Numbered from the stretch's first letter, positions 1 to 64,000 are shown. The stretch is DNA of 64,000 bases from Nitrosopumilus oxyclinae (GCF_013407165.1 NZ_CP026994.1:1454187-1518186); one strand, 5' to 3'. Notes: generated by a model from the sequence alone, not told the origin. Made by a program: numbers and translations.

Positions 1-503
1 GATCCTGCAGCTGCAAGTGATCTTGACATCTCTGGGAACCTCAAGTCATAACATATCATCATTCCAATTTTTCCTATAGATGTTTTAACTGGCTTTGCAA
101 TTTTTGAACCTGATTTCATCTTGTCTGATTCTTTGAATCCCAATGCATCATAGAGGTGTATTTTACGATAAGTAGAGATTACTTTACCGGATTTATCAAT
201 GACAAATGCAGTATCATAAACACGATTTTTTGTTGTGCTTTTCTCATAAAATGAGCCTATAACTTGGATTTTGTTTTCTTTTGCAGCTTTTACAAGAGTA
301 CTAACAAAATTTCCATTAATTGTTTCAGACAAATCTGCTAATTGTTTTGGAGTTTGTGCCGAGTTTGTGTAAAACATCATAAATTCCGGAAATGCACATA
401 AAGTTGCTTTTTTTGATGCAGCTTTTGAAATAAATGAAATTATTTTTTTGAGATTTACTTCTTTGTTTGTTGATGCTGTGAATTGTACTACTGCAACTTT
501 CAT
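1..503 (-). CDS. Carbon-nitrogen hydrolase (nitrilase superfamily), C-terminus cut off by window edge
   Basis: About 167 N-terminal residues are present; the rest lies before base 1. The nitrilase Glu-Lys-Cys triad is visible: Glu in CAFPEF, Lys in YRKIHLYD and Cys in MICYDLRFPE. The family hydrolyses non-peptide C-N bonds (nitriles, amides, carbamoyl compounds, deaminated glutathione), and the substrate cannot be read from this sequence. The ATG at 503 gives MKVAVVQFTAS, a typical N-terminal first strand. An AT-rich TATA-like stretch lies about 20-25 bases upstream, and a perfect TGGTACA/TGTACCA inverted repeat lies upstream of that. Confidence 0.9.
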   Translation of the reverse strand, partial: MKVAVVQFTASTNKEVNLKKIISFISKAASKKATLCAFPEFMMFYTNSAQTPKQLADLSETINGNFVSTLVKAAKENKIQVIGSFYEKSTTKNRVYDTAFVIDKSGKVISTYRKIHLYDALGFKESDKMKSGSKIAKPVKTSIGKIGMMICYDLRFPEMSRSLAAAG

Positions 504-518
504 GAATTTGATTGATTG

Positions 519-565
519 TATTATAATAAAAGGATAAACTTGTGGTACAATTTAGAAATGTACCA
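519..565 (-). promoter_or_regulatory. Promoter of the nitrilase gene with perfect inverted repeat TGGTACA-N9-TGTACCA
   Basis: The arms TGGTACA (543-549) and TGTACCA (559-565) are perfect reverse complements separated by 9 bases. Toward the gene, an AT-rich TATA-like stretch covers about 519-530. The repeat therefore sits on the upstream (BRE) side of the TATA box, a usual place for an archaeal activator. Related sites occur at 1815, 2549, 10778 and 17313. Confidence 0.5.
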
Positions 566-671
566 TTTTCTTATTATGCAAATTCATTGTATTCAATACA
601 AACCGATCATAGTGTGTATGTCAACCCTAGACTGGAGGGGATATTTTCCAGTCAAATATTTTTAAAAATAA

Positions 672-848
672 TTAAAGTTGGTTTCCTGCTAAAAACCAAT
701 TTTCTTTAGGATTGTCTTCAAAAACAACAATAACGTGACTTTCTTTTGTTTTTAGAATATCAACTGCTGATTTTGTGATTGCTTTTGCGTATTCGTCCTT
801 TTGTTCCTGAGTTCTACCAGGATACATTGACACTGTAATCAGAGGCAT
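672..848 (-). CDS. 4-oxalocrotonate tautomerase family protein
   Basis: A 58-residue protein starting MPLITVSMYPGRT. Pro2 would become the N-terminal catalytic proline after Met removal, as in the 4-oxalocrotonate tautomerase family. The length matches the usual 60-residue beta-alpha-beta subunit, which works as a hexamer. The Arg after PG resembles the conserved Arg11 of the family. The natural substrate in archaea is generally unknown. The gene follows the rhomboid gene on the same strand with a 76-base gap. Confidence 0.82.
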   Translation of the reverse strand: MPLITVSMYPGRTQEQKDEYAKAITKSAVDILKTKESHVIVVFEDNPKENWFLAGNQL

Positions 849-924
849 GTGAATTTCAAATGGATTGGGGGATTTATTCTTTCAATAATCTGGTCTGTAA
901 CCATAACGTGTCCCATACATAGAA

Positions 925-1668
925 TCAGAACGATGAGTTTTTTTTGTAGATATAGCCAGCTGCTAATCCTACTAAAAATCCTCCAATGTGTGCAAGAAAT
1001 GCTACTCCACCACTTGATGCACCAAATCCACCAATAAAAAATGGAATTAAATTCTGAAATACAAACCAAAAAGGTAAGAACCATCTAGCTTGAACATGCA
1101 TCATAAAGTATCCCATAAGAGTTAGAATTCTAGCTCTTGGGAAAATAATTAGATAAGCTCCGAGAACTCCCGAAATTGCACCGGATGCACCAACTGCAGG
1201 AATAGGACTTGTAGGTTCACCTAAAACATGAATTAATCCAGCAACAATTCCCCAAATTAAATAAATTAAAAGAAATTTTAATTTTCCAAATTTGTGTTCT
1301 ATATTATCACCAAATACCCACAAAAATAACATGTTACCACCAAAATGCAAAAGTCCTCCATGCATGAAAGTAGAAGTCAGTAAAGAGATGTATGAAACAC
1401 TTGGACAAGAAAGTGAAACTGTACCACCACCAAAATTAATGAGAGATGCAGTAGCACCGGTAATACAATTTGGGACAGCACCCCAATTGTAATACATGCT
1501 GATTGTATTTGCATGAATTCCACTTGCATCTACCATTTCAAAATCAAAAAATTGTCCAGTAATTGCAACTTGAATAAAAAATACAATTGTATTTGTTATG
1601 ATTAATCCAATTGTAATTTTAGGCTTAAAACCAGGTGGAGTTGGGTTTTCATCTTTTAAAGGAATCAT
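925..1668 (-). CDS. Rhomboid family intramembrane serine protease
   Basis: This 247-residue membrane protein has at least six hydrophobic segments. The rhomboid signatures are present: HFGGN (His108-Asn112), the catalytic serine in GASGAISG (Ser162) and the catalytic histidine in HIGG (His227). The family cleaves transmembrane helices of other membrane proteins. A loop between the first two helices (about 40-90) contains two cysteines, Cys68 and Cys88, that could form an external disulfide. The ATG at 1668 starts a short polar N-terminus before helix 1. The substrate is unknown; the many single-helix surface proteins nearby are possible targets, which is inference only. Confidence 0.92.
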   Translation of the reverse strand: MIPLKDENPTPPGFKPKITIGLIITNTIVFFIQVAITGQFFDFEMVDASGIHANTISMYYNWGAVPNCITGATASLINFGGGTVSLSCPSVSYISLLTSTFMHGGLLHFGGNMLFLWVFGDNIEHKFGKLKFLLIYLIWGIVAGLIHVLGEPTSPIPAVGASGAISGVLGAYLIIFPRARILTLMGYFMMHVQARWFLPFWFVFQNLIPFFIGGFGASSGGVAFLAHIGGFLVGLAAGYIYKKNSSF

Positions 1669-1729
1669 GAATTAATTCAATTCAATAAAAATCGTATAAT
1701 AAGATTATTTAGTATTTTAAAATATAAGA

Positions 1730-1766
1730 TGAGAAACAGTTACCAAAATGACTCCTTTGTTTCTCA
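1730..1766. repeat. Intergenic hairpin, 9-bp perfect arms
   Basis: TGAGAAACA (1730-1738) and TGTTTCTCA (1758-1766) are perfect reverse complements with a 19-base loop. The hairpin lies in the 200-base gap between the CHRD gene and the rhomboid gene. It is not followed directly by a T-run, so it does not look like a simple terminator. An operator or a structured leader RNA are both possible. Confidence 0.4.
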
Positions 1767-1814
1767 CCTAACTATGGCCTGTGTAATTTACTATACAATA
1801 GATAAAAACAAAAT

Positions 1815-1837
1815 TGGTACATTCGTAAGATGTATTA
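1815..1837. promoter_or_regulatory. TGGTACA-type half-palindrome, operator-like
   Basis: TGGTACA (1815-1821), 9 bases, then TGTATTA (1831-1837), an imperfect version of the repeat at 543-565 with the same spacing. An 11-base stretch here (1816-1826) is the exact reverse complement of 2560-2570 on the other side of the CHRD gene. It is about 147 bases upstream of the rhomboid start, so its target is unclear. Confidence 0.35.
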
Positions 1838-1862
1838 AAAAAATGAAAAAGAAAAAAGAATT
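1837..1862 (-). terminator. U-rich terminator after the CHRD gene
   Basis: Read on the minus strand, T-runs of 5 to 7 bases follow within about 30 bases of the CHRD stop codon. Archaeal termination, assisted by aCPSF1 (present in this window), uses such U-tracts without needing a hairpin. Confidence 0.5.
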
Positions 1863-1868
1863 TTAAGA

Positions 1869-2513
1869 TTATTCTTCTGGGTGGTGTTCAACATCAACAA
1901 GTAGACCTTTTTTATCTAATTTATCACAGATTTTTTCGCCATCACTTGTTGGTTCAATAAATCCTCTAAGAACACCTACTCCTCCATCACCATGAATCAT
2001 TGTGAAAAGATTTCCCTCACACAAATTCTTTAGTTGTGAAGTTAAAGTTTCTGAGTTATCGTGACCACCATAAGTTTGGTTTTCATCACTATCATCCCAA
2101 ATTCCTTTAATGATTCCTTTAGTTGGTTTTACAACTAAATCATTATCATCTTCTCCAGGTGCTTTGTAGACATTAAGAACATGTGCTCCTCCAGTACCTT
2201 CATGAAGATGTAATTTACTAACATCATCAGAAGTTTCTAAAGTTGCTCCACCACTAATATCCATATTTTTAATGGATATTCTATACTTTAGAGCATCACC
2301 ATGTTTATCCAACCAAAATTTAGCTGTAGCAGTACCTTCAAAATCCCCAGGGGTAGAAGGAACAGCACTTAATGTTGCAGTAAAGCTTGGATCTTTCTTA
2401 AACTTCCACTTGTTATCTGCAGCTTCTGCTTCTTGTAGTGTCACTACAGTGACAGCAGAAATTGCGAGTATTGTAGCTAGTGAAAATACTAGCAAGTTTG
2501 CTTTTGTTTGCAT
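1869..2513 (-). CDS. Secreted CHRD-domain protein
   Basis: A 214-residue protein with a signal peptide (hydrophobic 8-28, AEA cleavage region near 31). The rest resembles the CHRD domain: FTATLSAVPSTPG, then ATAKFWLDKHGDALKYRI, then a LHLHEG segment equivalent to the family's HIHxG motif, and a glycine-rich end with MIHGDGGVG. CHRD domains are immunoglobulin-like extracellular domains of unclear function. A Cys pair (near 168 and 196) may form a disulfide. The ATG at 2513 lies 25 bases after a strong TATA box, so the mRNA is probably leaderless. Confidence 0.78.
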   Translation of the reverse strand: MQTKANLLVFSLATILAISAVTVVTLQEAEAADNKWKFKKDPSFTATLSAVPSTPGDFEGTATAKFWLDKHGDALKYRISIKNMDISGGATLETSDDVSKLHLHEGTGGAHVLNVYKAPGEDDNDLVVKPTKGIIKGIWDDSDENQTYGGHDNSETLTSQLKNLCEGNLFTMIHGDGGVGVLRGFIEPTSDGEKICDKLDKKGLLVDVEHHPEE

Positions 2514-2534
2514 TATAAATGATTTCCAGTTTTT

Positions 2535-2571
2535 TTATAAAACGAATCTGGGTTATTCGACGAATGTACCT
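2535..2571 (-). promoter_or_regulatory. CHRD gene promoter with TATA box and upstream TGTACC operator-like site
   Basis: TTTATAAA at 2535-2542 is centred about 26 bases before the ATG at 2513. Just upstream, TGGGTTA-N9-TGTACCT (2549-2571) matches one arm of the TGGTACA/TGTACCA repeat well and the other poorly. Its ACGAATGTACC core is repeated in reverse complement at 1816-1826. Confidence 0.45.
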
Positions 2572-2572
2572 A

Positions 2573-3868
2573 TCAAATTACAATTATTTTTCTTTTTACA
2601 AGATTTTCAATTATATTTAGAAACTCATCATCAGAAATCTTTTCTTCATGCCACCATTCTGTTGAAATTTTTACCCATGAAGGAACATCCCATTGTGATT
2701 CAGCAATTACATCTCTTTCAGGGACTGATGCAATTTGTTTTTCAAAAAGGAAATCGATACCTTCTAGAAATTCTGAATCAGAAATCTGATTGTTTACCCA
2801 CCAATCAGCATTAGTCTTAATCCACTGTGGAATTTTTGGCATTTCAGGAGGCAATCCTTTATCAAAACCGGAAATTTTAAGCGTACCCTGTGATGTAGGT
2901 CCAACTGTAAATGCAACATGCCAAAAGCCCATCTCATCTATACTTTGAATAAAATCTACTGGTTCATCATTTAGAGTAACAGAAAATTTTTCATTTCCAG
3001 AAATTGGTGGGAATTCAAAATTTGCATATGTCTCTAATGGATAACTATTGTAACCTCTAATGCTAAGAGTTGTTCCTGATTCATCAAATTTTGCAGCAGA
3101 ATACCATGCACCTGAGTCATATCTAAAATCAAAATTTCCATCATTTTTCTTTGCAGTAATTGGAATTACAGTAGTATCAACGGGTGCAAAACAGCTGTAA
3201 TAGAACACATCTTGAGTAATTGCAGGATCTGGATACATTGAGAAATCTAAAATTTCCCCGGGTTCAATTTTTTCAATAAATTCAATGTTTTGTGTAATAT
3301 CTAATACATTTTCATATCCATGAACAACAGCATAGATTTTAGGATAAAATATGGTTTGATCACCTGTGTTTTGAATTCTTCCTGTAATGTGACCATCATT
3401 ATATTTTATCAGAGTTTTGTCATACAATATTTGAATTGGAATTTCATGTGTAATTGCTTTTTGGAATGTTATTTCAGGATTAACAAGTATTGGAGTATTA
3501 GATAATAACTCAGGGAATTTTATCTTAAATGGTATTTCTTTTTCAGGGCCTAATGGAACATGGTTAATTATTTTTGAAATTGTTTTAGAATCATCAATTA
3601 CAGAAACAGTAATTGTTGGTACTACTCCAAAATTATTTGTATTTTTTACGTTCCCTACAACAGTATAGATTCCATTAGAATCAAAATATCCTAGATATTC
3701 ATGTAATGGGATATAGACATCAGCAAATGCTAATTGAGGAACAAACAACATGACAAATAGAAATCCAAATAATATTGGAATTTTTGAGGCTAAATTTCTA
3801 GAAGGAATTGATAATATCTTCGAATCCAGCTGTTGGTTTTTCAAGTAAGCTTGGTCTATAGTCTTCAA
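2573..3868 (-). CDS. Secreted protein with two C-terminal WW-containing modules
   Basis: A 431-residue protein with a signal segment ending LAFA before DVYIPLHEY. The central part is beta-rich and has no family I recognise. The C-terminus has two copies of a roughly 35-residue module: IPQWIKTNADWWVNNQISD and, more diverged, VPSWVKISTEWWHEEKISD, each followed by a short hydrophobic helix. The same module occurs in pairs in the proteins at 4747 and 6536. No ATG exists before the signal segment. The TTG at 3868 (used here) or the TTG at 3844 must start translation, and either overlaps the upstream regulator gene by about 50-70 bases, suggesting coupled translation. Confidence 0.75.
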   Translation of the reverse strand: MKTIDQAYLKNQQLDSKILSIPSRNLASKIPILFGFLFVMLFVPQLAFADVYIPLHEYLGYFDSNGIYTVVGNVKNTNNFGVVPTITVSVIDDSKTISKIINHVPLGPEKEIPFKIKFPELLSNTPILVNPEITFQKAITHEIPIQILYDKTLIKYNDGHITGRIQNTGDQTIFYPKIYAVVHGYENVLDITQNIEFIEKIEPGEILDFSMYPDPAITQDVFYYSCFAPVDTTVIPITAKKNDGNFDFRYDSGAWYSAAKFDESGTTLSIRGYNSYPLETYANFEFPPISGNEKFSVTLNDEPVDFIQSIDEMGFWHVAFTVGPTSQGTLKISGFDKGLPPEMPKIPQWIKTNADWWVNNQISDSEFLEGIDFLFEKQIASVPERDVIAESQWDVPSWVKISTEWWHEEKISDDEFLNIIENLVKRKIIVI

Positions 3869-4298
3869 TTAATTTATCAATAAGATCTCTTGCTTTAATA
3901 TGATATCTCTTTTTTAATTCTACTAATCTAATCTCTACTAATCCATCATCTACAATTTGTGATAGATACAAGGAAACTGTTGATGGTGATTTTTTAACTG
4001 CCTTTACTAGTTGTGAAAATTCTAATCCATCATTTTCAATTAATGCAAGTAACAAATCCCGAGGAGTTTGTTTTCGTAAAGCTTTGATTACAATTGATTC
4101 ATCTTCGGTAATTTTTGGTGGATAAAATCTTGATTGACGCGGTCCACGAATCACCTTGATGATACCGCTTTTTTCTAATTTACCAAGATAATGACTCAAT
4201 ACTCCATTTTTTAATCCAGATGAACGCATAATTTCTCGGAATTGAATTCCCGGATTTTGTTCAATGATTTGTTGTAATTGTAAATCCCTATCAGTCAT
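3798..4298 (-). CDS. Two-domain winged-helix transcription regulator
   Basis: A 166-residue protein with two winged-helix DNA-binding domains in tandem. The first (about 8-60) contains QFREIMRSSGLKNGVLSHYL and the wing IIKVIRGPRQSRFY. The second (about 80-140) contains FSQLVKAVKKSPSTVSLYL. Double winged-helix proteins of this kind are common in archaea, often with a membrane-protein partner. It overlaps the membrane protein gene at 4291 by 8 bases and the secreted protein gene at 2573 by about 70 bases, so the three form one operon. It has no visible ligand domain. The inverted repeat at 4728-4750 before the operon is a candidate autoregulatory site. Confidence 0.8.
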   Translation of the reverse strand: MTDRDLQLQQIIEQNPGIQFREIMRSSGLKNGVLSHYLGKLEKSGIIKVIRGPRQSRFYPPKITEDESIVIKALRKQTPRDLLLALIENDGLEFSQLVKAVKKSPSTVSLYLSQIVDDGLVEIRLVELKKRYHIKARDLIDKLIEDYRPSLLEKPTAGFEDIINSF

Positions 4299-4692
4299 TT
4301 CTAAAGACTCCTAATGCCAATAACCCTAATGTCAAAAATGTCAATAAATGTCCTACCTCAGAGAGAGTCACATCACCAATATCAAAGACGGATGGCCATG
4401 TAGCATCCACTAGTAAAACAACTTCTGCTGCAATAAAATTGGTAAAAGCTGCAGCACTAAGTAAAAGTCGCTTTGTTCTTAATCTATAATATGCAAAAGT
4501 TGCAAGTACTGAGATAAAGACTGCAAGTGTAATTCCACCAACATGCAAAAAGATGTGTGCTAAATGATAACCATGTAATAAATGTGGAATAATTATCGGC
4601 ATTGCTAAAATTGCAATAACACCAGCAACAACAATTGAAAACAATGTGGATTTTCTCTCAACTATTCTCTCAGGCCTAAACAAAGTGATCAA
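4291..4692 (-). CDS. Four-helix membrane protein, partner of the winged-helix regulator
   Basis: A 133-residue hydrophobic protein with about four transmembrane segments (near 17-37, 44-66, 75-96 and 108-130). Histidines cluster in the loop HLLHGYHLAHIFLH between helices 1 and 2, which could bind metal or haem, though this is inference. No ATG is available in the correct position; TTG at 4692 or at 4683 starts it. The TATA-like TTTAAA (4710-4715) is 30 bases from the 4683 TTG, favouring that start for a leaderless transcript. No family recognised. Its overlap with the regulator gene suggests a membrane-linked sensor or anti-regulator role. Confidence 0.65.
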   Translation of the reverse strand: MITLFRPERIVERKSTLFSIVVAGVIAILAMPIIIPHLLHGYHLAHIFLHVGGITLAVFISVLATFAYYRLRTKRLLLSAAAFTNFIAAEVVLLVDATWPSVFDIGDVTLSEVGHLLTFLTLGLLALGVFRND

Positions 4693-4727
4693 AATATCGA
4701 TTTTAGAGATTTAAAGTGACTGGTTCA

Positions 4728-4750
4728 TTGATCGAATAGGAATCGATCAA
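4728..4750. promoter_or_regulatory. Inverted repeat TTGATCGA-N7-TCGATCAA before the membrane protein/regulator operon
   Basis: Eight-base perfect arms (4728-4735 and 4743-4750) around a 7-base spacer. The repeat lies 15 bases upstream of the TATA-like TTTAAA (4710-4715) of the operon that reads toward lower coordinates, and overlaps the stop codon of the gene at 4747. It could be an operator for the encoded winged-helix protein, or the stem of a terminator for the preceding gene. Confidence 0.45.
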
Positions 4751-6339
4751 ACACTAAGAATTCCAAATTTTATCATAAACTCCAAACCTTGAACAAATGT
4801 TATATCATCTATTTGACCATCTGCCCACCATGCAGCATTGTTTCTAATCCAAGAAGGGATTTCCTGAGATTCTGAAGTTTCTTGTTGTGTTTGTGGAATT
4901 AGAATAATTTTATTTTGAATCATATATTCAATTCCTTGAATGAATGTTTTATCATCTATTTGCTCTTGAGACCACCACAATGCATTGTTTCTAATCCAAT
5001 CAGGAATTGAAATCTCATTTGATGCTATTCTATCAATTACAACAGGAAATGTTGCCTTTGCAAGTTTGTTGCCATCTAAATTTTTGAAATTAAGATTTAC
5101 AATGCCAGTTACATCATCGGGAATCATAAATTCTGCAATGTTATGTTCATCTCTAGAATCAGTACTAATTCCATTTTTTTCAAAAATTATTCTTTCATTT
5201 TGAGTTACTGAAAATTCATAATTTGTCGCAACTGGTTTATTCTTTAAGAAAATATCAGTTACATCAAAAAGTATTTTTGCATTTGAATTTGATTTTAGAT
5301 TTTCAGGTTCTGAAGACACAAGAATTCTAAATTGCCCATTATCAGTAACTGCACTAAGATGAGCATAATCACGATCTGGAGTTATAATAAAGTCCATTCC
5401 ATTTTGGTTTGAATTATTATCAAAAATTTTCTGTAACTCTTTTTGATATATTATAAAATGAACAATTCGTCCATCAGCAAAAAAGTCATCAATGTTTACA
5501 ATATCTTGTGATAATTGTACTCCATTGACATACATTGTAAATCCAGATACTAGTAAATCACCAAATTTTTTTGGAATTACCAATTCTTGATGAACTACTG
5601 ATGTTTGATTGATGTTAGATTGACTCCACTCAAACGGCATGAAAAAGCTAATTTCTTTAGAATTAGGATCATAATTGAAATTTGAAATTTTATCATAGTA
5701 AGTAATCACATGAATGTTTTGTTCACCAAAGTTTGGATCAACAAAATCATGTCTAGATGTTTGAGCTATTGAAATTCCGGCGTTAAAGACTAGAGGCTCA
5801 TCTAATTTTTGAGAATATCCATCAGCAGTCAATACACTAACATCTAATTTGTATAATCCACCTTCGCTTAGTTTAGGTCCTTTAACATGAACCATTCTGC
5901 TTTCAAGACCCAATAATGACCCAAATAGCCCTCCTCCATTTTCTTCCTCTAAAATAATTGAATCAGTTTCTTCGGATACAAAATTAAAAACTATGAATCC
6001 ATTGTCTGCTTTGAATTCTTGCTCAAAAAGAAATTCTTCTCCACGTTCAGACTTGATAAGAAATGTAACATCTCGTAGAGTAATTTTTGAATTAAAATCA
6101 ATTAATGAAATTGATATTTGCTGATCATCACTTGTATTAGGATCACTTTTTGATGATGATACTTCCAAAGTTACTAGTTTACCATTTAGATCAACTGGTG
6201 GAAAAGTTTCACTTCCTACGCCATGGCCATAGACATTATCAAATCCAACAATAGATAAAATTATTAAAAATGCAAGTAATGGAAAACTTTTCAATCTAGG
6301 TCCACTTGTCAGGATTTTTCTTTCGAATTTCTTTTCCAT
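4747..6339 (-). CDS. GHG-family secreted protein with two C-terminal WW modules
   Basis: A 530-residue protein. The signal segment ends NVYG and is followed by HGVGSETFPP, so the mature protein probably begins with His-Gly. It shares its layout with the proteins at 6536 and 17407: an Ig-like N-terminal part, the line SKEISFFMPFEWSQSN, then VVHQEL, a YVNGVQLS segment and a RIVHFIIY segment. Two WW modules end the protein (IPDWIRNNALWWSQEQIDD and IPSWIRNNAAWWADGQIDD). I chose ATG 6339, which gives a lysine-rich n-region and shortens the overlap with the small ORF at 6296; a TTG at 6366 is also in frame. Function unknown; an extracellular copper-binding or structural role is inferred. Confidence 0.75.
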   Translation of the reverse strand: MEKKFERKILTSGPRLKSFPLLAFLIILSIVGFDNVYGHGVGSETFPPVDLNGKLVTLEVSSSKSDPNTSDDQQISISLIDFNSKITLRDVTFLIKSERGEEFLFEQEFKADNGFIVFNFVSEETDSIILEEENGGGLFGSLLGLESRMVHVKGPKLSEGGLYKLDVSVLTADGYSQKLDEPLVFNAGISIAQTSRHDFVDPNFGEQNIHVITYYDKISNFNYDPNSKEISFFMPFEWSQSNINQTSVVHQELVIPKKFGDLLVSGFTMYVNGVQLSQDIVNIDDFFADGRIVHFIIYQKELQKIFDNNSNQNGMDFIITPDRDYAHLSAVTDNGQFRILVSSEPENLKSNSNAKILFDVTDIFLKNKPVATNYEFSVTQNERIIFEKNGISTDSRDEHNIAEFMIPDDVTGIVNLNFKNLDGNKLAKATFPVVIDRIASNEISIPDWIRNNALWWSQEQIDDKTFIQGIEYMIQNKIILIPQTQQETSESQEIPSWIRNNAAWWADGQIDDITFVQGLEFMIKFGILSV

Positions 6340-6502
6340 CAACTGTAATCTGATCTTGTTCTTCAAAAACTGTATGCCATCTACCGTTGTCAGGAAAAAT
6401 TTTATTCATTTCTTCAACTTTATCACTTGTTGGTGCCTTGTTCATCAAAGCTCCCCATCTCATGTTAGGAACTTTTGGCATGATATCATTGATGTCTTTC
6501 AT
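6296..6502 (-). CDS. Possible small protein, 68 aa
   Basis: An ATG ORF starting 33 bases after the stop of the gene at 6536 and overlapping the gene at 4747 by 44 bases. The protein (starting MKDINDIMPKVPNMRWGAL) is soluble and charged, with two tryptophans and no low-complexity stretch, and its amino-acid make-up looks like real coding sequence. The overlap would allow translational coupling to the downstream secreted protein. No family recognised. It could be spurious. Confidence 0.45.
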   Translation of the reverse strand: MKDINDIMPKVPNMRWGALMNKAPTSDKVEEMNKIFPDNGRWHTVFEEQDQITVDGKEIRKKNPDKWT

Positions 6503-6535
6503 TATACTATCACTTTACTGAATTTGTTTAAAAAC

Positions 6536-8257
6536 CTATGATTGAATTCTCATAATTCCTTCTTTAATCAAATATTGAATTCCTTGAATGAATGAATCAT
6601 CATCGATTTGTCCTGCTGCCCACCACTCTGCATTGTTTTTAATCCAGCCTGGTATATCACTTGAACCAGAACCAATTCCTTGTGAAGTTGGAGGAATTTT
6701 TAGAACATTTTCTTTAATCAAATATTGAATGCCTTGAACAAATGAACCATCATCGATTTGTCCTGCTGCCCACCACTCTGCATTGTTTTTAATCCAACTA
6801 GGAATTGGTGTTTTTTCAGGTATTGAAGTTGTTGGAGAACCTGGACCAATCTCAATTATTGCTGAACCAATTCCAGCATACTTTGGATCATAATCCAATC
6901 CAGTTCCATAAACTAAGATATCAACACGAATTTGACCAGCAGATGGAACAAAGATTTTCTGTATATCTAATCCTTCAATGGATGTAATTCCAGGATTGAG
7001 AGGGTCATCTCCATCATTTCGAGCTATTTCATTATCAAATTCATCTAAAACAACATAGGCGTATTTTAGATCTTTGATTAAATCTCTATTTTCATTAAAG
7101 AATGTAAACTCAAATGGAACATTCTGATTTGCACCATATTTTCCATCCCATGAAATGTTAACTGTTGTTGGGACTTGTTCAAAGCTTTTAGTATCTACTA
7201 GATAAAATTCAGTAGAACTTTTTGATATTTCTGCTAATGGAACTAATTTCAAATCCATTTGTTGATTATCATAATTAGAAGGCCCAAGAGTTTTGTTAAT
7301 TTTCTCTAATTCATTTTTGGTAATTAAGAAATGAACAATGTTTGAATCCTCTGATGAATATGGATCATTAAGTAATGCTCTCTGATCAATTTCAACACCA
7401 TTAACATATCCTTTGAATTGCTTCCCATCTGCATAAGGTGCAAATGATTTAGGAACTCTTACTTCTTCATGTACTACTTGTACCAAGTTTACATAATCAG
7501 GACTCCAATCAAATGGCATATCAAATGAAATTGAATTATCAGATGTATCAAATTCAAAGTTATCAACATCATCATAGTATGTTTTTATAACTACTGGGAT
7601 TTCTTCAGCATTTGCTGTTTGGAAAGAAAATTTTTGTTCTTGTGCAACACTGACAAAAGTCTCATAGCTTAGTAAATTAGCTAATACTGTTCTTGGACTA
7701 GTAGCAGCCTCTATGTCAACTCGAATCTTATACAATCCACCTTTTACAAATATAGGACCTGTAATTGATGGTCTTCCACAAATTTCTAAATTATCATCAG
7801 TGCATGCTGCACCTTGAACAAATAATGCACCAGGTGCACTAACATGTTCAGAACCACCATAAATGGAGCATTTTTCAAGAAGGCTTTCATTACATCCAGT
7901 TTTTGGTTTAATTTTCACATCTAATCTACCATCTAAATCATAAAACAAATTTCTAGCTAAAAGTTCACCACTTTGCCAAACTTCTATTCTGTAAGTTACT
8001 TTGTCAAGATTCTTGTCAGTTAATGTATCAAAGAATCGTATTTGCATGTTAGCAGAATCAAGTTCTCCAACTGTAATATCAGATGGACTCAATTGTGTAC
8101 GAACAGTTACCTCCATATCACCAAATGTTAGTGGTTCAGCTTGATCTCCACCAAGTCCATGTCCAAATGCATCAGGAAGAACAGTGGCAATTGAGAAAAT
8201 ACCAATAATTGAAATGAATAATGTAAACTTGCTATACAATACAAAAATTGCGTTCAT
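6536..8257 (-). CDS. GHG-family secreted protein with two near-identical WW modules
   Basis: This 573-residue protein has a signal peptide ending DAFG, followed by [11 protein letters not shown], so the mature end is probably His-Gly-Leu. It is a paralogue of the proteins at 4747 and 17407, sharing [40 protein letters not shown] and [12 protein letters not shown]. Four cysteines in the first half (CNESLLEKC and CTDDNLEIC) are specific to this copy and probably form disulfides. The two C-terminal modules ([19 protein letters not shown] and [19 protein letters not shown]) are almost identical at DNA level. The ATG at 8257 has a basic n-region and a clear hydrophobic core. Function unknown. Confidence 0.82.
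6561..6646. repeat. Direct repeat copy 1 (WW module)
   Basis: This 86-base stretch matches 6711-6796 with about four mismatches, at a 150-base offset. It encodes the second WW module of the protein at 6536. The high identity points to a recent duplication or gene conversion within the gene. Confidence 0.85.
6711..6796. repeat. Direct repeat copy 2 (WW module)
   Basis: Matches 6561-6646 (about 95% identical by eye). It encodes the first WW module of the same protein. The sequence between the copies encodes a Gly/Ser/Pro-rich linker. Confidence 0.85.
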
Positions 8258-8354
8258 TCCATATTTAAAGCTGGCACAGTATTCCTATGCGTGATAATTT
8301 TTTTCATTTGAAAAACAGAGTACGACTTTTATTTCCGATTTTTAAAGTAAGTAT

Positions 8355-9173
8355 ATGAAAATTTTACTTGTACTGTTACTAATTCCATTATTGACTATTC
8401 CTGCATTTGCAGAATCCCAAACTTTACCTACTGAGAAAGGAACACTTGATGTAAAATTAACACATGATGAAATAGAACCAAATGTTCAAACAAAAATCAA
8501 TATTGATTTTCTAAATCCTCAAACCAAAAAAATTCAAGAGCATATTGATTATACAATATCAGTTTCTAAAGATGGAGAAAAAGTCTTTGGACCAATTCCA
8601 CTAACTCATACTTCAGTTGGATCAGTTAAGATTCCAATTGAATTCAATCTTGGCGAAGGTGTGTATACAATGGACTTTGAAATCGAAGGAATTCTATTTC
8701 AGCCAATTCCTACTGAAACAGTATCATTTGATATTACAGTAGGAGAAGCACATGCACAACCAACACCAAACAATGATGTTCCACCTACTGAAGAAAATGG
8801 TGGATGTTTAATTGCAACTGCAGCATATGGTTCTGAAATGGCGCCACAAATTCAACAATTACGAGAACTTAGAGATAATACTGTATTATCAACAAAGTCT
8901 GGAATTGCTTTTATGAGTGGATTTAATCAATTCTATTATTCATTTTCACCTAGTGTAGCTGACTATGAAAGAGAGAATCCTGTTTTCAAAGAAATTGTAA
9001 AAGTTGGATTAACTCCAATGCTATCATCATTATCATTACTTAATCTAGTTGAGATTGATTCAGAGCAAGAAATACTGGGATATGGAGTCTCCATCATTTT
9101 ACTAAATATTGGAATGTATGTTGGAATCCCTGCATTTGGAATTCTAAAGTTGTACCAGTTTAGAAAAAACTAG
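8355..9173 (+). CDS. Secreted CFI-box-CTERM protein
   Basis: A 272-residue protein with a signal peptide (1-19, ending AFA). An Ig-like domain (about 25-130) is followed by a Pro/Asn-rich linker and a conserved box GGCLIATAAYGSEMAPQIQQ with the downstream LRELRDNTVL. This is the CFI-box motif found near the C-terminus of many surface proteins in archaea and bacteria. The box is followed by a region ending in a hydrophobic helix (about 242-264) and a basic tail, so the protein is anchored in the membrane. The ATG at 8355 is the only sensible start. The function of the box is not established. Confidence 0.8.
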   Translation: MKILLVLLLIPLLTIPAFAESQTLPTEKGTLDVKLTHDEIEPNVQTKINIDFLNPQTKKIQEHIDYTISVSKDGEKVFGPIPLTHTSVGSVKIPIEFNLGEGVYTMDFEIEGILFQPIPTETVSFDITVGEAHAQPTPNNDVPPTEENGGCLIATAAYGSEMAPQIQQLRELRDNTVLSTKSGIAFMSGFNQFYYSFSPSVADYERENPVFKEIVKVGLTPMLSSLSLLNLVEIDSEQEILGYGVSIILLNIGMYVGIPAFGILKLYQFRKN

Positions 9174-9181
9174 TTCCAAGT

Positions 9182-9194
9182 CTGGAAATTCCAG
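9182..9194. promoter_or_regulatory. Palindrome CTGGAA-A-TTCCAG upstream of the plastocyanin gene
   Basis: A perfect inverted repeat with 6-base arms and one central base. It lies 8 bases after the CFI-box gene stop and 37 bases before the plastocyanin ATG at 9231. It may be an operator or part of the end of the upstream transcript. Confidence 0.35.
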
Positions 9195-9230
9195 TGAGGT
9201 TTTTATGTATCCAACCAAGTAATTTGTTTA

Positions 9231-10091
9231 ATGAAGACTAAAGCAATTAGCTCTTTCTTCGTACTATTTGCTATCGTAGCTGGTATTGTCGCAATGGCAC
9301 CAGGTGCATATGCAGATCATGCTGAAGTAACAGTTATTCCAGCAGCAGGTTCTGGTTCTCCAGGATGTGAAGAAACACCAGAAGGATGTTTCATTCCAAT
9401 GATTGCAACTGTCGATGTTGGTGGAAAAGTAATTTTCTCAAACACTGATAGTGCAGCACATACATTCACATCAGGAGAGGCAACAGATTCTGATTCAGTC
9501 GGAGTAGTATTTGATTCTAGTTTAGTAATGGCTGGAAACACATACGAATGGACTCCAACTGAAGTAGGTGATCAACCATACTTCTGTATAGTTCATCCAT
9601 GGATGGCAGGAATAATCACAGTACAAGGAATTGAAGAAGACGATCATGGTGATGAAATGATGATGCCAACAGGTGCTGCATCAGCAACAGGAATGTTGTC
9701 TGACGGTACTAAAGTTTCAATTTGGACAACAGCACCAACAAAAGGTGAGATGATGGAAATCAGTGTTCAATTTGAAGGTGCAGAACATGTCAATCACGAT
9801 ATGAAAGTCACACAAAATGGTAATACAGTGCTAGATGATAAAGCTGCACACCATCACGATGGAAAAGGAGTTCATACAACAAAAGCTCTTAGCACATCTG
9901 ATCCAGTAAATGTAACAATTACTTTCCAAGGTTATGGAGTAAATGATCCAAAGACTGGACCAATTGGTGAACAAGTAGTATTCTCAAACGTTGTCCCAGA
10001 ATTTGGTACAATTGCAATGATGATACTAGCTGTAGCAATCATAAGCATCGTAGCAGTAACTGCAAAATCTAGAGTCGTTCCAAGATTTTAG
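9231..10091 (+). CDS. Plastocyanin-like blue copper protein with PEFG C-terminal sorting tail
   Basis: This 286-residue protein has a signal peptide cleaved after AYA at residue 28. The first domain (about 30-135) is a cupredoxin with type 1 copper ligands His77, Cys119, His122 and Met125 (in AAHTF and CIVHPWM) and a Cys46-Cys53 pair. A second beta domain (about 145-255) carries many histidines (NHDM, AHHHDGKGVH) and could bind further metal. The C-terminus is VPEFGT, a hydrophobic helix and a basic end, the PEFG-CTERM pattern of thaumarchaea, which implies processing by an archaeosortase. Ammonia oxidisers are thought to use such proteins as electron carriers in place of cytochrome c. Confidence 0.92.
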   Translation: MKTKAISSFFVLFAIVAGIVAMAPGAYADHAEVTVIPAAGSGSPGCEETPEGCFIPMIATVDVGGKVIFSNTDSAAHTFTSGEATDSDSVGVVFDSSLVMAGNTYEWTPTEVGDQPYFCIVHPWMAGIITVQGIEEDDHGDEMMMPTGAASATGMLSDGTKVSIWTTAPTKGEMMEISVQFEGAEHVNHDMKVTQNGNTVLDDKAAHHHDGKGVHTTKALSTSDPVNVTITFQGYGVNDPKTGPIGEQVVFSNVVPEFGTIAMMILAVAIISIVAVTAKSRVVPRF

Positions 10092-10118
10092 GAATTCCTC
10101 TTTTTCTATTTTCTTTTT
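10090..10118 (+). terminator. U-rich terminator after the plastocyanin gene
   Basis: The palindrome AGGAATTCCT (10090-10099) overlaps the stop codon and is followed by three T-runs. The opposite gene ends at 10106, so this short gap serves as terminator between convergent genes. Confidence 0.5.
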
Positions 10119-10741
10119 ACTAATGATATTATTGCCAAGATTATAGCTGCTGATGCAATGGACAAACCAAATATTGCAAAGTCATAAGATTCACCACCAC
10201 TTGAAGAAATTTTAGTTTCACCTGAGTTTAGTTTAGAAATATCTTGTTGCAATGATGAAATTGCATTTTTTAGTGCAACAATATCAGTATCTCCAGCACT
10301 AGAGGATGGAGGAAAATCTAAGATTGCAGTAGGCTCGACATCTTCTACAGGTATTTTGATATCAACAAAAACACCATCAATCTCGCCTTTTAATTCTACA
10401 GAATAACTTCCAGTTTTTGTAGGAATAATAGGTGAGAAATAATAACCCGGCTTTGAATCAGAATTGATATCTATTTTTTTGGATGCGCCTCCAAACATCA
10501 CTGTAGCATCAATATTTTTGAAAACATTTGTAACTGCTTTACGCGTACCTTCTGTTTCTCCAGCCTCAGTGAACTTGAAAACAAGATCATTTCTAATACC
10601 AACCACTGGTGGTTCAATTCCCCATCCAACTTCAATTTCATATTGTTCTACATGAACAGTGGTATGCGCAAATGAAGGAGTAATCATTCCAACTGAAAGT
10701 AATATTGCCACAAGGCCGAAAAATCCTATCCTCACGACCAT
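10106..10741 (-). CDS. Secreted membrane-anchored 'GW-EP' protein, predicted mature N-terminal His
   Basis: A 211-residue protein with a signal peptide ending SFA and a mature end of HTTVHVEQYEIEVGWGIEP. A single helix (about 187-206) and a basic tail anchor it. The YEIEVGWGIEPPVVGIRNDL stretch matches the protein at 16571 (YRIEIGWMVEPVV). From memory, similar AH-x(n)-VGW-x(2)-EP proteins occur beside copC/copD in bacteria. A coiled-coil-like stretch (about 152-170) precedes the anchor. I chose ATG 10741 over the TTG at 10744. It is divergent from the CopC-CopD gene. Role in copper handling is inferred. Confidence 0.75.
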   Translation of the reverse strand: MVVRIGFFGLVAILLSVGMITPSFAHTTVHVEQYEIEVGWGIEPPVVGIRNDLVFKFTEAGETEGTRKAVTNVFKNIDATVMFGGASKKIDINSDSKPGYYFSPIIPTKTGSYSVELKGEIDGVFVDIKIPVEDVEPTAILDFPPSSSAGDTDIVALKNAISSLQQDISKLNSGETKISSSGGESYDFAIFGLSIASAAIILAIISLVKRK

Positions 10742-10777
10742 CAATGAATGATAATAGGTTATTATCTTTATGTAAAT

Positions 10778-10812
10778 TGGTACAAATTTAGAATTTGTAA
10801 ACTGTTTAAATT
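10778..10812 (+). promoter_or_regulatory. CopC-CopD gene promoter with TGGTACA site
   Basis: TTTAAATT (10805-10812) is a TATA box centred about 27 bases before the ATG at 10836, consistent with a leaderless transcript. Immediately upstream, TGGTACA (10778-10784) is followed after 11 bases by TGTAAAC, and the spacer shares ATTTAGAA with the site at 543-565. Confidence 0.45.
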
Positions 10813-10835
10813 GTCATAAATGATCTTATCAACAA

Positions 10836-13610
10836 ATGAGAAAATTTCTAATATTTTTACTTGTCTTATCATTCATTTCCATCCCATTAGCAGCAGCTCA
10901 TCCATTTACAGAAGAAACTATTCCAAGTTTGGAATCTAATGCACCTACAGGTACAACAAAAGTAATTGTATTTTTTTCAGAACCAGTTGATATCAACTTT
11001 AGTGAACTCAGAGTGCTTGACAATAATGGAAATCAAATAGATAACAAAGATACGAGTTACTATCAAGGAGAATCATCCCTTATTGTTACAACACCTCCTT
11101 TAGAAGATGGAGTTTATACTGCAACAACCAAAGTCCTCTCCAAAATAGATGGACATCTTGTTCCAGGGGCATTCTTGTTTGCAGTAGGGGATGTTGACAT
11201 TAGCGGAATAGTAGATGTTGATAGACCATCTGAGCTTGTATTTTTACCTGAGGCAGGGGCAAGATTTCCTGGAATTGTTGGTCAAACAATTGTTCTAGGA
11301 GTTGTAATTGCATCTCTAATGATTTGGGGAACACAAAACAAACATTCTATCAAAGAAGAATTAGAAAAAATTGAATCAATTCATCATGGAAAATTTATGT
11401 CACTTACGGGAATTGGCCTCGGATTAGTTTTTGTTTCTGATATTTTGATGATTGCAGTACAAACTATACGACTAGAAACATCTCCATTAAATGCGATACA
11501 AACTGACTTTGGAAATATTTGGCTAATCAGAATGGCAATTACAGTAATTTTATTAGGAATTTGGTTTGGATTAGACAGGAAAAAAACTCTATCAAAAAAG
11601 AATCAGATTCCAATGCTTGTAATGTCACTTGCATTAATTGCTACTACAAGTTTAATCGGACATGGTGCAGCTAGTGGAGAAATACCTGCAGTTGTATTAG
11701 ATTACATTCACAACCTAGTTGCAGCTGTATGGATAGGAGGAATATTTTATTTTGTCTTTACATTATTACCAACATTTTCTCAACTCAAAGAATCAAATAG
11801 AGAAAAGATGAGTTTGGTACTTATTCCACGATTTTCAATAGCGTTTATCATCTCAGTAGGAATTGTAATTATTACAGGTCCAACACTTTTGTGGTTCTTA
11901 GAAAGCGATGTTGGGCTAATCACTGAATCAGTGTATGGTCAATTAATCATTCTCAAAATAGCAATTGCTGCAATTATGGTAGGGTTAGGAGGCTTTTTCC
12001 AATTTAAAATACAAAAAAATGCAGAAAAAAATTATTCATCGGGAAAAATTTCTGTTCATAAAAAATTAAAAAGATCACTTAAGGTAGATGCAACGTTAGG
12101 GATTATTCTACTTGGAGTAGTTGCGTTACTAGCTAATGGAACATTGCCTGCAGGTGAAATTCAAAAAGTTGGTGCTCAAGAGATTGTTTATGGGTTTAAA
12201 ACTACAGAATTTTCAGAAAATGCAAAATTCATTATTGATATATCTCCATTTTCAAGCGGAGCTAACACCATTCTAGTTACAGTAAGTGATTTTGAAGGGA
12301 ATCAACTTTATGATTCAGACCAAATTCATGTGAAAATATCAAACCCATCAAAGAATATTTCTCCAATAGAAGTTCCAATGTCAATAAAGAATCCATCTGA
12401 TCCAATTCAATTCCAAGGGGAATTAACATTTGGGTTTTCAGGAGAATGGTTAGTTGAGATCGAATCTAAAAGAACTGAGAATGCAAATGAATCAGTAATG
12501 TTGAATTTACTTGTAAAACCTAGATTAACAGATATTCAAACTCAAGTTGTTGAATACAATTTGCCAGAAGATGCAAAACCACTCTTCTTAGTTTATGATG
12601 GAAAAGATTCTTTGTGGATTAGTGATGCATCTGCTCCTAAATTATGGCAATTCTCACTTGAAACAAATGAATTTACACCATATTCATTTGATGGTTTAGC
12701 TACAACTTTTCTAACACAAGATAGTAAAGAAAGAATTTGGTTTACAGATCCACCAAGAAATCAAATTGGATTTATTGATATTAAAAGTAAAGAAATCACT
12801 ACTAAAACTCTTCCAAAACTAGATCCAGTAATTTCAGAAAATACACCAGTATTCATTCAAGCAGATTTTGATGATAATATTTGGATTACAATTGTTAACA
12901 AAGATAGAATTCTAAAATATTTACCAGAAGAAGATATCTTTAAAGAAATAGTTTTGCCAGATAGACAATCATTTCCGTTTGCATTAACTATTGATGAAGA
13001 TGGAAAGATTTGGTACACAGCAACAGGTGCAGGTAAAATAGGATTCATAGATCCACAAACTAATGAATTAACTCAGATTTCAACTGAGACAATTTTACAA
13101 GCACCAGAAGCTTTGATTTTTGATAATGATGGAAATCTATGGATTGCAGAGCATACAGGCTTGGCAATTACTAAATTTAATCCAATTTTAGAGACATTTA
13201 GCAGGATAACTGTGCCTGATAAGGAAGCATTACCTTTTGGTATGACATTTGACAGATATGGAAACATTTGGTTTGCACAACATACTGTTGATAGTCTAGG
13301 CGTTTATGATCCAGATAACAATGATTTGATAGAGATTCCAATTCCAACTGAAACATCATTTACTCAGTTTATGGCATCAGATGGAAATGACAATGTTTGG
13401 TTTATTGAACAACAATCAAATAAAATTGGCACTGTAAAGTTAACAGAAATTCCAATCAGCATTTCACAAATTCAAGAGTCAAATAGTTTAGAGATAAAAT
13501 ATACTGAACTTGCATCACCATTGATTGCCTTAGGAATTATTGCAACATCATTGTTTTTTGTAAAGAGTGTAAAAGATAAACGAAGATTAAATTCTTTGAT
13601 TAATTCTTAG
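10836..13610 (+). CDS. CopC-CopD copper protein fused to a C-terminal beta-propeller
   Basis: A 924-residue multidomain protein. The signal peptide ends LAAA, and the mature protein starts with His22. A CopC domain follows (22-120), with the DGH motif Asp105-His107; His1/Asp/His is the known Cu(II) site of CopC. A CopD-type region of about eight helices (about 148-430) comes next. A beta domain (about 440-545) resembles FixH/YtkA-type sequences. Then comes a propeller of about seven repeats like those of virginiamycin B lyase (about 555-865), for example GKIWYTATGAGKIGFIDP and GNIWFAQHTVDSLGVYDP. A final helix (about 895-913) ends the protein. CopC-CopD imports or handles copper; the propeller's role is unknown. 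Confidence 0.9.
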   Translation: MRKFLIFLLVLSFISIPLAAAHPFTEETIPSLESNAPTGTTKVIVFFSEPVDINFSELRVLDNNGNQIDNKDTSYYQGESSLIVTTPPLEDGVYTATTKVLSKIDGHLVPGAFLFAVGDVDISGIVDVDRPSELVFLPEAGARFPGIVGQTIVLGVVIASLMIWGTQNKHSIKEELEKIESIHHGKFMSLTGIGLGLVFVSDILMIAVQTIRLETSPLNAIQTDFGNIWLIRMAITVILLGIWFGLDRKKTLSKKNQIPMLVMSLALIATTSLIGHGAASGEIPAVVLDYIHNLVAAVWIGGIFYFVFTLLPTFSQLKESNREKMSLVLIPRFSIAFIISVGIVIITGPTLLWFLESDVGLITESVYGQLIILKIAIAAIMVGLGGFFQFKIQKNAEKNYSSGKISVHKKLKRSLKVDATLGIILLGVVALLANGTLPAGEIQKVGAQEIVYGFKTTEFSENAKFIIDISPFSSGANTILVTVSDFEGNQLYDSDQIHVKISNPSKNISPIEVPMSIKNPSDPIQFQGELTFGFSGEWLVEIESKRTENANESVMLNLLVKPRLTDIQTQVVEYNLPEDAKPLFLVYDGKDSLWISDASAPKLWQFSLETNEFTPYSFDGLATTFLTQDSKERIWFTDPPRNQIGFIDIKSKEITTKTLPKLDPVISENTPVFIQADFDDNIWITIVNKDRILKYLPEEDIFKEIVLPDRQSFPFALTIDEDGKIWYTATGAGKIGFIDPQTNELTQISTETILQAPEALIFDNDGNLWIAEHTGLAITKFNPILETFSRITVPDKEALPFGMTFDRYGNIWFAQHTVDSLGVYDPDNNDLIEIPIPTETSFTQFMASDGNDNVWFIEQQSNKIGTVKLTEIPISISQIQESNSLEIKYTELASPLIALGIIATSLFFVKSVKDKRRLNSLINS

Positions 13611-14418
13611 ATAGCAATCCAGCTGATTTTATTCCCATAGTTCCTGCAAGTAATCCAATTGCAATTAAAACAATGGTTCCTGCAGGAGTAATATCAAAGA
13701 TGTAAGAGACTAGAATTCCTACTACAACTGAGAAAACAGAAAAACTCATTGAAATTATTGCTGTTTGTTTGAATCCTTTACCATACATTATTGCTGTAAC
13801 ATTAGGAATTACAAAGAGAGCTGAAATCAACAATACACCTACAAGTTGAATAGATGTAACTACAGTAATTCCTGCCATAAAAACAATCAAGTAATTTATT
13901 TTTTCTACAGGAATTCCACTAACTTTGGCTTGTTCTTCATTGAATGTTGAATAAAGAAGTTGACGATAAAGCAAGAGAATTACAATTAGAATTGCCCCAG
14001 TTAATGCTAAAACTAGAACAGTATCATCTACACTAACTAGTAGAATACTACCAAATAGAAAACTAAAGATATCAATTGTAAATCCTCCAGATAAACCAAT
14101 AATTACAAGCCCAACTGCTATGCCTGAGGACAATAGTACGGCAATAGATGCATCACCAGAAATGTTGTATCTATCTTTGACTTTAGTAATTATCAGTGCA
14201 CTAGCAATAGAAACAGCATATGCTGTCCATAAAGGATAAACACCTGCCAGTAATCCTAAAGCAATTCCTCCAAATGATGAATGGGCTATTGCATCACCAA
14301 ACAATGAATAACGTCTTAAAACTAGAAACAACCCAACAACTGAACAAAGAATTGCAATTGCAACTCCAGAAATTAATGCTCTATGCATAAAACCAAAAGT
14401 TAGAATTTCAAAAGACAT
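13600..14418 (-). CDS. znuB: Metal ABC transporter permease (ZnuB/ABC-3 family)
   Basis: This 272-residue membrane protein has about eight helices and the ABC-3 family pattern: an SLFGDAIAHSSFGGIALG stretch near residue 35-55, and a VTSIQLVGVLLISALFVIP segment near 185. It forms the channel of a zinc/manganese-type importer. It is third in a znuA-znuC-znuB operon and starts 2 bases after the ATPase gene. Its 3' end overlaps the opposite CopC-CopD gene by 11 bases. Metal specificity (Zn, Mn, Fe, Cu or Ni) cannot be read from the permease. Confidence 0.88.
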   Translation of the reverse strand: MSFEILTFGFMHRALISGVAIAILCSVVGLFLVLRRYSLFGDAIAHSSFGGIALGLLAGVYPLWTAYAVSIASALIITKVKDRYNISGDASIAVLLSSGIAVGLVIIGLSGGFTIDIFSFLFGSILLVSVDDTVLVLALTGAILIVILLLYRQLLYSTFNEEQAKVSGIPVEKINYLIVFMAGITVVTSIQLVGVLLISALFVIPNVTAIMYGKGFKQTAIISMSFSVFSVVVGILVSYIFDITPAGTIVLIAIGLLAGTMGIKSAGLLSKN

Positions 14419-14420
14419 GA

Positions 14421-15143
14421 TTAATGATGATGCATGTGTTCCTGCATTGAAGCCTCAGAGTATTGCTTGACTAATTCATCATCTGAAAAAAATGTTTCAG
14501 ATTCACCATGAAAGAACAAAGTTCTATTCAAACATGCGACATGATTTGCTAGTTTGTTTACTGCATCCAAATCATGGGATGACCAAATAATTGTAATTTT
14601 TTGTTTAGAATTTAATTCACGTAAAATACTGTAAAACAGATCAATGCTTTGTTGATCAATTCCTGTCACGGGTTCATCTAAGATCAAAATTTTTGGATTA
14701 TTTACCAAAGCTTTTGCAATAAAGACACGTTGTTGTTGACCACCTGACAGTTCGCCTATTCGTCTATTACGTAATTCATGTATCCATAACTGTTGTAAAA
14801 CCTCATCAATTTTATTCTCATCAGATTCTTTTCTTAATCCCATTCTAACCACATCGGTAACAGTTACTGGAAAATTATTTTCAAAGATTGGTTTTTGTGG
14901 AACATATCCAAGTTCTTTTAGATAATTTTTTGATGTTTTTATGTCCTCATCAAAAAATTTGATTGTACCTTTGTATTTGGTATTGAGTCCAAGCATTGAT
15001 GCAAAAAGTGTAGATTTTCCTGCTCCATTAGGTCCAATTATGCCTAGAAAATCACCTTGGTTAACAACTAAACTAACATCATCAAGAGCCTTAACATCTG
15101 GATATTGAACCGTCAAGTTGTTAATTTCTACTACTTTCAACAT
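14421..15143 (-). CDS. znuC: Metal ABC transporter ATP-binding protein (ZnuC-like)
   Basis: A 240-residue ABC ATPase with Walker A GPNGAGKST (about 37-45), Q-loop YVPQK, signature LSGGQQQR, Walker B ILILDEP and switch His in SSHDLD. It powers the importer formed with the neighbouring permease and binding protein. The last residues, MQEHMHHH, make a natural histidine tail that may sense or bind metal; this is inference. It overlaps the binding-protein gene by 7 bases, indicating coupled translation. Confidence 0.9.
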   Translation of the reverse strand: MLKVVEINNLTVQYPDVKALDDVSLVVNQGDFLGIIGPNGAGKSTLFASMLGLNTKYKGTIKFFDEDIKTSKNYLKELGYVPQKPIFENNFPVTVTDVVRMGLRKESDENKIDEVLQQLWIHELRNRRIGELSGGQQQRVFIAKALVNNPKILILDEPVTGIDQQSIDLFYSILRELNSKQKITIIWSSHDLDAVNKLANHVACLNRTLFFHGESETFFSDDELVKQYSEASMQEHMHHH

Positions 15144-16063
15144 AATGCCTCCTTTAGATTTTCAAGGTTTTGAGACATTTTTGAAATATAATCATCTTCA
15201 GATACAATTTCAAGTGGAGATAAAACTAAAACTTTACCACCTATTTCATTTGCAATAATTTGTGATGTTTTTGTGTTTACAGTTTCTTCACTAAAAATTA
15301 TTTTAATATTCAATTCTCTAGCTGTTGAAATAACATTCTCTAATGTTTTTGCAGTTACTTCTCCATGAGAATTAGTTGTTGCAACAATAGTATGTTGATT
15401 TAAATCATATTCATCTGCAAAATAAGAAAAAGCATCATGAAAAGCAATGAAATCTTGTTTGCATTCGGATAATTCATTTTTAATTTTTGAATCTAATACA
15501 TCTAATTTTTTATTATATTCTTCTGCATTTGTATGATAAAATTGTGCATTATTAGGATCAGAATTTGAAAAAGCATTTGCAATATTTTGAACTTGTATTT
15601 TTGCATATACAGGATTTAACCAAATATGTGGATCTCCTAGAAGATGATCATGTTCATCATGTTTTTCTTCAGACTGAATTTTACTAATTCCTTTACTTGT
15701 ATCGACAATTATTCCCTGATAATTATTTTCAATTAAATCATCAACCCAATTTTCAAAACCTATTCCATTAATTATTATAAAATCAGACTTGTGCATTTTT
15801 TGAACATCTTTTATGGTAGGTTCCCAATCATGTGGTTCAACTCCAACAGGAACAAGTAAAGTTACATCAATTTTTTCTCCTCCCACAATTTGAGAAAATT
15901 CATGAAGTGGATTAAATGATGAAACGGCTAAAAGTTTAGAATTATCATTGTCTGTAAACTGTTGATTGGTATTGGTACCATAAACAGCAGCAGAAGCTAA
16001 TGGAATTACTACTACAATTGAAATTATTGCCATCTTAGTTTGAGTATTCACGCAGCAGTTCAA
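15137..16063 (-). CDS. znuA: Metal ABC transporter substrate-binding protein (ZnuA-like)
   Basis: A 308-residue secreted protein of the cluster 9 (ZnuA/PsaA) family. The expected metal ligands are visible: His78 (GVEPHDWEPT), His146 (GDPHIWLNP) and His209 (AFHDAFSYF). An acidic/histidine loop (EEKHDEHDH, 132-140) precedes the second ligand; such loops are typical of zinc-binding members. The start is either TTG 16063 (used here, giving a longer n-region) or ATG 16033. A TATA-like TTTATAAA at 16081-16088 favours the TTG for a short-leader transcript. It is the first gene of the operon and divergent from a NikR-like regulator. Confidence 0.87.
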   Translation of the reverse strand: MNCCVNTQTKMAIISIVVVIPLASAAVYGTNTNQQFTDNDNSKLLAVSSFNPLHEFSQIVGGEKIDVTLLVPVGVEPHDWEPTIKDVQKMHKSDFIIINGIGFENWVDDLIENNYQGIIVDTSKGISKIQSEEKHDEHDHLLGDPHIWLNPVYAKIQVQNIANAFSNSDPNNAQFYHTNAEEYNKKLDVLDSKIKNELSECKQDFIAFHDAFSYFADEYDLNQHTIVATTNSHGEVTAKTLENVISTARELNIKIIFSEETVNTKTSQIIANEIGGKVLVLSPLEIVSEDDYISKMSQNLENLKEALC

Positions 16064-16065
16064 TC

Positions 16066-16126
16066 AAGATTATTAATAAATTTATAAAATCTTAATAAGA
16101 TTATTGCTAAACTTATAAGATAATTA
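16066..16126. promoter_or_regulatory. Divergent znu/nikR-like control region with repeated AAGATTATT and a palindrome
   Basis: AATCTTA-A-TAAGATT (16088-16102) is a perfect palindrome with 7-base arms beside the TATA-like TTTATAAA (16081-16088) of znuA. AAGATTATT occurs at 16066-16074 and 16097-16105, with the near copy AAGATAATT at 16118-16126. The offsets of 31 and 21 bases are close to three and two helix turns. CTTATAAG (16112-16119) is the TATA box of the regulator gene, about 26 bases before its ATG. The pattern suits a ribbon-helix-helix repressor. Confidence 0.6.
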
Positions 16127-16140
16127 ATAACATTAGGCAT

Positions 16141-16524
16141 ATGCCAATAGTTTCAATCTCTCTAAATGATGAGATTCTATCTGAATTAGATAAACTCCAA
16201 TCTTCTATGGGATTCTCAGGAAGATCAGAAGCTATCAGAGCAGGAATCAGAACATTCGTTTCTGAAGAAAAACAAAAGGCGGATTTATCAGGAAACATTC
16301 ACGCTATTCTCTTAGTTGTTCATAATGATGAATTCGATCACATAGTTTCAGGAATCACTCATAATTTTGAAGATTTGATCACAACACATCTTCATAGTAA
16401 AATCGATAAAGAAAAATGCATGGAACTTTTTGTAATTAATGGAGATGCTGAAAAAGTATCTACAATTACAAAAGATTTTCAAAGAAATAAAAACATGGAT
16501 ACAGTAAAGCTAGTGGCACTTTAA
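16141..16524 (+). CDS. NikR-like ribbon-helix-helix metal regulator with altered metal site
   Basis: A 127-residue protein. Residues 1-45 form a ribbon-helix-helix domain (MPIVSISLNDEILSELDKL, GRSEAIRAGIRTFV), and residues 52-127 an ACT-like metal-binding domain as in NikR. Aligned without gaps to E. coli NikR, His74, His85 and Cys93 match ligands His76, His87 and Cys95. The fourth ligand position (His89) is Lys87, while an extra His83 lies two residues earlier. It is divergent from the znuABC-like operon, which it probably represses when metal is plentiful. The altered ligand set suggests a metal other than nickel. Confidence 0.85.
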   Translation: MPIVSISLNDEILSELDKLQSSMGFSGRSEAIRAGIRTFVSEEKQKADLSGNIHAILLVVHNDEFDHIVSGITHNFEDLITTHLHSKIDKEKCMELFVINGDAEKVSTITKDFQRNKNMDTVKLVAL

Positions 16525-16570
16525 TCTAAAACGATTAGTATCTCCATAACATTAAATCTAAACTCTTAAT

Positions 16571-17236
16571 TTAATTTCTAATTCTCATCATTGCTACTAT
16601 TGCAATAACTACACCAATAACACCCACTCCAATTCCAATATATCCAACATCAATTTGTGAATTAGTTTCTTCCATATTACTAACTGAATCTTTTAGTTCA
16701 CTGACATCCTCAATTAGAGCAGTATGTCCATCAATCATCTGCTGTATTGTAATATCAGATGGTTCTGGAAATTCAATGTATGAACGTTCATCAACTTTTG
16801 GGGGATGCATTGACAAACTAACAGAGGTTTCTTCAATCGTTCCCAAAATATTTACTTGATAAAATCCTGAAACTGTTGGATTGACAAAGGCATAATATTT
16901 TCCAGGGGTATTATGATCCGGTGATAGTGGAAGTGTGATGTTTTCCTCTTGGTAAATTAATTTTAATTTTAAAGTTTTTTCCAATCCTTCTATTCCGTTC
17001 TCAAATTTCTGAGATTCTGCACATTTGATTGCTTTTGGAATTTCAGGACATAGAATTAATGGATTTACAGATATCACAATTCCATTTGTTTCTTGACTTA
17101 CCACAGGTTCTACCATCCATCCAATCTCTATTCTGTATTTGTCATCTATCGCATCAATGGTATGGGCATAAGCATTAGGCACGATAAGCGTGCCTAACAA
17201 TAAACCAAATATTAATAAAAATTTCCTTTGGGTCAT
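16571..17236 (-). CDS. Secreted membrane-anchored 'GW-EP' protein, paralogue of the one at 10106
   Basis: This 221-residue protein has a signal peptide ending AYA and a mature end of HTIDAIDDKYRIEIGWMVEP. It shares with the protein at 10106 the N-terminal His, the Y-x-IE-x-GW-x(2)-EP motif, a GYY/GKYYAFV-type segment and a C-terminal helix (about 197-216) with a basic end. This copy has an inserted region with two cysteines (CPEIPKAIKC), probably a disulfide. The ATG at 17236 gives a good signal peptide. It follows the gene at 17407 by a 170-base gap that holds its own promoter and a TGGTACA site. Confidence 0.75.
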   Translation of the reverse strand: MTQRKFLLIFGLLLGTLIVPNAYAHTIDAIDDKYRIEIGWMVEPVVSQETNGIVISVNPLILCPEIPKAIKCAESQKFENGIEGLEKTLKLKLIYQEENITLPLSPDHNTPGKYYAFVNPTVSGFYQVNILGTIEETSVSLSMHPPKVDERSYIEFPEPSDITIQQMIDGHTALIEDVSELKDSVSNMEETNSQIDVGYIGIGVGVIGVVIAIVAMMRIRN

Positions 17237-17275
17237 CGCTTCAATAATAAGAAAATTGATACAACTTTCATAACA

Positions 17276-17336
17276 ATAATCTAATGATTATCAATATTAT
17301 ACTTTAAGAAATTGGTACAACTACAATTTTGTTCCA
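17276..17336 (-). promoter_or_regulatory. Promoter region of the GW-EP gene with TGGTACA-N10-TGTTCCA site
   Basis: An inverted repeat ATAATC/GATTAT (17276-17281, 17286-17291) is followed upstream by a TATA-like stretch (about 17292-17304). TGGTACA-N10-TGTTCCA (17313-17336) lies directly upstream of that, in the same position relative to TATA as at 543, 2549 and 10778. The predicted RNA start would give a leader of about 30-35 bases. Confidence 0.42.
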
Positions 17337-17406
17337 CTAGAAACTCACTCATAATTACAAAAATGATTTTTAAGCAAAAAATCTACCAAATTACAAGAAA
17401 TTTATT

Positions 17407-18768
17407 CTACTTGAGAAAAAAAGTCTGATGTTTTGTACCAAGTACGATCACACTGATCATACCAACTACTAGTATAGCCATAACAATAGTTCCAAATTCA
17501 GGTGCAACCACTAAAACAAATTCAGTTTCTTGGCCTGTATTTCTAATATTTTCAAATTTAATTATTGTAGGACCGGTCTGATCTTCAGTAAATGTAAATT
17601 TCTCAAATTCACCACCAACTTGAGCCTTTCCAGATACACGATGAATTTCCTCATCATTTTGAATTATTACAAATGTATAGTCAGAACTTCTTAGAGGTTC
17701 ATTTGTTCTTCCATCTCTAATTGTAAAAATAAAATTAGTATCAACACCAGGTTCTACATTCATTGGATCCCATGAGAGATTTACTTTGAAATCTTCACTT
17801 TTTGTATAAGCTTCTAATGGAAATGCAGTATCTTTGCTCATAGAAATTGTAAATACCATATTATCAGGATATTCATCAAGCTCTTTTTTCATCTCATTTT
17901 TCAAATATCGTAAATGATCTTGTAACAAAACAAAATGAACTATTCTTTCATCGTCTTCTGTATAGTCATCAACAGAAACTGAAGATTTGAACAATTCAAT
18001 TCCATTAACATATCCTGAATAACTAGGAGCTAAAAACTCATCAAAGTATTTTGGGAAATGGGTTTCTACATGAACCACATTAACATGTGACATTTGTTTT
18101 TCACTCCAGTCAAATGGCATTTCAAATGTGACTTTATTTGCCTCATAGTCATATTTGAAATTAGAAATTGTATCAAAATATGACTTTGAGCGAAAATCTA
18201 CATCATTATTTTCAGAATCTTTTTGAGTAAACGATAAAGTCTCAATTACGCTCAAATCAGCATTATAGATTCCAGATTCTATGATATTTGTAGGCTCATC
18301 AATTGTTCGAATCTCAATTTCAAAATTGTATAATCCACTGGAATCAAACAAAGGTCCTGTGATTTTAAGCGGTTCAGATTCAGTTCCATGCCATGCTCCA
18401 AGCAAGGAATCTTGTTCACCGTGAATTGTAATTTCATTTTCTTGTGTGGGTTCTACTTGAATTTGTAAAACACCATCTTCAGCAAAGAAATAATTTCTAA
18501 ATATCATTTCATTTTCATGAAATAGACCAATCAGAAACGTAACATTTTTTGCATTTTCTTTTGTTACATCTTCAGTTGCAGTAATTGTAATTTGCTCTTG
18601 ATCATTTTCAAAAACCAATGGCATCTCTACAGAAATTGATAGTTTTTTTCCTTGAATGTCAATTGATGAAATAGTATCAAGACCAAATCCATGTCCATAA
18701 ACACTACTTGCAGGAAACAACAGACATGAAATTAATCCAAATATTACTAATTTTTTTAAAGAAATCAT
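17407..18768 (-). CDS. GHG-family secreted protein with PEFG C-terminal sorting tail
   Basis: A 453-residue paralogue of the proteins at 4747 and 6536. The signal peptide ends SVYG and the mature protein begins HGFGLDTISS. Shared lines include KVTFEMPFDWSEKQMS, VVHVETHFPKYFDEFL, GYVNGIELF and RIVHFVLLQDHL. It has no WW modules; it ends in APEFGT plus a hydrophobic helix and a lysine, the PEFG-CTERM pattern. A separate Ig-like domain (about 330-420) precedes the tail. It follows the LON-domain gene by 2 bases. Function unknown, with envelope copper binding inferred from the exposed N-terminal histidine. Confidence 0.8.
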   Translation of the reverse strand: MISLKKLVIFGLISCLLFPASSVYGHGFGLDTISSIDIQGKKLSISVEMPLVFENDQEQITITATEDVTKENAKNVTFLIGLFHENEMIFRNYFFAEDGVLQIQVEPTQENEITIHGEQDSLLGAWHGTESEPLKITGPLFDSSGLYNFEIEIRTIDEPTNIIESGIYNADLSVIETLSFTQKDSENNDVDFRSKSYFDTISNFKYDYEANKVTFEMPFDWSEKQMSHVNVVHVETHFPKYFDEFLAPSYSGYVNGIELFKSSVSVDDYTEDDERIVHFVLLQDHLRYLKNEMKKELDEYPDNMVFTISMSKDTAFPLEAYTKSEDFKVNLSWDPMNVEPGVDTNFIFTIRDGRTNEPLRSSDYTFVIIQNDEEIHRVSGKAQVGGEFEKFTFTEDQTGPTIIKFENIRNTGQETEFVLVVAPEFGTIVMAILVVGMISVIVLGTKHQTFFLK

Positions 18769-18770
18769 AT

Positions 18771-19478
18771 CTATACTGTCAACAATTCTTTCATTCGCTT
18801 AATTAGTTCATCCATAGTAGTTGCCTCTAAAATTAGTTGTAAATCATTTGGATCCTTGGCGCCAATTGCAGCTAAAGAATAAATGTAATCAATTGTAGGC
18901 GTATCAGTGTTCAGATAGTACTGCTCCAACACATGATCTAATGAATGTGAATCAACAATTTGAGGTAAAGCCTGTTTAATGATTTTCTTTTTCCATAAAT
19001 GAACTAGTTTTTCCCAGTTCTCAGATGAAACGTTCTCATCAATTTCAGGAATCATTTCAACTTCGGCTTGAATGTACATTTTTTCTCCAGTTCCAACTTT
19101 TTCATGTATCTCAGAAATTTCTTGGTGTCCTTCTACTGAAAGTGGATCATAATTTGCAGGTTGTGTAATAGATGGAGGAATGATTTTTTTGATTTTAAAT
19201 GAATTTCTTCCAATTGTTTCAATGTGTAATTGTAATCCATCAATTTCTACATCTTCACATTTAGAAATTTTAGCAATAGTACCTACTAATTTTGGGGAAT
19301 TCCAGCCATTGATAGAATTATTTTCATCAATCAGACATACACCAAATTGCCCATCACCTAGCATACAATCATCAACTAATTGCTTGTATCGAGGCTCAAA
19401 AATCCGAAGAGGGAGTTCTTGTCTTGGAAATAATACCAAGTCTAATGGGAAGATTGGGATAATTTTTGTTTCTGTCAA
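18771..19478 (-). CDS. LON substrate-binding-domain protein
   Basis: A 235-residue protein made only of the N-terminal domain of Lon protease: IPIFPLDLVLFPRQELPLRI, FEPRYKQLVDDCM and FGVCLI. There is no ATPase or protease part. Stand-alone LON domains are known in bacteria and archaea, with unclear function (substrate binding is assumed). The start is TTG 19478; no ATG fits. The stop codon is 2 bases from the ATG of the GHG-family protein, so they may be co-transcribed. Confidence 0.8.
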   Translation of the reverse strand: MTETKIIPIFPLDLVLFPRQELPLRIFEPRYKQLVDDCMLGDGQFGVCLIDENNSINGWNSPKLVGTIAKISKCEDVEIDGLQLHIETIGRNSFKIKKIIPPSITQPANYDPLSVEGHQEISEIHEKVGTGEKMYIQAEVEMIPEIDENVSSENWEKLVHLWKKKIIKQALPQIVDSHSLDHVLEQYYLNTDTPTIDYIYSLAAIGAKDPNDLQLILEATTMDELIKRMKELLTV

Positions 19479-19524
19479 CTAGTCATTATTGAAACGTCTC
19501 TAGATATATGGAATACGGATTTTC

Positions 19525-20454
19525 TTAAAATCCATTCTCGTTTAGAATCATACCTAATATGGCAGCACGTGTGTGTTTTCCATACTCAGCTTGCTCAAAG
19601 TACTTTGCATTTTTTGTTTTATCAACGTCTGCAGAAATTTCATCAATTCTTGGTAACGGATGTAAGATTATCGTATCATCTTTCATTCGCTTTAGCATAT
19701 CTAATCCTACAACATAACTTCCTTTGACTTTGAGATATTCTTCTTCATCAGGGAATCTCTCTTTTTGAATTCTTGTTACATAAAGAACATCAAGTTCATC
19801 TAGATGATCTTCAATGTTAGTAGATTCAGTAAAGTCTAATTTCTTTTTGATTTCATAAGTAGAGTCAGATCTTATTCTTAGTGATTCAGGAGAAATTAAT
19901 CTAACATCAACATCATAATTTCCAAGTCCATGTAATAGAGAGTAAACAGTTCGTCCATACTTTAGATCACCTACAATTCCAATTTTTAGACCATCAATCT
20001 TTTTCTTTTCTTTTTTTATGGTATACAGATCTTGAATTGCTTGAGTTGGATGCTCTTCTGTACCACTGCCTGCATTGATAATTGGTTTATCAGAAATTTC
20101 TGCAGCAAATCTACTGGAACCATCAAGAGTATGACGCAAAACTAAAACATCTGAATAAATTGACATTATCCTAACAGTATCAGCAAGGCTTTCACCTTTT
20201 TGGGTTGATGAAGATGTTATATCAGATATTCCTAAAGAATTTCCACCAATTGATGCCATAGCAGAATCAAAGCTAAGGCGAGTTCTAGTGCTTGGCTCAT
20301 AGAACAAATATCCCAATGTCTTACCTTTGGAAATTTCTCTTCTTTCAGATAGGCTTAGTTTCATAATTTTATCAGTTGATGTAAAGATAGACTCTAGTTG
20401 ATCTTTTGTATAATCCTTAATTGAGATGATATCTTTTTGATAGAACTCGTTCAT
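19525..20454 (-). CDS. pyrB: Aspartate carbamoyltransferase catalytic subunit
   Basis: A 309-residue protein with the carbamoyl phosphate site YEPSTRTRLSFDSAM, the HPTQAIQDLYTI motif and the LHPLPRIDEI motif. It joins carbamoyl phosphate and aspartate in the second step of pyrimidine synthesis. The length is normal for the catalytic chain. The ATG at 20454 is well placed. The regulatory subunit is encoded divergently only 41 bases away, unlike the usual pyrBI operon. Confidence 0.96.
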   Translation of the reverse strand: MNEFYQKDIISIKDYTKDQLESIFTSTDKIMKLSLSERREISKGKTLGYLFYEPSTRTRLSFDSAMASIGGNSLGISDITSSSTQKGESLADTVRIMSIYSDVLVLRHTLDGSSRFAAEISDKPIINAGSGTEEHPTQAIQDLYTIKKEKKKIDGLKIGIVGDLKYGRTVYSLLHGLGNYDVDVRLISPESLRIRSDSTYEIKKKLDFTESTNIEDHLDELDVLYVTRIQKERFPDEEEYLKVKGSYVVGLDMLKRMKDDTIILHPLPRIDEISADVDKTKNAKYFEQAEYGKHTRAAILGMILNENGF

Positions 20455-20460
20455 TCTTTC

Positions 20461-20470
20461 AATAATATAT
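20461..20470 (+). promoter_or_regulatory. TATA box of pyrI
   Basis: AATAATATAT lies 26-35 bases before the ATG at 20496, fitting a leaderless pyrI transcript that starts at or next to the ATG. This supports ATG 20496 over the upstream GTG 20475. Confidence 0.5.
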
Positions 20471-20495
20471 ACAGGTGACTATACAAAGTATTCTG

Positions 20496-20957
20496 ATGGA
20501 ACAGTCCGACCTTATGGTTCGACGAATTAAAGAGGGCACTGTAATTGACCATATAGACGAAGGCAAAGGTCTTCAGGTACTCAATGCATTACAAATCGAT
20601 GGCAAAGATGGCAGTCTAATTACCATAGCCTTGAATGTTCCCAGTGGTAAATTTAAGAAAAAAGACATCATCAAAGTTGAAAATAAGTTTCTAAAAGATG
20701 ATGATACAAACAAGATTGCAGTAATTGCACCATCTGCAACAATCAACATGATTAAAGAATACAAACTTGTTGAAAAAAGACGAGTCTCATTACCAAATGA
20801 GATCGATAGAATTTTCAGATGTTCAAATCCTGATTGCATTACAAACAGTACAGAACACATTGAGTCTGTAATGGATGTAATTAACAAAGATGGAAGAGTT
20901 CTCAAATGCAGATATTGTGCACGAGTTTTGGATGTTAACCAGCTAAAATATAATTAA
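20496..20957 (+). CDS. pyrI: Aspartate carbamoyltransferase regulatory subunit
   Basis: A 153-residue protein from ATG 20496. It begins MEQSDLMVRRIKEGTVIDHI, aligning with PyrI proteins near their N-termini; the GTG at 20475 is an alternative. The C-terminal zinc site has four cysteines, in FRCSNPDCIT and LKCRYCAR (spacings CX4C and CX2C). The subunit binds nucleotide effectors and links PyrB trimers through the zinc domain. It is divergent from pyrB with a shared short promoter region. Confidence 0.95.
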   Translation: MEQSDLMVRRIKEGTVIDHIDEGKGLQVLNALQIDGKDGSLITIALNVPSGKFKKKDIIKVENKFLKDDDTNKIAVIAPSATINMIKEYKLVEKRRVSLPNEIDRIFRCSNPDCITNSTEHIESVMDVINKDGRVLKCRYCARVLDVNQLKYN

Positions 20958-20993
20958 AAATTATTTAAAAATTTGAAAAATATGTAGTTTAGA

Positions 20994-21302
20994 CTATTGT
21001 CCTAAGATGATAAACATCATAACTATACCGTAGATTGCGATTGATTCAACCATACCTACGAAGATGAATACTTTTGACTGTAGTGCTGGGTTCTCACTAA
21101 TTACTGCAAGTCCTGCTGCACCTACTTGGCCAAGACCAATACCTGCACCAAATGCTGCTAGACCGAAAGCTAATCCTGCACCAAGAATTTTGAATGAATC
21201 AGAACTTCCTGCTGCATCGCCTTCTGCAGCATATGCGACTCCAGTAGATCCAATTACGGATATTACTGCTGCTGCCAAAAGTAGTAAAACGATAGGTTTC
21301 AT
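20994..21302 (-). CDS. atpK: A-type ATP synthase subunit K (c-type ring subunit)
   Basis: A 102-residue protein with an N-terminal signal-like helix (about 1-25, ending AYA), then two helices with glycine-rich packing (GAGLAFGLAAFGAGIGLGQV). The ion-binding carboxylate is Glu in GMVESIAIYG in the last helix. It forms the membrane rotor ring. I chose ATG 21302, which gives a clean signal peptide and lies about 31 bases after a TTTAAAT box; ATG 21329 would add nine residues. It is the last gene of the atpE-A-B-D cluster. Confidence 0.92.
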   Translation of the reverse strand: MKPIVLLLLAAAVISVIGSTGVAYAAEGDAAGSSDSFKILGAGLAFGLAAFGAGIGLGQVGAAGLAVISENPALQSKVFIFVGMVESIAIYGIVMMFIILGQ

Positions 21303-21357
21303 TTTCTGATCAGGCTCTCTTAAATCCATATTTAAATCATGATAATAAAATATCAGT

Positions 21358-21483
21358 TTAACTGAGTGCTTTCTTTTTAAAAGACATTAGATCGTCTTTA
21401 ATTGATTTTGAGAAAACCTCATGATCTTTTTCTATAACTTTCTTAGAGTTTTCAAGTAATTTTTTTATTTCTTCTTTTGCCAT
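21358..21483 (-). CDS. Small charged 41-aa protein in the ATP synthase cluster
   Basis: An ATG ORF between atpD and atpK, starting 2 bases after the atpD stop. The product, MAKEEIKKLLENSKKVIEKD and 21 further residues, is Lys/Glu-rich and likely one or two amphipathic helices. The tight spacing and clear coding-like composition support it as real. It could be a remnant or a short version of a peripheral-stalk or assembly subunit; no family is recognised with certainty. Confidence 0.6.
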   Translation of the reverse strand: MAKEEIKKLLENSKKVIEKDHEVFSKSIKDDLMSFKKKALS

Positions 21484-21485
21484 TA

Positions 21486-22115
21486 TTATCTACTTTCCAT
21501 CTTTGCCTTGACTTTTTTTAACTTTGCGAATTCTTCTCTTTCTCTCTCTTCAAGAGTTGAGAGGATAAATCGAATATTTTCTTTGTATTGAGGAATAATG
21601 ACGTTTTCAAGTGCATTTAGTAATTTTTGTGTCTTTTCTAATGCTTTTGCAAGACTAAAGATAGAATTTTCATATTCTGCTGCTTTACAAATTTTTGGCA
21701 TTAATTCTTTGATTTGTTTTGCCGCTCTATCAATTGAAGAATTTGTATCTGCAAATCCATAAGGCATTGATTTTGTATCTTTTTCAGTTACAGTAAGTGC
21801 AGGAATCTTTACATCAACAACTCTTCTAACATGAACTTCTACTTCCATAACAGGTGGAGTAGATTCTGCAACAGAGTCGACAGTGTTAGTACCTAGTGCC
21901 AGATATGCTTCGTTTACTGCTTTGTAAATATCTTGTAAAGGATCCCAAATTCCACCTCTTGCTTTAGAAGCTTCTTGGATCATTTCTTCAATATTTTTTA
22001 AAAGAACTTTACGTTTATCATCTAAAATTTGCTGAACCATAACAGCAATTTGTGTAGATTTTTTGTATTTGAAAAGTTCAATTTTTGTTGCTGCAACGTT
22101 TTGTCCAAATGACAT
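21486..22115 (-). CDS. atpD: A-type ATP synthase subunit D (central stalk)
   Basis: A 209-residue protein with the subunit D pattern: an N-terminal helix starting near ATKIELFKYKKSTQIA and a C-terminal helix ending LNALENVIIPQYKENIRFIL followed by the EEREREEFAKLKKVK region. These two long helices form the coiled-coil rotor shaft inside the A3B3 head. It begins 4 bases after the atpB stop codon. Confidence 0.94.
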   Translation of the reverse strand: MSFGQNVAATKIELFKYKKSTQIAVMVQQILDDKRKVLLKNIEEMIQEASKARGGIWDPLQDIYKAVNEAYLALGTNTVDSVAESTPPVMEVEVHVRRVVDVKIPALTVTEKDTKSMPYGFADTNSSIDRAAKQIKELMPKICKAAEYENSIFSLAKALEKTQKLLNALENVIIPQYKENIRFILSTLEEREREEFAKLKKVKAKMESR

Positions 22116-22119
22116 TCAG

Positions 22120-23505
22120 TTACTCTTCCTTGTAATATTTTTCTACGTGCTTGTCTTTGATTTTGGTAATCTCATTCTTTGGTAATTTTGATACGATCTT
22201 CCACATTAGACCAAGTGTTTCTTCAATTGTTCTGTTCTCATCAGTAGCTTGGGTAAGGAATTCTTTTTCAAAAGTATCACCAACATCCATATATTTGAGA
22301 TCAATTTCTGTCAATCCTGCTTTACCTACAATGCCTGCAAGTGCTCTTACTTCTTGTGCTCTAGAATATGCATCGTAAACTTGGTTAGAAACTTCACTGT
22401 GATCATCTCTAGTACTTCCTTCACCAATTCCGTCTTTCATCAGTCTACTAAGACTCATCAAAATATTGATTGGTGGATAAACTCCTTGTCTGAATAAATC
22501 TCTACCAACTACAATTTGTCCCTCTGTAATGTATCCAGTAAGGTCAGGAATTGGGTGAGTAATATCATCAGATGGCATTGACAAAATTGGAACTTGTGTA
22601 ACACTTCCTTTTCTTCCATTAAGCTTTCCTGCTCTTTCATAAATTGTTGAAAGGTCAGTGTAAAGATAACCAGGATATCCTTTTCTTCCAGGAACTTCTT
22701 CTCTTGCTGCACTAATCTCTCTTAGTGCCTCTGCATAGTTTGTCATATCAGTCATTACAACTAGAACGTGCATTCCTAAATCAAATGCCAAATATTCTGC
22801 TACAGTTAATGCTACACGAGGTGTGATGATTCTTTCAATTGCAGGATCATCTGCTGTATTTAGAAATAGAACACTTCTTTTGAGTGCACCAGATTCTTCA
22901 AGACTTCTTCTGAAATATTCTGCTTCACTGTATTGCACACCGATTGCGGCAAATACCACAGCAAAGTCATCTTGTTTTCCAACAACACTTGCTTGTCTTG
23001 CAATTTGTGCTGCCAAAAGGTTGTGAGACATACCAGAACCAGAAAAGATTGGAAGTTTTTGTCCTCTAACTAGAGTCATCAACCCATCAATTACAGATAC
23101 ACCAGTTTGAATGAAATCTTTTGGATATTCACGTTGTTCGGGATTCATTGGTTCTCCGTTAATGTCTACAAATTTATCAGCAATTGGATCTGGGAGTCCA
23201 TCTTTTGGTCTTCCTAATCCATCAAATACTCTACCAAGTACCTCTTTTGATACTGGCATTTCCATAACTTTACCTACAAATTTTGCTTTAGTTCCAGATA
23301 TTGACAATCCAGTTGTTCCTTCAAAGACTTGAACAATTGCTTTACCGTTTCCTACTTCGAGAACTTTGCCTAATCTTCTTTCTCCTTCAGTAGTTTCAAT
23401 TTCAACTAGTTCATCAAATGCTGCACTTTCAACATCATCTACAACAACTAGAGGGCCTTTGATTTCTGCAATCTTACTGTATTGAACTCCGCCTTCTGTT
23501 GTCAA
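22120..23505 (-). CDS. atpB: A-type ATP synthase subunit B (non-catalytic)
   Basis: A 461-residue protein of normal length for subunit B. Where catalytic subunits have a P-loop it has FSGSGMSHN, as expected for the non-catalytic chain. It also carries the ATPase signature [20 protein letters not shown]. It starts with TTG 23505, which overlaps the atpA stop codon (TTGA), showing translational coupling. Confidence 0.96.
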
Positions 23506-25280
23506 TTTGATATTTTCACTCCTGAAATTGCTTTGAATTGTTCTTGCATATCTTTATCTAATTGTTCAAGTTTTGGCATCTCATCATCTTTGACATCCAT
23601 TCTTGCTTTGAGCAAACTGGATACTATAGACAATTCACGTATGTCAGATAATGCTGTACCTTCTTTGAGTGCTTGTTGTCCCTTTTTGTAAAAGTCAACT
23701 AATAATTTCATTAATTTGAATTGTTTTTCAGGACTACAATAAGTATCGACATCATCAAATGAGTTTTGTTGCAACAAACCAATCTTTACCATTCTTGCAA
23801 CTTCAAGAATTAGTTTTTCTTCATCAGGTAAAGCTTCTGGACCTAAGAGTCTGACAATTTCTTTTAGTGTATCTTCTCTTTGTAAAATTCCATATGTTTC
23901 ACTTCTAATGCTAAACCAATCTTCACTAATGTTTTCACTCCACCATTTTGCAATGTCTGCAAGATAACCAGAATAGCTGTTCATCCAGTTAATTGATGGA
24001 TAGTGTCTAGAGTATGCAAGTTTTGCATCCAATGCCCAGAAAGTTTTGATAAATCTCATTGTGTGAGTTGTCACAGGCTCTGTAAAGTCACCACCAGATG
24101 GAGATACTGCACCAATCAAAGTAACTGAACCGTCACGTTCTGGACTACCAGATGCTTGAACACGGCCTGCTCTTTCATAAAATTCTGCTAATCTAGATGC
24201 TAAATATGATGGATAACCTTCTTCTGCAGGCATCTCTTCTAATCTTCCACTCATCTCTCTAAGTGATTCAGCCCATCTACTTGTAGAATCTGCAACAAGT
24301 ACAACGTCTTTACCCATGTCTCTGTAATACTCTGCAATTGTAACACCAGTGTAGATACTTGCTTCTCTTGCTGCTACTGGCATGTTACTAGTATTTGCTA
24401 CAAGGACAGTTCTATCCATTAATGGTTTTCCACTACGTGGATCTTTAAGATGTGGGAATTCAACTAATACTTCAGTCATTTCATTTCCTCTTTCACCACA
24501 ACCAATGTAAACAACAACTTGAGAATCAGCCCATTTTGCAATTTGGTGTAATGTAACAGTCTTTCCTGTTCCAAATGCTCCAGGAATTGAACCAGTTCCT
24601 CCCTTTGCAATTGGGAAGAATGTGTCAATAACACGTTGTCCAGTTAGGAGTGGTACGGTTGGATCATATCTTTTATTGTAAGGACGTGGTTTTCGTACAG
24701 GCCATTTGTGATACATTTTGATTGGAACTGATTGTCCATCTTTCTCAGCAGTAGCCATTACAGTTTCTAAATCATAATCTCCTTCAGATACAAGGTTTGA
24801 AAGTTTTCCACCTGGATGATCTGGTGGTAACATAATTGAGTGTTCTATAAGATCAGTTTCTTGAACAGTACCAATGATATTTCCTGCAGAAACTTCATCG
24901 CCATTACTTGCAGTTGGAACAAAATGATATTTTTTTGTCATGTCAACTGCAGATGTTGTAATTCCTCTTCCAATGAAAGAACCAGATGCTTTAGATAATT
25001 CTCTTAGTGGTCTTTGAATTCCATCATAAAGTTGTCCAATAATTCCAGGACCTAATAATACACTAAGTGGGTTTCCAGTACCAACTACAGGCTCACCTGG
25101 TTTTAATCCACTTGTTGATTCGTATACTTGAATAAATGCTACATCTCCGGTTAATCGAATAACTTCGCCTACTAATTTTGAATTTCCTACAGTTACAGTC
25201 TCATACATTTTTGCATCAGACATACCATCTGCTTTTACAGCTGGGCCACTGACCCAAACAATTCTACCTTGAGCAGCCAT
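23502..25280 (-). CDS. atpA: A-type ATP synthase subunit A (catalytic)
   Basis: A 592-residue catalytic subunit with the P-loop GAFGTGKT, the long non-homologous insert of A/V-type enzymes (about 110-185) and the Walker B region [19 protein letters not shown]. It hydrolyses or makes ATP in the A3B3 head. The ATG at 25280 lies 1 base after the atpE stop. The length is usual for archaeal AtpA, and no intein is present. Confidence 0.97.
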
Positions 25281-25281
25281 T

Positions 25282-25896
25282 CTAATTATTCACTCCGAAT
25301 TTTGCTGCAATATCTTTCCTAATTAAAGGCTTCAGACGTTCAATTCTTGCATCAAGAGTATTATCAAATGTCATTGCTCCATCCTTAGATTTGATAATTA
25401 CACCACCAATACATTCAATGGTATCTGGTGATAATTCAGATCCAGGAAATCCAGATAGTGCAGATTGAACAACATCACGATCTTTAGAATTTGCAGTTAC
25501 TATAACTTCAGATGTACCCAAAATTCGAGTTGATTCATCTAATAATGACTTAATCAAATTAGCATAATCACCACTGCGATCATTATTTGTAATTTGATCT
25601 AATGCCTTTGTAAAGACCTTATCAACTGAGGCCTCTAATGCCATAAGTTGTTTATTTCGGGCCTCAATATCAGCACCACCGATAATCTGCTTTTCAATTT
25701 TATCTGCTTCTTTCTTACCATCTGCAATAATTTTGTCATATTCTTTGTCTAGTTTAGGAATAGCATCATCAAGAGTTTGATTTGTGTCATTTAAAGCAGA
25801 ATCTATGCTTGATTCAATATCTTTTTGAGTTTGATTAAGGATTTTATCAATAGTTTGTTCTAAAGCAAGATTTGTCAATGGGTGGCTTTTATCCAT
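25282..25896 (-). CDS. atpE: A-type ATP synthase subunit E (peripheral stalk)
   Basis: A 204-residue protein with a long charged N-terminal helix (about 1-85, rich in Lys, Asp and Glu) and a globular C-terminal part ending [18 protein letters not shown] and [15 protein letters not shown]. This is the layout of subunit E, which joins the head to the membrane part as a stator. It is the first gene of the cluster, divergent from atpI with a 77-base gap holding both promoters. Confidence 0.9.
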
Positions 25897-25973
25897 AATA
25901 GATTTTAATGTTTGGGAACCAATAGACAGATTCAGAAAGATATTAAAATCAAAGAAATCACCGATGGATTATC

Positions 25974-28073
25974 TTGGTTGTGGCCGATCTAAAGCTTGGA
26001 AGTTTGATTTTACCAAGAAGTGACTCTCCAAGAGCAATTTCTAGATTAACTGAATTTGAATGGTTTCACAAAATTGATACTGAAAACGACATAGTCACAC
26101 CAGAAATTGATGATTTACTATTAGATGCTCAGCAAACTTACCAATCTATTGATGATGTGGTTAAAGGGCTAGGCATTCCTCCAATGGTCGGAATTTTAGA
26201 AATTATGTTCAAAGGTACAACAATCAAAAAGAAAGATTATGAGATTGATGAAATAGAAGGAATGGTTGATGATCTTAAAAAGAGAACACCAGCAATAATT
26301 GATGAACCATCTAAACTATTAGAAGAACAAACATCACTGAAACGCTCACTTGAAGAATACACATCACTTAAAGAAACATTAGAAATTGCAAAAAAGCTAA
26401 GCATTGATCTTTCAGGATTTGGATTAATGAAGTATTTTTACACAAATCTTTTTGTCATAAACTCTGCTGACTATGAAGAAATTAGCAGAGCATTAGAAGG
26501 AATTACATTTTACAAATACGAATTAGCAAGTAAAGAGAAAGCAGCAATTCTTGTAATTTCTAGTACAGCCGATTCTGATAAAACCCTCAAAGTACTAAGA
26601 GGATTTAATGCAAATCCATTTGTAATTCCAGAAGGAATATCTCAAGTTCCATCTGAAGCATATGCATTAGCAGAATCAAAAATTAAAGAATTAACTGAGA
26701 AACAGAAAGCAAATACAAAACAAATTGCAAAGATCACAAAAAAGATTAGACGAGATATTTTAGCAATTCATGAAGAGGCTCAAGTGGCCAAAGATGTTCT
26801 AGAAACAATTAGAAAACCATCAGGAACAAAGCATTTTGCAGTAATTCAAGGATTCATTCCATCTAAAATGGAGGAGAAATTCAAAGATTCAACTAAACAA
26901 TGGATGTCAGTAGTTGAAGATATCACTGATCCAAAATTAAAAGAAGAAATCCCAACATTATTTGATAATAAAAAATTCGTGAAAACTTTTGAAGTAATTA
27001 CAGAAAGTCAAGGTATTCCAAAACATGGAGAAGCAGATCCAACTCCAATGATTGCTCTAATGTGGCCAATTTTCTATGGACTAATGTTTGCAGACATGGG
27101 TCACGGTCTATTGCTAATGGGAATGGGATTATTATTCAAAGTAAAAGGACAAGGTACACTTTCAAGATGGGGCATGTTAATTGCAATATCTGGTGCTTCA
27201 GCTGCTATAGCAGGTGTTGGTGCAGGTGAAGCCTTTGGATTCCATCTAGATCATATGGGACCATTGGAAGGTTTGTTAGAAGAAGGCGGAGCATTACATT
27301 CAGTTAGTTGGATTGTAGGTATTCTTAGTGTAGCAGAATTAACATTTGATCAAGTCATTAACATACTCAAAGTTTCATTATTCATTGGAATTGTCCATTT
27401 GGTTTGGGCAATGGTTCTAAGAGTAAAGAGATTAGCTGCAGAAGGTCACAAGTTTGTTATGTTCATGGAAGCAATTCCTAACATTACACTTTATGGTGGA
27501 ATTGTAGTCATCATGATGTGTGCAATTGGAGCTAACTATGACGTGATGAACATGTATTCCAAAGTTCACACAGAAGCAGTTCCTTGGGTTACAATTTTCT
27601 TAGGAGAATGGGCTGAAGTGTGGATAATTACAAGAATTGCAGTTGTGATAATTATTACTTCAATGGTCTTGATGATGGTTGGTGGTGTAATGCATGCTAA
27701 GAAACATCCTGAAGATGGAGGTTCGGCTGCAAATGTGGTTATGGAGGTATTTCTTGGAAAGACAGTAGAAAGTTTAGCACATACAATTAGTTATGCTCGA
27801 TTAGGAATCATGTTACTTGTACACGCCGCATTGCTCATGACAGTCAACAATGCATTTCAATCACTTGGAGGTGCAAGTTCAGGTGCTGCAATGGCAATGA
27901 TAATTGGAGGAAACTTGGGAATTATGATGATTGAAGGATTGATTGTGTACATCCAGTCTCTCAGATTGCACTTGTACGAATTCTTTACAAAATGGTATGA
28001 TGGTGGAGCACAACCATTTAGACAAATTAGACCAGAGTTGATTTACAATCAATTTGTTTGGAAGAAGAAATAG
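25974..28073 (+). CDS. atpI: A-type ATP synthase subunit I (membrane stator, a-like)
   Basis: A 699-residue protein. The N-terminal half (1-345) is soluble with a coiled coil (about 215-265). The C-terminal half has about eight membrane helices, beginning at PMIALMWPIFYGLMFADMGH. The segment VESLAHTISYARLGIMLLVH contains the conserved Arg that faces the ring carboxylate in ion transfer. The start is TTG 25974 (MVVADLKL), about 29 bases after the TATA-like TATTAAAA; a GTG at 25980 is the other choice. It is divergent from the rest of the cluster. Confidence 0.95.
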   Translation: MVVADLKLGSLILPRSDSPRAISRLTEFEWFHKIDTENDIVTPEIDDLLLDAQQTYQSIDDVVKGLGIPPMVGILEIMFKGTTIKKKDYEIDEIEGMVDDLKKRTPAIIDEPSKLLEEQTSLKRSLEEYTSLKETLEIAKKLSIDLSGFGLMKYFYTNLFVINSADYEEISRALEGITFYKYELASKEKAAILVISSTADSDKTLKVLRGFNANPFVIPEGISQVPSEAYALAESKIKELTEKQKANTKQIAKITKKIRRDILAIHEEAQVAKDVLETIRKPSGTKHFAVIQGFIPSKMEEKFKDSTKQWMSVVEDITDPKLKEEIPTLFDNKKFVKTFEVITESQGIPKHGEADPTPMIALMWPIFYGLMFADMGHGLLLMGMGLLFKVKGQGTLSRWGMLIAISGASAAIAGVGAGEAFGFHLDHMGPLEGLLEEGGALHSVSWIVGILSVAELTFDQVINILKVSLFIGIVHLVWAMVLRVKRLAAEGHKFVMFMEAIPNITLYGGIVVIMMCAIGANYDVMNMYSKVHTEAVPWVTIFLGEWAEVWIITRIAVVIIITSMVLMMVGGVMHAKKHPEDGGSAANVVMEVFLGKTVESLAHTISYARLGIMLLVHAALLMTVNNAFQSLGGASSGAAMAMIIGGNLGIMMIEGLIVYIQSLRLHLYEFFTKWYDGGAQPFRQIRPELIYNQFVWKKK

Positions 28074-28079
28074 AAAATT

Positions 28080-28874
28080 CTAATTATTTTCATAAAGATT
28101 TACTGTAACTTTTGTAGTCCAAGGCTTTAGATTATCAGGAAAAATTACTAGTAAACCACTGTCTTTTTTGATATTGTTGCATGTCCCACTGTAACTCTGT
28201 TTATTTTGAGCATAACATCCAGACTCTGTGTAATAATCAAATTCTGAATCAACAAATTGCTCACGTTGAATAGATGATGAAACAAAGTACACATCAAAAC
28301 CTAAATCTTTGTTATCAGTTTTTACACTATAATCATACGATGTAGTATCCCGAGATGTACAAATAGGAAAAAATTGCACATAACCATTTTTAATTTCTGA
28401 TTGTTGTTCTGAATTCTCATAATTTTTATTCTGAATATCAGGATATACAGAAACTGTAGGATCTGCACTTAGTTGCTGTCCTTGGACATATTCTATTTCA
28501 TGTCTCACAGTATCTACTGCTTTTCTATACAGCATTGGTTGCCATTCTTCTTGACAATTACTGAATTCGTGTTTTAATTCAACATATGATTTACCGTTAA
28601 GCTCATGAAGTTGGTTTTCATTGTATTCTTTAGATTCAGCATCAAATACATGATTGACGTTACTAATTTTATCTGATTTATGCCAAGTGTTTGTAACATC
28701 AAAAATAATATTCTTTGAATCACTTTCCCATTCAGATAGCAGGTGAACATAAACTGAATACTTGTTTACAACCTCTTGAGTTTCTGATGCAAAAATTAAA
28801 TGTCCAAAAAATGCATTTACAAATATTATAGAAAATGCAAGGACTGGAATTATTGCATAGAGTATTTTATTCAT
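28080..28874 (-). CDS. Secreted protein of unknown function, partner of the sensor kinase
   Basis: A 264-residue protein with an N-terminal hydrophobic segment (about 5-30) acting as signal peptide or anchor. The rest is soluble with four cysteines (in SNCQEEW, FPICTSR, SGCYAQN and SGTCNNI), probably two disulfides. It begins 27 bases after the sensor kinase stop on the same strand, so the two are likely co-transcribed. It may supply an extracellular signal or accessory domain. No family recognised. Confidence 0.65.
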   Translation of the reverse strand: MNKILYAIIPVLAFSIIFVNAFFGHLIFASETQEVVNKYSVYVHLLSEWESDSKNIIFDVTNTWHKSDKISNVNHVFDAESKEYNENQLHELNGKSYVELKHEFSNCQEEWQPMLYRKAVDTVRHEIEYVQGQQLSADPTVSVYPDIQNKNYENSEQQSEIKNGYVQFFPICTSRDTTSYDYSVKTDNKDLGFDVYFVSSSIQREQFVDSEFDYYTESGCYAQNKQSYSGTCNNIKKDSGLLVIFPDNLKPWTTKVTVNLYENN

Positions 28875-28901
28875 GTCTTTCTTTAAAACAAATGAATTTG
28901 T

Positions 28902-30464
28902 CTAAGATTTAATTTTTGGTGAATCAAATGATTGGGAATTTTTAGGAGTAAATGGTAAGAAAATAGTAAATCTAGTGAATTTACCCATTTCTGATTCAAC
29001 TTGGATTTTTCCTCCATGCATTTCTACAATACCTTTTGTAATTGATAATCCTAATCCAGTACCACCATATTCTCGCTTCATTGAAGAATCAACCTGATAG
29101 TATTTTTGGAAAATTTGCTCTAGTTTGTCATTAGGTATTCCTGAACCGTTATCTTCTACGGATAATTTCGCATAATCATCATCTTTTGATAATGAAATTG
29201 TTATCTTACCATCAAATGATGGAGTAAAATCGATAGCATTTGTAAGTAAATTCAAAAGAATTTGAGAAACTCTAGATTTGTCACAAAGACATCTTACTTG
29301 ATGTAATTCTAAATTTACTTTAATTCCTTTTTTGTTAAAATCAGGTTCTAGTTTGATTACAGTTTCATTAATAATTTCAGATAATGAATTATCCTCTGGG
29401 TGAATCTTCATATTTCCAGTATCAAGTTTCTGAACATCAGATAAATCATCAATAAGCTTATTCAAAGAATTTGCACTTGAGCGTACAATTTCCAATTTTT
29501 CTATTTGTTGGGGGGTTAGTTGGCCAATTTTACCAGAAATTATCATATCCAAATAGCTCTTAATTGGAACTAACGGAGTTTTTAGTTCATGGGCAATCAT
29601 AGATGAAAATTCATCTTTTCTCGTTTCAACTTGTTTGAGTTTAACAATTTGTTTTTGTTTGGTTACAACTTTTGATCTTGAAAAAATAGTTACAAAAACA
29701 ATTAATGTTCCAATTGCAATCAGTATTGGAACAATTTGATGATATAGTTGATGAATTATTTTTTGAGATTGTGCCTTTTGGACAAGTGTTTTTTGAGAAA
29801 ATTCTGTAGGTCCATCCCATGCTTCTAAAATAGGAATTTTTTGACCATCAATAATTGCATAATCAGTAAATTTTTCTGTAAAGGATACTTCAATTCCAGT
29901 TTCAGGTTCAATAAAAGCAGTAGATGAATAATCTTCAAAAATTTGTTTTTCAAAATCAGGATATATATCTGAAATATCAAAAGTTGTTTCTCCGGAAAAT
30001 TCATACACTTCCAAACCATTAATTTCTGTTGTTCTAATGAAATCATAATCCATTATCGCTCCACCAATGTCATAGACTTTGTAATCTTTTTGTTGTAAAT
30101 TATATGGGAACATTGCATGTCCAGGTTTGTCTACATATTGACGAGTAGTCTGTTCTATTTTTTCATCAAGTTCAACAAACCAAAAAATTTCATCAGAAAG
30201 AATATCTTTGTAAGTATATGTTGTACGCAAAAGAATCTGATTACCACTATCTTCGATTACCTTACCATCCTCAACAAAAATCATCTTTATTGGATCTGAT
30301 AATGGTGCTCCAACTTCATCAGCAAGTTGAATGAACCCAATATTTTCACTAGAAAATTCATAAACATCATATGTATTCACCAATTCTGGAATTGCAAAGA
30401 AAAACCATAAAATCATAATTAAAAATCCTACCCCCAATACTGCTGCCAAAGTAAATTTTCCCAT
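28902..30464 (-). CDS. Sensor histidine kinase with a DUF3068-like extracellular domain
   Basis: This 520-residue protein has a helix at 5-25, an extracellular domain at about 30-235, a second helix at about 243-262 and a kinase core at 284-510. The core has the phospho-acceptor His292 (MIAHELKTPL), an N-box (LLNLLTNAIDF), G1 (VEDNGSGIP) and G2 (GGTGLGLSITKGI). The sensor part has the pattern of DUF3068/PorA-family proteins: TTYTYKD, then GHAMFPYNLQQKDYKVYD, GLEVYEFSG and FIEPETGIEVSFTEK. No response regulator is nearby. An inverted repeat flanks its TATA box. Confidence 0.88.
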   Translation of the reverse strand: MGKFTLAAVLGVGFLIMILWFFFAIPELVNTYDVYEFSSENIGFIQLADEVGAPLSDPIKMIFVEDGKVIEDSGNQILLRTTYTYKDILSDEIFWFVELDEKIEQTTRQYVDKPGHAMFPYNLQQKDYKVYDIGGAIMDYDFIRTTEINGLEVYEFSGETTFDISDIYPDFEKQIFEDYSSTAFIEPETGIEVSFTEKFTDYAIIDGQKIPILEAWDGPTEFSQKTLVQKAQSQKIIHQLYHQIVPILIAIGTLIVFVTIFSRSKVVTKQKQIVKLKQVETRKDEFSSMIAHELKTPLVPIKSYLDMIISGKIGQLTPQQIEKLEIVRSSANSLNKLIDDLSDVQKLDTGNMKIHPEDNSLSEIINETVIKLEPDFNKKGIKVNLELHQVRCLCDKSRVSQILLNLLTNAIDFTPSFDGKITISLSKDDDYAKLSVEDNGSGIPNDKLEQIFQKYYQVDSSMKREYGGTGLGLSITKGIVEMHGGKIQVESEMGKFTRFTIFLPFTPKNSQSFDSPKIKS

Positions 30465-30481
30465 TATGAAATGTTAATTTT

Positions 30482-30501
30482 AGATCGCTTAAAACCGATC
30501 T
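30482..30501 (-). promoter_or_regulatory. Inverted repeat AGATCG-N8-CGATCT enclosing the kinase TATA box
   Basis: Perfect 6-base arms (30482-30487 and 30496-30501) flank a TTTTAAG sequence on the minus strand, centred about 27 bases before the kinase ATG at 30464. A protein bound here would block TBP, so this looks like a repressor operator. Confidence 0.45.
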
Positions 30502-30569
30502 GTTGTATTATCAGATAACTCATCCTCAGAAAACTTTTTTTGAGCCTATATTTTGATAGATTTTTAGAA

Positions 30570-31346
30570 TTATTTTTCAACCGGTAATTCAGGTTTATTT
30601 CCCCATTCACCCCATGACCCAAGATAAACTCGAACATTTTTGAATCCTAATTTTTTCAAAACCAAAAATGAATTGGCAGCCCTATATGCCCCTTGACAAT
30701 AAGTGATGATTTCAGTATCTTTAGGAATTTCATACATTTTTGATAATTCTTCATCATTTTTGAAAGTACCATCTTTTGTGATATTTTGATTCCAATCAAT
30801 ATTGATGGAATTTGGTATATGACCAGATTGAGCCGCTCTGATTATAGTTCCATCATATTCTCCACTAGAACGGGCATCAAGGATTTTCAGATTATCAAGA
30901 TTATCTCGAACATACTCAAATCCTGAAATAATATCTGAATTTATTTTTCCTGAAAATTTAGATGGTTTGAAACCATTAGGTTTTGTCTCAAGAGAGAGAT
31001 TTTCTTGTTTCCATTTTGTTATTCCTCCATCAAGCATTGAAACATTTTCATGTGAAAAATACATCAGCATCCAAACTCCTCTAGCTGCAAGCATTCCAGA
31101 AACTGAATCATAAAAAATAACTTTCTTTTCTGGTGTTACCCCAAGAAATGAAAGAAGGTTTTGAGATTGATTGTTGAAATTTTCAATTCCTTTTTGTGTT
31201 GTATCAATCCAATGAAATGCAAATAAATCCAAATGAACGGCTCCTGGAATATGTCCTTCAGAATATTCTTTGAAAGAGCGTGTATCAGCTATGATAACAT
31301 CAGAGTCATCTAAAATTGAATTGAGTTGAGTTGTAGAGATTAACAT
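30570..31346 (-). CDS. Two-domain rhodanese sulfurtransferase
   Basis: A 258-residue protein with two rhodanese domains. The N-terminal one lacks a catalytic Cys (YDSVSGMLAARG at the loop), as usual in thiosulfate and mercaptopyruvate sulfurtransferases. The C-terminal one has the active loop CQGAYRA. Substrate motifs ADTRSFKEYSEGHIPGAVH and LDARSSGEY are present. It transfers sulfur from thiosulfate or 3-mercaptopyruvate to an acceptor; the loop alone does not settle which. The ATG at 31346 is well placed. Confidence 0.9.
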   Translation of the reverse strand: MLISTTQLNSILDDSDVIIADTRSFKEYSEGHIPGAVHLDLFAFHWIDTTQKGIENFNNQSQNLLSFLGVTPEKKVIFYDSVSGMLAARGVWMLMYFSHENVSMLDGGITKWKQENLSLETKPNGFKPSKFSGKINSDIISGFEYVRDNLDNLKILDARSSGEYDGTIIRAAQSGHIPNSINIDWNQNITKDGTFKNDEELSKMYEIPKDTEIITYCQGAYRAANSFLVLKKLGFKNVRVYLGSWGEWGNKPELPVEK

Positions 31347-31390
31347 GATTTAGATAAAATGATCAAATGTAAATTGATTTGGATTAAAAT

Positions 31391-31416
31391 AAAAAGAAGA
31401 AAAAAAGGGTTTTTTT
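31391..31416 (-). terminator. U-rich terminator of amt
   Basis: On the minus strand, the amt stop is followed directly by A7-CCC-T6, a weak A/T stem, and a second T5 run. This matches an archaeal U-tract terminator. Confidence 0.5.
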
Positions 31417-32976
31417 CTATTCGTTAACGTATGCTCTTTCGCCATGCTGTGCCAAATCGAGACCAATCTCCTCTTCTTTTGGAGTGACTCTGATTCCGCC
31501 CGGCCATACGGCATCCATTACTTTAAGGATTACAATTGTAACACCAAAGGCATAGCCTATTGATATTGCAGCACCAATGATGCTGATTGCTTGCTGTTCC
31601 ATTCCTTCTGCTGTACCAGTCCATGCACCGATACCGTCTCCAGTATCCCAAATGTGTGGACTAGCTAATGTACCAGTCAAAATTGCACCTGTAAGACCAC
31701 CCATTCCGTGTACTCCCCATACATCTAATGCGTCGTCCCATTTGCGTGCGCTCTTGAATGCGATACATGCATAACAAACTGTACCAGCTGCAATACCGAT
31801 TATAATCGCAGCCATTGGACCTACCCAACCAGAGGCTGGTGTGATTGCTACCAATCCTGCTACTGCTCCTGATGCAGCTCCAACAATACTTGGTTTTCCT
31901 GTATGTGCCCAAGACATGAGCACCCAAGTTATTGCAGCCATACCAGTTGCTGTATTTGTAACAGTCCATGCGCTGACGGTAATGCCGTCTACCATAACTT
32001 CACTTCCTGCGTTGAAACCAAACCATCCAAACCAGAGTATTCCTGCTCCGAGGACTACCATTGGGATATTGTGTGGTTCCATTGGCACTTTGCCATATCC
32101 AAGTCTTCTGCCAAGGACTAAGGCTCCTGCCAATGCAGCAAATCCTGAAGTAATGTGTACTACAGTACCACCTGCAAAGTCAAGTGCATACGATGGTGAT
32201 AGTTCTGGATCGAGATCAAGTGAACCTCCTCCTATGTATCCGCCTCCCCAGACCCAATGTGCTATTGGATCATAAACGAAGGTTCCCCATAAGAGAACGA
32301 ATATGATTAATGCGCTGAATTTGATTCTGTCAATTAATCCACCAATAATTAGAATTGGTGTAATTATTGCAAATGTTGCTTGGAACATTGCAAATAGTTG
32401 GTGAGGTACTGTACCAGGCCAACCTTGACTACAAACATCTCCTTCAACCATTGCATTCATCTGGTAAGCTGCTGACCATGTGTCTGCACATGGACCTGCT
32501 TCACCTAATGGTGCGTATGGTGATACCATGTTAAATCCGACATAGTCGAGATTTCCCATGAACATGTTTGCATCTGAATCAATTCCACCAAATGCTAGTG
32601 AGTAACCCCATAGAACCCATTGTACTGACATTAGACCCATTACGATTAAGGTCATACCAAGTACATTGACGACGTTCTTTGATCTGGCTAAACCGCCATA
32701 AAAGAAGCCGACACCTGGGGACATGAAGAGTACCAAAGATGTTGCTGTAAGCATCCATGCTGTATCACCTGTATCAATTTTACAAGGTAGCATGCTGCCA
32801 TCTTCTTCATACCAACATTCGCTAGTGTTACCAGTGTAAATTCCACTGGTTCCTTTGACATATCCATCCATACCATCATCAACACTTTGTGCATATGCCT
32901 GAGACATAGCACCAACTGCTGTGATAGATACTGCGGCTACAAGTAATAGAGCATACTTGTAGTTCCTAGAATTCAT
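31417..32976 (-). CDS. amt: Ammonium transporter (Amt family)
   Basis: A 519-residue protein with a cleavable signal peptide (1-29, ending AYA), an N-terminal extension with two cysteines (CWYEEDGSMLPC) and about 11 membrane helices. Family signatures are visible: MSPGVGFFYGGLARSKNVV near 80, DFAGGTVVHITSGFAALAGA with a pore histidine, and WGVHGMGGLTGAILTG with the second pore histidine. It imports ammonium, the energy and nitrogen source of ammonia-oxidising archaea. Codon use is richer in G and C than that of its neighbours, which suggests high expression. It is single-copy in this window, with no GlnK gene beside it. Confidence 0.97.
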   Translation of the reverse strand: MNSRNYKYALLLVAAVSITAVGAMSQAYAQSVDDGMDGYVKGTSGIYTGNTSECWYEEDGSMLPCKIDTGDTAWMLTATSLVLFMSPGVGFFYGGLARSKNVVNVLGMTLIVMGLMSVQWVLWGYSLAFGGIDSDANMFMGNLDYVGFNMVSPYAPLGEAGPCADTWSAAYQMNAMVEGDVCSQGWPGTVPHQLFAMFQATFAIITPILIIGGLIDRIKFSALIIFVLLWGTFVYDPIAHWVWGGGYIGGGSLDLDPELSPSYALDFAGGTVVHITSGFAALAGALVLGRRLGYGKVPMEPHNIPMVVLGAGILWFGWFGFNAGSEVMVDGITVSAWTVTNTATGMAAITWVLMSWAHTGKPSIVGAASGAVAGLVAITPASGWVGPMAAIIIGIAAGTVCYACIAFKSARKWDDALDVWGVHGMGGLTGAILTGTLASPHIWDTGDGIGAWTGTAEGMEQQAISIIGAAISIGYAFGVTIVILKVMDAVWPGGIRVTPKEEEIGLDLAQHGERAYVNE

Positions 32977-32997
32977 TAAATTAATCGAAATTGAAAA

Positions 32998-33005
32998 TTA
33001 TTTAA
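32998..33005 (-). promoter_or_regulatory. TATA box of amt
   Basis: TTAAATAA on the minus strand is centred about 25 bases before the ATG at 32976, consistent with a leaderless or near-leaderless strong promoter. The divergent gene at 33104 shares this 127-base gap. Confidence 0.5.
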
Positions 33006-33103
33006 GGGTTGGAGACTAGAAAGCATACAAAAAAGTAAATAATTATATTTTAGTGTATTCTGATAGTAACATAAAATATGAATATTATGATAAAGGTGAG
33101 TAA

Positions 33104-33784
33104 ATGAAAGTCAAATCAAAAACGAAATTAGCAATTTTTGATACATTCAAGACAAAAGGTAATGATCTTACTGGAGAAGCAAATAGACAAAGAGCGATCA
33201 TCGCTATTCTGGGAAGTAACGCAAATCCTGCAGAAAGAACTAGAACTGGAATATCTCAAAGAATAGCAAAAAAAGCAGATATTGCATGGAAAAATATCTA
33301 CTCAGGAATATTTCGAGATCTAGATGAGATCCTACTTCCTCTTGAAATTGCAGAAGAAGATGGAAGATTACCTTTGAAAAGAGGTCCAAAAGCATTACAG
33401 GAGAAAGGAATTCCATACTATCATTTAACAAAAAAAGGAATCTTAGTTGCACTATCAATTACAGAGGTTAAAAATAAAGAAAATCTCATGAAAGAGTTTT
33501 TTTCAATGGCTGATTCTAATGAAAAAGAATTCAAAGATATCCTCATCAATCTATTAGAATCAAGTCCAAACTTTACTCATTCAATATTTAAAAAATATGT
33601 AAAGGCATTTTGTGAGAATAAGATCGATGAATTATTGCCATTTAATCTTTCAAAATTAAGCCAAATTTCAGATGAGTCATTAATTATCCAAAAAGAGATT
33701 TTAGATGTATTTTTGAAATTTACTAAACAAGAAAAAGATGAGGCATTAAAGTTCCTAAATAAAATTATTCCAGATGGGCAGTAA
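33104..33784 (+). CDS. Predicted winged-helix regulator divergent from amt
   Basis: A 226-residue protein. The N-terminal half resembles a winged-helix domain: a helix pair around GISQRIAKKADIAWKNIY, a long helix IFRDLDEILLPLEIAEEDG and a PYYHLTKKGILVALS segment typical of the last strand and helix. The C-terminal half is helical (about 125-226), with no known domain. It has a good ribosome site AGGTGA (33094-33099) before ATG 33104, unlike the leaderless genes around it. Position divergent from amt suggests control of ammonium uptake, which is inference. Confidence 0.65.
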   Translation: MKVKSKTKLAIFDTFKTKGNDLTGEANRQRAIIAILGSNANPAERTRTGISQRIAKKADIAWKNIYSGIFRDLDEILLPLEIAEEDGRLPLKRGPKALQEKGIPYYHLTKKGILVALSITEVKNKENLMKEFFSMADSNEKEFKDILINLLESSPNFTHSIFKKYVKAFCENKIDELLPFNLSKLSQISDESLIIQKEILDVFLKFTKQEKDEALKFLNKIIPDGQ

Positions 33785-33826
33785 TATCGCCAAACATTAA
33801 AATCGGTTACTCATCACGTTTTTTTA

Positions 33827-34858
33827 ATGGGTAAGAATGTCTATGCATCTGTAAAATCATACAGCCAAAGAGGAAAATTACTAAAAAAGGCTGATTTGCA
33901 GACTTTGGCAGAATCAAGAGATCTTGAAGAATTAATGACTCGAATTAAGAATACAATTTATGGCGATGCAATTTCAAATGTTCAAAAGCCATACACTTCT
34001 CAGGGTATTGAATCTGGTTTAAGAGGTCATTTAGCAGGAGTTCATTATTCTATTGCAAAGACTGCAGGAGATTCAGATATTTTAGATGCATATTATATGA
34101 AATTCATTATTTCAAATTTAAAACAAATTCTCAAAGGTAAAGTTTTAGGAAAATCTCAAGAAGAGATTGAGACTCACATTAATCTCCGTGCAGAAGAATT
34201 AATCAAACAAAGAGATGTAATAATCAAAGCATTAGTTTCAAAAGATTTGGAAGAAACAGTTGCCAGTTTAAACTCAGTTCAATTTGGTGATGAAATTTCA
34301 AAAGCAGCTACTTTGTACAATGAAACAAAGAATCTTCAAGTTTTTGATACATATTTTGATAAAATTTTATATCAACAATTAGGACGTGCTTTGAAAAACA
34401 CTAGAGACAGAGAAGTGATAAAATTAGTTGGAATGGATGTTGACTTTTACAATCTACTGAGTGTCATCAGAGGTAAGTTCTGGGGGTTAGATGATTCACA
34501 AATTGAAGATTTAATTGTTTCACAAACTCCATCAATTCCTAAAGAGCTACTTCAAAGAATGATGGCAGCTGCAACAATTAGAGATGCATTTGCTGAATTA
34601 TCAAATACAAAATACAAGAATTTGATTCCTGATGTTGAAAACGAATTAGATGCTGTAGCTCAATTTGAAAGATCATTTGAGATGGCAATTTACAATTCAT
34701 CAGCAAGTTCATTTACCAAAATGTTCAATTTTGCCACAATCATAGGAATTACAAAATTAACAGCTTTTGAAGTAAGGAATTTAGCAGCAATTGCTTATGC
34801 AGTAGAGCAAAAAATTGCTACTGATATCACAATGTCAAAACTAATTGTAAAAGAATAG
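33827..34858 (+). CDS. atpC: A-type ATP synthase subunit C
   Basis: A 343-residue helical protein that begins GKNVYASVKSYSQRGKLLKK and continues DLQTLAESRDLEELMTRI, typical of the subunit C/d family. It forms the socket between the central stalk and the membrane ring. It lies about 6 kb from the rest of the ATP synthase genes, on the opposite strand to atpE-A-B-D-K. The ATG at 33827 is clear. Confidence 0.9.
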   Translation: MGKNVYASVKSYSQRGKLLKKADLQTLAESRDLEELMTRIKNTIYGDAISNVQKPYTSQGIESGLRGHLAGVHYSIAKTAGDSDILDAYYMKFIISNLKQILKGKVLGKSQEEIETHINLRAEELIKQRDVIIKALVSKDLEETVASLNSVQFGDEISKAATLYNETKNLQVFDTYFDKILYQQLGRALKNTRDREVIKLVGMDVDFYNLLSVIRGKFWGLDDSQIEDLIVSQTPSIPKELLQRMMAAATIRDAFAELSNTKYKNLIPDVENELDAVAQFERSFEMAIYNSSASSFTKMFNFATIIGITKLTAFEVRNLAAIAYAVEQKIATDITMSKLIVKE

Positions 34859-34866
34859 TTTTCAAA

Positions 34867-35103
34867 ATGATTAAATTTCCAAAGAAAAAACAAAATATTT
34901 CTACAGAGACGTTAATCAATACTATTTGGGTTAGCACATTTTTAGCAATGATTTTTTCAATACCTCCATTAGCGATATTTTTAGGGATATATTTTGGAAC
35001 AGGGAATCTTGCTGTAGGCGCAGTTTTAGGATTTGCCATGCATTTTGTTATTTTAGCATTTTCAGGTAAAATTTCAAAATTTTTAACTCAAATTTTGAGC
35101 TAA
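34867..35103 (+). CDS. Small membrane protein with two helices, 78 aa
   Basis: A lysine-rich start (MIKFPKKKQN) is followed by two hydrophobic helices (about 19-43 and 48-66) and a short tail. It starts 8 bases after atpC, so the two are probably co-transcribed, which suggests a role in ATP synthase assembly or function, similar to the helper proteins of bacterial ATP synthases. That is inference; no family is recognised. Confidence 0.65.
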   Translation: MIKFPKKKQNISTETLINTIWVSTFLAMIFSIPPLAIFLGIYFGTGNLAVGAVLGFAMHFVILAFSGKISKFLTQILS

Positions 35104-35137
35104 ACTATAAGTGATCATAGTAATGAAATAATTCATC

Positions 35138-35785
35138 ATGATGGGAGATAGAGATTTTCGAAGTATTGTTGAAAATGCAATAGACTCCATTGGAAAAGAG
35201 CTAGAAATTAAAATTGATTCAGCAAATATTCAGACTATACATCTACATGAGGTTGTGCAATGTCTGAGAAGGTCATATTATGATAGAATCGACCCTGAAG
35301 AAGTTCAGAGAAAAGGATTCAATGAACTTCTTTCAGGATTACTTAGAAAATTACAATATGGAAGTGATCCAAAAGAATTCGACATCGATGATATCAAACT
35401 AAAGGGTCAAGTTGACATGCTTATTGATGACTCCATATTCTTGTTCAGAGGAGCAACAACAGAGTTAGAAAATCCGCTAGCAAATGATGTTCTTTATCTG
35501 AATGCATGTATGTGGATTTATGATAAACCAGATGGAATTATTGTATACATAACTGGAGATAGAAAAGAAACATCATTTTCCATTTCACGAAATAAAAAAA
35601 TGTTTGAGGAAATTATTCGAAGAGTTAGAGTTCTAAATGATCTTTTAAAAGAGCAAAAAACTCCAATTTTAGAACCATCATCGGAATGCTCCGATTGTCA
35701 GTATTATGAAAGATGTTTCATGAAAAAGAAAAATGCCAAACAATTAGACCTAGCAGAAATGTTAGGATTTGGCAAGAAAGATTAA
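35138..35785 (+). CDS. Cas4-like protein with four-cysteine Fe-S site and incomplete nuclease motif
   Basis: A 215-residue protein with Cys42 in HEVVQCLRRSYYDR and Cys184, Cys187 and Cys193 in CSDCQYYERC, the four-cysteine Fe-S pattern of Cas4/AddB-type nucleases. Asp93 in GQVDML matches the motif II Asp. The next motif reads TELENP (Glu109, Glu111) and lacks the expected lysine of the E-x-K motif, so nuclease activity is doubtful. There is no CRISPR array or other cas gene in the window. A role in DNA repair is possible. It may be co-transcribed with atpC and the 78-aa gene. Confidence 0.75.
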   Translation: MMGDRDFRSIVENAIDSIGKELEIKIDSANIQTIHLHEVVQCLRRSYYDRIDPEEVQRKGFNELLSGLLRKLQYGSDPKEFDIDDIKLKGQVDMLIDDSIFLFRGATTELENPLANDVLYLNACMWIYDKPDGIIVYITGDRKETSFSISRNKKMFEEIIRRVRVLNDLLKEQKTPILEPSSECSDCQYYERCFMKKKNAKQLDLAEMLGFGKKD

Positions 35786-35826
35786 TGAAAGATTAGAAAA
35801 ATGTTGTAAAGGAAAAATTCCTTTGT

Positions 35827-35937
35827 TTAGTCGAGTGGTTCTGGATGTCCTTTACCACGTAGAGCGAAACACACTACTGCGAGTGCAATTGCGACTCCTG
35901 CTGCTGCGCCAAATGCGGCCATACCTGCTTCTGCCAT
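35827..35937 (-). CDS. Single-helix membrane microprotein, 36 aa
   Basis: ATG ORF encoding MAEAGMAAFGAAAGVAIALA and 16 further residues, with one helix (about 8-26) followed by a basic-then-acidic tail ending HPEPLD. It is unusually alanine-rich and its codons use more G and C than neighbouring genes, a sign of strong expression. A good TATA box (35962-35969) is about 28 bases from the ATG. It could be a small subunit of a membrane complex. Which one is unknown. Confidence 0.7.
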   Translation of the reverse strand: MAEAGMAAFGAAAGVAIALAVVCFALRGKGHPEPLD

Positions 35938-35961
35938 TTGATAAAAAACAATGAAACGGAC

Positions 35962-35969
35962 TTTTATAA
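35962..35969 (-). promoter_or_regulatory. TATA box of the 36-aa membrane protein gene
   Basis: TTATAAAA on the minus strand, 24 bases before the ATG at 35937. Position and sequence fit a strong leaderless archaeal promoter and support the small ORF as a real gene. Confidence 0.55.
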
Positions 35970-36035
35970 CTTTGCCAATATTTTTCCTCTAAAAACATAA
36001 TATCATAATTTTTAGATTTTATGATACTATCTGGT

Positions 36036-36590
36036 TTATTTCGTAAACTCAAAGTGAAGTTTATTTTCTTGACCGCTAGTCATTGAGCTAAGATTGTAAA
36101 ATACATCACCAGATACTCTCCATGTTGGAGTGTCATCTTCAAAGGCTGCCCACAACTCTGCAGTGTTTCCAGAATTCTTTATGGTCTTAGAATCTTTTAG
36201 AGTAATTGAGTTTTCACCAAGGAGTGTATAGTAATTTGAACCAAACTCGACCATTCCTGTAGGTCTACTACCAATTTCACCACCAGTAATTTGTTCAGTT
36301 TCAGAATAACCTGTTTCAAATAATTGATAATCCATGGTTTGTACAATCATTGCACGTTCATTGGGATTTGAAAGTTTGAATGCCACTTCAATAGTTACTG
36401 ATCGCTCAGAAATTTTAGATATTGAAATATCCTCTAATTCAATTTGTATCGGTTTTGCTTGAGGAGTATTTTGAATATTACCTGAATTTTCTTGTGAAGG
36501 AATAATCATTGTAGGTCCTGTTAAAAGAATTCCACCTAAAATTGCAACAAGTACAACAACCGCTACACCGACGAAAATTTTAGGATTCAT
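36036..36590 (-). CDS. Membrane-anchored LEA14-like domain protein
   Basis: A 184-residue protein with an N-terminal anchor helix (about 5-24). The outer part has the pattern VTIEVAFKLSNPNERAMIVQ followed by MDYQLFETG, typical of LEA14/WHy beta-sandwich domains. Such domains are linked to stress tolerance, with unclear molecular role. The ATG at 36590 is the clear start. It stands alone between divergent and convergent genes. Confidence 0.68.
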   Translation of the reverse strand: MNPKIFVGVAVVVLVAILGGILLTGPTMIIPSQENSGNIQNTPQAKPIQIELEDISISKISERSVTIEVAFKLSNPNERAMIVQTMDYQLFETGYSETEQITGGEIGSRPTGMVEFGSNYYTLLGENSITLKDSKTIKNSGNTAELWAAFEDDTPTWRVSGDVFYNLSSMTSGQENKLHFEFTK

Positions 36591-36660
36591 GAATTATGCA
36601 TTTCCTCTTGATATCTTAAATGTTGAGATAGTTATTATACCATTGTAGGAAGAAAAAATT

Positions 36661-37017
36661 ATGCAATATTTTCAAGCAGTACAACAAGGAAAACAAAGAG
36701 CAGGGAAATCACAAATGAAGATGTTTGAAGTTGCTGGATTTAGCATGTTAACACTAACTACAAAAAAGATCGATGGAAAATTTCAGCCTGTCGGAGAAGA
36801 AGAATTTACTGCAGTGATTAGTTCTGAAGATGGTCATGTTGCCGTAATAGTAGATAAAGATGGATTTACAAAGGCTCAATCCAAGGCTGTGGAGAAAGAA
36901 GAAGCCTTATCAATTTACAAGAAACTACTAGAGACTGGAATTCCTGAATATCCAAAAAATGAGATTCAAATCTGGTCTCAAACAAGACCTACAATTCAAA
37001 ACGATTCTTCTGATTGA
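36661..37017 (+). CDS. Conserved-looking protein of unknown function, 118 aa
   Basis: A soluble protein with an N-terminal MQYFQAVQQGKQRAG, beta-rich middle (FSMLTLTTKKIDG, FTAVISSEDGHVAVIVDKDG) and a helix (VEKEEALSIYKKLLETGI). It has no signal or helix for the membrane. The ATG at 36661 lies about 25 bases after a TATA-like TTATTATA. Its stop adjoins the stop of pyrH on the other strand (1-base gap). No family recognised. Confidence 0.7.
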   Translation: MQYFQAVQQGKQRAGKSQMKMFEVAGFSMLTLTTKKIDGKFQPVGEEEFTAVISSEDGHVAVIVDKDGFTKAQSKAVEKEEALSIYKKLLETGIPEYPKNEIQIWSQTRPTIQNDSSD

Positions 37018-37701
37018 TTATTTTGAAGGAATAATAATTTCGGTGCCAACATCGCCACCTTTAATTGCCTTTTCAATAATTTTTGGATCTGCTTTTAAAA
37101 TTCTTGTTTTAATTTTTGAACGCTCAATAATTTTGAGAGCAACAATATCCATCAAATCATACCCACCAGCTACAGAATCTTCATGAACTAACATATTTTT
37201 CAAATTCTTTAATTCTATTCGTTTGAATTTTTTTGCTTTTTTGAATTTGTTAGGATCCATATCATAAACTCCATCAACATCAGTTGCATTAAGAAACTGC
37301 TCAGCTTTGATTTTTTCTGCAATCAATGCTGCAGTACCATTAGTACTTTGACCAGGATGAAGACCACCTGCTACTACAATTAATCCATCATCCACTGCAT
37401 GTCTTACTTCTTGCAAAGTAGTTGGGGGATGTGAATATGCTTTATTTTTTAGAGCATAAATCAACAACTTTGCATTGAGTCTTGAAATTTCAATTCCTAA
37501 TTCATCAAGAGTAGATTCATCGGCTCCAGAAGATCTTGCATGTGAGATATAATGTCGAGCAATATTACCACCACCTGCAATTACAATAGGTTGACAGAAT
37601 TTGCTAATTTTTACTAAAAATGTAGCATAATCTTTTAGAACTTTGACGTTATCCATACCAAAAACTCGCCCAGATAATTTGATTACAATTCTTTTTTTCA
37701 T
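37018..37701 (-). CDS. pyrH: UMP kinase (archaeal type)
   Basis: A 227-residue amino-acid-kinase fold protein. It has the N-terminal [10 protein letters not shown], the [17 protein letters not shown] phosphate-binding loop and [14 protein letters not shown] near 150. It phosphorylates UMP to UDP. It overlaps the HD hydrolase gene by 4 bases (ATGA) and is the third gene of a tmk-HD-pyrH operon for nucleotide metabolism. The length is normal. Confidence 0.93.
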
Positions 37702-38933
37702 TTTAGATCACCAAGGATTGATTTTGCGGCAATTTCAACTTTTTTTCTGTTCTTTTGATGAGTGTATATTCTAAGTATATTCATGAACCCTGAAATCGCT
37801 GAAACCACAGGTATATCAGAGATAGGCATCTCTTTTGCTGAGGATTTCGTACCCTCATTTGTAATCAAAATGATTGATTTTGACTCGTTTTTTGATGGGG
37901 CAAGTGGAATTGATGGAGTGACAGAACTATCTACAAAAATTTCATTTTCATCAACTTTAGATTTTTTAGAGATTTCAATTCTAAGTTCATTTGTTCTTGT
38001 TTTCTTCAAATTTGTTTGATTTGTGAGTATTCTTTCATATACACATTTTAGCAATTTACGATTTTGATAATCTTCTGCAAATTGCCTTGCTCGTTTGAGT
38101 TTAGAAGATTTGGATGTAATCAATGATGATAGAACATATTCATCAGTTAGTTTAACAAATTCATTGAGATTAAAAGATGTAAAACCAAATTCATCATCAG
38201 ACAATCTTAATGCTTCAATAAGCATTACCTCTGCTGCACGTACAGTTTTATGGAAATATACTGCTTTGAACATTTGATATCTTGAATGCATCATGGATTC
38301 AAAAGAATAAAGCGCTGAACGCTCCAAGGCAAGTTTATTTTTATGGATATCAAGTGATTGTGTAATTCTTTTATGATCTATTTTTGCATGTTCTGCTCCT
38401 GTAAAATAACCATCTCTTAGCAAATAATCCATCATATCTGCACTCAAAGCTCCTGAAACAATTTCATTTAGATATTGAAATTTTGATTCACCAAATGCAA
38501 TTTTAGTAATTAGTTTTTTATCAAATCCTGTTTTTGATAAGATATCACCAATTTCAGATTCTAGAATAATTTTTTTGCCATAATCTTCATGAGAAAATTT
38601 TTTTTCTTGTATTACTTCTTCAAACAAATGAGAAAAAGGCCCATGGCCAATATCATGTAACAAGCCGGCAATACGCAATAATTGAACATCATCAGAATTT
38701 AAAAATCCTTTTTCATTTAACGCAAAACCAGCTTGACTAGCAATGTGCATAACTCCTAGAGAATGCTCAAATCTACTATGTTGAGCAGAAGGATATGTTA
38801 AATGTGCACCAGAAAGCTGTTTAATTCTTCTTAATCTTTGAAAAAGAGGATTGTCAATTATTGGAAGTTCATAATCATAAACACGAATAAAATCATGAAT
38901 TGGATCAATAATATCTAGATAATTTTTTTTCAT
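37698..38933 (-). CDS. HD-domain phosphohydrolase (dNTPase/SAMHD1-like)
   Basis: A 411-residue protein. The HD metal site is visible as [10 protein letters not shown] (about 53-62) and [13 protein letters not shown] (about 90-102), followed by the [11 protein letters not shown] segment. The start [19 protein letters not shown] is typical of the COG1078 group, which includes dNTP triphosphohydrolases. Lying between the dTMP kinase and UMP kinase genes, with 4-base overlaps on both sides, it probably acts on nucleotides. Confidence 0.9.
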
Positions 38934-39535
38934 ATTCCTAATTTCTTTGAAAATATTTTTAGAATTTCTTCATGGATTTCTTCTTTAGTCATAGTAGCAT
39001 CAATTATTTTCCAATGTTTTTTCTTGGCAACAGTTCTGTAAAGATTAGAAATTTTCGTAGAAAATTCTTTATTTTTTTCAAACTTGTCTCGTTTCATTTT
39101 CTTTCCTCCAATTTTATTTTGTGGAGTTCTTGAAAATGATTCTTTTTGAGTAACATCAAGTAAAATAACAAGATCAGCCTTTGGAAGACCTTCATCAAGG
39201 CTCTCAAGCCATTTTTGCTTCAAACCGTTTGCTAATCCATAAACTAAGTTAGATTGATAATATCTATTCATAATTAAAACTGAATTTTTTTCCTCAGCTG
39301 CTAAAATTGCATCAAGCTTTTCCCATCTATTTGCTGCTAAAAGACAATGAATTACTTGAGGTGGAAATTTTCTTTTTCCATCTAAATATTTTCTAATTTC
39401 TTTACCAATTGGGGTTTCATAGTCAGGAAAGTGAAACAGTTTTGTTTTGATTTTTCGTTTTTTGAGAGCTTTTTCTAATAGAATGGATTGGGTTAATTTT
39501 CCTGCCTGATCTCCACCTTCAATTACAATAATCAT
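38930..39535 (-). CDS. tmk: dTMP kinase with unusual P-loop
   Basis: A 201-residue thymidylate kinase-like protein. The P-loop reads GGDQAGKLTQ, with Leu where the Walker A Ser/Thr is expected. A nucleoside-binding segment (AANRWEKLDAI, MNRYYQSNLVYGLANGL) and DLVILLDVTQKES follow. It would convert dTMP to dTDP. The Ser/Thr normally helps bind Mg-ATP; the next residue is Thr, which may partly compensate. It is the first gene of the operon with the HD hydrolase and pyrH. Confidence 0.85.
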   Translation of the reverse strand: MIIVIEGGDQAGKLTQSILLEKALKKRKIKTKLFHFPDYETPIGKEIRKYLDGKRKFPPQVIHCLLAANRWEKLDAILAAEEKNSVLIMNRYYQSNLVYGLANGLKQKWLESLDEGLPKADLVILLDVTQKESFSRTPQNKIGGKKMKRDKFEKNKEFSTKISNLYRTVAKKKHWKIIDATMTKEEIHEEILKIFSKKLGI

Positions 39536-39612
39536 GAGATATCAAAACTGAGAAATTAATTGATTAAAAATCTATCAAGATTTATAACTAAAAATTGAGC
39601 ACATAACACAAA

Positions 39613-39993
39613 ATGGGACTCGTAAAAGATGTAATCAAAGAGATTGGAAACAAATCAAGAGAATTCTATGAATTTGTTTTACCACCAATGGATATGTATC
39701 TCAACGATAAAAATATAAAAATTGTAATTGACATTCCTGGATTTACAAAAAATGAAATTGATTTATCATTATGTGGGGATATTCTTTCTATCAATGCAAA
39801 AAAAACAACAGATGAAAAAGAATCCAAATCTTTGATATCAAACCAAAGACCAAATGTAATAGATAAAAAAATTAGACTTCCTGTAGAAATTAAACAAGGT
39901 GAAGAAAAAATTGAATCTGCAAAATATGAAAATGGAATTCTTACATTAATTATTCCGGTTATTAAAAAGGGAAAAGATATCCCAATAGAATAA
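39613..39993 (+). CDS. Small heat-shock protein (Hsp20/alpha-crystallin family)
   Basis: A 126-residue protein. The alpha-crystallin domain (about 32-118) shows NIKIVIDIPGFTKNEIDLSL, KIRLPVEIKQGEEKIESAKY and the GILTLIIPV strand that matches the conserved A/G-x-L-x-V pattern. It acts as an ATP-independent chaperone. The C-terminus carries the I-x-I-like anchor DIPIE. A TATA box TTTATAA (39581-39587) lies 29 bases before the ATG, so the transcript is probably leaderless. Confidence 0.85.
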   Translation: MGLVKDVIKEIGNKSREFYEFVLPPMDMYLNDKNIKIVIDIPGFTKNEIDLSLCGDILSINAKKTTDEKESKSLISNQRPNVIDKKIRLPVEIKQGEEKIESAKYENGILTLIIPVIKKGKDIPIE

Positions 39994-41538
39994 TCAATAT
40001 TTTCTAAAAAATCCTGAAGCTGCAATAATTAAACCAGAACTTATCATACCGATCACTCCAAGTAATTCATTTGATTGAAACAAAAATACAGAACCAAGAA
40101 ATGTTGCAGATGCAAATATGCTTCCACTAATTAAAACCATAGGTCTTCCCTTCTTCATATAGATTTGAACCTCATCCATGAGTTTTTTCATCTCAGGTCC
40201 CATTCTAAGTGCAGAATCAATTGATTTTGAGAAATTATCAAATGAAATTTTTAATTCCTCAACATATGCTCGTGGAATGAGATTTTCTTCTTGTAAAATA
40301 TTTTTTAAAACTTTGACAAATTTAAAATCAACATCATGGGTTTTGTAAATTCCTTCAATGATAGATGCCATTCTCATATACAAAGCTAAATTTTTTGGTA
40401 ATACAAAGGGAAATTTACTCATTGTTTGATTTGCAAGTTCCATTAAACTTTGAACTTCCATTTCATCAGGTTTGTTTCCATGCATTGTACGAATTGAAAG
40501 TTCAATTCCTTTTTCAATTACTTCTCTGTTGTAACCAGGAGTTAGCATTGAAAGATCATTCATTGCATTTACTACCCTAGGAGGATTTCTTTCAACTAAT
40601 GCAAGATACAGCCTAATTAGTTTGAATCGTGTTTCATTATTTATTCGTCCTACCATTCCATAGTCATACAAAATGAGTTTTCCTTCATCAGTTACGGAAA
40701 TGTTTCCAGGATGTGGATCTGCATGAAAAACTGAGTGTTTGAGAAGCATTGTGAAAAACACCTTGTGGACATCAATTACTAGTTGTTCTCTATCAATTCC
40801 TTTTTCATCTAAAGCTTGAACGTTTGTGACCTTAATTCCAGGCAAATATTCCATAGTGAGTACATTTTTTGATGAATAGTCATCATAAACTGATGGTACA
40901 ATTACATTGGTTGATCCTGCCATATCCTCTTTGATTCTTTTAAGATTTTGTACTTCATTTTTGTAATCCATTTCTTCATAAATTGTTTCGATAAATTGAG
41001 AAAGCATTGCTTTTGCTGAATAGCGTAAATTTGGATCAACAAATCTTAATGCAAGTGGAAGAACCTTTTTCAGAACTTGAAGATCTTTTGCTACAACTTT
41101 TTCAATTCCAGGTCTTTTAACTTTGACAACAATCTGTTGACCAGAAATAATTCCACGATAAACTTGACCTAATGAAGCACCAGATATAGGATTAGGATCA
41201 ATATCATCAAATTTTTTATCAATAGGACCAAGATCTTTTTCAATTATTGGTTTAACTTGATCAAATGGAGCAGATGGTACACTGTCTTGAAGTTTTGAGA
41301 GTTCTTCTAAATATGGTTGTGGTAAAATATCTGCTCTTGAAGAAAGCCATTGCCCTAATTTTATGTACACAGGACCTAAAGAAATGAAAGTATCGAGTAC
41401 TTTTCGTGCGTTTTTCCTAAACTGTTCTGAATCAATTTGATTTTTTTCTTGATTTATCCATTTTTTTCTATCTTTGCGTAATGCAAGAATAGATGGAAGA
41501 AGTTTGAAGAGTACTTGGATGGTTCTAGCCGTAGACAT
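39994..41538 (-). CDS. ABC1/UbiB family atypical protein kinase
   Basis: A 514-residue protein with the ABC1 signature KLGQWLSSRADILPQPYLEE (KxGQ motif), the VVKVKRP lysine, the catalytic FHADPHPGN and the metal-binding YDYGMVG. Two C-terminal helices (about 462-510) anchor it in the membrane. Members of this family support quinone synthesis or lipid homeostasis; AOA use menaquinone-like carriers, but the target here is not known. The ATG at 41538 follows the gene at 41544 after 5 bases. Confidence 0.92.
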   Translation of the reverse strand: MSTARTIQVLFKLLPSILALRKDRKKWINQEKNQIDSEQFRKNARKVLDTFISLGPVYIKLGQWLSSRADILPQPYLEELSKLQDSVPSAPFDQVKPIIEKDLGPIDKKFDDIDPNPISGASLGQVYRGIISGQQIVVKVKRPGIEKVVAKDLQVLKKVLPLALRFVDPNLRYSAKAMLSQFIETIYEEMDYKNEVQNLKRIKEDMAGSTNVIVPSVYDDYSSKNVLTMEYLPGIKVTNVQALDEKGIDREQLVIDVHKVFFTMLLKHSVFHADPHPGNISVTDEGKLILYDYGMVGRINNETRFKLIRLYLALVERNPPRVVNAMNDLSMLTPGYNREVIEKGIELSIRTMHGNKPDEMEVQSLMELANQTMSKFPFVLPKNLALYMRMASIIEGIYKTHDVDFKFVKVLKNILQEENLIPRAYVEELKISFDNFSKSIDSALRMGPEMKKLMDEVQIYMKKGRPMVLISGSIFASATFLGSVFLFQSNELLGVIGMISSGLIIAASGFFRKY

Positions 41539-41543
41539 ATGAT

Positions 41544-41927
41544 TTACTCCAAATAATTTTTAATTTTCTTAGTAGCTAAATATCCAATATATCCAAAAAT
41601 CATTGAAGAGATTAATCCTGATGACACTGTTAATTTTTTAGAATTGTTACTTGTGATTTTTTTTGCAATCTGTGAACCACCAAAAATTGCACATGCTATG
41701 CCAATTAAAACTTCAGGAGCATCATAAACCAAATGTCCCATTGGATCTTTACGTGGATCAATTTTATCATTATGAACTAAAAATTTATCACCATATTCTC
41801 TAATGTGTAAATTCCCATAACGAAATTGTTTGTATGCACCATTTTTTTGACCAAGTATTGTTTCTTCAGCTTCTTCTAGCATGAATTCTCGTATCTCTTT
41901 AGGAACTTCAATCTCGTCGCCAGGCAT
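41544..41927 (-). CDS. Membrane protein of unknown function, 127 aa, co-transcribed with the ABC1 kinase gene
   Basis: The soluble N-terminal half (MPGDEIEVPKEIREFMLEEA, then KNGAYKQFRYGNLHIREYG) is followed by two helices (about 71-88 and 100-119). It begins with ATG 41927 and ends 5 bases before the ABC1 kinase gene. No family recognised. It may be a partner of the kinase. Confidence 0.68.
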   Translation of the reverse strand: MPGDEIEVPKEIREFMLEEAEETILGQKNGAYKQFRYGNLHIREYGDKFLVHNDKIDPRKDPMGHLVYDAPEVLIGIACAIFGGSQIAKKITSNNSKKLTVSSGLISSMIFGYIGYLATKKIKNYLE

Positions 41928-42098
41928 AATCGCAAGATCCAGTAATTGCTTATAATCTTACGGTCAAAAATCGACAGTCTAAGACCAAAAACGATTTGTT
42001 TTTTGGTGACGACTGACAAGATTGTTAAAAAATAGTATTTAGATCTCGCTGATGATTTCTACGTGTATTATTTATTCAAATAAAATTAATTTATTTTA

Positions 42099-42147
42099 AA
42101 TAGATAGGATGGAGGCTTTTCTTACAAAAGACCTCACACCATCTATT
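42099..42147. ncRNA. Candidate structured RNA: long imperfect intergenic hairpin
   Basis: Bases 42099-42120 and 42126-42147 form a stem of about 22 positions with several mismatches and a short loop (CTTAC). The outer arms AATAGAT/ATCTATT and the inner CTTTT/AAAAG pair perfectly. It lies in the 240-base gap between 41928 and 42167, otherwise empty, and just after the TATA-like TTTTAAAT (about 42094-42101). It might be a small RNA or a bidirectional regulatory element. Confidence 0.35.
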
Positions 42148-42167
42148 ACATATAGAAATTTAGATCA

Positions 42168-42350
42168 CTATAGTTGATTTTTTGTAAACATTACAAAACT
42201 AATTGAAAATGCTACCAACATGATTATTCCAGTAACATATGCATAATTGAATCCATCACCAGGGTGAGTTTCTTGGTGATAATAATTAATTAAAAAAGTT
42301 AGAACTAAGAAAATTACTCCTAAAATTGTAAATTTTTGATGTTTTTCCAA
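42168..42350 (-). CDS. Small two-helix membrane protein, 60 aa
   Basis: A short polar start (MEKHQKF) followed by helices at about 8-23 and 37-55, with a loop YYHQETHPGDGFNYAY between them. The start is TTG 42350. No family recognised. Similar small hydrophobic proteins follow at 42401. Confidence 0.55.
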   Translation of the reverse strand: MEKHQKFTILGVIFLVLTFLINYYHQETHPGDGFNYAYVTGIIMLVAFSISFVMFTKNQL

Positions 42351-42400
42351 TGAAAATTTTATTGTAAATAACTATATGAATTTAGAAAAATTTTCAGATC

Positions 42401-42469
42401 CTATAGTAATGGTGTTGTGATAAACCCTACAATACTACCTGCTAGAAAGAGAAAAATGCCCTTTGCCAT
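42401..42469 (-). CDS. 22-aa membrane microprotein with strong ribosome-binding site
   Basis: ATG ORF encoding MAKGIFLFLAGSIVGFITTP plus LL, a single hydrophobic helix. It is preceded by GGAGATGAT (minus strand, about 42476-42484), which matches the archaeal GGAGGTGAT anti-16S site in 8 of 9 positions at a spacing of 6 bases. Most genes in this window lack such a site, so it is strong support for translation. It could be a regulatory peptide or a subunit of a membrane complex. Confidence 0.5.
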   Translation of the reverse strand: MAKGIFLFLAGSIVGFITTPLL

Positions 42470-42537
42470 ACCAATATCATCTCCTTAAGATATGATATAA
42501 TTATGATCTAAATTTCCCAAAAGTGGAAATATCTTTA

Positions 42538-42870
42538 CTATGGATTAGATTCCATTTGAGACAATTTTGTAATTACTTGTTCTAATTCTGCTTTGTTTTC
42601 TTCTATTACACGTTTTATCACTTCGATCTCACGATTAATTTGATCTATATGAACATCATCTGAATTTTTAATTTGATTTTCTAAATCATTTAAGATTTTT
42701 TGATTTTGTTGGTTGATTTTTTCTAATTCATTTTTGTATGATTCTAATTTTTCATATTGATTGGTAATTTCAGGAACATCAATGTATTCTTGGGAAGTTA
42801 GAAAGCCTAATGTAATTACAACACTCCCAATTGATAAAACTGCAATGAGAATGATAATTGTTAATCTCAA
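42538..42870 (-). CDS. Membrane-anchored coiled-coil protein, 110 aa
   Basis: An N-terminal helix (about 3-24) followed by a long coiled coil (about 35-108) rich in Glu, Lys, Asn and Gln ([20 protein letters not shown]). It starts with TTG 42870. The coiled coil probably lies outside the membrane and may make a dimer. It stands 44 bases after the COG1361-like gene of the ABC system and might be part of that operon. Function unknown. Confidence 0.65.
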   Translation of the reverse strand: MRLTIIILIAVLSIGSVVITLGFLTSQEYIDVPEITNQYEKLESYKNELEKINQQNQKILNDLENQIKNSDDVHIDQINREIEVIKRVIEENKAELEQVITKLSQMESNP

Positions 42871-42914
42871 TTTATTATTCCTTATTTCTCTATTTTAAAT
42901 TTAAAATTATATCT

Positions 42915-44219
42915 TCAATTAGCCTCAATTGTTGCTTTTTTACGCCTACGAATTATGTAAAATGCAGCTCCTAGGACCAAAATAATTGGGATAATTATCA
43001 TTGTCGGGTCAGTAGAATTTTCATCTTCATTTGATGGTGCCTTTACAGTAATTGTTGCATCATGATTTAGAAATATCTCATCTCTTGTACTGTCTTTGTA
43101 TCTAACAGTGATAGTTATATCATGCTCACCGTATTGTGGTTCACCATCAAATTCAATTGGAATGTTAAATGGAACTGGTGCATCTGTTTCAATTTCATCA
43201 ATGAATTGAGTTGATGATTTAATGTTAGAGTCACCTTTAGATTCAATAGATACAAAACCAAATAATCCATCTTCATTACCTTCGTTAATAATTTCACCAA
43301 TCACCATTTGATTGCCAGATAATTCTATAACATCAACATTGAAAATTCTTAAATCAATTAATCCTTTAATGTAAAAATCAACAATTTTTGAAATTTGATG
43401 TAAATCACCATGTGTATTATAGTATGAAATTAATAAAGGGATTCTTAGAGTATCACCTTTTAATGATTGGGGAACATATACAGTTGCAGTTAGATATTTT
43501 ACAGTTTTTGGAGGAATATTTCCAATGTCCCAGCTTGATTCCAAAATTACAACATTTTCAATATTAGTAGTTGAAGATGATGTTGATGCAAGTTCTGTTT
43601 GTGTATTAGTTGCAGTAATATCTACACCAGAAAGTGGAGCAGTGCCATCATTTGCAATTTCAATAACTACATGATTAGATCGTAAAGAAGTAAGAAAAGG
43701 TTCTTGAGCTTTGACATTAATCACACCATCACCTGTTACTTTAAAATCAAAATTAGCAAAAGCAGTTCGAACACCAGATTCTCTTAATCGTGAATAATCA
43801 ACTTTCACAGTTCCAGGGTACTGCTGGATTTGAGCATTATTATCAATATTTACAAAAAATGTCAAGTGGAAATTCTCTCCTGCCAACGAATTTGAATCAC
43901 TATCTGCATGTATCACTGCGCCTGGGCCATCAGATGCTGAAAAACCAAATGGTAATGACAACTGGCCTCTAATTCCAGTTATATCCTGAGTTCCAACGTT
44001 TGCAAATACAACTGTAAATGGAACATTACTATCACCTGCTTCCACTTCAATTTTTTCATTTATTGTACCAAAATAAGCATCTAAAAATTTTACATCACCA
44101 AAATCTCTTTCAAAAGGAGATTGGCCAAATCCTCCTGAAGTAATTTGTGCATATGAATTATTAAAAATAATTGGTAACAATCCAATTACAAATAACGATA
44201 AAATGATTTTAGAATTCAT
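42915..44219 (-). CDS. Secreted COG1361/NEW3-like beta-sandwich protein of an ABC system
   Basis: A 434-residue protein with a signal peptide (1-24, ending SYA), repeated Ig-like domains (about 35-160, 165-285, 290-400) of the CARDB/NEW3 type and a C-terminal helix (about 409-426) with a RRRKK stop. The ATG at 44219 shares one base with the stop of the ATPase gene. COG1361-type proteins often accompany MacB/LolD-like ATPases and permeases in archaea, so it is likely the outer component of this ABC system. Substrate unknown. Confidence 0.78.
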   Translation of the reverse strand: MNSKIILSLFVIGLLPIIFNNSYAQITSGGFGQSPFERDFGDVKFLDAYFGTINEKIEVEAGDSNVPFTVVFANVGTQDITGIRGQLSLPFGFSASDGPGAVIHADSDSNSLAGENFHLTFFVNIDNNAQIQQYPGTVKVDYSRLRESGVRTAFANFDFKVTGDGVINVKAQEPFLTSLRSNHVVIEIANDGTAPLSGVDITATNTQTELASTSSSTTNIENVVILESSWDIGNIPPKTVKYLTATVYVPQSLKGDTLRIPLLISYYNTHGDLHQISKIVDFYIKGLIDLRIFNVDVIELSGNQMVIGEIINEGNEDGLFGFVSIESKGDSNIKSSTQFIDEIETDAPVPFNIPIEFDGEPQYGEHDITITVRYKDSTRDEIFLNHDATITVKAPSNEDENSTDPTMIIIPIILVLGAAFYIIRRRKKATIEAN

Positions 44220-44893
44220 TATGCCACTATCTCCATTTCAGATGGAAGATCACCTTCAAAGGCTCTACCATCTTTAATAGTAATTACTCTATCAACTTCT
44301 CCAAAATGTTCTCTATCGTGTGTAACAATTATGAATGTCTGATTTAGTTTTTTTGCCATTGATTTCATTAGTTGAACTATAGTTGCTGAAGTAATAGAAT
44401 CAAGATTACCAGTTGGCTCATCAGCTAATACTATTGATGGTTTATTGATTAAGCCTCTTGCAATTGCAACTCTTTGAGCTTGTCCACCAGAAATTTTATT
44501 TGCACGTTTGTATATTTGGTCTTCAAGTCCAACTGCTTTCAGTAAATCTATTGCATCTTTCTCACCAGTATTATTGCCTGCAATTTGTAAAGGCAACAAA
44601 ACATTTTCTAAAACTGAGAGATCAGTAAGCAGATTTGAAAATTGAAAAATAAAACCTAATTTCTTATTTCTAAATGAAGAGATTTTATCATCATTAAGTG
44701 TAGTAGTATCAATTCCATCAATCGCAATTTTACCTTTTGTTGGATGATCTAATAATCCAATCATGTTTAGTAATGTAGATTTTCCAGATCCAGAGCTACC
44801 AACAATTAAAACAAATTCTCCTTGTTTAATTGAAAATGAAACATCATCAAGAGCTTTCACCCTGTTATCGGCTTCACCGTAAATTTTACTCAT
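44219..44893 (-). CDS. ABC transporter ATP-binding protein (MacB/LolD type)
   Basis: A 224-residue ABC ATPase with Walker A GSSGSGKST, Q-loop FIFQFSNLL, signature ISGGQAQRVAIARG, Walker B VLADEPTGNLDS and switch His in VTHDRE. The ATG at 44893 gives MSKIYG. However the conserved first strand (LEIND) lies in frame upstream, reachable only through a CTG near 44920, as a TGA closes the frame before that. The true start may be non-AUG, or the protein may simply be slightly short. It pairs with the permease at 44913. Confidence 0.9.
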   Translation of the reverse strand: MSKIYGEADNRVKALDDVSFSIKQGEFVLIVGSSGSGKSTLLNMIGLLDHPTKGKIAIDGIDTTTLNDDKISSFRNKKLGFIFQFSNLLTDLSVLENVLLPLQIAGNNTGEKDAIDLLKAVGLEDQIYKRANKISGGQAQRVAIARGLINKPSIVLADEPTGNLDSITSATIVQLMKSMAKKLNQTFIIVTHDREHFGEVDRVITIKDGRAFEGDLPSEMEIVA

Positions 44894-44912
44894 ATCATTA
44901 ATTTCAAGTACA

Positions 44913-46109
44913 CTAGACAGTTCTCATAGCCTCCACAGGTAGTAGTTTCGTAGCTCTATACGATGGATATAGAGATGCTATTATTGCCAAAATAAATGAC
45001 ATTAATGCAGTTTGGATAATCTTTTCCCAGTTGTAAGTTACTTCTAAAGGAAGACTCCCATTAAACGACATTTTGGTTTCCTTTGCATATACAGTATAAC
45101 CCAAGCCTGCTGCAGTACCTACACCAGCACCAATAGCTCCAATAATCATTCCTTGGAAAATAAAAATTATCAAAATATCTTTTCGTTTAGCTCCAATTGA
45201 TCTCATGACACCAATTTGTCTTGTTTTTCCATTTACCAACATCATTTGTATTGTTACAATTGCAAATGCAGATGCCATCATTCCAAAATATCCAATCATG
45301 TTGATCATAGCAATACCAGATCTAAAACCTTGTAGTTGAGCTTCTGATGCTTCTTCTGTAGTTTCTGCAATAAAGTCTTCATTTGGGAATGAGCGTAAAA
45401 AGAATTCTTTAACTTCAAAAGCTTTAGAATGATCGTAAAGTTTCACCATAAATGAACCAGTATCTCCATGTCTACTCATCATATCCCGTAAAGTATCAAT
45501 GTGAATAACTCCAGAATAATCAAACCCTTGTCCACCGGGTGAATTTGCAATTCCAGTAACTGTAAATCGTCTGATTTGATCTTGACCCCATCTATCAACC
45601 ACTAGAACTTTTACACTATCACCAACCTGAGCTCCTCCAAGATCTCTTGCTACATTAGATCCTAATACTATAGAGTTTCTTGAAAAAACATAACTTCCTT
45701 CTGTAACAGTTTCATGAACTGTAGATGCTCTAATATCATTAAATGGATCAACACCAACTAATGAAATTCTAGTTTCTTGAATTAGTTTTCCATTTTTAGT
45801 CATATTCATTTCTGAAGTGGTAGATAGCCGCGGTGTTGCGGCTTGAACAACTGGAATTCGCTCAAACCATCGAATTAAAGATTGATCAGATTTATCGATA
45901 AAATCAAATTCATCAGTTACAATAACATCCCCAGTGTTGTAATCACTAATGTCTCTAACAATAGCATCAAACAATCCCTGAAAAATTACAAAGTTTACAT
46001 GAATTACTAAAATTCCAATTGTTACTGCTAACACAGCACCAACCAAACTTCCTTTCTGATTAAACAGCATTCTTTTTGCTAATTTTATCCTGTAATCCAC
46101 AAGAAACAT
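44913..46109 (-). CDS. ABC transporter permease (FtsX/MacB type)
   Basis: A 398-residue protein with an N-terminal helix (about 22-46), a large extracellular MacB-like domain (about 50-265) and three C-terminal helices (about 268-290, 316-342, 363-383). The RQIGVMRSIGAKRKDI segment is typical of FtsX-family permeases, whose members push material outside the cell rather than transport it through a channel. It is the first gene of the permease-ATPase-COG1361 operon. The substrate is unknown; lipoprotein or surface-polymer handling are possible. Confidence 0.9.
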   Translation of the reverse strand: MFLVDYRIKLAKRMLFNQKGSLVGAVLAVTIGILVIHVNFVIFQGLFDAIVRDISDYNTGDVIVTDEFDFIDKSDQSLIRWFERIPVVQAATPRLSTTSEMNMTKNGKLIQETRISLVGVDPFNDIRASTVHETVTEGSYVFSRNSIVLGSNVARDLGGAQVGDSVKVLVVDRWGQDQIRRFTVTGIANSPGGQGFDYSGVIHIDTLRDMMSRHGDTGSFMVKLYDHSKAFEVKEFFLRSFPNEDFIAETTEEASEAQLQGFRSGIAMINMIGYFGMMASAFAIVTIQMMLVNGKTRQIGVMRSIGAKRKDILIIFIFQGMIIGAIGAGVGTAAGLGYTVYAKETKMSFNGSLPLEVTYNWEKIIQTALMSFILAIIASLYPSYRATKLLPVEAMRTV

Positions 46110-46216
46110 GAAATAGTCTGATATTTAACGTATATGATACATAGTGCTAATAGTATAGACAATTTTATAACATATTAGTAATTTCTATTGTTAATGGAGT
46201 CATTTTAGGTGATATA

Positions 46217-47119
46217 TTGGACAATTTAGATATCAAAATTATGAGTAGATTATTAAATAATTGCAGAGAATCAGATCGACAAATAGGCATAGAATTAGGA
46301 ATATCAGGAGGAGCAGTAAGAGCCAGAATCCGAAAAATGATTGAAAAGAAGATAATTGAAGAATTTTTTGTCAAAGTTGAACCTCCAGTCTTGGGATATG
46401 GAGTTTTGTATTTTGTTGTATCAGGAGAAAACATTACAGAAATTTTAGAACAAGCAAGTCTTGTAGGTGAACCATATTTTGTAGTACCATGTGTTGGTGG
46501 AATAACAGTTTGTGGAATTTCTATAAAAGAAAATGTCAATCAAAAAATTGAACTTGCAAAAAAATTGATGAAAGATGTTAGAGTGTTATCTATTTTTGAA
46601 GCAGAAAATCCAGGATATAGTTCCAATCTTACAAAAACAGATTTAGAAATTCTAGAAGAATTAATCAAAGATCCTAGACAAAGAATAGAACAAATAGCAA
46701 GAAATACAAAAATGTCAACAAAAACAATTACAAGATGTATAGAAAAATTACATGAAAATGAAGGAATACAATTTACACTAGTTTATGATCCTAAAAAAAT
46801 TGAAAATTTCATTCCACATGCCATTCTTACATGGATAGAAGGAGATCTAAAGGAAACTTTAGAGAGTTTGAATAATTCATTTTCTAACTCATACTTACAA
46901 ATTCCATTTATTGCAAAAAATCAAATTGTATTATTTATGTACAGTGACAATATTTTCAAAATGGATGAATTAACACAAAAAATTAGAAAAATTAAAAATG
47001 TAAAATCAGTTGACTTGTTTATCCCAAAGAAGATGTCATTTTACATAAAATGGATAGAAAAAGCTATAAATGATTTCAAAAAATCACCAAAATTACATTT
47101 AACATATCAAACCAATTAA
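46217..47119 (+). CDS. Lrp/AsnC-like transcription regulator with two HTH domains
   Basis: A 300-residue protein. HTH 1 (about 3-50) reads LDIKIMSRLLNNCRESDRQI and GISGGAVRARIRKMIEKKII, typical of AsnC. A second HTH (about 142-190) reads RIEQIARNTKMSTKTITRCI. Each is followed by an alpha/beta domain of about 80-100 residues. Tandem duplication of this kind is seen in archaeal Lrp-like proteins. The start is TTG 46217, supported by an AGGTGAT ribosome site at 46207-46213. It is divergent from the ABC permease operon and may regulate it. Confidence 0.82.
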   Translation: MDNLDIKIMSRLLNNCRESDRQIGIELGISGGAVRARIRKMIEKKIIEEFFVKVEPPVLGYGVLYFVVSGENITEILEQASLVGEPYFVVPCVGGITVCGISIKENVNQKIELAKKLMKDVRVLSIFEAENPGYSSNLTKTDLEILEELIKDPRQRIEQIARNTKMSTKTITRCIEKLHENEGIQFTLVYDPKKIENFIPHAILTWIEGDLKETLESLNNSFSNSYLQIPFIAKNQIVLFMYSDNIFKMDELTQKIRKIKNVKSVDLFIPKKMSFYIKWIEKAINDFKKSPKLHLTYQTN

Positions 47120-47144
47120 ATAAGAATAATTTTCTACAAATTAT

Positions 47145-47660
47145 ATGAAAGAGAAAAAGATCTATGAAGGAAAAATCTTAGGTCTTAGTGTTTATGATGG
47201 TAAAATTGAAGGTAGAAAAGTTAAACGAGAAGTTATCAAACATAGAGGTGCTGCAGCCATGCTTGCATTTGATGAAAATAAAAAAGTAATTCTTGTTAAA
47301 CAACACAGGTTTCCACACGGATATGTTTTAGAAATTCCTGCTGGGACATTAGAAAAAAAAGAAGAACCAGTAAAATGTGCATTTAGAGAATTAGAAGAAG
47401 AAACAGGATATAGAGCCAAAAAAATGACTCCTCTCATTACTTACTATCCATCAATTGGCTATAATGAGGAGATAATTCATTGCTTTCTAGCCTCAGGATT
47501 GAAGAAAATATCTGATCTGAAGCTTGATGAAGATGAAATTTTATCTGTAGTAAAAATGGATTTCAAAAAACTCCTTACAATGATAAAAACTGGTAAAATT
47601 CAAGATTCAAAGACAATATGTGCAGTTTTAACATATGCTGCAAAGAAAAAATTATACTAA
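47145..47660 (+). CDS. NUDIX hydrolase (ADP-ribose pyrophosphatase-like)
   Basis: A 171-residue protein with a full NUDIX box: [20 protein letters not shown] then ETGY (about 65-88). The N-terminal [20 protein letters not shown] and the HRGAAAML segment are typical of ADP-ribose pyrophosphatases. It hydrolyses nucleoside diphosphate sugars. It starts 25 bases after the Lrp-like regulator stop and may share its transcript. Confidence 0.9.
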
Positions 47661-48641
47661 TTATTCATTATAGATAGGCTGCACAAGATCTGCAACATCA
47701 GCCCAAGATTGTGCAATTCTTTCAAACATGTATACAAGATCAAGAAAATCTAATGGAATTTGTTTTTTATTTCCTAATGTGTTTCTGAGTAAACTAAGTT
47801 TTTTTTCATATTGTTTATGCATAGAAATTGCTTCAATAGCTAAAAGCCTATCAGGTTTTGTAAAAGCATCAATAGATTTTTCTGCAAGTTTATTAAAATC
47901 TTTTACAACATCATAAATTTTTTTAGAAAACTCTTTTGATAATGAAAAATTAAAGATGAAAATAGCTAATTCAACAATAGAATCACCTGCATTTTCAAGA
48001 ACATTTGCAGCAACTCTATAATCAAGTACATCAATATTTTCTAAATTAAATACATTTGACAGTCTTTTGTCAACTAATGTACTGCGAATTAAACGAACTA
48101 ATAAAAAATATTGTCTATTTACTTCAACATCACGTTTAGACAATGTTTGAAGATTAGATTTATCATCTGAAATTAATCCATTTAAAACATCATCATACAT
48201 TCCAAGTGCAATGGAACTCATTCGTTTGAGAATTTTTGATGGATTTAGTGTTGTTGCATCTAAGAGAAATTGCATGTTAATGTGAGATGCATCCTCTTCA
48301 ATTATCTCCATACCAACTAATCGTCTCATTGAATTACGAATGTCTTCTCTATCTTTTCCAGGGATGATAGATTTTGAATTGATTACAATAATGTCATATC
48401 CTAAGAGATACGCACCTGTTATGTTTGCAACAATATTTTCTTCTTTAGGTAATGGATATGAAATTACAAGTTCTTTTGTTGGTCGAGTTTCTTTATTTGC
48501 AGATATTGAAATACTATCTTGACCAGTTTCTATTTCAACCTGATTACCTTTATCTAGATTATTTGCATCGACCCACTCTTTAGGTAATGAAACTAGTATG
48601 CTACTTCCAATTCTTTGCAGTCGTCGAATAAATTTAGTCAA
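47661..48641 (-). CDS. PhoU-like phosphate regulator with N-terminal AbrB/SpoVT domain
   Basis: A 326-residue protein. An AbrB-like domain (about 3-50: FIRRLQRIGSSILVSLPKEW) precedes a PhoU-like helical region (about 100-320). This fusion is common in archaea and is linked to control of phosphate uptake. The start is TTG 48641, no ATG being available. No pst transporter gene is nearby, so the target cannot be read from context. Confidence 0.85.
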   Translation of the reverse strand: MTKFIRRLQRIGSSILVSLPKEWVDANNLDKGNQVEIETGQDSISISANKETRPTKELVISYPLPKEENIVANITGAYLLGYDIIVINSKSIIPGKDREDIRNSMRRLVGMEIIEEDASHINMQFLLDATTLNPSKILKRMSSIALGMYDDVLNGLISDDKSNLQTLSKRDVEVNRQYFLLVRLIRSTLVDKRLSNVFNLENIDVLDYRVAANVLENAGDSIVELAIFIFNFSLSKEFSKKIYDVVKDFNKLAEKSIDAFTKPDRLLAIEAISMHKQYEKKLSLLRNTLGNKKQIPLDFLDLVYMFERIAQSWADVADLVQPIYNE

Positions 48642-48706
48642 TTTATACTAATATAATTAATTTAAGCCATATTCTTATATTTTGTGTAAAGTTTAAACTC
48701 AGATCA

Positions 48707-49618
48707 ATGGAGGCTACAGCATTTTGTCCAGCACACATTACAGGTTTTTTTAAAGCCCATTTAGAAGGGCATGGGGATAATTTAGAAAGTTTAGGCTCAA
48801 TGGGAGCAGGTTTTTCAATAAATCAAGGAGTGACAACTAAAGTAAAAATAGAAACAAAAGATAATCAAAAATCAAATTTTAAAATTACAACACATGGATA
48901 TCAATCAGATAAAACAGATGTTTCACAATACGTATTAAATGAATTTTTAAAATTAGGAGAATTTTCAGATAAATTTTTTGACATAGAACACAACATATCA
49001 GTTCCAGTGGGTTATGGTTTAGGATCTAGTAGTGCAGTTGCATTATCATTATCATTTGCATTAGATCAAGCACTTGAAACTAAATTAGAAAAAACAATTA
49101 TCGGACAAATTGCTCATAATGCTGAAATAAATTGTAAAACAGGACTAGGAGATGTCTTAGCATCATATCATGGAGGATTTGAAATTAGAGTTAAACCAGG
49201 TGCACCAGGAATTGGACATGTTGAAAAAATTCCTACAGAAAAAATTTCAATCATTATGATTTGTTTTTCTCCAATTTCTACAAATAAATTCATCAAAGAA
49301 CGTTTATCCCAAATTAATGGGTTAGGTGGAAAAATGGTAAATCAATTAATAGAATCAAAAGATTATGATCATTTTCAAGATATGTCATTGGAATTTGCAA
49401 AGTATGTAGATGTAATGACTCCTAGAATGCAAAAAATAGTAAAAGAGTTATCTGAAAATAATATTAAATGTGGAATCGCCCTTTTTGGAGAAACAATTTT
49501 TTCTATGATTCCACAAAAAGAAGAATCTAAAGTTTTGGATATTTTACAAAAATATTCTGATGGAATTTTAATAAAATCAGTGTTAGATGATGATGGGGCC
49601 AGAGTTTTAAATAATTAA
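48707..49618 (+). CDS. Pantoate kinase
   Basis: A 303-residue GHMP kinase of the archaeal pantoate kinase type. It begins ATAFCPAHITGFFKAH and carries the GHMP ATP loop VPVGYGLGSSSAVALS (about 100-115). It phosphorylates pantoate to 4-phosphopantoate, an archaeal replacement for the bacterial route to CoA. It is the first of four consecutive CoA genes (pantoate kinase, PPS, PanB, CoaBC). Confidence 0.9.
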   Translation: MEATAFCPAHITGFFKAHLEGHGDNLESLGSMGAGFSINQGVTTKVKIETKDNQKSNFKITTHGYQSDKTDVSQYVLNEFLKLGEFSDKFFDIEHNISVPVGYGLGSSSAVALSLSFALDQALETKLEKTIIGQIAHNAEINCKTGLGDVLASYHGGFEIRVKPGAPGIGHVEKIPTEKISIIMICFSPISTNKFIKERLSQINGLGGKMVNQLIESKDYDHFQDMSLEFAKYVDVMTPRMQKIVKELSENNIKCGIALFGETIFSMIPQKEESKVLDILQKYSDGILIKSVLDDDGARVLNN

Positions 49619-49627
49619 TTAGAAATT

Positions 49628-50392
49628 ATGTCATTAATTCCCAAATCTCACCCTAGAGCTAAATCTCTTTTAATTCGTGAGAAACTTGTTGAAGGATTTG
49701 ATAATGGACTGGTTGCTAAAGAAGGCCTTTTAGCTCAAGGTAGAGGAGAGGCATTTGATTATCTCCTAGGAGAAAAAACAGGCAAGGCTGCTAAACAAGC
49801 TATCAAGGCTGCAGCAGCCCAATTACTTGTAGCAAAATTACCAGTAATCTCAGTTAATGGAAATATAGCAGCATTATGTCCAAAACAAATTGTAAAACTA
49901 TCAAAACAAATCAAAGCAAAACTTGAGGTAAATCTATTCTATACTAATGAAAAAAGAAAGTTGTCAATCATTAAAACTTTGAAAAAAAATGGTGCCAGTG
50001 AAATTTTAGGTTCTAAAACTACATCATCTAAAAAATTACCAGGCATAGATTCTGCAAGAAGAATTGTAGATAAAAATGGAATATTTGTGGCAGATGTTGT
50101 AGTAGTTCCTTTAGAAGACGGAGATCGAACAATGGCACTAAGAAAAGCTGGAAAAATAGTCATAACATTTGATCTAAATCCACTCTCCAGAACATCACAG
50201 ACAGCAGATATTACAATTGTAGATAATGTAACCAGAGCAATTGATTTACTAATAATTGAATTAAAAAAACTATCAAAAAAAAATCAAAAGAGTCTTCAAA
50301 AAATTGTTGATAATTTTGATAATAAAAAGAATCTAAGAGAAAATGTAATTCAAATAAAAAATAATTTGGATAGGAGAGCCAAAATTGCATAA
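49628..50392 (+). CDS. 4-phosphopantoate-beta-alanine ligase (phosphopantothenate synthetase)
   Basis: A 254-residue protein of the archaeal PPS family: IPKSHPRAKSLLIREKLVEG, GLVAKEGLLAQGRGEAFDYL, and VVVVPLEDGDRTMALRKAGK. It joins 4-phosphopantoate to beta-alanine with ATP. The Lys-rich C-terminal helix is followed by an 8-base overlap with panB. Confidence 0.92.
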   Translation: MSLIPKSHPRAKSLLIREKLVEGFDNGLVAKEGLLAQGRGEAFDYLLGEKTGKAAKQAIKAAAAQLLVAKLPVISVNGNIAALCPKQIVKLSKQIKAKLEVNLFYTNEKRKLSIIKTLKKNGASEILGSKTTSSKKLPGIDSARRIVDKNGIFVADVVVVPLEDGDRTMALRKAGKIVITFDLNPLSRTSQTADITIVDNVTRAIDLLIIELKKLSKKNQKSLQKIVDNFDNKKNLRENVIQIKNNLDRRAKIA

Positions 50393-51224
50393 AACTGTTC
50401 AAGATATAATTAATATGAAAAAAGAGAAAAAGAAAATTTCTGTAATTACAAGTTATGATTACACTCTTGCTTCATTATGTGATAGAGCAGGAATTGATGT
50501 AATGTTAGTTGGAGATAGTGCCGGAATGGTAATGCTAGGATATGAAAATACAATTCCTGTTACAATGGATCAAATGTGTATGTTTACTGAAGCTGTTAGT
50601 AGAGCAAGAAAAAATTCTCTACTAGTAGCAGATCTACCGTTCATGTCATACCAGGCAAGTATTGAAGATGCCATAAATAATTCTGGTAGATTAATTAAAT
50701 CCGGTGCAGATGCAGTAAAACTTGAAGGTGGTTTAATTATGGCTGAAACAATTAGTGCAATAGTGGATGTAGGAATTCCTGTAATGGGACATATTGGACT
50801 TCAACCACAAACTACGATGCTTTCAGAAGGATACAAAGTTCAAGGCAAAACAAAAGATAGTGCAATGAAGTTAATTGAAGATGCCAAGGGGTTAGAAGAG
50901 GCAGGAGTTTTCAGTATTGTATTAGAAATGGTTAGTAATGAGGTTGGACAGATTATTTCTGAATCAGTTAACATTCCCACCATAGGGATAGGTTCTGGTG
51001 TAAATTGTGATGGACAAGTATTGGTTGTTCAAGATTTGTTAGGCATGTATGATAAAATTAAACCAAAATTTGCCAAAAGATACATGAATTTATCTGAAGA
51101 TATTGTAAAATCACTTGAAGAATATAGAACTGATGTTGAATCAGGTTCATTTCCTACTAAAGAGAACTCATTTTCAATGAATGAAGAAGAATTAAAAAAG
51201 TTACGTGAAGCACTTGGTAGTTAA
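50385..51224 (+). CDS. panB: 3-methyl-2-oxobutanoate hydroxymethyltransferase
   Basis: A 279-residue protein with the PanB pattern: ISVITSYDYTLASLCDRAGI, VGDSAGMVMLGY, DAVKLEGG and HIGLQPQT. It adds a hydroxymethyl group to ketoisovalerate, giving ketopantoate for CoA. The start is TTG 50385, preceded by a GGAGAG ribosome site, and overlaps the PPS gene. Confidence 0.95.
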   Translation: MHKTVQDIINMKKEKKKISVITSYDYTLASLCDRAGIDVMLVGDSAGMVMLGYENTIPVTMDQMCMFTEAVSRARKNSLLVADLPFMSYQASIEDAINNSGRLIKSGADAVKLEGGLIMAETISAIVDVGIPVMGHIGLQPQTTMLSEGYKVQGKTKDSAMKLIEDAKGLEEAGVFSIVLEMVSNEVGQIISESVNIPTIGIGSGVNCDGQVLVVQDLLGMYDKIKPKFAKRYMNLSEDIVKSLEEYRTDVESGSFPTKENSFSMNEEELKKLREALGS

Positions 51225-52467
51225 AAAGAAATCAAAAAGAAAAGATCATCCGTCTTTAGACATAGTTAGTTCACATGGTGTAGAGTTATCTGGGAAAAAA
51301 ATTGTTTTGTGTGTGGCAGGTAGTGTTGCAGCTTACAAAGCAATTGAACTTGCAAGATTACTAATGAGACATGGAGCTGATGTAACATGTGTTACAAGTA
51401 ACGCAGTCACAAAACTAATTCAACCAGAATATTTCAAATGGGCAACAGGTAATGAAGTAATTACAAAGCTTACAGGTGAACTAGAACATATCAGATTAGC
51501 AGATTATAATCAATCTGATCTTCTAATAGTATATCCTGCAACTGCAAATACATTAGGAAAATTAGCTAATGGGATTGATGATACGCCTGTATCAACAGTT
51601 CTCACAGTAGGATTTGGATCAAAAATTCCAATCTTGATGTGTCTTGCTATGCATGCATCAATGTATGAAAATTCAGCTGTTAAAAAAAATATTGAATTTC
51701 TAAAAAATAAAATTGAATTTCTTTCTCCTAAACTAATTGAAGGTAAAGCAAAATCTCCGGAACCTGAAGATGTTTTAGAGAATGTGTTAAAAAAATTTGG
51801 ATTTGCATCCATATTAAAAAATAAAAAAGTGTTGATGACTGCAGGACCAACTGTCGAACAGATAGATCCTGTACGTGCAATTACAAACCATAGTTCTGGA
51901 AAGACAGGAGTAAGTTTAGCAACAGAATTAATTTCTGCAGGAGCTAAAGTTACATTTGTTTATGGACCAGGAAAAGAAAAACCACCAAAAGGTGCAAAAA
52001 TTATCAATGTCTCATCTAGTAAAGAAATGCATTTGGCTATAAAATCAGAATTAAAGAAAAAATTTGATATTGTAATTATGGCTGCAGCTGTTGCAGATTA
52101 TGTACCTATAATTCAAAGTAAAAATAAAATCAAAAGTTCAAAGTCAAGAATTACTATTAGCCTCAAAAAAGCTCCGAAAATCATAGATCAAGTAAAAAAA
52201 TATCAAAAAAACGTATTACTTGTAGGTTTTAAAGCAGAAACAAATCTAACAAAAAATCAATTAATTAAATCAGCTGAAAAAAAATTAAAAGAATCAACAG
52301 CAGATATGATTATTGCAAATGATGTTGGTTCAATGAGATACAAGAAAAATTCTCAAAAAAATCAAGTCATTATTGTGGATTCCAAAAAAAATATTGTCTC
52401 AAGATGGATGGATAAAGAAAAAATTGCCAAGTTTATCAGAAAACAAATTGAAGTAAAAATCAAATGA
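51205..52467 (+). CDS. coaBC: Bifunctional phosphopantothenoylcysteine decarboxylase/phosphopantothenate-cysteine ligase
   Basis: A 420-residue protein. The flavin decarboxylase half (about 30-205) has VLCVAGSVAAYKAIELARLL-type residues and a PATANTLGKLANGIDD loop. The ligase half (about 210-415) shows AGPTVEQIDPVRAITNHSSG and AAAVADYVP. It performs two sequential steps to 4-phosphopantetheine. The start is GTG 51205, overlapping panB by 20 bases. Together with the preceding genes, only PPAT and the last kinase are missing for a full CoA route in this window. Confidence 0.94.
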   Translation: MKHLVVKKKSKRKDHPSLDIVSSHGVELSGKKIVLCVAGSVAAYKAIELARLLMRHGADVTCVTSNAVTKLIQPEYFKWATGNEVITKLTGELEHIRLADYNQSDLLIVYPATANTLGKLANGIDDTPVSTVLTVGFGSKIPILMCLAMHASMYENSAVKKNIEFLKNKIEFLSPKLIEGKAKSPEPEDVLENVLKKFGFASILKNKKVLMTAGPTVEQIDPVRAITNHSSGKTGVSLATELISAGAKVTFVYGPGKEKPPKGAKIINVSSSKEMHLAIKSELKKKFDIVIMAAAVADYVPIIQSKNKIKSSKSRITISLKKAPKIIDQVKKYQKNVLLVGFKAETNLTKNQLIKSAEKKLKESTADMIIANDVGSMRYKKNSQKNQVIIVDSKKNIVSRWMDKEKIAKFIRKQIEVKIK

Positions 52468-52631
52468 AAAAATCCGAACTTAGAAGATTAGTATCTGACT
52501 ATAAAGAAACTAAAATAAAATTATCTAAATCAGAAAATAAAAAATTAAATGATAAATTAAAAATGATTGAACAGAAATATTATCATGAAACTGGTAGAAC
52601 ATTAAAATCAGATTTAGAAGAGATGACATAA
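52464..52631 (+). CDS. Small charged protein at the end of the CoA operon, 55 aa
   Basis: ATG 52464 overlaps the coaBC stop by 4 bases (ATGA), showing translational coupling. The 55-residue product begins MKKSELRRLVSDYKETKIKL and is Lys/Glu-rich and likely helical. It lacks cysteines and hydrophobic segments. No family recognised. Its place suggests a helper or regulator of CoA synthesis; this is inference. Confidence 0.7.
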   Translation: MKKSELRRLVSDYKETKIKLSKSENKKLNDKLKMIEQKYYHETGRTLKSDLEEMT

Positions 52632-52660
52632 AATAGATCAAATAAGGTGAAAGTAGTTAG

Positions 52661-53503
52661 ATGAAAATTATTCATTCAGAATACAAACAACGAAATATGA
52701 AAATTTGGAATGAAGTTGCTCCTAGATATCATAAGAGATGGGCTAGTGTAAATAAAGGACCATTTCAAAGTACAAAAAAACTAGTAGAATTAGTAAATAT
52801 CAACAAAGGTGATGCAGTATTGGATGTTGCATGTGGTACAGGAGTAGTAACAAATCAAATTCAAAAAAAGATAGGAAAATCAGGATATGTGATAGGAGTA
52901 GATACTTCAAGTACGGCAATTAAAATTGCAAAAAAATGGAATGGTAAAAAATCAAATGTAGATTTTGTAAATATTGATGCTGAAAAATTTAATTTTTCTA
53001 AAAAATTTGATGTTGTTACATGTCAATATGCATTATTTTTCTTTCCTAATGCTCAAAAAGCATTAAAAAATATGAAAAATAGCCTTAAAAAATCTGGGAA
53101 TATTGGGATTTCTGTCCACGGAAGTAAAGATTCTGTTCCTTTCTTTAGCAATATCATAGATTCAGTTACCAAGTACATTCCAGATTATGTACCACCAGGT
53201 TCTCCAGATCTTGATAGATTTGGGACGAAATCAGCTTTAAAAAATGAAGTAAGTAAAGCAGGTTTCTCAAAAATTACTGTAAAAGATTATGTCTTTCATT
53301 TCAGTCCAGGAAAATTTGAAGATTATTGGAGAAATTATCTAAAATACATTGCAAAACCACTAAAAGAAAAGCTAAATAATTTAGATTATTCAAAAAGAAA
53401 AGAATTGAAACAACTAGTCAAAGATAAAACATTACAATATACAAAGAAAAATGGAGAAATTTTATTTCCTTGGCAAGTTTTAATTCTAGGTGCTAAAAAC
53501 TAG
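52661..53503 (+). CDS. Class I SAM-dependent methyltransferase
   Basis: A 280-residue protein with a Rossmann methyltransferase core: motif I VLDVACGTGVVTNQI (about 46-60), acidic loop VIGVDTS and QYALFFFPNAQKAL. It resembles the UbiE/Coq5-type group, which act on small molecules such as quinones, but the substrate cannot be read from this sequence. A helical region (about 200-260) follows the core. Confidence 0.88.
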   Translation: MKIIHSEYKQRNMKIWNEVAPRYHKRWASVNKGPFQSTKKLVELVNINKGDAVLDVACGTGVVTNQIQKKIGKSGYVIGVDTSSTAIKIAKKWNGKKSNVDFVNIDAEKFNFSKKFDVVTCQYALFFFPNAQKALKNMKNSLKKSGNIGISVHGSKDSVPFFSNIIDSVTKYIPDYVPPGSPDLDRFGTKSALKNEVSKAGFSKITVKDYVFHFSPGKFEDYWRNYLKYIAKPLKEKLNNLDYSKRKELKQLVKDKTLQYTKKNGEILFPWQVLILGAKN

Positions 53504-53514
53504 ATTGAAGAGAC

Positions 53515-53997
53515 ATGGGTAAAGAAAGTAAAAAAAAGGAAGATAAGCCGAAGAAGAATGATTTCAAGTCATTTTTGAAAAAAAGAGCTCCAATCTACCT
53601 TGCTTTGATCGCAATGTTTGTGGTATTTGTAATTCCAGAAATGACAAAAGGAACACTAGAAAAGAGTTTTCCAGAACTAAGTGATGAAAATCAAAAAATT
53701 GTAGATATTTTAATGAAGTATGATGGTCCAAATAATTCAGGATTAACTGTCTTAGAAGCATTAGAGAATAAAATAAGTGAAGAGTATCCTCAAGAGAAAA
53801 TTTTTGATCATAAAAAGACTACAGTCGATCTAACTGTAACAAATGTAAATTCTGAAGAATACAAGGTGAATTTAAATTTCATATCACATAAGGGTGAAAT
53901 GAATTATGATTGGAATGTAAACGTAATTTCAGAAAAAATTTCTTCGAATAATTCAGAATCAAAATACATTATTGATCTAGTAAACTATTACGACTAG
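53515..53997 (+). CDS. Membrane-anchored protein of unknown function, 160 aa
   Basis: A lysine-rich N-terminus (about 1-23), one helix (about 26-43) and an outer soluble domain with beta strands (VDLTVTNVNSEEYKVNLNFI). It begins 11 bases after the methyltransferase stop, so the two may be co-transcribed. No family recognised. Confidence 0.65.
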   Translation: MGKESKKKEDKPKKNDFKSFLKKRAPIYLALIAMFVVFVIPEMTKGTLEKSFPELSDENQKIVDILMKYDGPNNSGLTVLEALENKISEEYPQEKIFDHKKTTVDLTVTNVNSEEYKVNLNFISHKGEMNYDWNVNVISEKISSNNSESKYIIDLVNYYD

Positions 53998-53999
53998 GC

Positions 54000-55064
54000 T
54001 CAAATTGTTACTAAATCTTTAGTAAATTTATGCATTATAATTGGTCTATCTTTTACAATTAGTGAATCCTCTATTCTAATTCCAAATTTATTTTCAATGT
54101 AAATTCCAGGTTCCACAGTTATTGCCATATTTTCTTTTAATTTTGTATTGCTTCGATAAGAAACAGTCGGTAATTCATGAACTTCTAATCCAATTCCATG
54201 ACCTGTTGAATGAATAAAGTATTTGCCATAATTTTGATCATCAATGTATTTTCTACATGCAAAGTCAATATCTTTGCAATCAATATTTGGTCTAACAGCT
54301 TTTAAACCAAGTCTTTGAGATTCTTTAACAATTTCATATGCTTCATTTGCTTGTGATGAAATTTTTCCTATTGCAAATGTTCTAGTTGCATCAGAAACAT
54401 ACCCTTTGTATCTTAATGTAAGATCAGTTACGACTAAGTCTCCTTTTTTGAATTTCCTATTTGTAACTTGAGCATGTGGTAATGCACCATTTGGACCTCC
54501 AGCAATAATTAAGGGATTAAGCGTAGATTTGTATCCTGTATCAAACATTTCCTGTTCCATAGCATATGTCATCAGAATTGTTTGTAATTCAGATTCTTTT
54601 TGACCAATTTTCATTTTTTTAGTACAAATTTGAAACATTTCATCAATTATTTTAGATGCTTTTTTGAGAATTTGGATTTCTTTTTCATCTTTTATGATTC
54701 TAGCATTGTAAAATGGGTCAGTTGATGATTTAATTTTTGGAATTGATTTTTTTAATGACATCATTATTGAATAATTTTGGCAATCAGTGCAAACTCGATT
54801 TTTCTTAATTTTTTTAATTAATGAGGTAATCAGACCTTCTCCTCGTTCTGCTGTAATTACATTACAATCAACAGATTCATCTTTTGCTCTACCAACTTCA
54901 AGTTCAGGTGCAATAATTGTGGTTTTTCCATTTTTTTCAAGTAATCCAATCGCCTCACCCCAAAACCCAGTCATGTAAAACAAATTTTCAGGCTCAAATG
55001 TAACCAAAGTATCACAATCAATTTGCTGGGCATATTTCAAAAGATTCTTTCTACGTATATTCAT
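54000..55064 (-). CDS. M24 family metallopeptidase (Xaa-Pro aminopeptidase type)
   Basis: A 354-residue protein with a creatinase-like N-terminal domain (1-125) and a pita-bread catalytic domain. The five metal ligands appear in order: Asp in LVVTDLTLRY, Asp in YVSDATRTF, His in STGHGIGLEVHE, Glu in ITVEPGIYIE and Glu in GIRIEDSLIV. It removes N-terminal residues before proline. The ATG at 55064 is the clear start. Confidence 0.92.
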   Translation of the reverse strand: MNIRRKNLLKYAQQIDCDTLVTFEPENLFYMTGFWGEAIGLLEKNGKTTIIAPELEVGRAKDESVDCNVITAERGEGLITSLIKKIKKNRVCTDCQNYSIMMSLKKSIPKIKSSTDPFYNARIIKDEKEIQILKKASKIIDEMFQICTKKMKIGQKESELQTILMTYAMEQEMFDTGYKSTLNPLIIAGGPNGALPHAQVTNRKFKKGDLVVTDLTLRYKGYVSDATRTFAIGKISSQANEAYEIVKESQRLGLKAVRPNIDCKDIDFACRKYIDDQNYGKYFIHSTGHGIGLEVHELPTVSYRSNTKLKENMAITVEPGIYIENKFGIRIEDSLIVKDRPIIMHKFTKDLVTI

Positions 55065-55090
55065 ACTCAGATATCTCTAATTCTCAATTT

Positions 55091-56149
55091 ATGTATGATG
55101 TAAAGTTTGTATATGGAAAATTGAGCCAGATCGCAGTGGCTGAAGAAAAAGAAAAGAAGAAAGTAGTTGCATTACTATCTGGCGGTTTAGATAGCCAGCT
55201 TGCAGTTAGAATGATGCAGGAACAGGGTTTTGATGTATCAGCTGTAGCAATTAAAACTCCATTTTGTGATTTTGATTGTGGAAGAGGATGTGGTTTTGAA
55301 ATTAGAGAAAGAGCAGATGATCTCAATGTGAATTTAAAAACAGTTTATCTTGGTGATGAATATATCGAGATGCTAAAACATCCAAAGCACGGAATCGGTG
55401 CTGGATTTAATCCATGTGTTGATTGTAGAACAATGATGTTTGATGCAGCAAAAAAACACATGGAAGAAATTGGTGCAGAATTTATTATCTCAGGAGAAGT
55501 ATTAGGTCAACGTCCAATGAGTCAACATGCACCATCATTACATATTATTGAAAATGAATCTAATTTGAAAGGAAAAATTGTAAGACCATTATCTGCTGGA
55601 TTATTACCACCATCAGATGCTGAAAAAGATGGTTTGATCAAAAGAGAAAACCTTGGAATGATTAAAGGAAGACAAAGAAAAATTCAAATGCGAATGGCTA
55701 AAGAATATGGAATTGAAAATCCGCCAAATGCAGGTGGTGGTTGTTTGTTAACTGAACCACAATTTGGAATTAAAGCTAAAGATTTGTTTGATCATATAGA
55801 AACTCCAACAATTAATGAGATTGATTTGTTAAAAATTGGAAGACATTTTAGATTAGATGAAGAAACAAAATTTGTTGTTGGAAGACACAAAGATGAAAAT
55901 GAAATGATTAAAGCATTAGCTTTGCCTGACGATATTTTACTTGAGGCTAAAGATTACGTTGGACCAGTTTCAATCTTACGTGGTAAGAATGCAAAGTTAC
56001 ATGTAGAATTTGCATCAGCTGTAACTTTAAGATATTCAGATGCGCCAAAAAGTGGACACAGTGTAGTTTCTGTTAAAAATGGAGATTCAACTGATGAAGT
56101 TAGTTCTGAATGTGCAGAAGAACAATCTTATCTTAAATTTAGAATGTAG
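55091..56149 (+). CDS. PP-loop ATP pyrophosphatase, tRNA thiolation type (ThiI/MnmA-like)
   Basis: A 352-residue protein with the PP-loop VALLSGGLDSQLAVRMM (about 26-42). Several cysteines follow (FCDFDCGRGCGF and NPCVDCRTMM, then GGGCLL), including a CX2C pair that may hold an Fe-S cluster or take part in sulfur transfer. The family adenylates tRNA uridine for thiolation or related reactions. The precise modified base cannot be read here. The C-terminal part (about 255-340) has no domain I recognise. Confidence 0.8.
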   Translation: MYDVKFVYGKLSQIAVAEEKEKKKVVALLSGGLDSQLAVRMMQEQGFDVSAVAIKTPFCDFDCGRGCGFEIRERADDLNVNLKTVYLGDEYIEMLKHPKHGIGAGFNPCVDCRTMMFDAAKKHMEEIGAEFIISGEVLGQRPMSQHAPSLHIIENESNLKGKIVRPLSAGLLPPSDAEKDGLIKRENLGMIKGRQRKIQMRMAKEYGIENPPNAGGGCLLTEPQFGIKAKDLFDHIETPTINEIDLLKIGRHFRLDEETKFVVGRHKDENEMIKALALPDDILLEAKDYVGPVSILRGKNAKLHVEFASAVTLRYSDAPKSGHSVVSVKNGDSTDEVSSECAEEQSYLKFRM

Positions 56150-56222
56150 GCGTGAAATATTTTAAAAATTAGTTAAAACTAAGGAAGAGTTTTTGAATAA
56201 GTAGTTCTCATTTTCAACAAGG

Positions 56223-56501
56223 ATGCAAAAACAAGAAAATTCTACATATCTAAAGGCAATAACAATTAGAGACATTAGTGATGTTCATTCTATCAAAGAA
56301 GACATCAAAAAAAATATGATATTGATTCTAAGAGTTACACCATTAGCACAAAAAGATGTGGAACAACTTCGTAAAGTAGTTGAAGAATTGTATTCTATTG
56401 CAAAAGCAGAAGATGCTGAAATTGCAAGATTAGGTGAGGAGAGAATTATAATTGCACCATCCAGTATAAAGATCTGGAAACCTGAATACGATCTAAAATA
56501 A
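56223..56501 (+). CDS. sepF: SepF-like cell division protein
   Basis: A 92-residue protein of the SepF (DUF552) pattern: YLKAITIRDISDVHSIKEDI, KKNMILILRVTPLAQKDVEQ and a C-terminal IIIAPSSIKIW. It lacks the N-terminal amphipathic helix of full-length SepF and is close to the SepF core only. In archaea SepF anchors FtsZ to the membrane; thaumarchaea mainly divide with Cdv proteins, so its role here is open. The 3' end overlaps aCPSF1 (opposite strand) by 9 bases. Confidence 0.8.
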   Translation: MQKQENSTYLKAITIRDISDVHSIKEDIKKNMILILRVTPLAQKDVEQLRKVVEELYSIAKAEDAEIARLGEERIIIAPSSIKIWKPEYDLK

Positions 56502-58433
56502 TTTTATTGCTTCTTGAACTTGTGGGTAATGTGCAGGTAGCTTATACATTCGTCTGATATTCATTGCAAGGTTTTCTGATTTTGAGCGTTCACCATGATT
56601 AACTAGAACACGACGAAGTTTTGGTCTTAATCTTTGTACAAATGACATTAATTGATTATAATCACTGTGTCCACTAAAACCATCTAATTTTTCAACACCA
56701 CAGTTAATTGAAACAACTTCAACTTTTCCTTCTTTGCCTAACATAGTTGCTTGTTTAGATCCATCAAGAACTCGTCTTCCCAAAGTTCCATTCACTTGAT
56801 AAGAAACAAACAACACTTTGTTCTTTTTATCAGGTGCAATATTTTTGAAATATTCTAAAACAGGTCCACCTTCTAACATTCCAGATGTTGCCAAAATAAT
56901 ACATGGTGAATTATCCCTCATAGGCTCTTCTCTAGCATCGGCATGTTCAATATTAGTAAAGTATTCAGAATCAAATGGATTATCATCAGTTTCTAGTATT
57001 TTTTGTTTAAGTTCTCTTGCAAGATATTCAGGATAAGATTCGTGTATTGCTGATGCCTCTGAAATCATTCCTTCTGTAAATACAGGGGCTTCAACCATTT
57101 CTCCTGATTTCATATAGTGATCAATTACCATCATAATTTCTTGTGCACGTCCAACTGCTGGTATAGGAATCAAAACTTTACCACCATCAGCTAGTGTGTT
57201 GTTTACAGCATTGATGAAAGAAGATTCTACTTGTTGTCTGGTTGGTTGAATATCTTCTTTAAGACCATACGTACTTTCTATCAATAAAGTTTCAACTCTT
57301 GGAAAGTTCCAACTAGCAGCTTCAAACAAAATACTTTTTCCAAATTTAATATCACCTGAATAAACAAAGTTATGATCACCATTTCCAATATGAAAATGAC
57401 ATAATGCAGAACCTAGAATATGACCTGCATTTGCAAGAACTAGTTTAATGTCAGGAGAAATATCAGTTACGGTTCCATATGGTAAAGTAATTGTTTGTCT
57501 CATGACTTGTTTTACATCGCGTTCAGCATAAATTGGAGTCCTGCCTTGAGCAGCAGCTACTTTGATTGCGTCTAATTGAATCAAATTCATCATCGGTAAT
57601 GTAGGTTCAGTACAATAGATTGGACCTTTGTATCCATATTTGCATAATGCCGGTAAAAATCCAGTATGATCCAAATGAGCATGTCCAATAACTATAGCAT
57701 CAAGTTCATCTAGTGTTATGTTTAGAGAATCTAATCTTGGAAATGCGTCCATTGGAGAACGTGCACCAGGATTAATTCCACAGTCAACTAAGATCTTACT
57801 TTCAGGAGTAGATAGTAACATTGAAGATCGTCCTACTTGACCAAATCCACCAAGAGTATGAAGAGACACTTCAGTTCTTTGAGATAATCGAGGTCTGAAA
57901 ATTTCATCACCTACTTGTTTTAGCTGTTTACCTCTTTCAACAGAGGCTTGTTTTAGAGTCGCATTAATTGTTTGAATTGTACGCGAAGGAATAGTTGTTG
58001 CTTTTCTAATTCGTAATCTCCAACCTATCTTTTCAGTTACTTCAGCATGATTGAATTCTTTTGCATTCCTTTGTAACAACCAAGGTCTTTTTGCTTCAAC
58101 TGACACTTCACCTGTTGCGGTATCAAAAATAGTTCCTTGTAGATTAGCTTCTTTTGGTACACAATCAGCCAAAATTTTTCTTGCTTCAGCTTCAGGTTTT
58201 CTTATTGATTCATCAGTTCTAACAACAATTCTTTTTTTAATTATATTTACAAGATTAGAAATTGTATCATTGTTTTCCATCAAGTAGCGTGGAGAGTTTG
58301 TATAAAGAGCAATTCTTGGTCCTTCATATTCTATTTTTGTTACACTTGCCTCTTTAGGTATACTTTGCAGTATGGTGGCCATTATATTCTGGCTAGTAGG
58401 AGGTAATTCTTTTTCTTGATATTTACGTTGCAT
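56493..58433 (-). CDS. Archaeal CPSF1 (aCPSF1/FttA), KH plus beta-CASP ribonuclease and termination factor
   Basis: About 646 residues from ATG 58433. Two N-terminal KH-type domains (about 1-150) are followed by a metallo-beta-lactamase domain with VIGHAHLDHTGFLPAL and other metal ligands (HILGSALCHF, YSGDIKFG), and a beta-CASP domain with SGHSDYNQLM and VNHGERS near the end. It cleaves nascent RNA at U-rich sites and terminates transcription in archaea. An upstream ATG at 58472 would overlap the proteasome gene; I prefer 58433, which has a GTGAT ribosome-site-like sequence before it. Confidence 0.95.
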   Translation of the reverse strand: MQRKYQEKELPPTSQNIMATILQSIPKEASVTKIEYEGPRIALYTNSPRYLMENNDTISNLVNIIKKRIVVRTDESIRKPEAEARKILADCVPKEANLQGTIFDTATGEVSVEAKRPWLLQRNAKEFNHAEVTEKIGWRLRIRKATTIPSRTIQTINATLKQASVERGKQLKQVGDEIFRPRLSQRTEVSLHTLGGFGQVGRSSMLLSTPESKILVDCGINPGARSPMDAFPRLDSLNITLDELDAIVIGHAHLDHTGFLPALCKYGYKGPIYCTEPTLPMMNLIQLDAIKVAAAQGRTPIYAERDVKQVMRQTITLPYGTVTDISPDIKLVLANAGHILGSALCHFHIGNGDHNFVYSGDIKFGKSILFEAASWNFPRVETLLIESTYGLKEDIQPTRQQVESSFINAVNNTLADGGKVLIPIPAVGRAQEIMMVIDHYMKSGEMVEAPVFTEGMISEASAIHESYPEYLARELKQKILETDDNPFDSEYFTNIEHADAREEPMRDNSPCIILATSGMLEGGPVLEYFKNIAPDKKNKVLFVSYQVNGTLGRRVLDGSKQATMLGKEGKVEVVSINCGVEKLDGFSGHSDYNQLMSFVQRLRPKLRRVLVNHGERSKSENLAMNIRRMYKLPAHYPQVQEAIKLF

Positions 58434-58440
58434 TAAATCA

Positions 58441-59073
58441 CTAAAGTTCGATGACGGCTTTCTTTTGTTCATCGGTTAATAGACGGAAACCGTCTTTGTC
58501 CATAACTGCGATGTTAATTCCATCGCCTGTACCAATGTTTCTAGTTATTGCGGCTTTAACAGCTCTTAGAGCTACTTGTTTTGCTTCTTCTATCGTAAGG
58601 TCTTCTTTGTATTCTTCTTCAAGTAAACCATAAGCTACTGGAGAACCGCTACCAGTTGTAACATATGATTTCTCTTCAACTGATCCAAACATATCAACAT
58701 TAAACAATGACGGACCATTTGCATCATATCCACCAAGTAAGATATCAGCCATGAATGGATATCCTCTATTCTGATGAAATATCAATGAACATAATCTTGC
58801 TAGTGAATGAATAGAAATGTCACCTTGTTTTTCAACTCTGTGAAGATTAGAATGATAACGTAAGATATCCACGATATTTTGAGCATCAGCAACACCACCT
58901 GCCAGGGTAAGTCCAGCATGTTGATCAATTTGTTGGATTTTCATAGTATTGTTATTTGCAATAAAATAGCCTGCGCTGGCTCTCATGTCGGCGCATAATA
59001 CGACGCCGTCTTTGGCCTTGATACCTACTGTGGTAGTCCCATGCAGAATTTTTTCTTCAACGTTATTTGACAA
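58441..59073 (-). CDS. psmB: Proteasome beta subunit
   Basis: A 210-residue precursor that begins SNNVEEKILHGTTTVGIKAK. The GTTT marks the cleavage point: Thr13 (after HG) becomes the N-terminal nucleophile. Conserved Asp in LCADMRASAG, Lys in TMKIQQ and the GSGSPVAYGLLE segment are present. The start is TTG 59073. It is followed by aCPSF1, 7 bases away. Only one beta subunit is in the window. Confidence 0.95.
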   Translation of the reverse strand: MSNNVEEKILHGTTTVGIKAKDGVVLCADMRASAGYFIANNNTMKIQQIDQHAGLTLAGGVADAQNIVDILRYHSNLHRVEKQGDISIHSLARLCSLIFHQNRGYPFMADILLGGYDANGPSLFNVDMFGSVEEKSYVTTGSGSPVAYGLLEEEYKEDLTIEEAKQVALRAVKAAITRNIGTGDGINIAVMDKDGFRLLTDEQKKAVIEL

Positions 59074-59148
59074 AATACACCTATTAAGATAAAGTAAAGG
59101 GAATCGGCCCCTTTTAAATAACTTTTTGATCCCTTGAAATCATAAATA

Positions 59149-60213
59149 ATGAGAACAAATCAAGATCGCATGGATTCACACACGATGGAATTACCTAGAC
59201 AGATCGTTGTAGGTGAAAAAAATATCAATGAATTTGCAGGATTTCTTCAAAGTTTAACTAAGCCTAAGAAAGTGTCATTAATTTCAGGAATTAATGTAAA
59301 AAAAATTCTTAAACAAAAAATTGAAAAATCATTAAAAAGTAAAAAAATTAAATTTGTTTGGCATACATCAAAAGATAATCAGATTACTACTCTTAAAAAA
59401 ATTCAAAATGATGTAAAAAAAGATCACAGTGATATAATTGCAGGAATAGGAGGTGGACGTTCAATAGATACCGCAAAATTAATCGGGTTTAATTTAGATA
59501 TTCCATTTGTCAGTGTACCTACAGCAGCATCACATGATGGAATTGCAAGTCCTTTTGTTTCAATAAAAAGCGATAAACCACATTCAATTGTAGCAACAGC
59601 ACCATTAGGTGTTTTTGTAGATATAGATATAATCAAAAAAGCACCATCTAGACTACTAGCAAGTGGTTGTGGAGATTTGGTAGCAAATATTACTGCTGTT
59701 AAAGATTGGAAATTAGGACGGGATAAAACAGGTGAATATTACGGAAGATATTCAGCAAATTTAGCAATAATGAGTGCAGAAATAGTTATGGAAAAATCTA
59801 GTCAATATGCCAAGAATGGTCTAGATGCCAGAGTAATAGTTGAAGCTTTGATTAGTGCAGGAGTTGCATCATGTATTGCAGGAAGTAGTAGACCATGTTC
59901 AGGTGCTGAACATCTTTTTTCACATGCATTAGATAGAATTGCACCAGGTAAAGGATTACACGGAGAAAAATGTGGGTTAGGTGCTATTATGATTTCAAAA
60001 CTTCAAGGACAAAACTGGAAAGAAATAGTCAAAACATTGAAAAATGTAGGAGCACCAACTACTGCAAAACAGATTGATTTGAAGGAAGAACAAATAATTG
60101 ATGCATTAATGATTGCACAAGATTTACGTCCAGAAAGATATACAATTCTAAAAGAAATCGATATGACAGAACGAAGAGCTAAAAATATTGCAAAATCTAC
60201 AAATGTAACTTAA
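59149..60213 (+). CDS. egsA: sn-Glycerol-1-phosphate dehydrogenase
   Basis: A 354-residue protein of the archaeal G1PDH/AraM group. The NAD loop GIGGGRSIDTAKLIGF and the PTAASHDGIASPFVS segment are visible. Metal ligands include His in SSRPCSGAEHLFSHALD and HGEKCGLG. It makes the G1P backbone of archaeal ether lipids from dihydroxyacetone phosphate. The ATG at 59149 is used; the internal ATG at codon 8 is an alternative. Confidence 0.94.
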   Translation: MRTNQDRMDSHTMELPRQIVVGEKNINEFAGFLQSLTKPKKVSLISGINVKKILKQKIEKSLKSKKIKFVWHTSKDNQITTLKKIQNDVKKDHSDIIAGIGGGRSIDTAKLIGFNLDIPFVSVPTAASHDGIASPFVSIKSDKPHSIVATAPLGVFVDIDIIKKAPSRLLASGCGDLVANITAVKDWKLGRDKTGEYYGRYSANLAIMSAEIVMEKSSQYAKNGLDARVIVEALISAGVASCIAGSSRPCSGAEHLFSHALDRIAPGKGLHGEKCGLGAIMISKLQGQNWKEIVKTLKNVGAPTTAKQIDLKEEQIIDALMIAQDLRPERYTILKEIDMTERRAKNIAKSTNVT

Positions 60214-60956
60214 GCGGTTTTTTGTTCAGGGGCTTTTTCTTTTGTTTCAGGCTTTTTTTCCTGAGCTTGTTTGTTCACATGTGTTTCAACAAAACTAACT
60301 TTTTCTAATGTAGGAACAAATTTGAAAACATCAAGTTGGATAAAGTGTTTCATGATTTGTAATCCATCAGCACGTAAAATTTCCTCAGGAATTGTAATGT
60401 TCACTTCTTTATCTTTCAAATCAAATGCAATTTTTGTATCCTCAACAGGTAATCTATTTTTAAGAATGCTATCGATTTTATCATTTGGAGTATCTAGAGA
60501 TTTAATGACATTGACATCAAACAAAATTGTTTTTCCAGCATATCTGTGATTATAATCTACTTGAACTCTACCAGATCCAATATAACGAATAATGCCTCTT
60601 TTATTATCAACTTCAATAGAATCACCTACTGAAACTTTCTCAGCATCTTCACCTAATTTTCTAATAGGAATCATTCTAACTTTGCCAGAATCTCTTTCAC
60701 CAAAACCTTTGTCCGGTGTTACTTCAATTGTAAGTTTATCACCAACAGCTGTTTTTGCAAGTGCTTCATCAAGTCCTTTTAGAACAGGATAAGAAATTTC
60801 ACCAATAGAAACTAGTTTTGGTTGATACTTGAAATTTTGTTCATGAATTGAATGTTTTTTTGCATCTTCTTCAATTGTTGTATCAAAGACTTCTTCAGTA
60901 TCTTTTACCTTTGCAGTATAATCTACTAGAATTAGTGAACCTTTGATGAAAGTCAA
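60210..60956 (-). CDS. FKBP-type peptidyl-prolyl isomerase (SlyD-like)
   Basis: A 248-residue protein with an FKBP domain split by an IF insert: the start SLILVDYTAKVKDTEEVFDT, the VLKGLDEALAKTAVGDKLTI segment, then an insert with RGIIRYIGSGRVQVDYNHRY and FDVNVI. A C-terminal extra domain (about 165-230) and an Lys/Glu-rich tail follow. It speeds proline isomerisation and acts as a chaperone. The start is TTG 60956. The 3' ends of this gene and egsA overlap by 4 bases. Confidence 0.9.
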   Translation of the reverse strand: MTFIKGSLILVDYTAKVKDTEEVFDTTIEEDAKKHSIHEQNFKYQPKLVSIGEISYPVLKGLDEALAKTAVGDKLTIEVTPDKGFGERDSGKVRMIPIRKLGEDAEKVSVGDSIEVDNKRGIIRYIGSGRVQVDYNHRYAGKTILFDVNVIKSLDTPNDKIDSILKNRLPVEDTKIAFDLKDKEVNITIPEEILRADGLQIMKHFIQLDVFKFVPTLEKVSFVETHVNKQAQEKKPETKEKAPEQKTA

Positions 60957-61038
60957 TGAGATCGGTTTCGAATTTCCTTATATTAAGTTAAGCGAGAAAC
61001 GGATAAGATTATTTTTCATAATATCAAATTAACAGGGT

Positions 61039-62184
61039 TTAGAGAGCTTTTAATTTTTCTTCTGCTATTTTAAAACCTGCTTGAGCATCAACGTTATATC
61101 CCATCATTGTCAATGTAGCTGAGATTGCAGAAATAGTTCTCATTACATGATAAGGACTAACTTCTCCCATACATCCAACTCTGAATACTTTACCTTTAAG
61201 ATCACCAAACCCACCTGCAACTAGTACTTTGAACTTGTCAGCTAGTGTATTTCTGAAAGTTTTGTCTTCAAGTCCATCCAAATAATTTAATGCAATAATT
61301 GAGATTGAACGATCTTCTTCTTTTGCAAATGGAGATAATCCCATTGCACTTAGACCAGAGTATAATGCATCTGAACAAACTTTATGACGTTTAAAGACAT
61401 TTTGTAATCCTTCTTCTAAGATCATGGATAATGCTTCTCTGTATGCATAAAGTAATGGAAGTGCTGGTGTGAAAGGAGTGTGTTTTTCTCCATCATAAAA
61501 TTTGAAGTATCTTGCTAAATTGAAATACATTGTAGCGGGTGGATTTTCAATCATGTATTTTTTGGCTTTAGCACTAACAGAAATTGGTGAAATTCCTGGA
61601 GGAGCAGCGATTGCTTTTTGTGCACCAGTCATACATACATCAATATTCCATTTATCTACTGGAAGTGGAGCACCGCCAAGTAATGAAACAGAATCTACAA
61701 CATAGAATGCATCATTTCTTGAAGTCAAATCAGATACTTTATCAAGATAATTAACCATTGTTCCTGTTGAAGTTTCATTGTGAACAACATAGAATGCTTT
61801 AACATCCTTGTTATTATCAAATGCTTCTTTAACTTGATCAAAAGTTGCATTTTCTCCTGGTGGAGTTTGAAGTTTTACAACATTGCCTCCTTGACCTTCA
61901 ATTAATTCTGATAATCGTCTACTGAATTCTCCATTTACAGGAATGATAATTTTGTCACCTTTTTTAACTAAATTTACAACACTTGCTTCAACTGCCCCAG
62001 TTCCAGATGCAGATAAAGCTACAATATCATTTTGTGTTTCAAATACTTGTTGAGTTTTATCAACAACATCAGTGTACAACTCTACAAAATCATCACTTCT
62101 GTGATTGATGATAGGTGCAAGCATTGCCCTCATTACTCTATTAGGTACATTTGTTGGACCAGGAAGCATTGATAGATATTCCAT
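61039..62184 (-). CDS. Class V aminotransferase (alanine/serine-glyoxylate type)
   Basis: A 381-residue PLP enzyme. The start LPGPTNVPNRVMRAML, the phosphate-binding SASGTGAVEASVVN and the cofactor lysine in MTGAQKAIAAPPG are visible. A FKVLVAGGFGDLKGKVFRVG segment near the C-terminus matches serine-pyruvate/alanine-glyoxylate aminotransferases. It transfers amino groups between alanine or serine and glyoxylate or pyruvate. The ATG at 62184 is well placed. Confidence 0.92.
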   Translation of the reverse strand: MEYLSMLPGPTNVPNRVMRAMLAPIINHRSDDFVELYTDVVDKTQQVFETQNDIVALSASGTGAVEASVVNLVKKGDKIIIPVNGEFSRRLSELIEGQGGNVVKLQTPPGENATFDQVKEAFDNNKDVKAFYVVHNETSTGTMVNYLDKVSDLTSRNDAFYVVDSVSLLGGAPLPVDKWNIDVCMTGAQKAIAAPPGISPISVSAKAKKYMIENPPATMYFNLARYFKFYDGEKHTPFTPALPLLYAYREALSMILEEGLQNVFKRHKVCSDALYSGLSAMGLSPFAKEEDRSISIIALNYLDGLEDKTFRNTLADKFKVLVAGGFGDLKGKVFRVGCMGEVSPYHVMRTISAISATLTMMGYNVDAQAGFKIAEEKLKAL

Positions 62185-62223
62185 ATGTTATCTATCAGCA
62201 GTTATTTTGGGGTTTATTTATAA

Positions 62224-62718
62224 TTAGAGATTTTTCAAATGTTCTTTAGCACTAATTCTTTCCAAAAAATTTCTTGTTCCAGAAGGTACTAGATTATCCC
62301 ATTTTTGATCGCGAATTATAAGATCGCGAATATTGGTTCCAGATAATGATTCCCTATTCAAAAAAGGAATCGAAAGAACCTGAATCTTTCTTTTCGAATA
62401 TAGATGCTTTGTCAAATCATCATTTGAAAAAATTATATCAAATTTTGGTACAATAGTATCTATTTTTTCAATCCATTTCACATGATTATCAACATCAGGA
62501 ATAAAATAAATTGAAATTTTTTCTTTCATTGAATCATCAATAGAAGATAAAATCATTTCTTTTCGTTGTTCGGCAGTAAATGGATTGTTTTTTTCTACAG
62601 GTTTGTTTGAGCTTCCCAAGCCTATCCATAATTTATCAACTTTAGATAATGCAAATTGTAATGCTTCAAGATGGCCCAGATGAAAAGGTTGGAATCTTCC
62701 TATCAATAAACCATCCAT
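62224..62718 (-). CDS. nadM: Nicotinamide-nucleotide adenylyltransferase (archaeal NadM)
   Basis: A 164-residue nucleotidyltransferase with the motif GRFQPFHLGHLEAL (about 7-20) and the second motif IRDLII in SGTNIRDLIIRD. It joins NMN with ATP to give NAD. The length and start (MDGLLIGRFQ) match archaeal NadM. It is divergent from rtcA with a 61-base gap. Confidence 0.93.
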   Translation of the reverse strand: MDGLLIGRFQPFHLGHLEALQFALSKVDKLWIGLGSSNKPVEKNNPFTAEQRKEMILSSIDDSMKEKISIYFIPDVDNHVKWIEKIDTIVPKFDIIFSNDDLTKHLYSKRKIQVLSIPFLNRESLSGTNIRDLIIRDQKWDNLVPSGTRNFLERISAKEHLKNL

Positions 62719-62779
62719 ATCATCTATAGAAAATTTCTTTTTAAAAAACTATCATAAAGAGTGATTAATTGAAAAAACT

Positions 62780-63805
62780 ATGGATTTTCTAAAGATTAAT
62801 GGAGGCCACGGCGAAGGTGGTGGACAAATTATTCGCTCAGCAATTGCACTATCATGTATTACAAAACAAGCAATACATTTAGAAAATATTAGAAAAAATA
62901 GAAAAATTTCTGGATTAAGGCCACAACATCTTACAGCAATCAAAATTCTTCAAAAAGTTGCAAATGCTAAAGTCATTGGAGCAAAAATAGGATCTACAGA
63001 AATAAAATTTATCCCAGGTAATATTGAAAATTTAGAATTAGTTGAAAACGTTGGAACAGCTGGAAGTATTCCATTAATTTTACAGGTTTTAATTCCGGTA
63101 GTTGCAATATCAAAAAAACATCTTGATTTAAAAATTAAAGGCGGTACTGATGTACTTTGGAGTCCAACTATTGATTATACTCAATACGTATTACAAGAAG
63201 CATATTCAAGAATGGGTATTAATTTTTCACTTGAATTAATCAAAAGGGGTTATTATCCTAAAGGCGGTGGAGAAGTAAAATTACAAGTAACCCCATCTAA
63301 TGTAAAAGCAACATCATTTTCAAAAAGAAAAACAAATGAAGTTAAATTAATTTGTTCTTTTTCAAAATCTACAAACAACAAAATTAAAAATAAAGTAAAT
63401 CAAATTGTAAAAAAATTAACTGAAGCAAACCATATTGTAAACGTAAAAATAATATCTGAAGAAGCACTAGATTCTGGTGCATCTTTGTTAATTTACAGTA
63501 TTGATCATGATTCCATTATGGGGATTGATGCATTATATAATAAAAAAACAGATGAATTTGATTTAGACTTGGATAATTTTATTAAAAATTATTCTATTGA
63601 TAATAATTTAGCAGACATGTTAGTCGTTCCTGCCAGTTTATCTGCTGGAAAAACAATTTTTCCTGTTAAAGAAATTACAAAACATTTAGAGACAAATTTG
63701 TTTGTAACATCAAAAATCACTGGTTGTAAATATGGTATTGGAAAAACAAGTAATGGTTTTGAAGTAATTATTGAGGGAATCTCAAACTCCAGCATCAAGC
63801 AATGA
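62780..63805 (+). CDS. rtcA: RNA 3'-terminal phosphate cyclase
   Basis: A 341-residue protein: INGGHGEGGGQIIRSAIALS near the start, RKISGLRPQHLTAIKIL, and SAGKTIFPVKEITKHLETNL near the end. The family turns RNA 3'-phosphates into 2',3'-cyclic phosphates using ATP and a histidine-AMP intermediate. No rtcB gene is in the window. The ATG at 62780 is clear. Confidence 0.93.
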   Translation: MDFLKINGGHGEGGGQIIRSAIALSCITKQAIHLENIRKNRKISGLRPQHLTAIKILQKVANAKVIGAKIGSTEIKFIPGNIENLELVENVGTAGSIPLILQVLIPVVAISKKHLDLKIKGGTDVLWSPTIDYTQYVLQEAYSRMGINFSLELIKRGYYPKGGGEVKLQVTPSNVKATSFSKRKTNEVKLICSFSKSTNNKIKNKVNQIVKKLTEANHIVNVKIISEEALDSGASLLIYSIDHDSIMGIDALYNKKTDEFDLDLDNFIKNYSIDNNLADMLVVPASLSAGKTIFPVKEITKHLETNLFVTSKITGCKYGIGKTSNGFEVIIEGISNSSIKQ

Positions 63806-64000
63806 AGCAAAGAATAGAATTGCTATAGACAATACTACAGTTATCTCTCCAAGTATGATAATTTTTTTTCTAAGTTTTTGAATTTCAGGTTCTGACATCT
63901 GGTTTGACATAATTTTTTCCTCAACATCTTTACGAATTACTCTAACATGAACAGCATATGTAATAATTAATGCAATAACAAGAATTATCTTAATAATTAG
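63782..64000 (-). CDS. Membrane protein, N-terminus cut off by window edge
   Basis: The last 72 residues of a protein read into the window: a helix at the start (IKIILVIALIITYAVHV), a charged loop (VRVIRKDVEEKI, then SEPEIQKLRKK) and a second helix (about 49-67). The stop codon is at 63782-63784 and overlaps rtcA by 24 bases. No family recognised. Confidence 0.6.
   Translation of the reverse strand, partial: LIIKIILVIALIITYAVHVRVIRKDVEEKIMSNQMSEPEIQKLRKKIIILGEITVVLSIAILFFASLLDAGV

Follow-up and report, generated by a model that had tools for sequence, protein, structure and literature searches.

A paired helical module that probably holds exported proteins on the surface of Nitrosopumilaceae

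Nitrosopumilaceae ammonia oxidisers are among the most abundant archaea of the ocean. The module reported here has several described counterparts. Bacterial SLH (S-layer homology) domains are short tandem helical repeats that provide non-covalent attachment by binding a pyruvylated secondary cell-wall polymer; to our knowledge, archaea of the group studied here have no peptidoglycan. CWB2, LysM and similar envelope-binding repeats are small repeated modules that serve as a common address for many enzymes. The PEFG-CTERM tail (TIGR04296) of surface proteins with a signal peptide consists of a short motif, a transmembrane (TM) helix and a basic end, and is strictly C-terminal. For the envelope considered here, the 2024 paper on the structure of the S-layer protein NmSLP left the anchoring open and only speculated on an anchor; the C-terminal Ig domain of the S-layer protein (SLP) was proposed for this role, and the TM-anchored SlaB is a minor component (PMC11153153). 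In Nitrososphaera viennensis, a terrestrial relative, the S-layer is of the p3 and not of the p6 type (PMC12153357).

The module, which we call the WW module, resembles each of these systems in part. It shares with SLH domains the short helical repeats in tandem, the position at one or the other end of a variety of exported proteins and, as we propose, the non-covalent attachment, but it forms pairs instead of triplets, occurs in a different lineage and has no SLH sequence match. With CWB2 and LysM it would share the small repeated unit and the common address for many enzymes, again without a sequence or fold match. It occupies the same place on the same ectodomain family of signal-peptide surface proteins as PEFG-CTERM; unlike that tail, it is soluble, mostly doubled and free of a TM helix, and it also occurs N-terminally. 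SlaB and the C-terminal Ig domain of the SLP are proposed anchors in the same envelope, but SlaB has a C-terminal TM helix and the SLP domain is Ig-like, whereas the WW module is neither.

The locus and the module

The window, i.e. the whole stretch of 64,000 nucleotides analyzed here, belongs to the single-contig genome (1.585 Mb) of Nitrosopumilus oxyclinae. Three minus-strand open reading frames (ORFs) between positions 2573 and 8257 each carry two WW modules at the C-terminus, six in total, as the first-pass annotation had noted. They belong to a conserved five-gene cluster, whose other two genes encode a predicted membrane protein of 133 aa and a winged-helix regulator: the regulator recurs in 15 other loci, the membrane protein in 15 and the three successive WW genes in 20. 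For the coordinates see Table 1.

Table 1. Features of the locus in the window and of the PEFG-tailed homologue
Feature	Coordinates	Strand	Basis
431 aa exported protein, two divergent WW modules at its end	2573..3868	-	ORF reading, profile search
Both WW modules of the 431 aa protein	2576..2857	-	
Winged-helix (HTH) regulator, member of the five-gene cluster	3798..4298	-	
133 aa predicted membrane protein, member of the five-gene cluster	4291..4692	-	
539 aa exported protein, Ig-like ectodomain family, WW pair at its end	4747..6366	-	
Both WW modules of the 539 aa protein	4750..5031	-	
573 aa exported protein, ectodomain of successive beta-sandwich (Ig-like) domains, WW pair at its end	6536..8257	-	
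Both WW modules of the 573 aa protein; two helix-helix hairpins in the prediction	6539..6829	-	
Homologue of the 573 aa ectodomain, PEFG-CTERM tail in place of WW modules	17407..18768	-	

Structure comparison of the 573 aa protein returned complement, macroglobulin and S-layer proteins; since these fold matches are weak and partial, we call the ectodomain Ig-like and nothing narrower. The 431 aa protein has a different ectodomain, in which an FxLYD-like profile match (residues 156-211) stayed below the cut-off, and its modules comprise residues ~342-384 and 391-431. At some distance in the window (13600-16524), ORF reading alone indicates a permease, an ATPase and a substrate-binding protein, a metal ABC-transporter-like set adjoining a NikR-like regulator.

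A profile search of the own genome gave 33 matches at E ≤ 0.1 (best E 3.7e-26) in about 18-19 ORFs. This copy number and the strong conservation of individual columns show that the module is not a chance pattern. Its consensus over ~37 residues is IPxWIKNNAxWWxxGxIDDxxFxxGIxYLIxxGIIxI. Among 248 distinct modules P6 is conserved in 100%, W8 in 99%, W15, W16 and F26 in 98% and D23 in 95%, position 10 is Lys or Arg in 98%, and I21, A13 and L33 also fall within the range of 92-100%. The pattern first written for the module broadly describes the four copies of the 539 and 573 aa proteins; the two copies of the 431 aa protein are looser (KTNADWW...QISDSEF and VPSWVKISTEWW...KISDDEF).

The tandem pair is a soluble domain of ~95 residues. 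AlphaFold2 prediction on 96 tandem pairs, a calculation suggested by the first-pass annotation, reached a mean pLDDT of 86 and a pTM of 0.75. The predicted helices (11-21, 27-39, 61-71 and 77-89) form two helix-helix hairpins, from which we infer that each module folds as a helical hairpin. On a helical wheel, I9, A13 and W16 would face helix 2, and W8, N12 and W15 would make up another conserved face, which is a candidate for the binding surface. The spacing from proline to proline is 49 or 50 residues in 115 of 119 pairs despite a variable linker. Part of this constancy may come from homogenization of the copies. In the 573 aa orthologues (28 loci; window copy at 6539-6829) the two copies within a gene are 91% identical in DNA, the same copy compared between orthologues 77-80%, and the observed amino-acid identity was never reached in 10,000 trials of partner shuffling. 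Evolution of the two copies is thus concerted, and gene conversion or unequal recombination would be its simplest cause.

Relation to known families, and distribution

No family in Pfam or NCBIfam matches the module (31 modules and carriers were scanned against Pfam at E ≤ 1). The best matches of a profile search against the PDB were short and insignificant, a Foldseek comparison of the predicted fold with the PDB and viral models gave no match at E ≤ 0.001, and the motif is absent from the text of the open-access papers searched. The earlier suggestion that the module lies outside known families is borne out by these searches, which also returned no described domain of unrelated function. A resemblance to SHOCT, SLH or dockerin domains was not supported by the family and fold searches; for SLH (PF00395) in particular, Pfam gave no match at E ≤ 1. 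The eukaryotic WW domain has a three-stranded beta fold with two tryptophans ~20 residues apart. The module has its tryptophans at positions 8, 15 and 16, is predicted to be all-helical and gave no Pfam match, which sets it apart from that domain. Judged by sequence, the WW module is a new, uncatalogued domain family that would serve a known kind of function. Since these comparisons gave no fold relative, homology does not point to a ligand.

The module occurs in all 63 Nitrosopumilaceae among 398 genomes sampled from the phylum; the other 335 yielded one weak match (E 5.9e-4) in one genome. In a 121-genome sample of the order, all 24 family members were positive with 16-46 copies each, and 0 of the 97 others. 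In a scan of 84,980 genomes, which lists the best matches, so that remote relatives could lie beyond it, these were 79 loci, all on Nitrosopumilaceae-type contigs except for two bins labelled as bacterial. The two bins (L081, Phycisphaerales; L083, Proteobacteria) do not argue for a wider bacterial origin: in both cases the contigs appear to come from Nitrosopumilus, the bin being mislabelled or contaminated, and L081 holds the entire cluster.

A tblastn search of named phage records gave no match. Two contigs of a virus catalogue do contain the module. One (L254:1-783) encodes a cupredoxin-like protein with HYR domain and WW pair next to an HNH endonuclease and DUF4326; the blue-copper protein of the window (9231-10091) has a PEFG tail, compared with the WW pair of this cupredoxin-like protein. 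In the other (L253), which may be an assembly chimera, phage-like structural genes are joined to a PhnD operon of thaumarchaeal type that includes two WW modules.

Carriers and exchange with membrane anchors

We analyzed 136 complete carriers, 118 from other genomes and 18 from the own genome, and assigned signal peptides and TM segments by a simple hydropathy scan. A hydrophobic, signal-like N-terminus is present in 132 of them; the other four have no clear one, and two of these look truncated. The carriers are therefore not the mainly cytoplasmic proteins that would have spoken against attachment. None of the 136 has a hydrophobic segment past residue 60, a PEF motif (last 60 residues) or a lipobox, which argues against PEFG-CTERM/archaeosortase substrates and against archaeal lipoproteins. 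Within the own-genome stretches, 0 of 18 carriers had a later TM segment, compared with 18 of 41 non-carriers whose N-terminus is hydrophobic (Fisher p = 4.5e-4), a figure that is indicative only, since the comparison group contains some non-exported proteins. The own genome also has 10 PEFG matches; a covalent or TM route thus already exists, which counts against an attachment role of the WW module.

The modules, mostly in tandem, are located at the C-terminus in 125 carriers, directly behind the signal peptide in eight and internally in three; a TPR-peptidase protein has two modules in mid-protein, away from the edges. The cargo includes matrixin peptidases, a polysaccharide deacetylase, PhnD and chains of Ig-like domains. 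As in envelope-attachment modules as a functional class, the carriers are exported and without other anchors, and the module is found at either end and in exchange with anchors.

This exchange is seen in the Ig-like ectodomain family. The first-pass annotation had proposed that WW modules replace a PEFG tail in all three proteins and that the protein at 17407 keeps the remainder. The latter indeed aligns to the ectodomain of the 573 aa protein over residues 18-416, almost the full length (phmmer 5e-35), and ends in a TIGR04296 match above the NCBIfam cut-off. The replacement applies to the 573 and 539 aa proteins only, because the 431 aa protein has no match to that ectodomain family. Elsewhere in the order, homologues have a PEF-TM tail, another TM tail or no tail; in Nitrosopumilaceae they end in WW or PEFG. 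In a quick tree of 78 ectodomains (tails excluded, no bootstrap) the state changes between WW and not-WW five times, and all five changes are forced by well-supported branches. The 573 and 539 aa proteins of the window belong to separate WW clades, the latter adjoining PEF-TM proteins. Some homologues in another family of Nitrososphaeria have no tail of any kind, so the anchor may be dispensable. Two further variants were observed: a 573 aa homologue (L204) ends in a Lys/Thr/Asp-rich low-complexity tail with no detectable WW or PEF, and a member of the PEFG clade (L249) has another TM tail that resembles the end of the window protein at 8355-9173 (CFI_box_CTERM).

The module takes the place of other sequences in two further carriers, namely of the hydrophobic N-terminus in PhnD-type binding proteins and of the C-terminal region in an S-layer-protein paralogue. 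PhnD of the window's genus consists of a signal peptide, one WW module and a phosphonate-binding domain (Pfam 3.6e-45), and its gene adjoins ABC-transporter genes in an operon of the PhnD-C-E type. A metagenomic relative has two WW modules, and an orthologue from another family (59% identical) has a hydrophobic N-terminus alone and no WW module. The second carrier is an S-layer-protein paralogue of 1085 aa (L066:5779-9036), which matches NmSLP (PDB-entry 8c8k) with E 8e-116 and ends in a WW pair. Such a short paralogue (about 1060-1120 aa) is present in eight of eight genomes of the genus that were read (L066; L287-L293). It is accompanied by two genes for full-length S-layer proteins (1704-1729 aa), which have an Ig-like end and no WW module; the WW pair occupies the place where the long SLP continues into C-terminal Ig domains.

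Proposed function and alternatives

We propose, with a probability of roughly 0.7, that exported proteins are held non-covalently on the surface of Nitrosopumilaceae by the WW module, which would fold as a small helical hairpin. A surface-holding device is probable because the module is located on exported proteins where relatives have a membrane anchor. The attachment role suspected in the first-pass annotation gains support from the export of the carriers, the exchange of tails across the tree and the placements in PhnD and the S-layer paralogue. Carriers would be exported through an ordinary signal peptide, the mature proteins having no other recognizable anchor, and would stay on the cell through the binding of one module, or more often two, to a common envelope component. 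This component could be a glycolipid of the membrane, a receptor dedicated to the module, the S-layer as such or the stalk region of the S-layer. On its carriers the WW module would do what PEFG with archaeosortase, or a TM tail, does on their relatives. We infer binding, and retention as its purpose; the best explanation is a module functionally like SLH or CWB2 and unrelated in sequence.

As to the ligand, two carriers make us favour one close to the membrane: PhnD has to work with a membrane transporter, and the S-layer paralogue with WW pair already has lattice domains. Co-distribution speaks for an S-layer ligand: matches to the N-terminal lattice region of NmSLP were confined to Nitrosopumilaceae, as is the case for the module. 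The co-occurrence with S-layer genes that the first-pass annotation had suggested examining is thus found, but it is weak evidence, because module and lattice region are confined to one and the same clade.

The alternative that survives best is a docking module of the dockerin type: WW would bind a partner protein and build extracellular multi-protein assemblies, and not retain proteins on the cell as such. A module common to many unrelated cargoes, a tandem pair of fixed spacing that recalls docking pairs and a helix 1 conserved at nearly every position would all suit this function. What WW replaces, however, are anchors, a better fit to retention, and docking merges with our explanation if the partner is itself cell-bound. 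We regard docking proper as unlikely. Less credible still is the reading that the carriers are simply trapped between membrane and S-layer and that the module stabilizes them, caps their fold or is sticky in a generic way. The S-layer alone could retain exported proteins, and the tailless homologues of the ectodomain family would agree with this, but the invariant Trp/Lys/Asn pattern of 248 modules exceeds the needs of a two-helix cap, and the module is attached to unrelated cargo at either end. A sorting or processing signal of a new archaeosortase type, recognized during export and then cut or modified, would agree with the mostly C-terminal position and the exchange with PEFG tails but is very improbable: the module is also found internally and behind the signal peptide, positions impossible for a C-terminal sorting signal, it has no hydrophobic segment or basic tail, and it is predicted to be a folded domain.

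Retention on the surface thus remains our preferred reading. As a tentative extension, more doubtful than retention itself, the WW pair could be the lineage-founding anchor of Nitrosopumilaceae. In the space between membrane and S-layer, a dedicated receptor would recognize it non-covalently as the address of about 20 proteins per genome. The short S-layer protein would be one of these and would fix the lattice to the cell, and the system would have arisen at the same time as the p6 S-layer of the NmSLP type. With about 20 exported carriers per genome, the module marks a large share of the surface proteome, and it does so in all such genomes. It is a family for annotators to add, and its soluble domain of ~95 residues is a testable handle on how proteins and the S-layer are held.

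The C-terminal region of NmSLP (about 1357-1724) is more widespread than its lattice region. These ~370 residues of the S-layer protein also occur as stand-alone proteins of ~395 aa (G000:C1:328649-329737, and in many genomes) and in other families without the lattice region, which makes them a candidate for a conserved anchoring or assembly unit.
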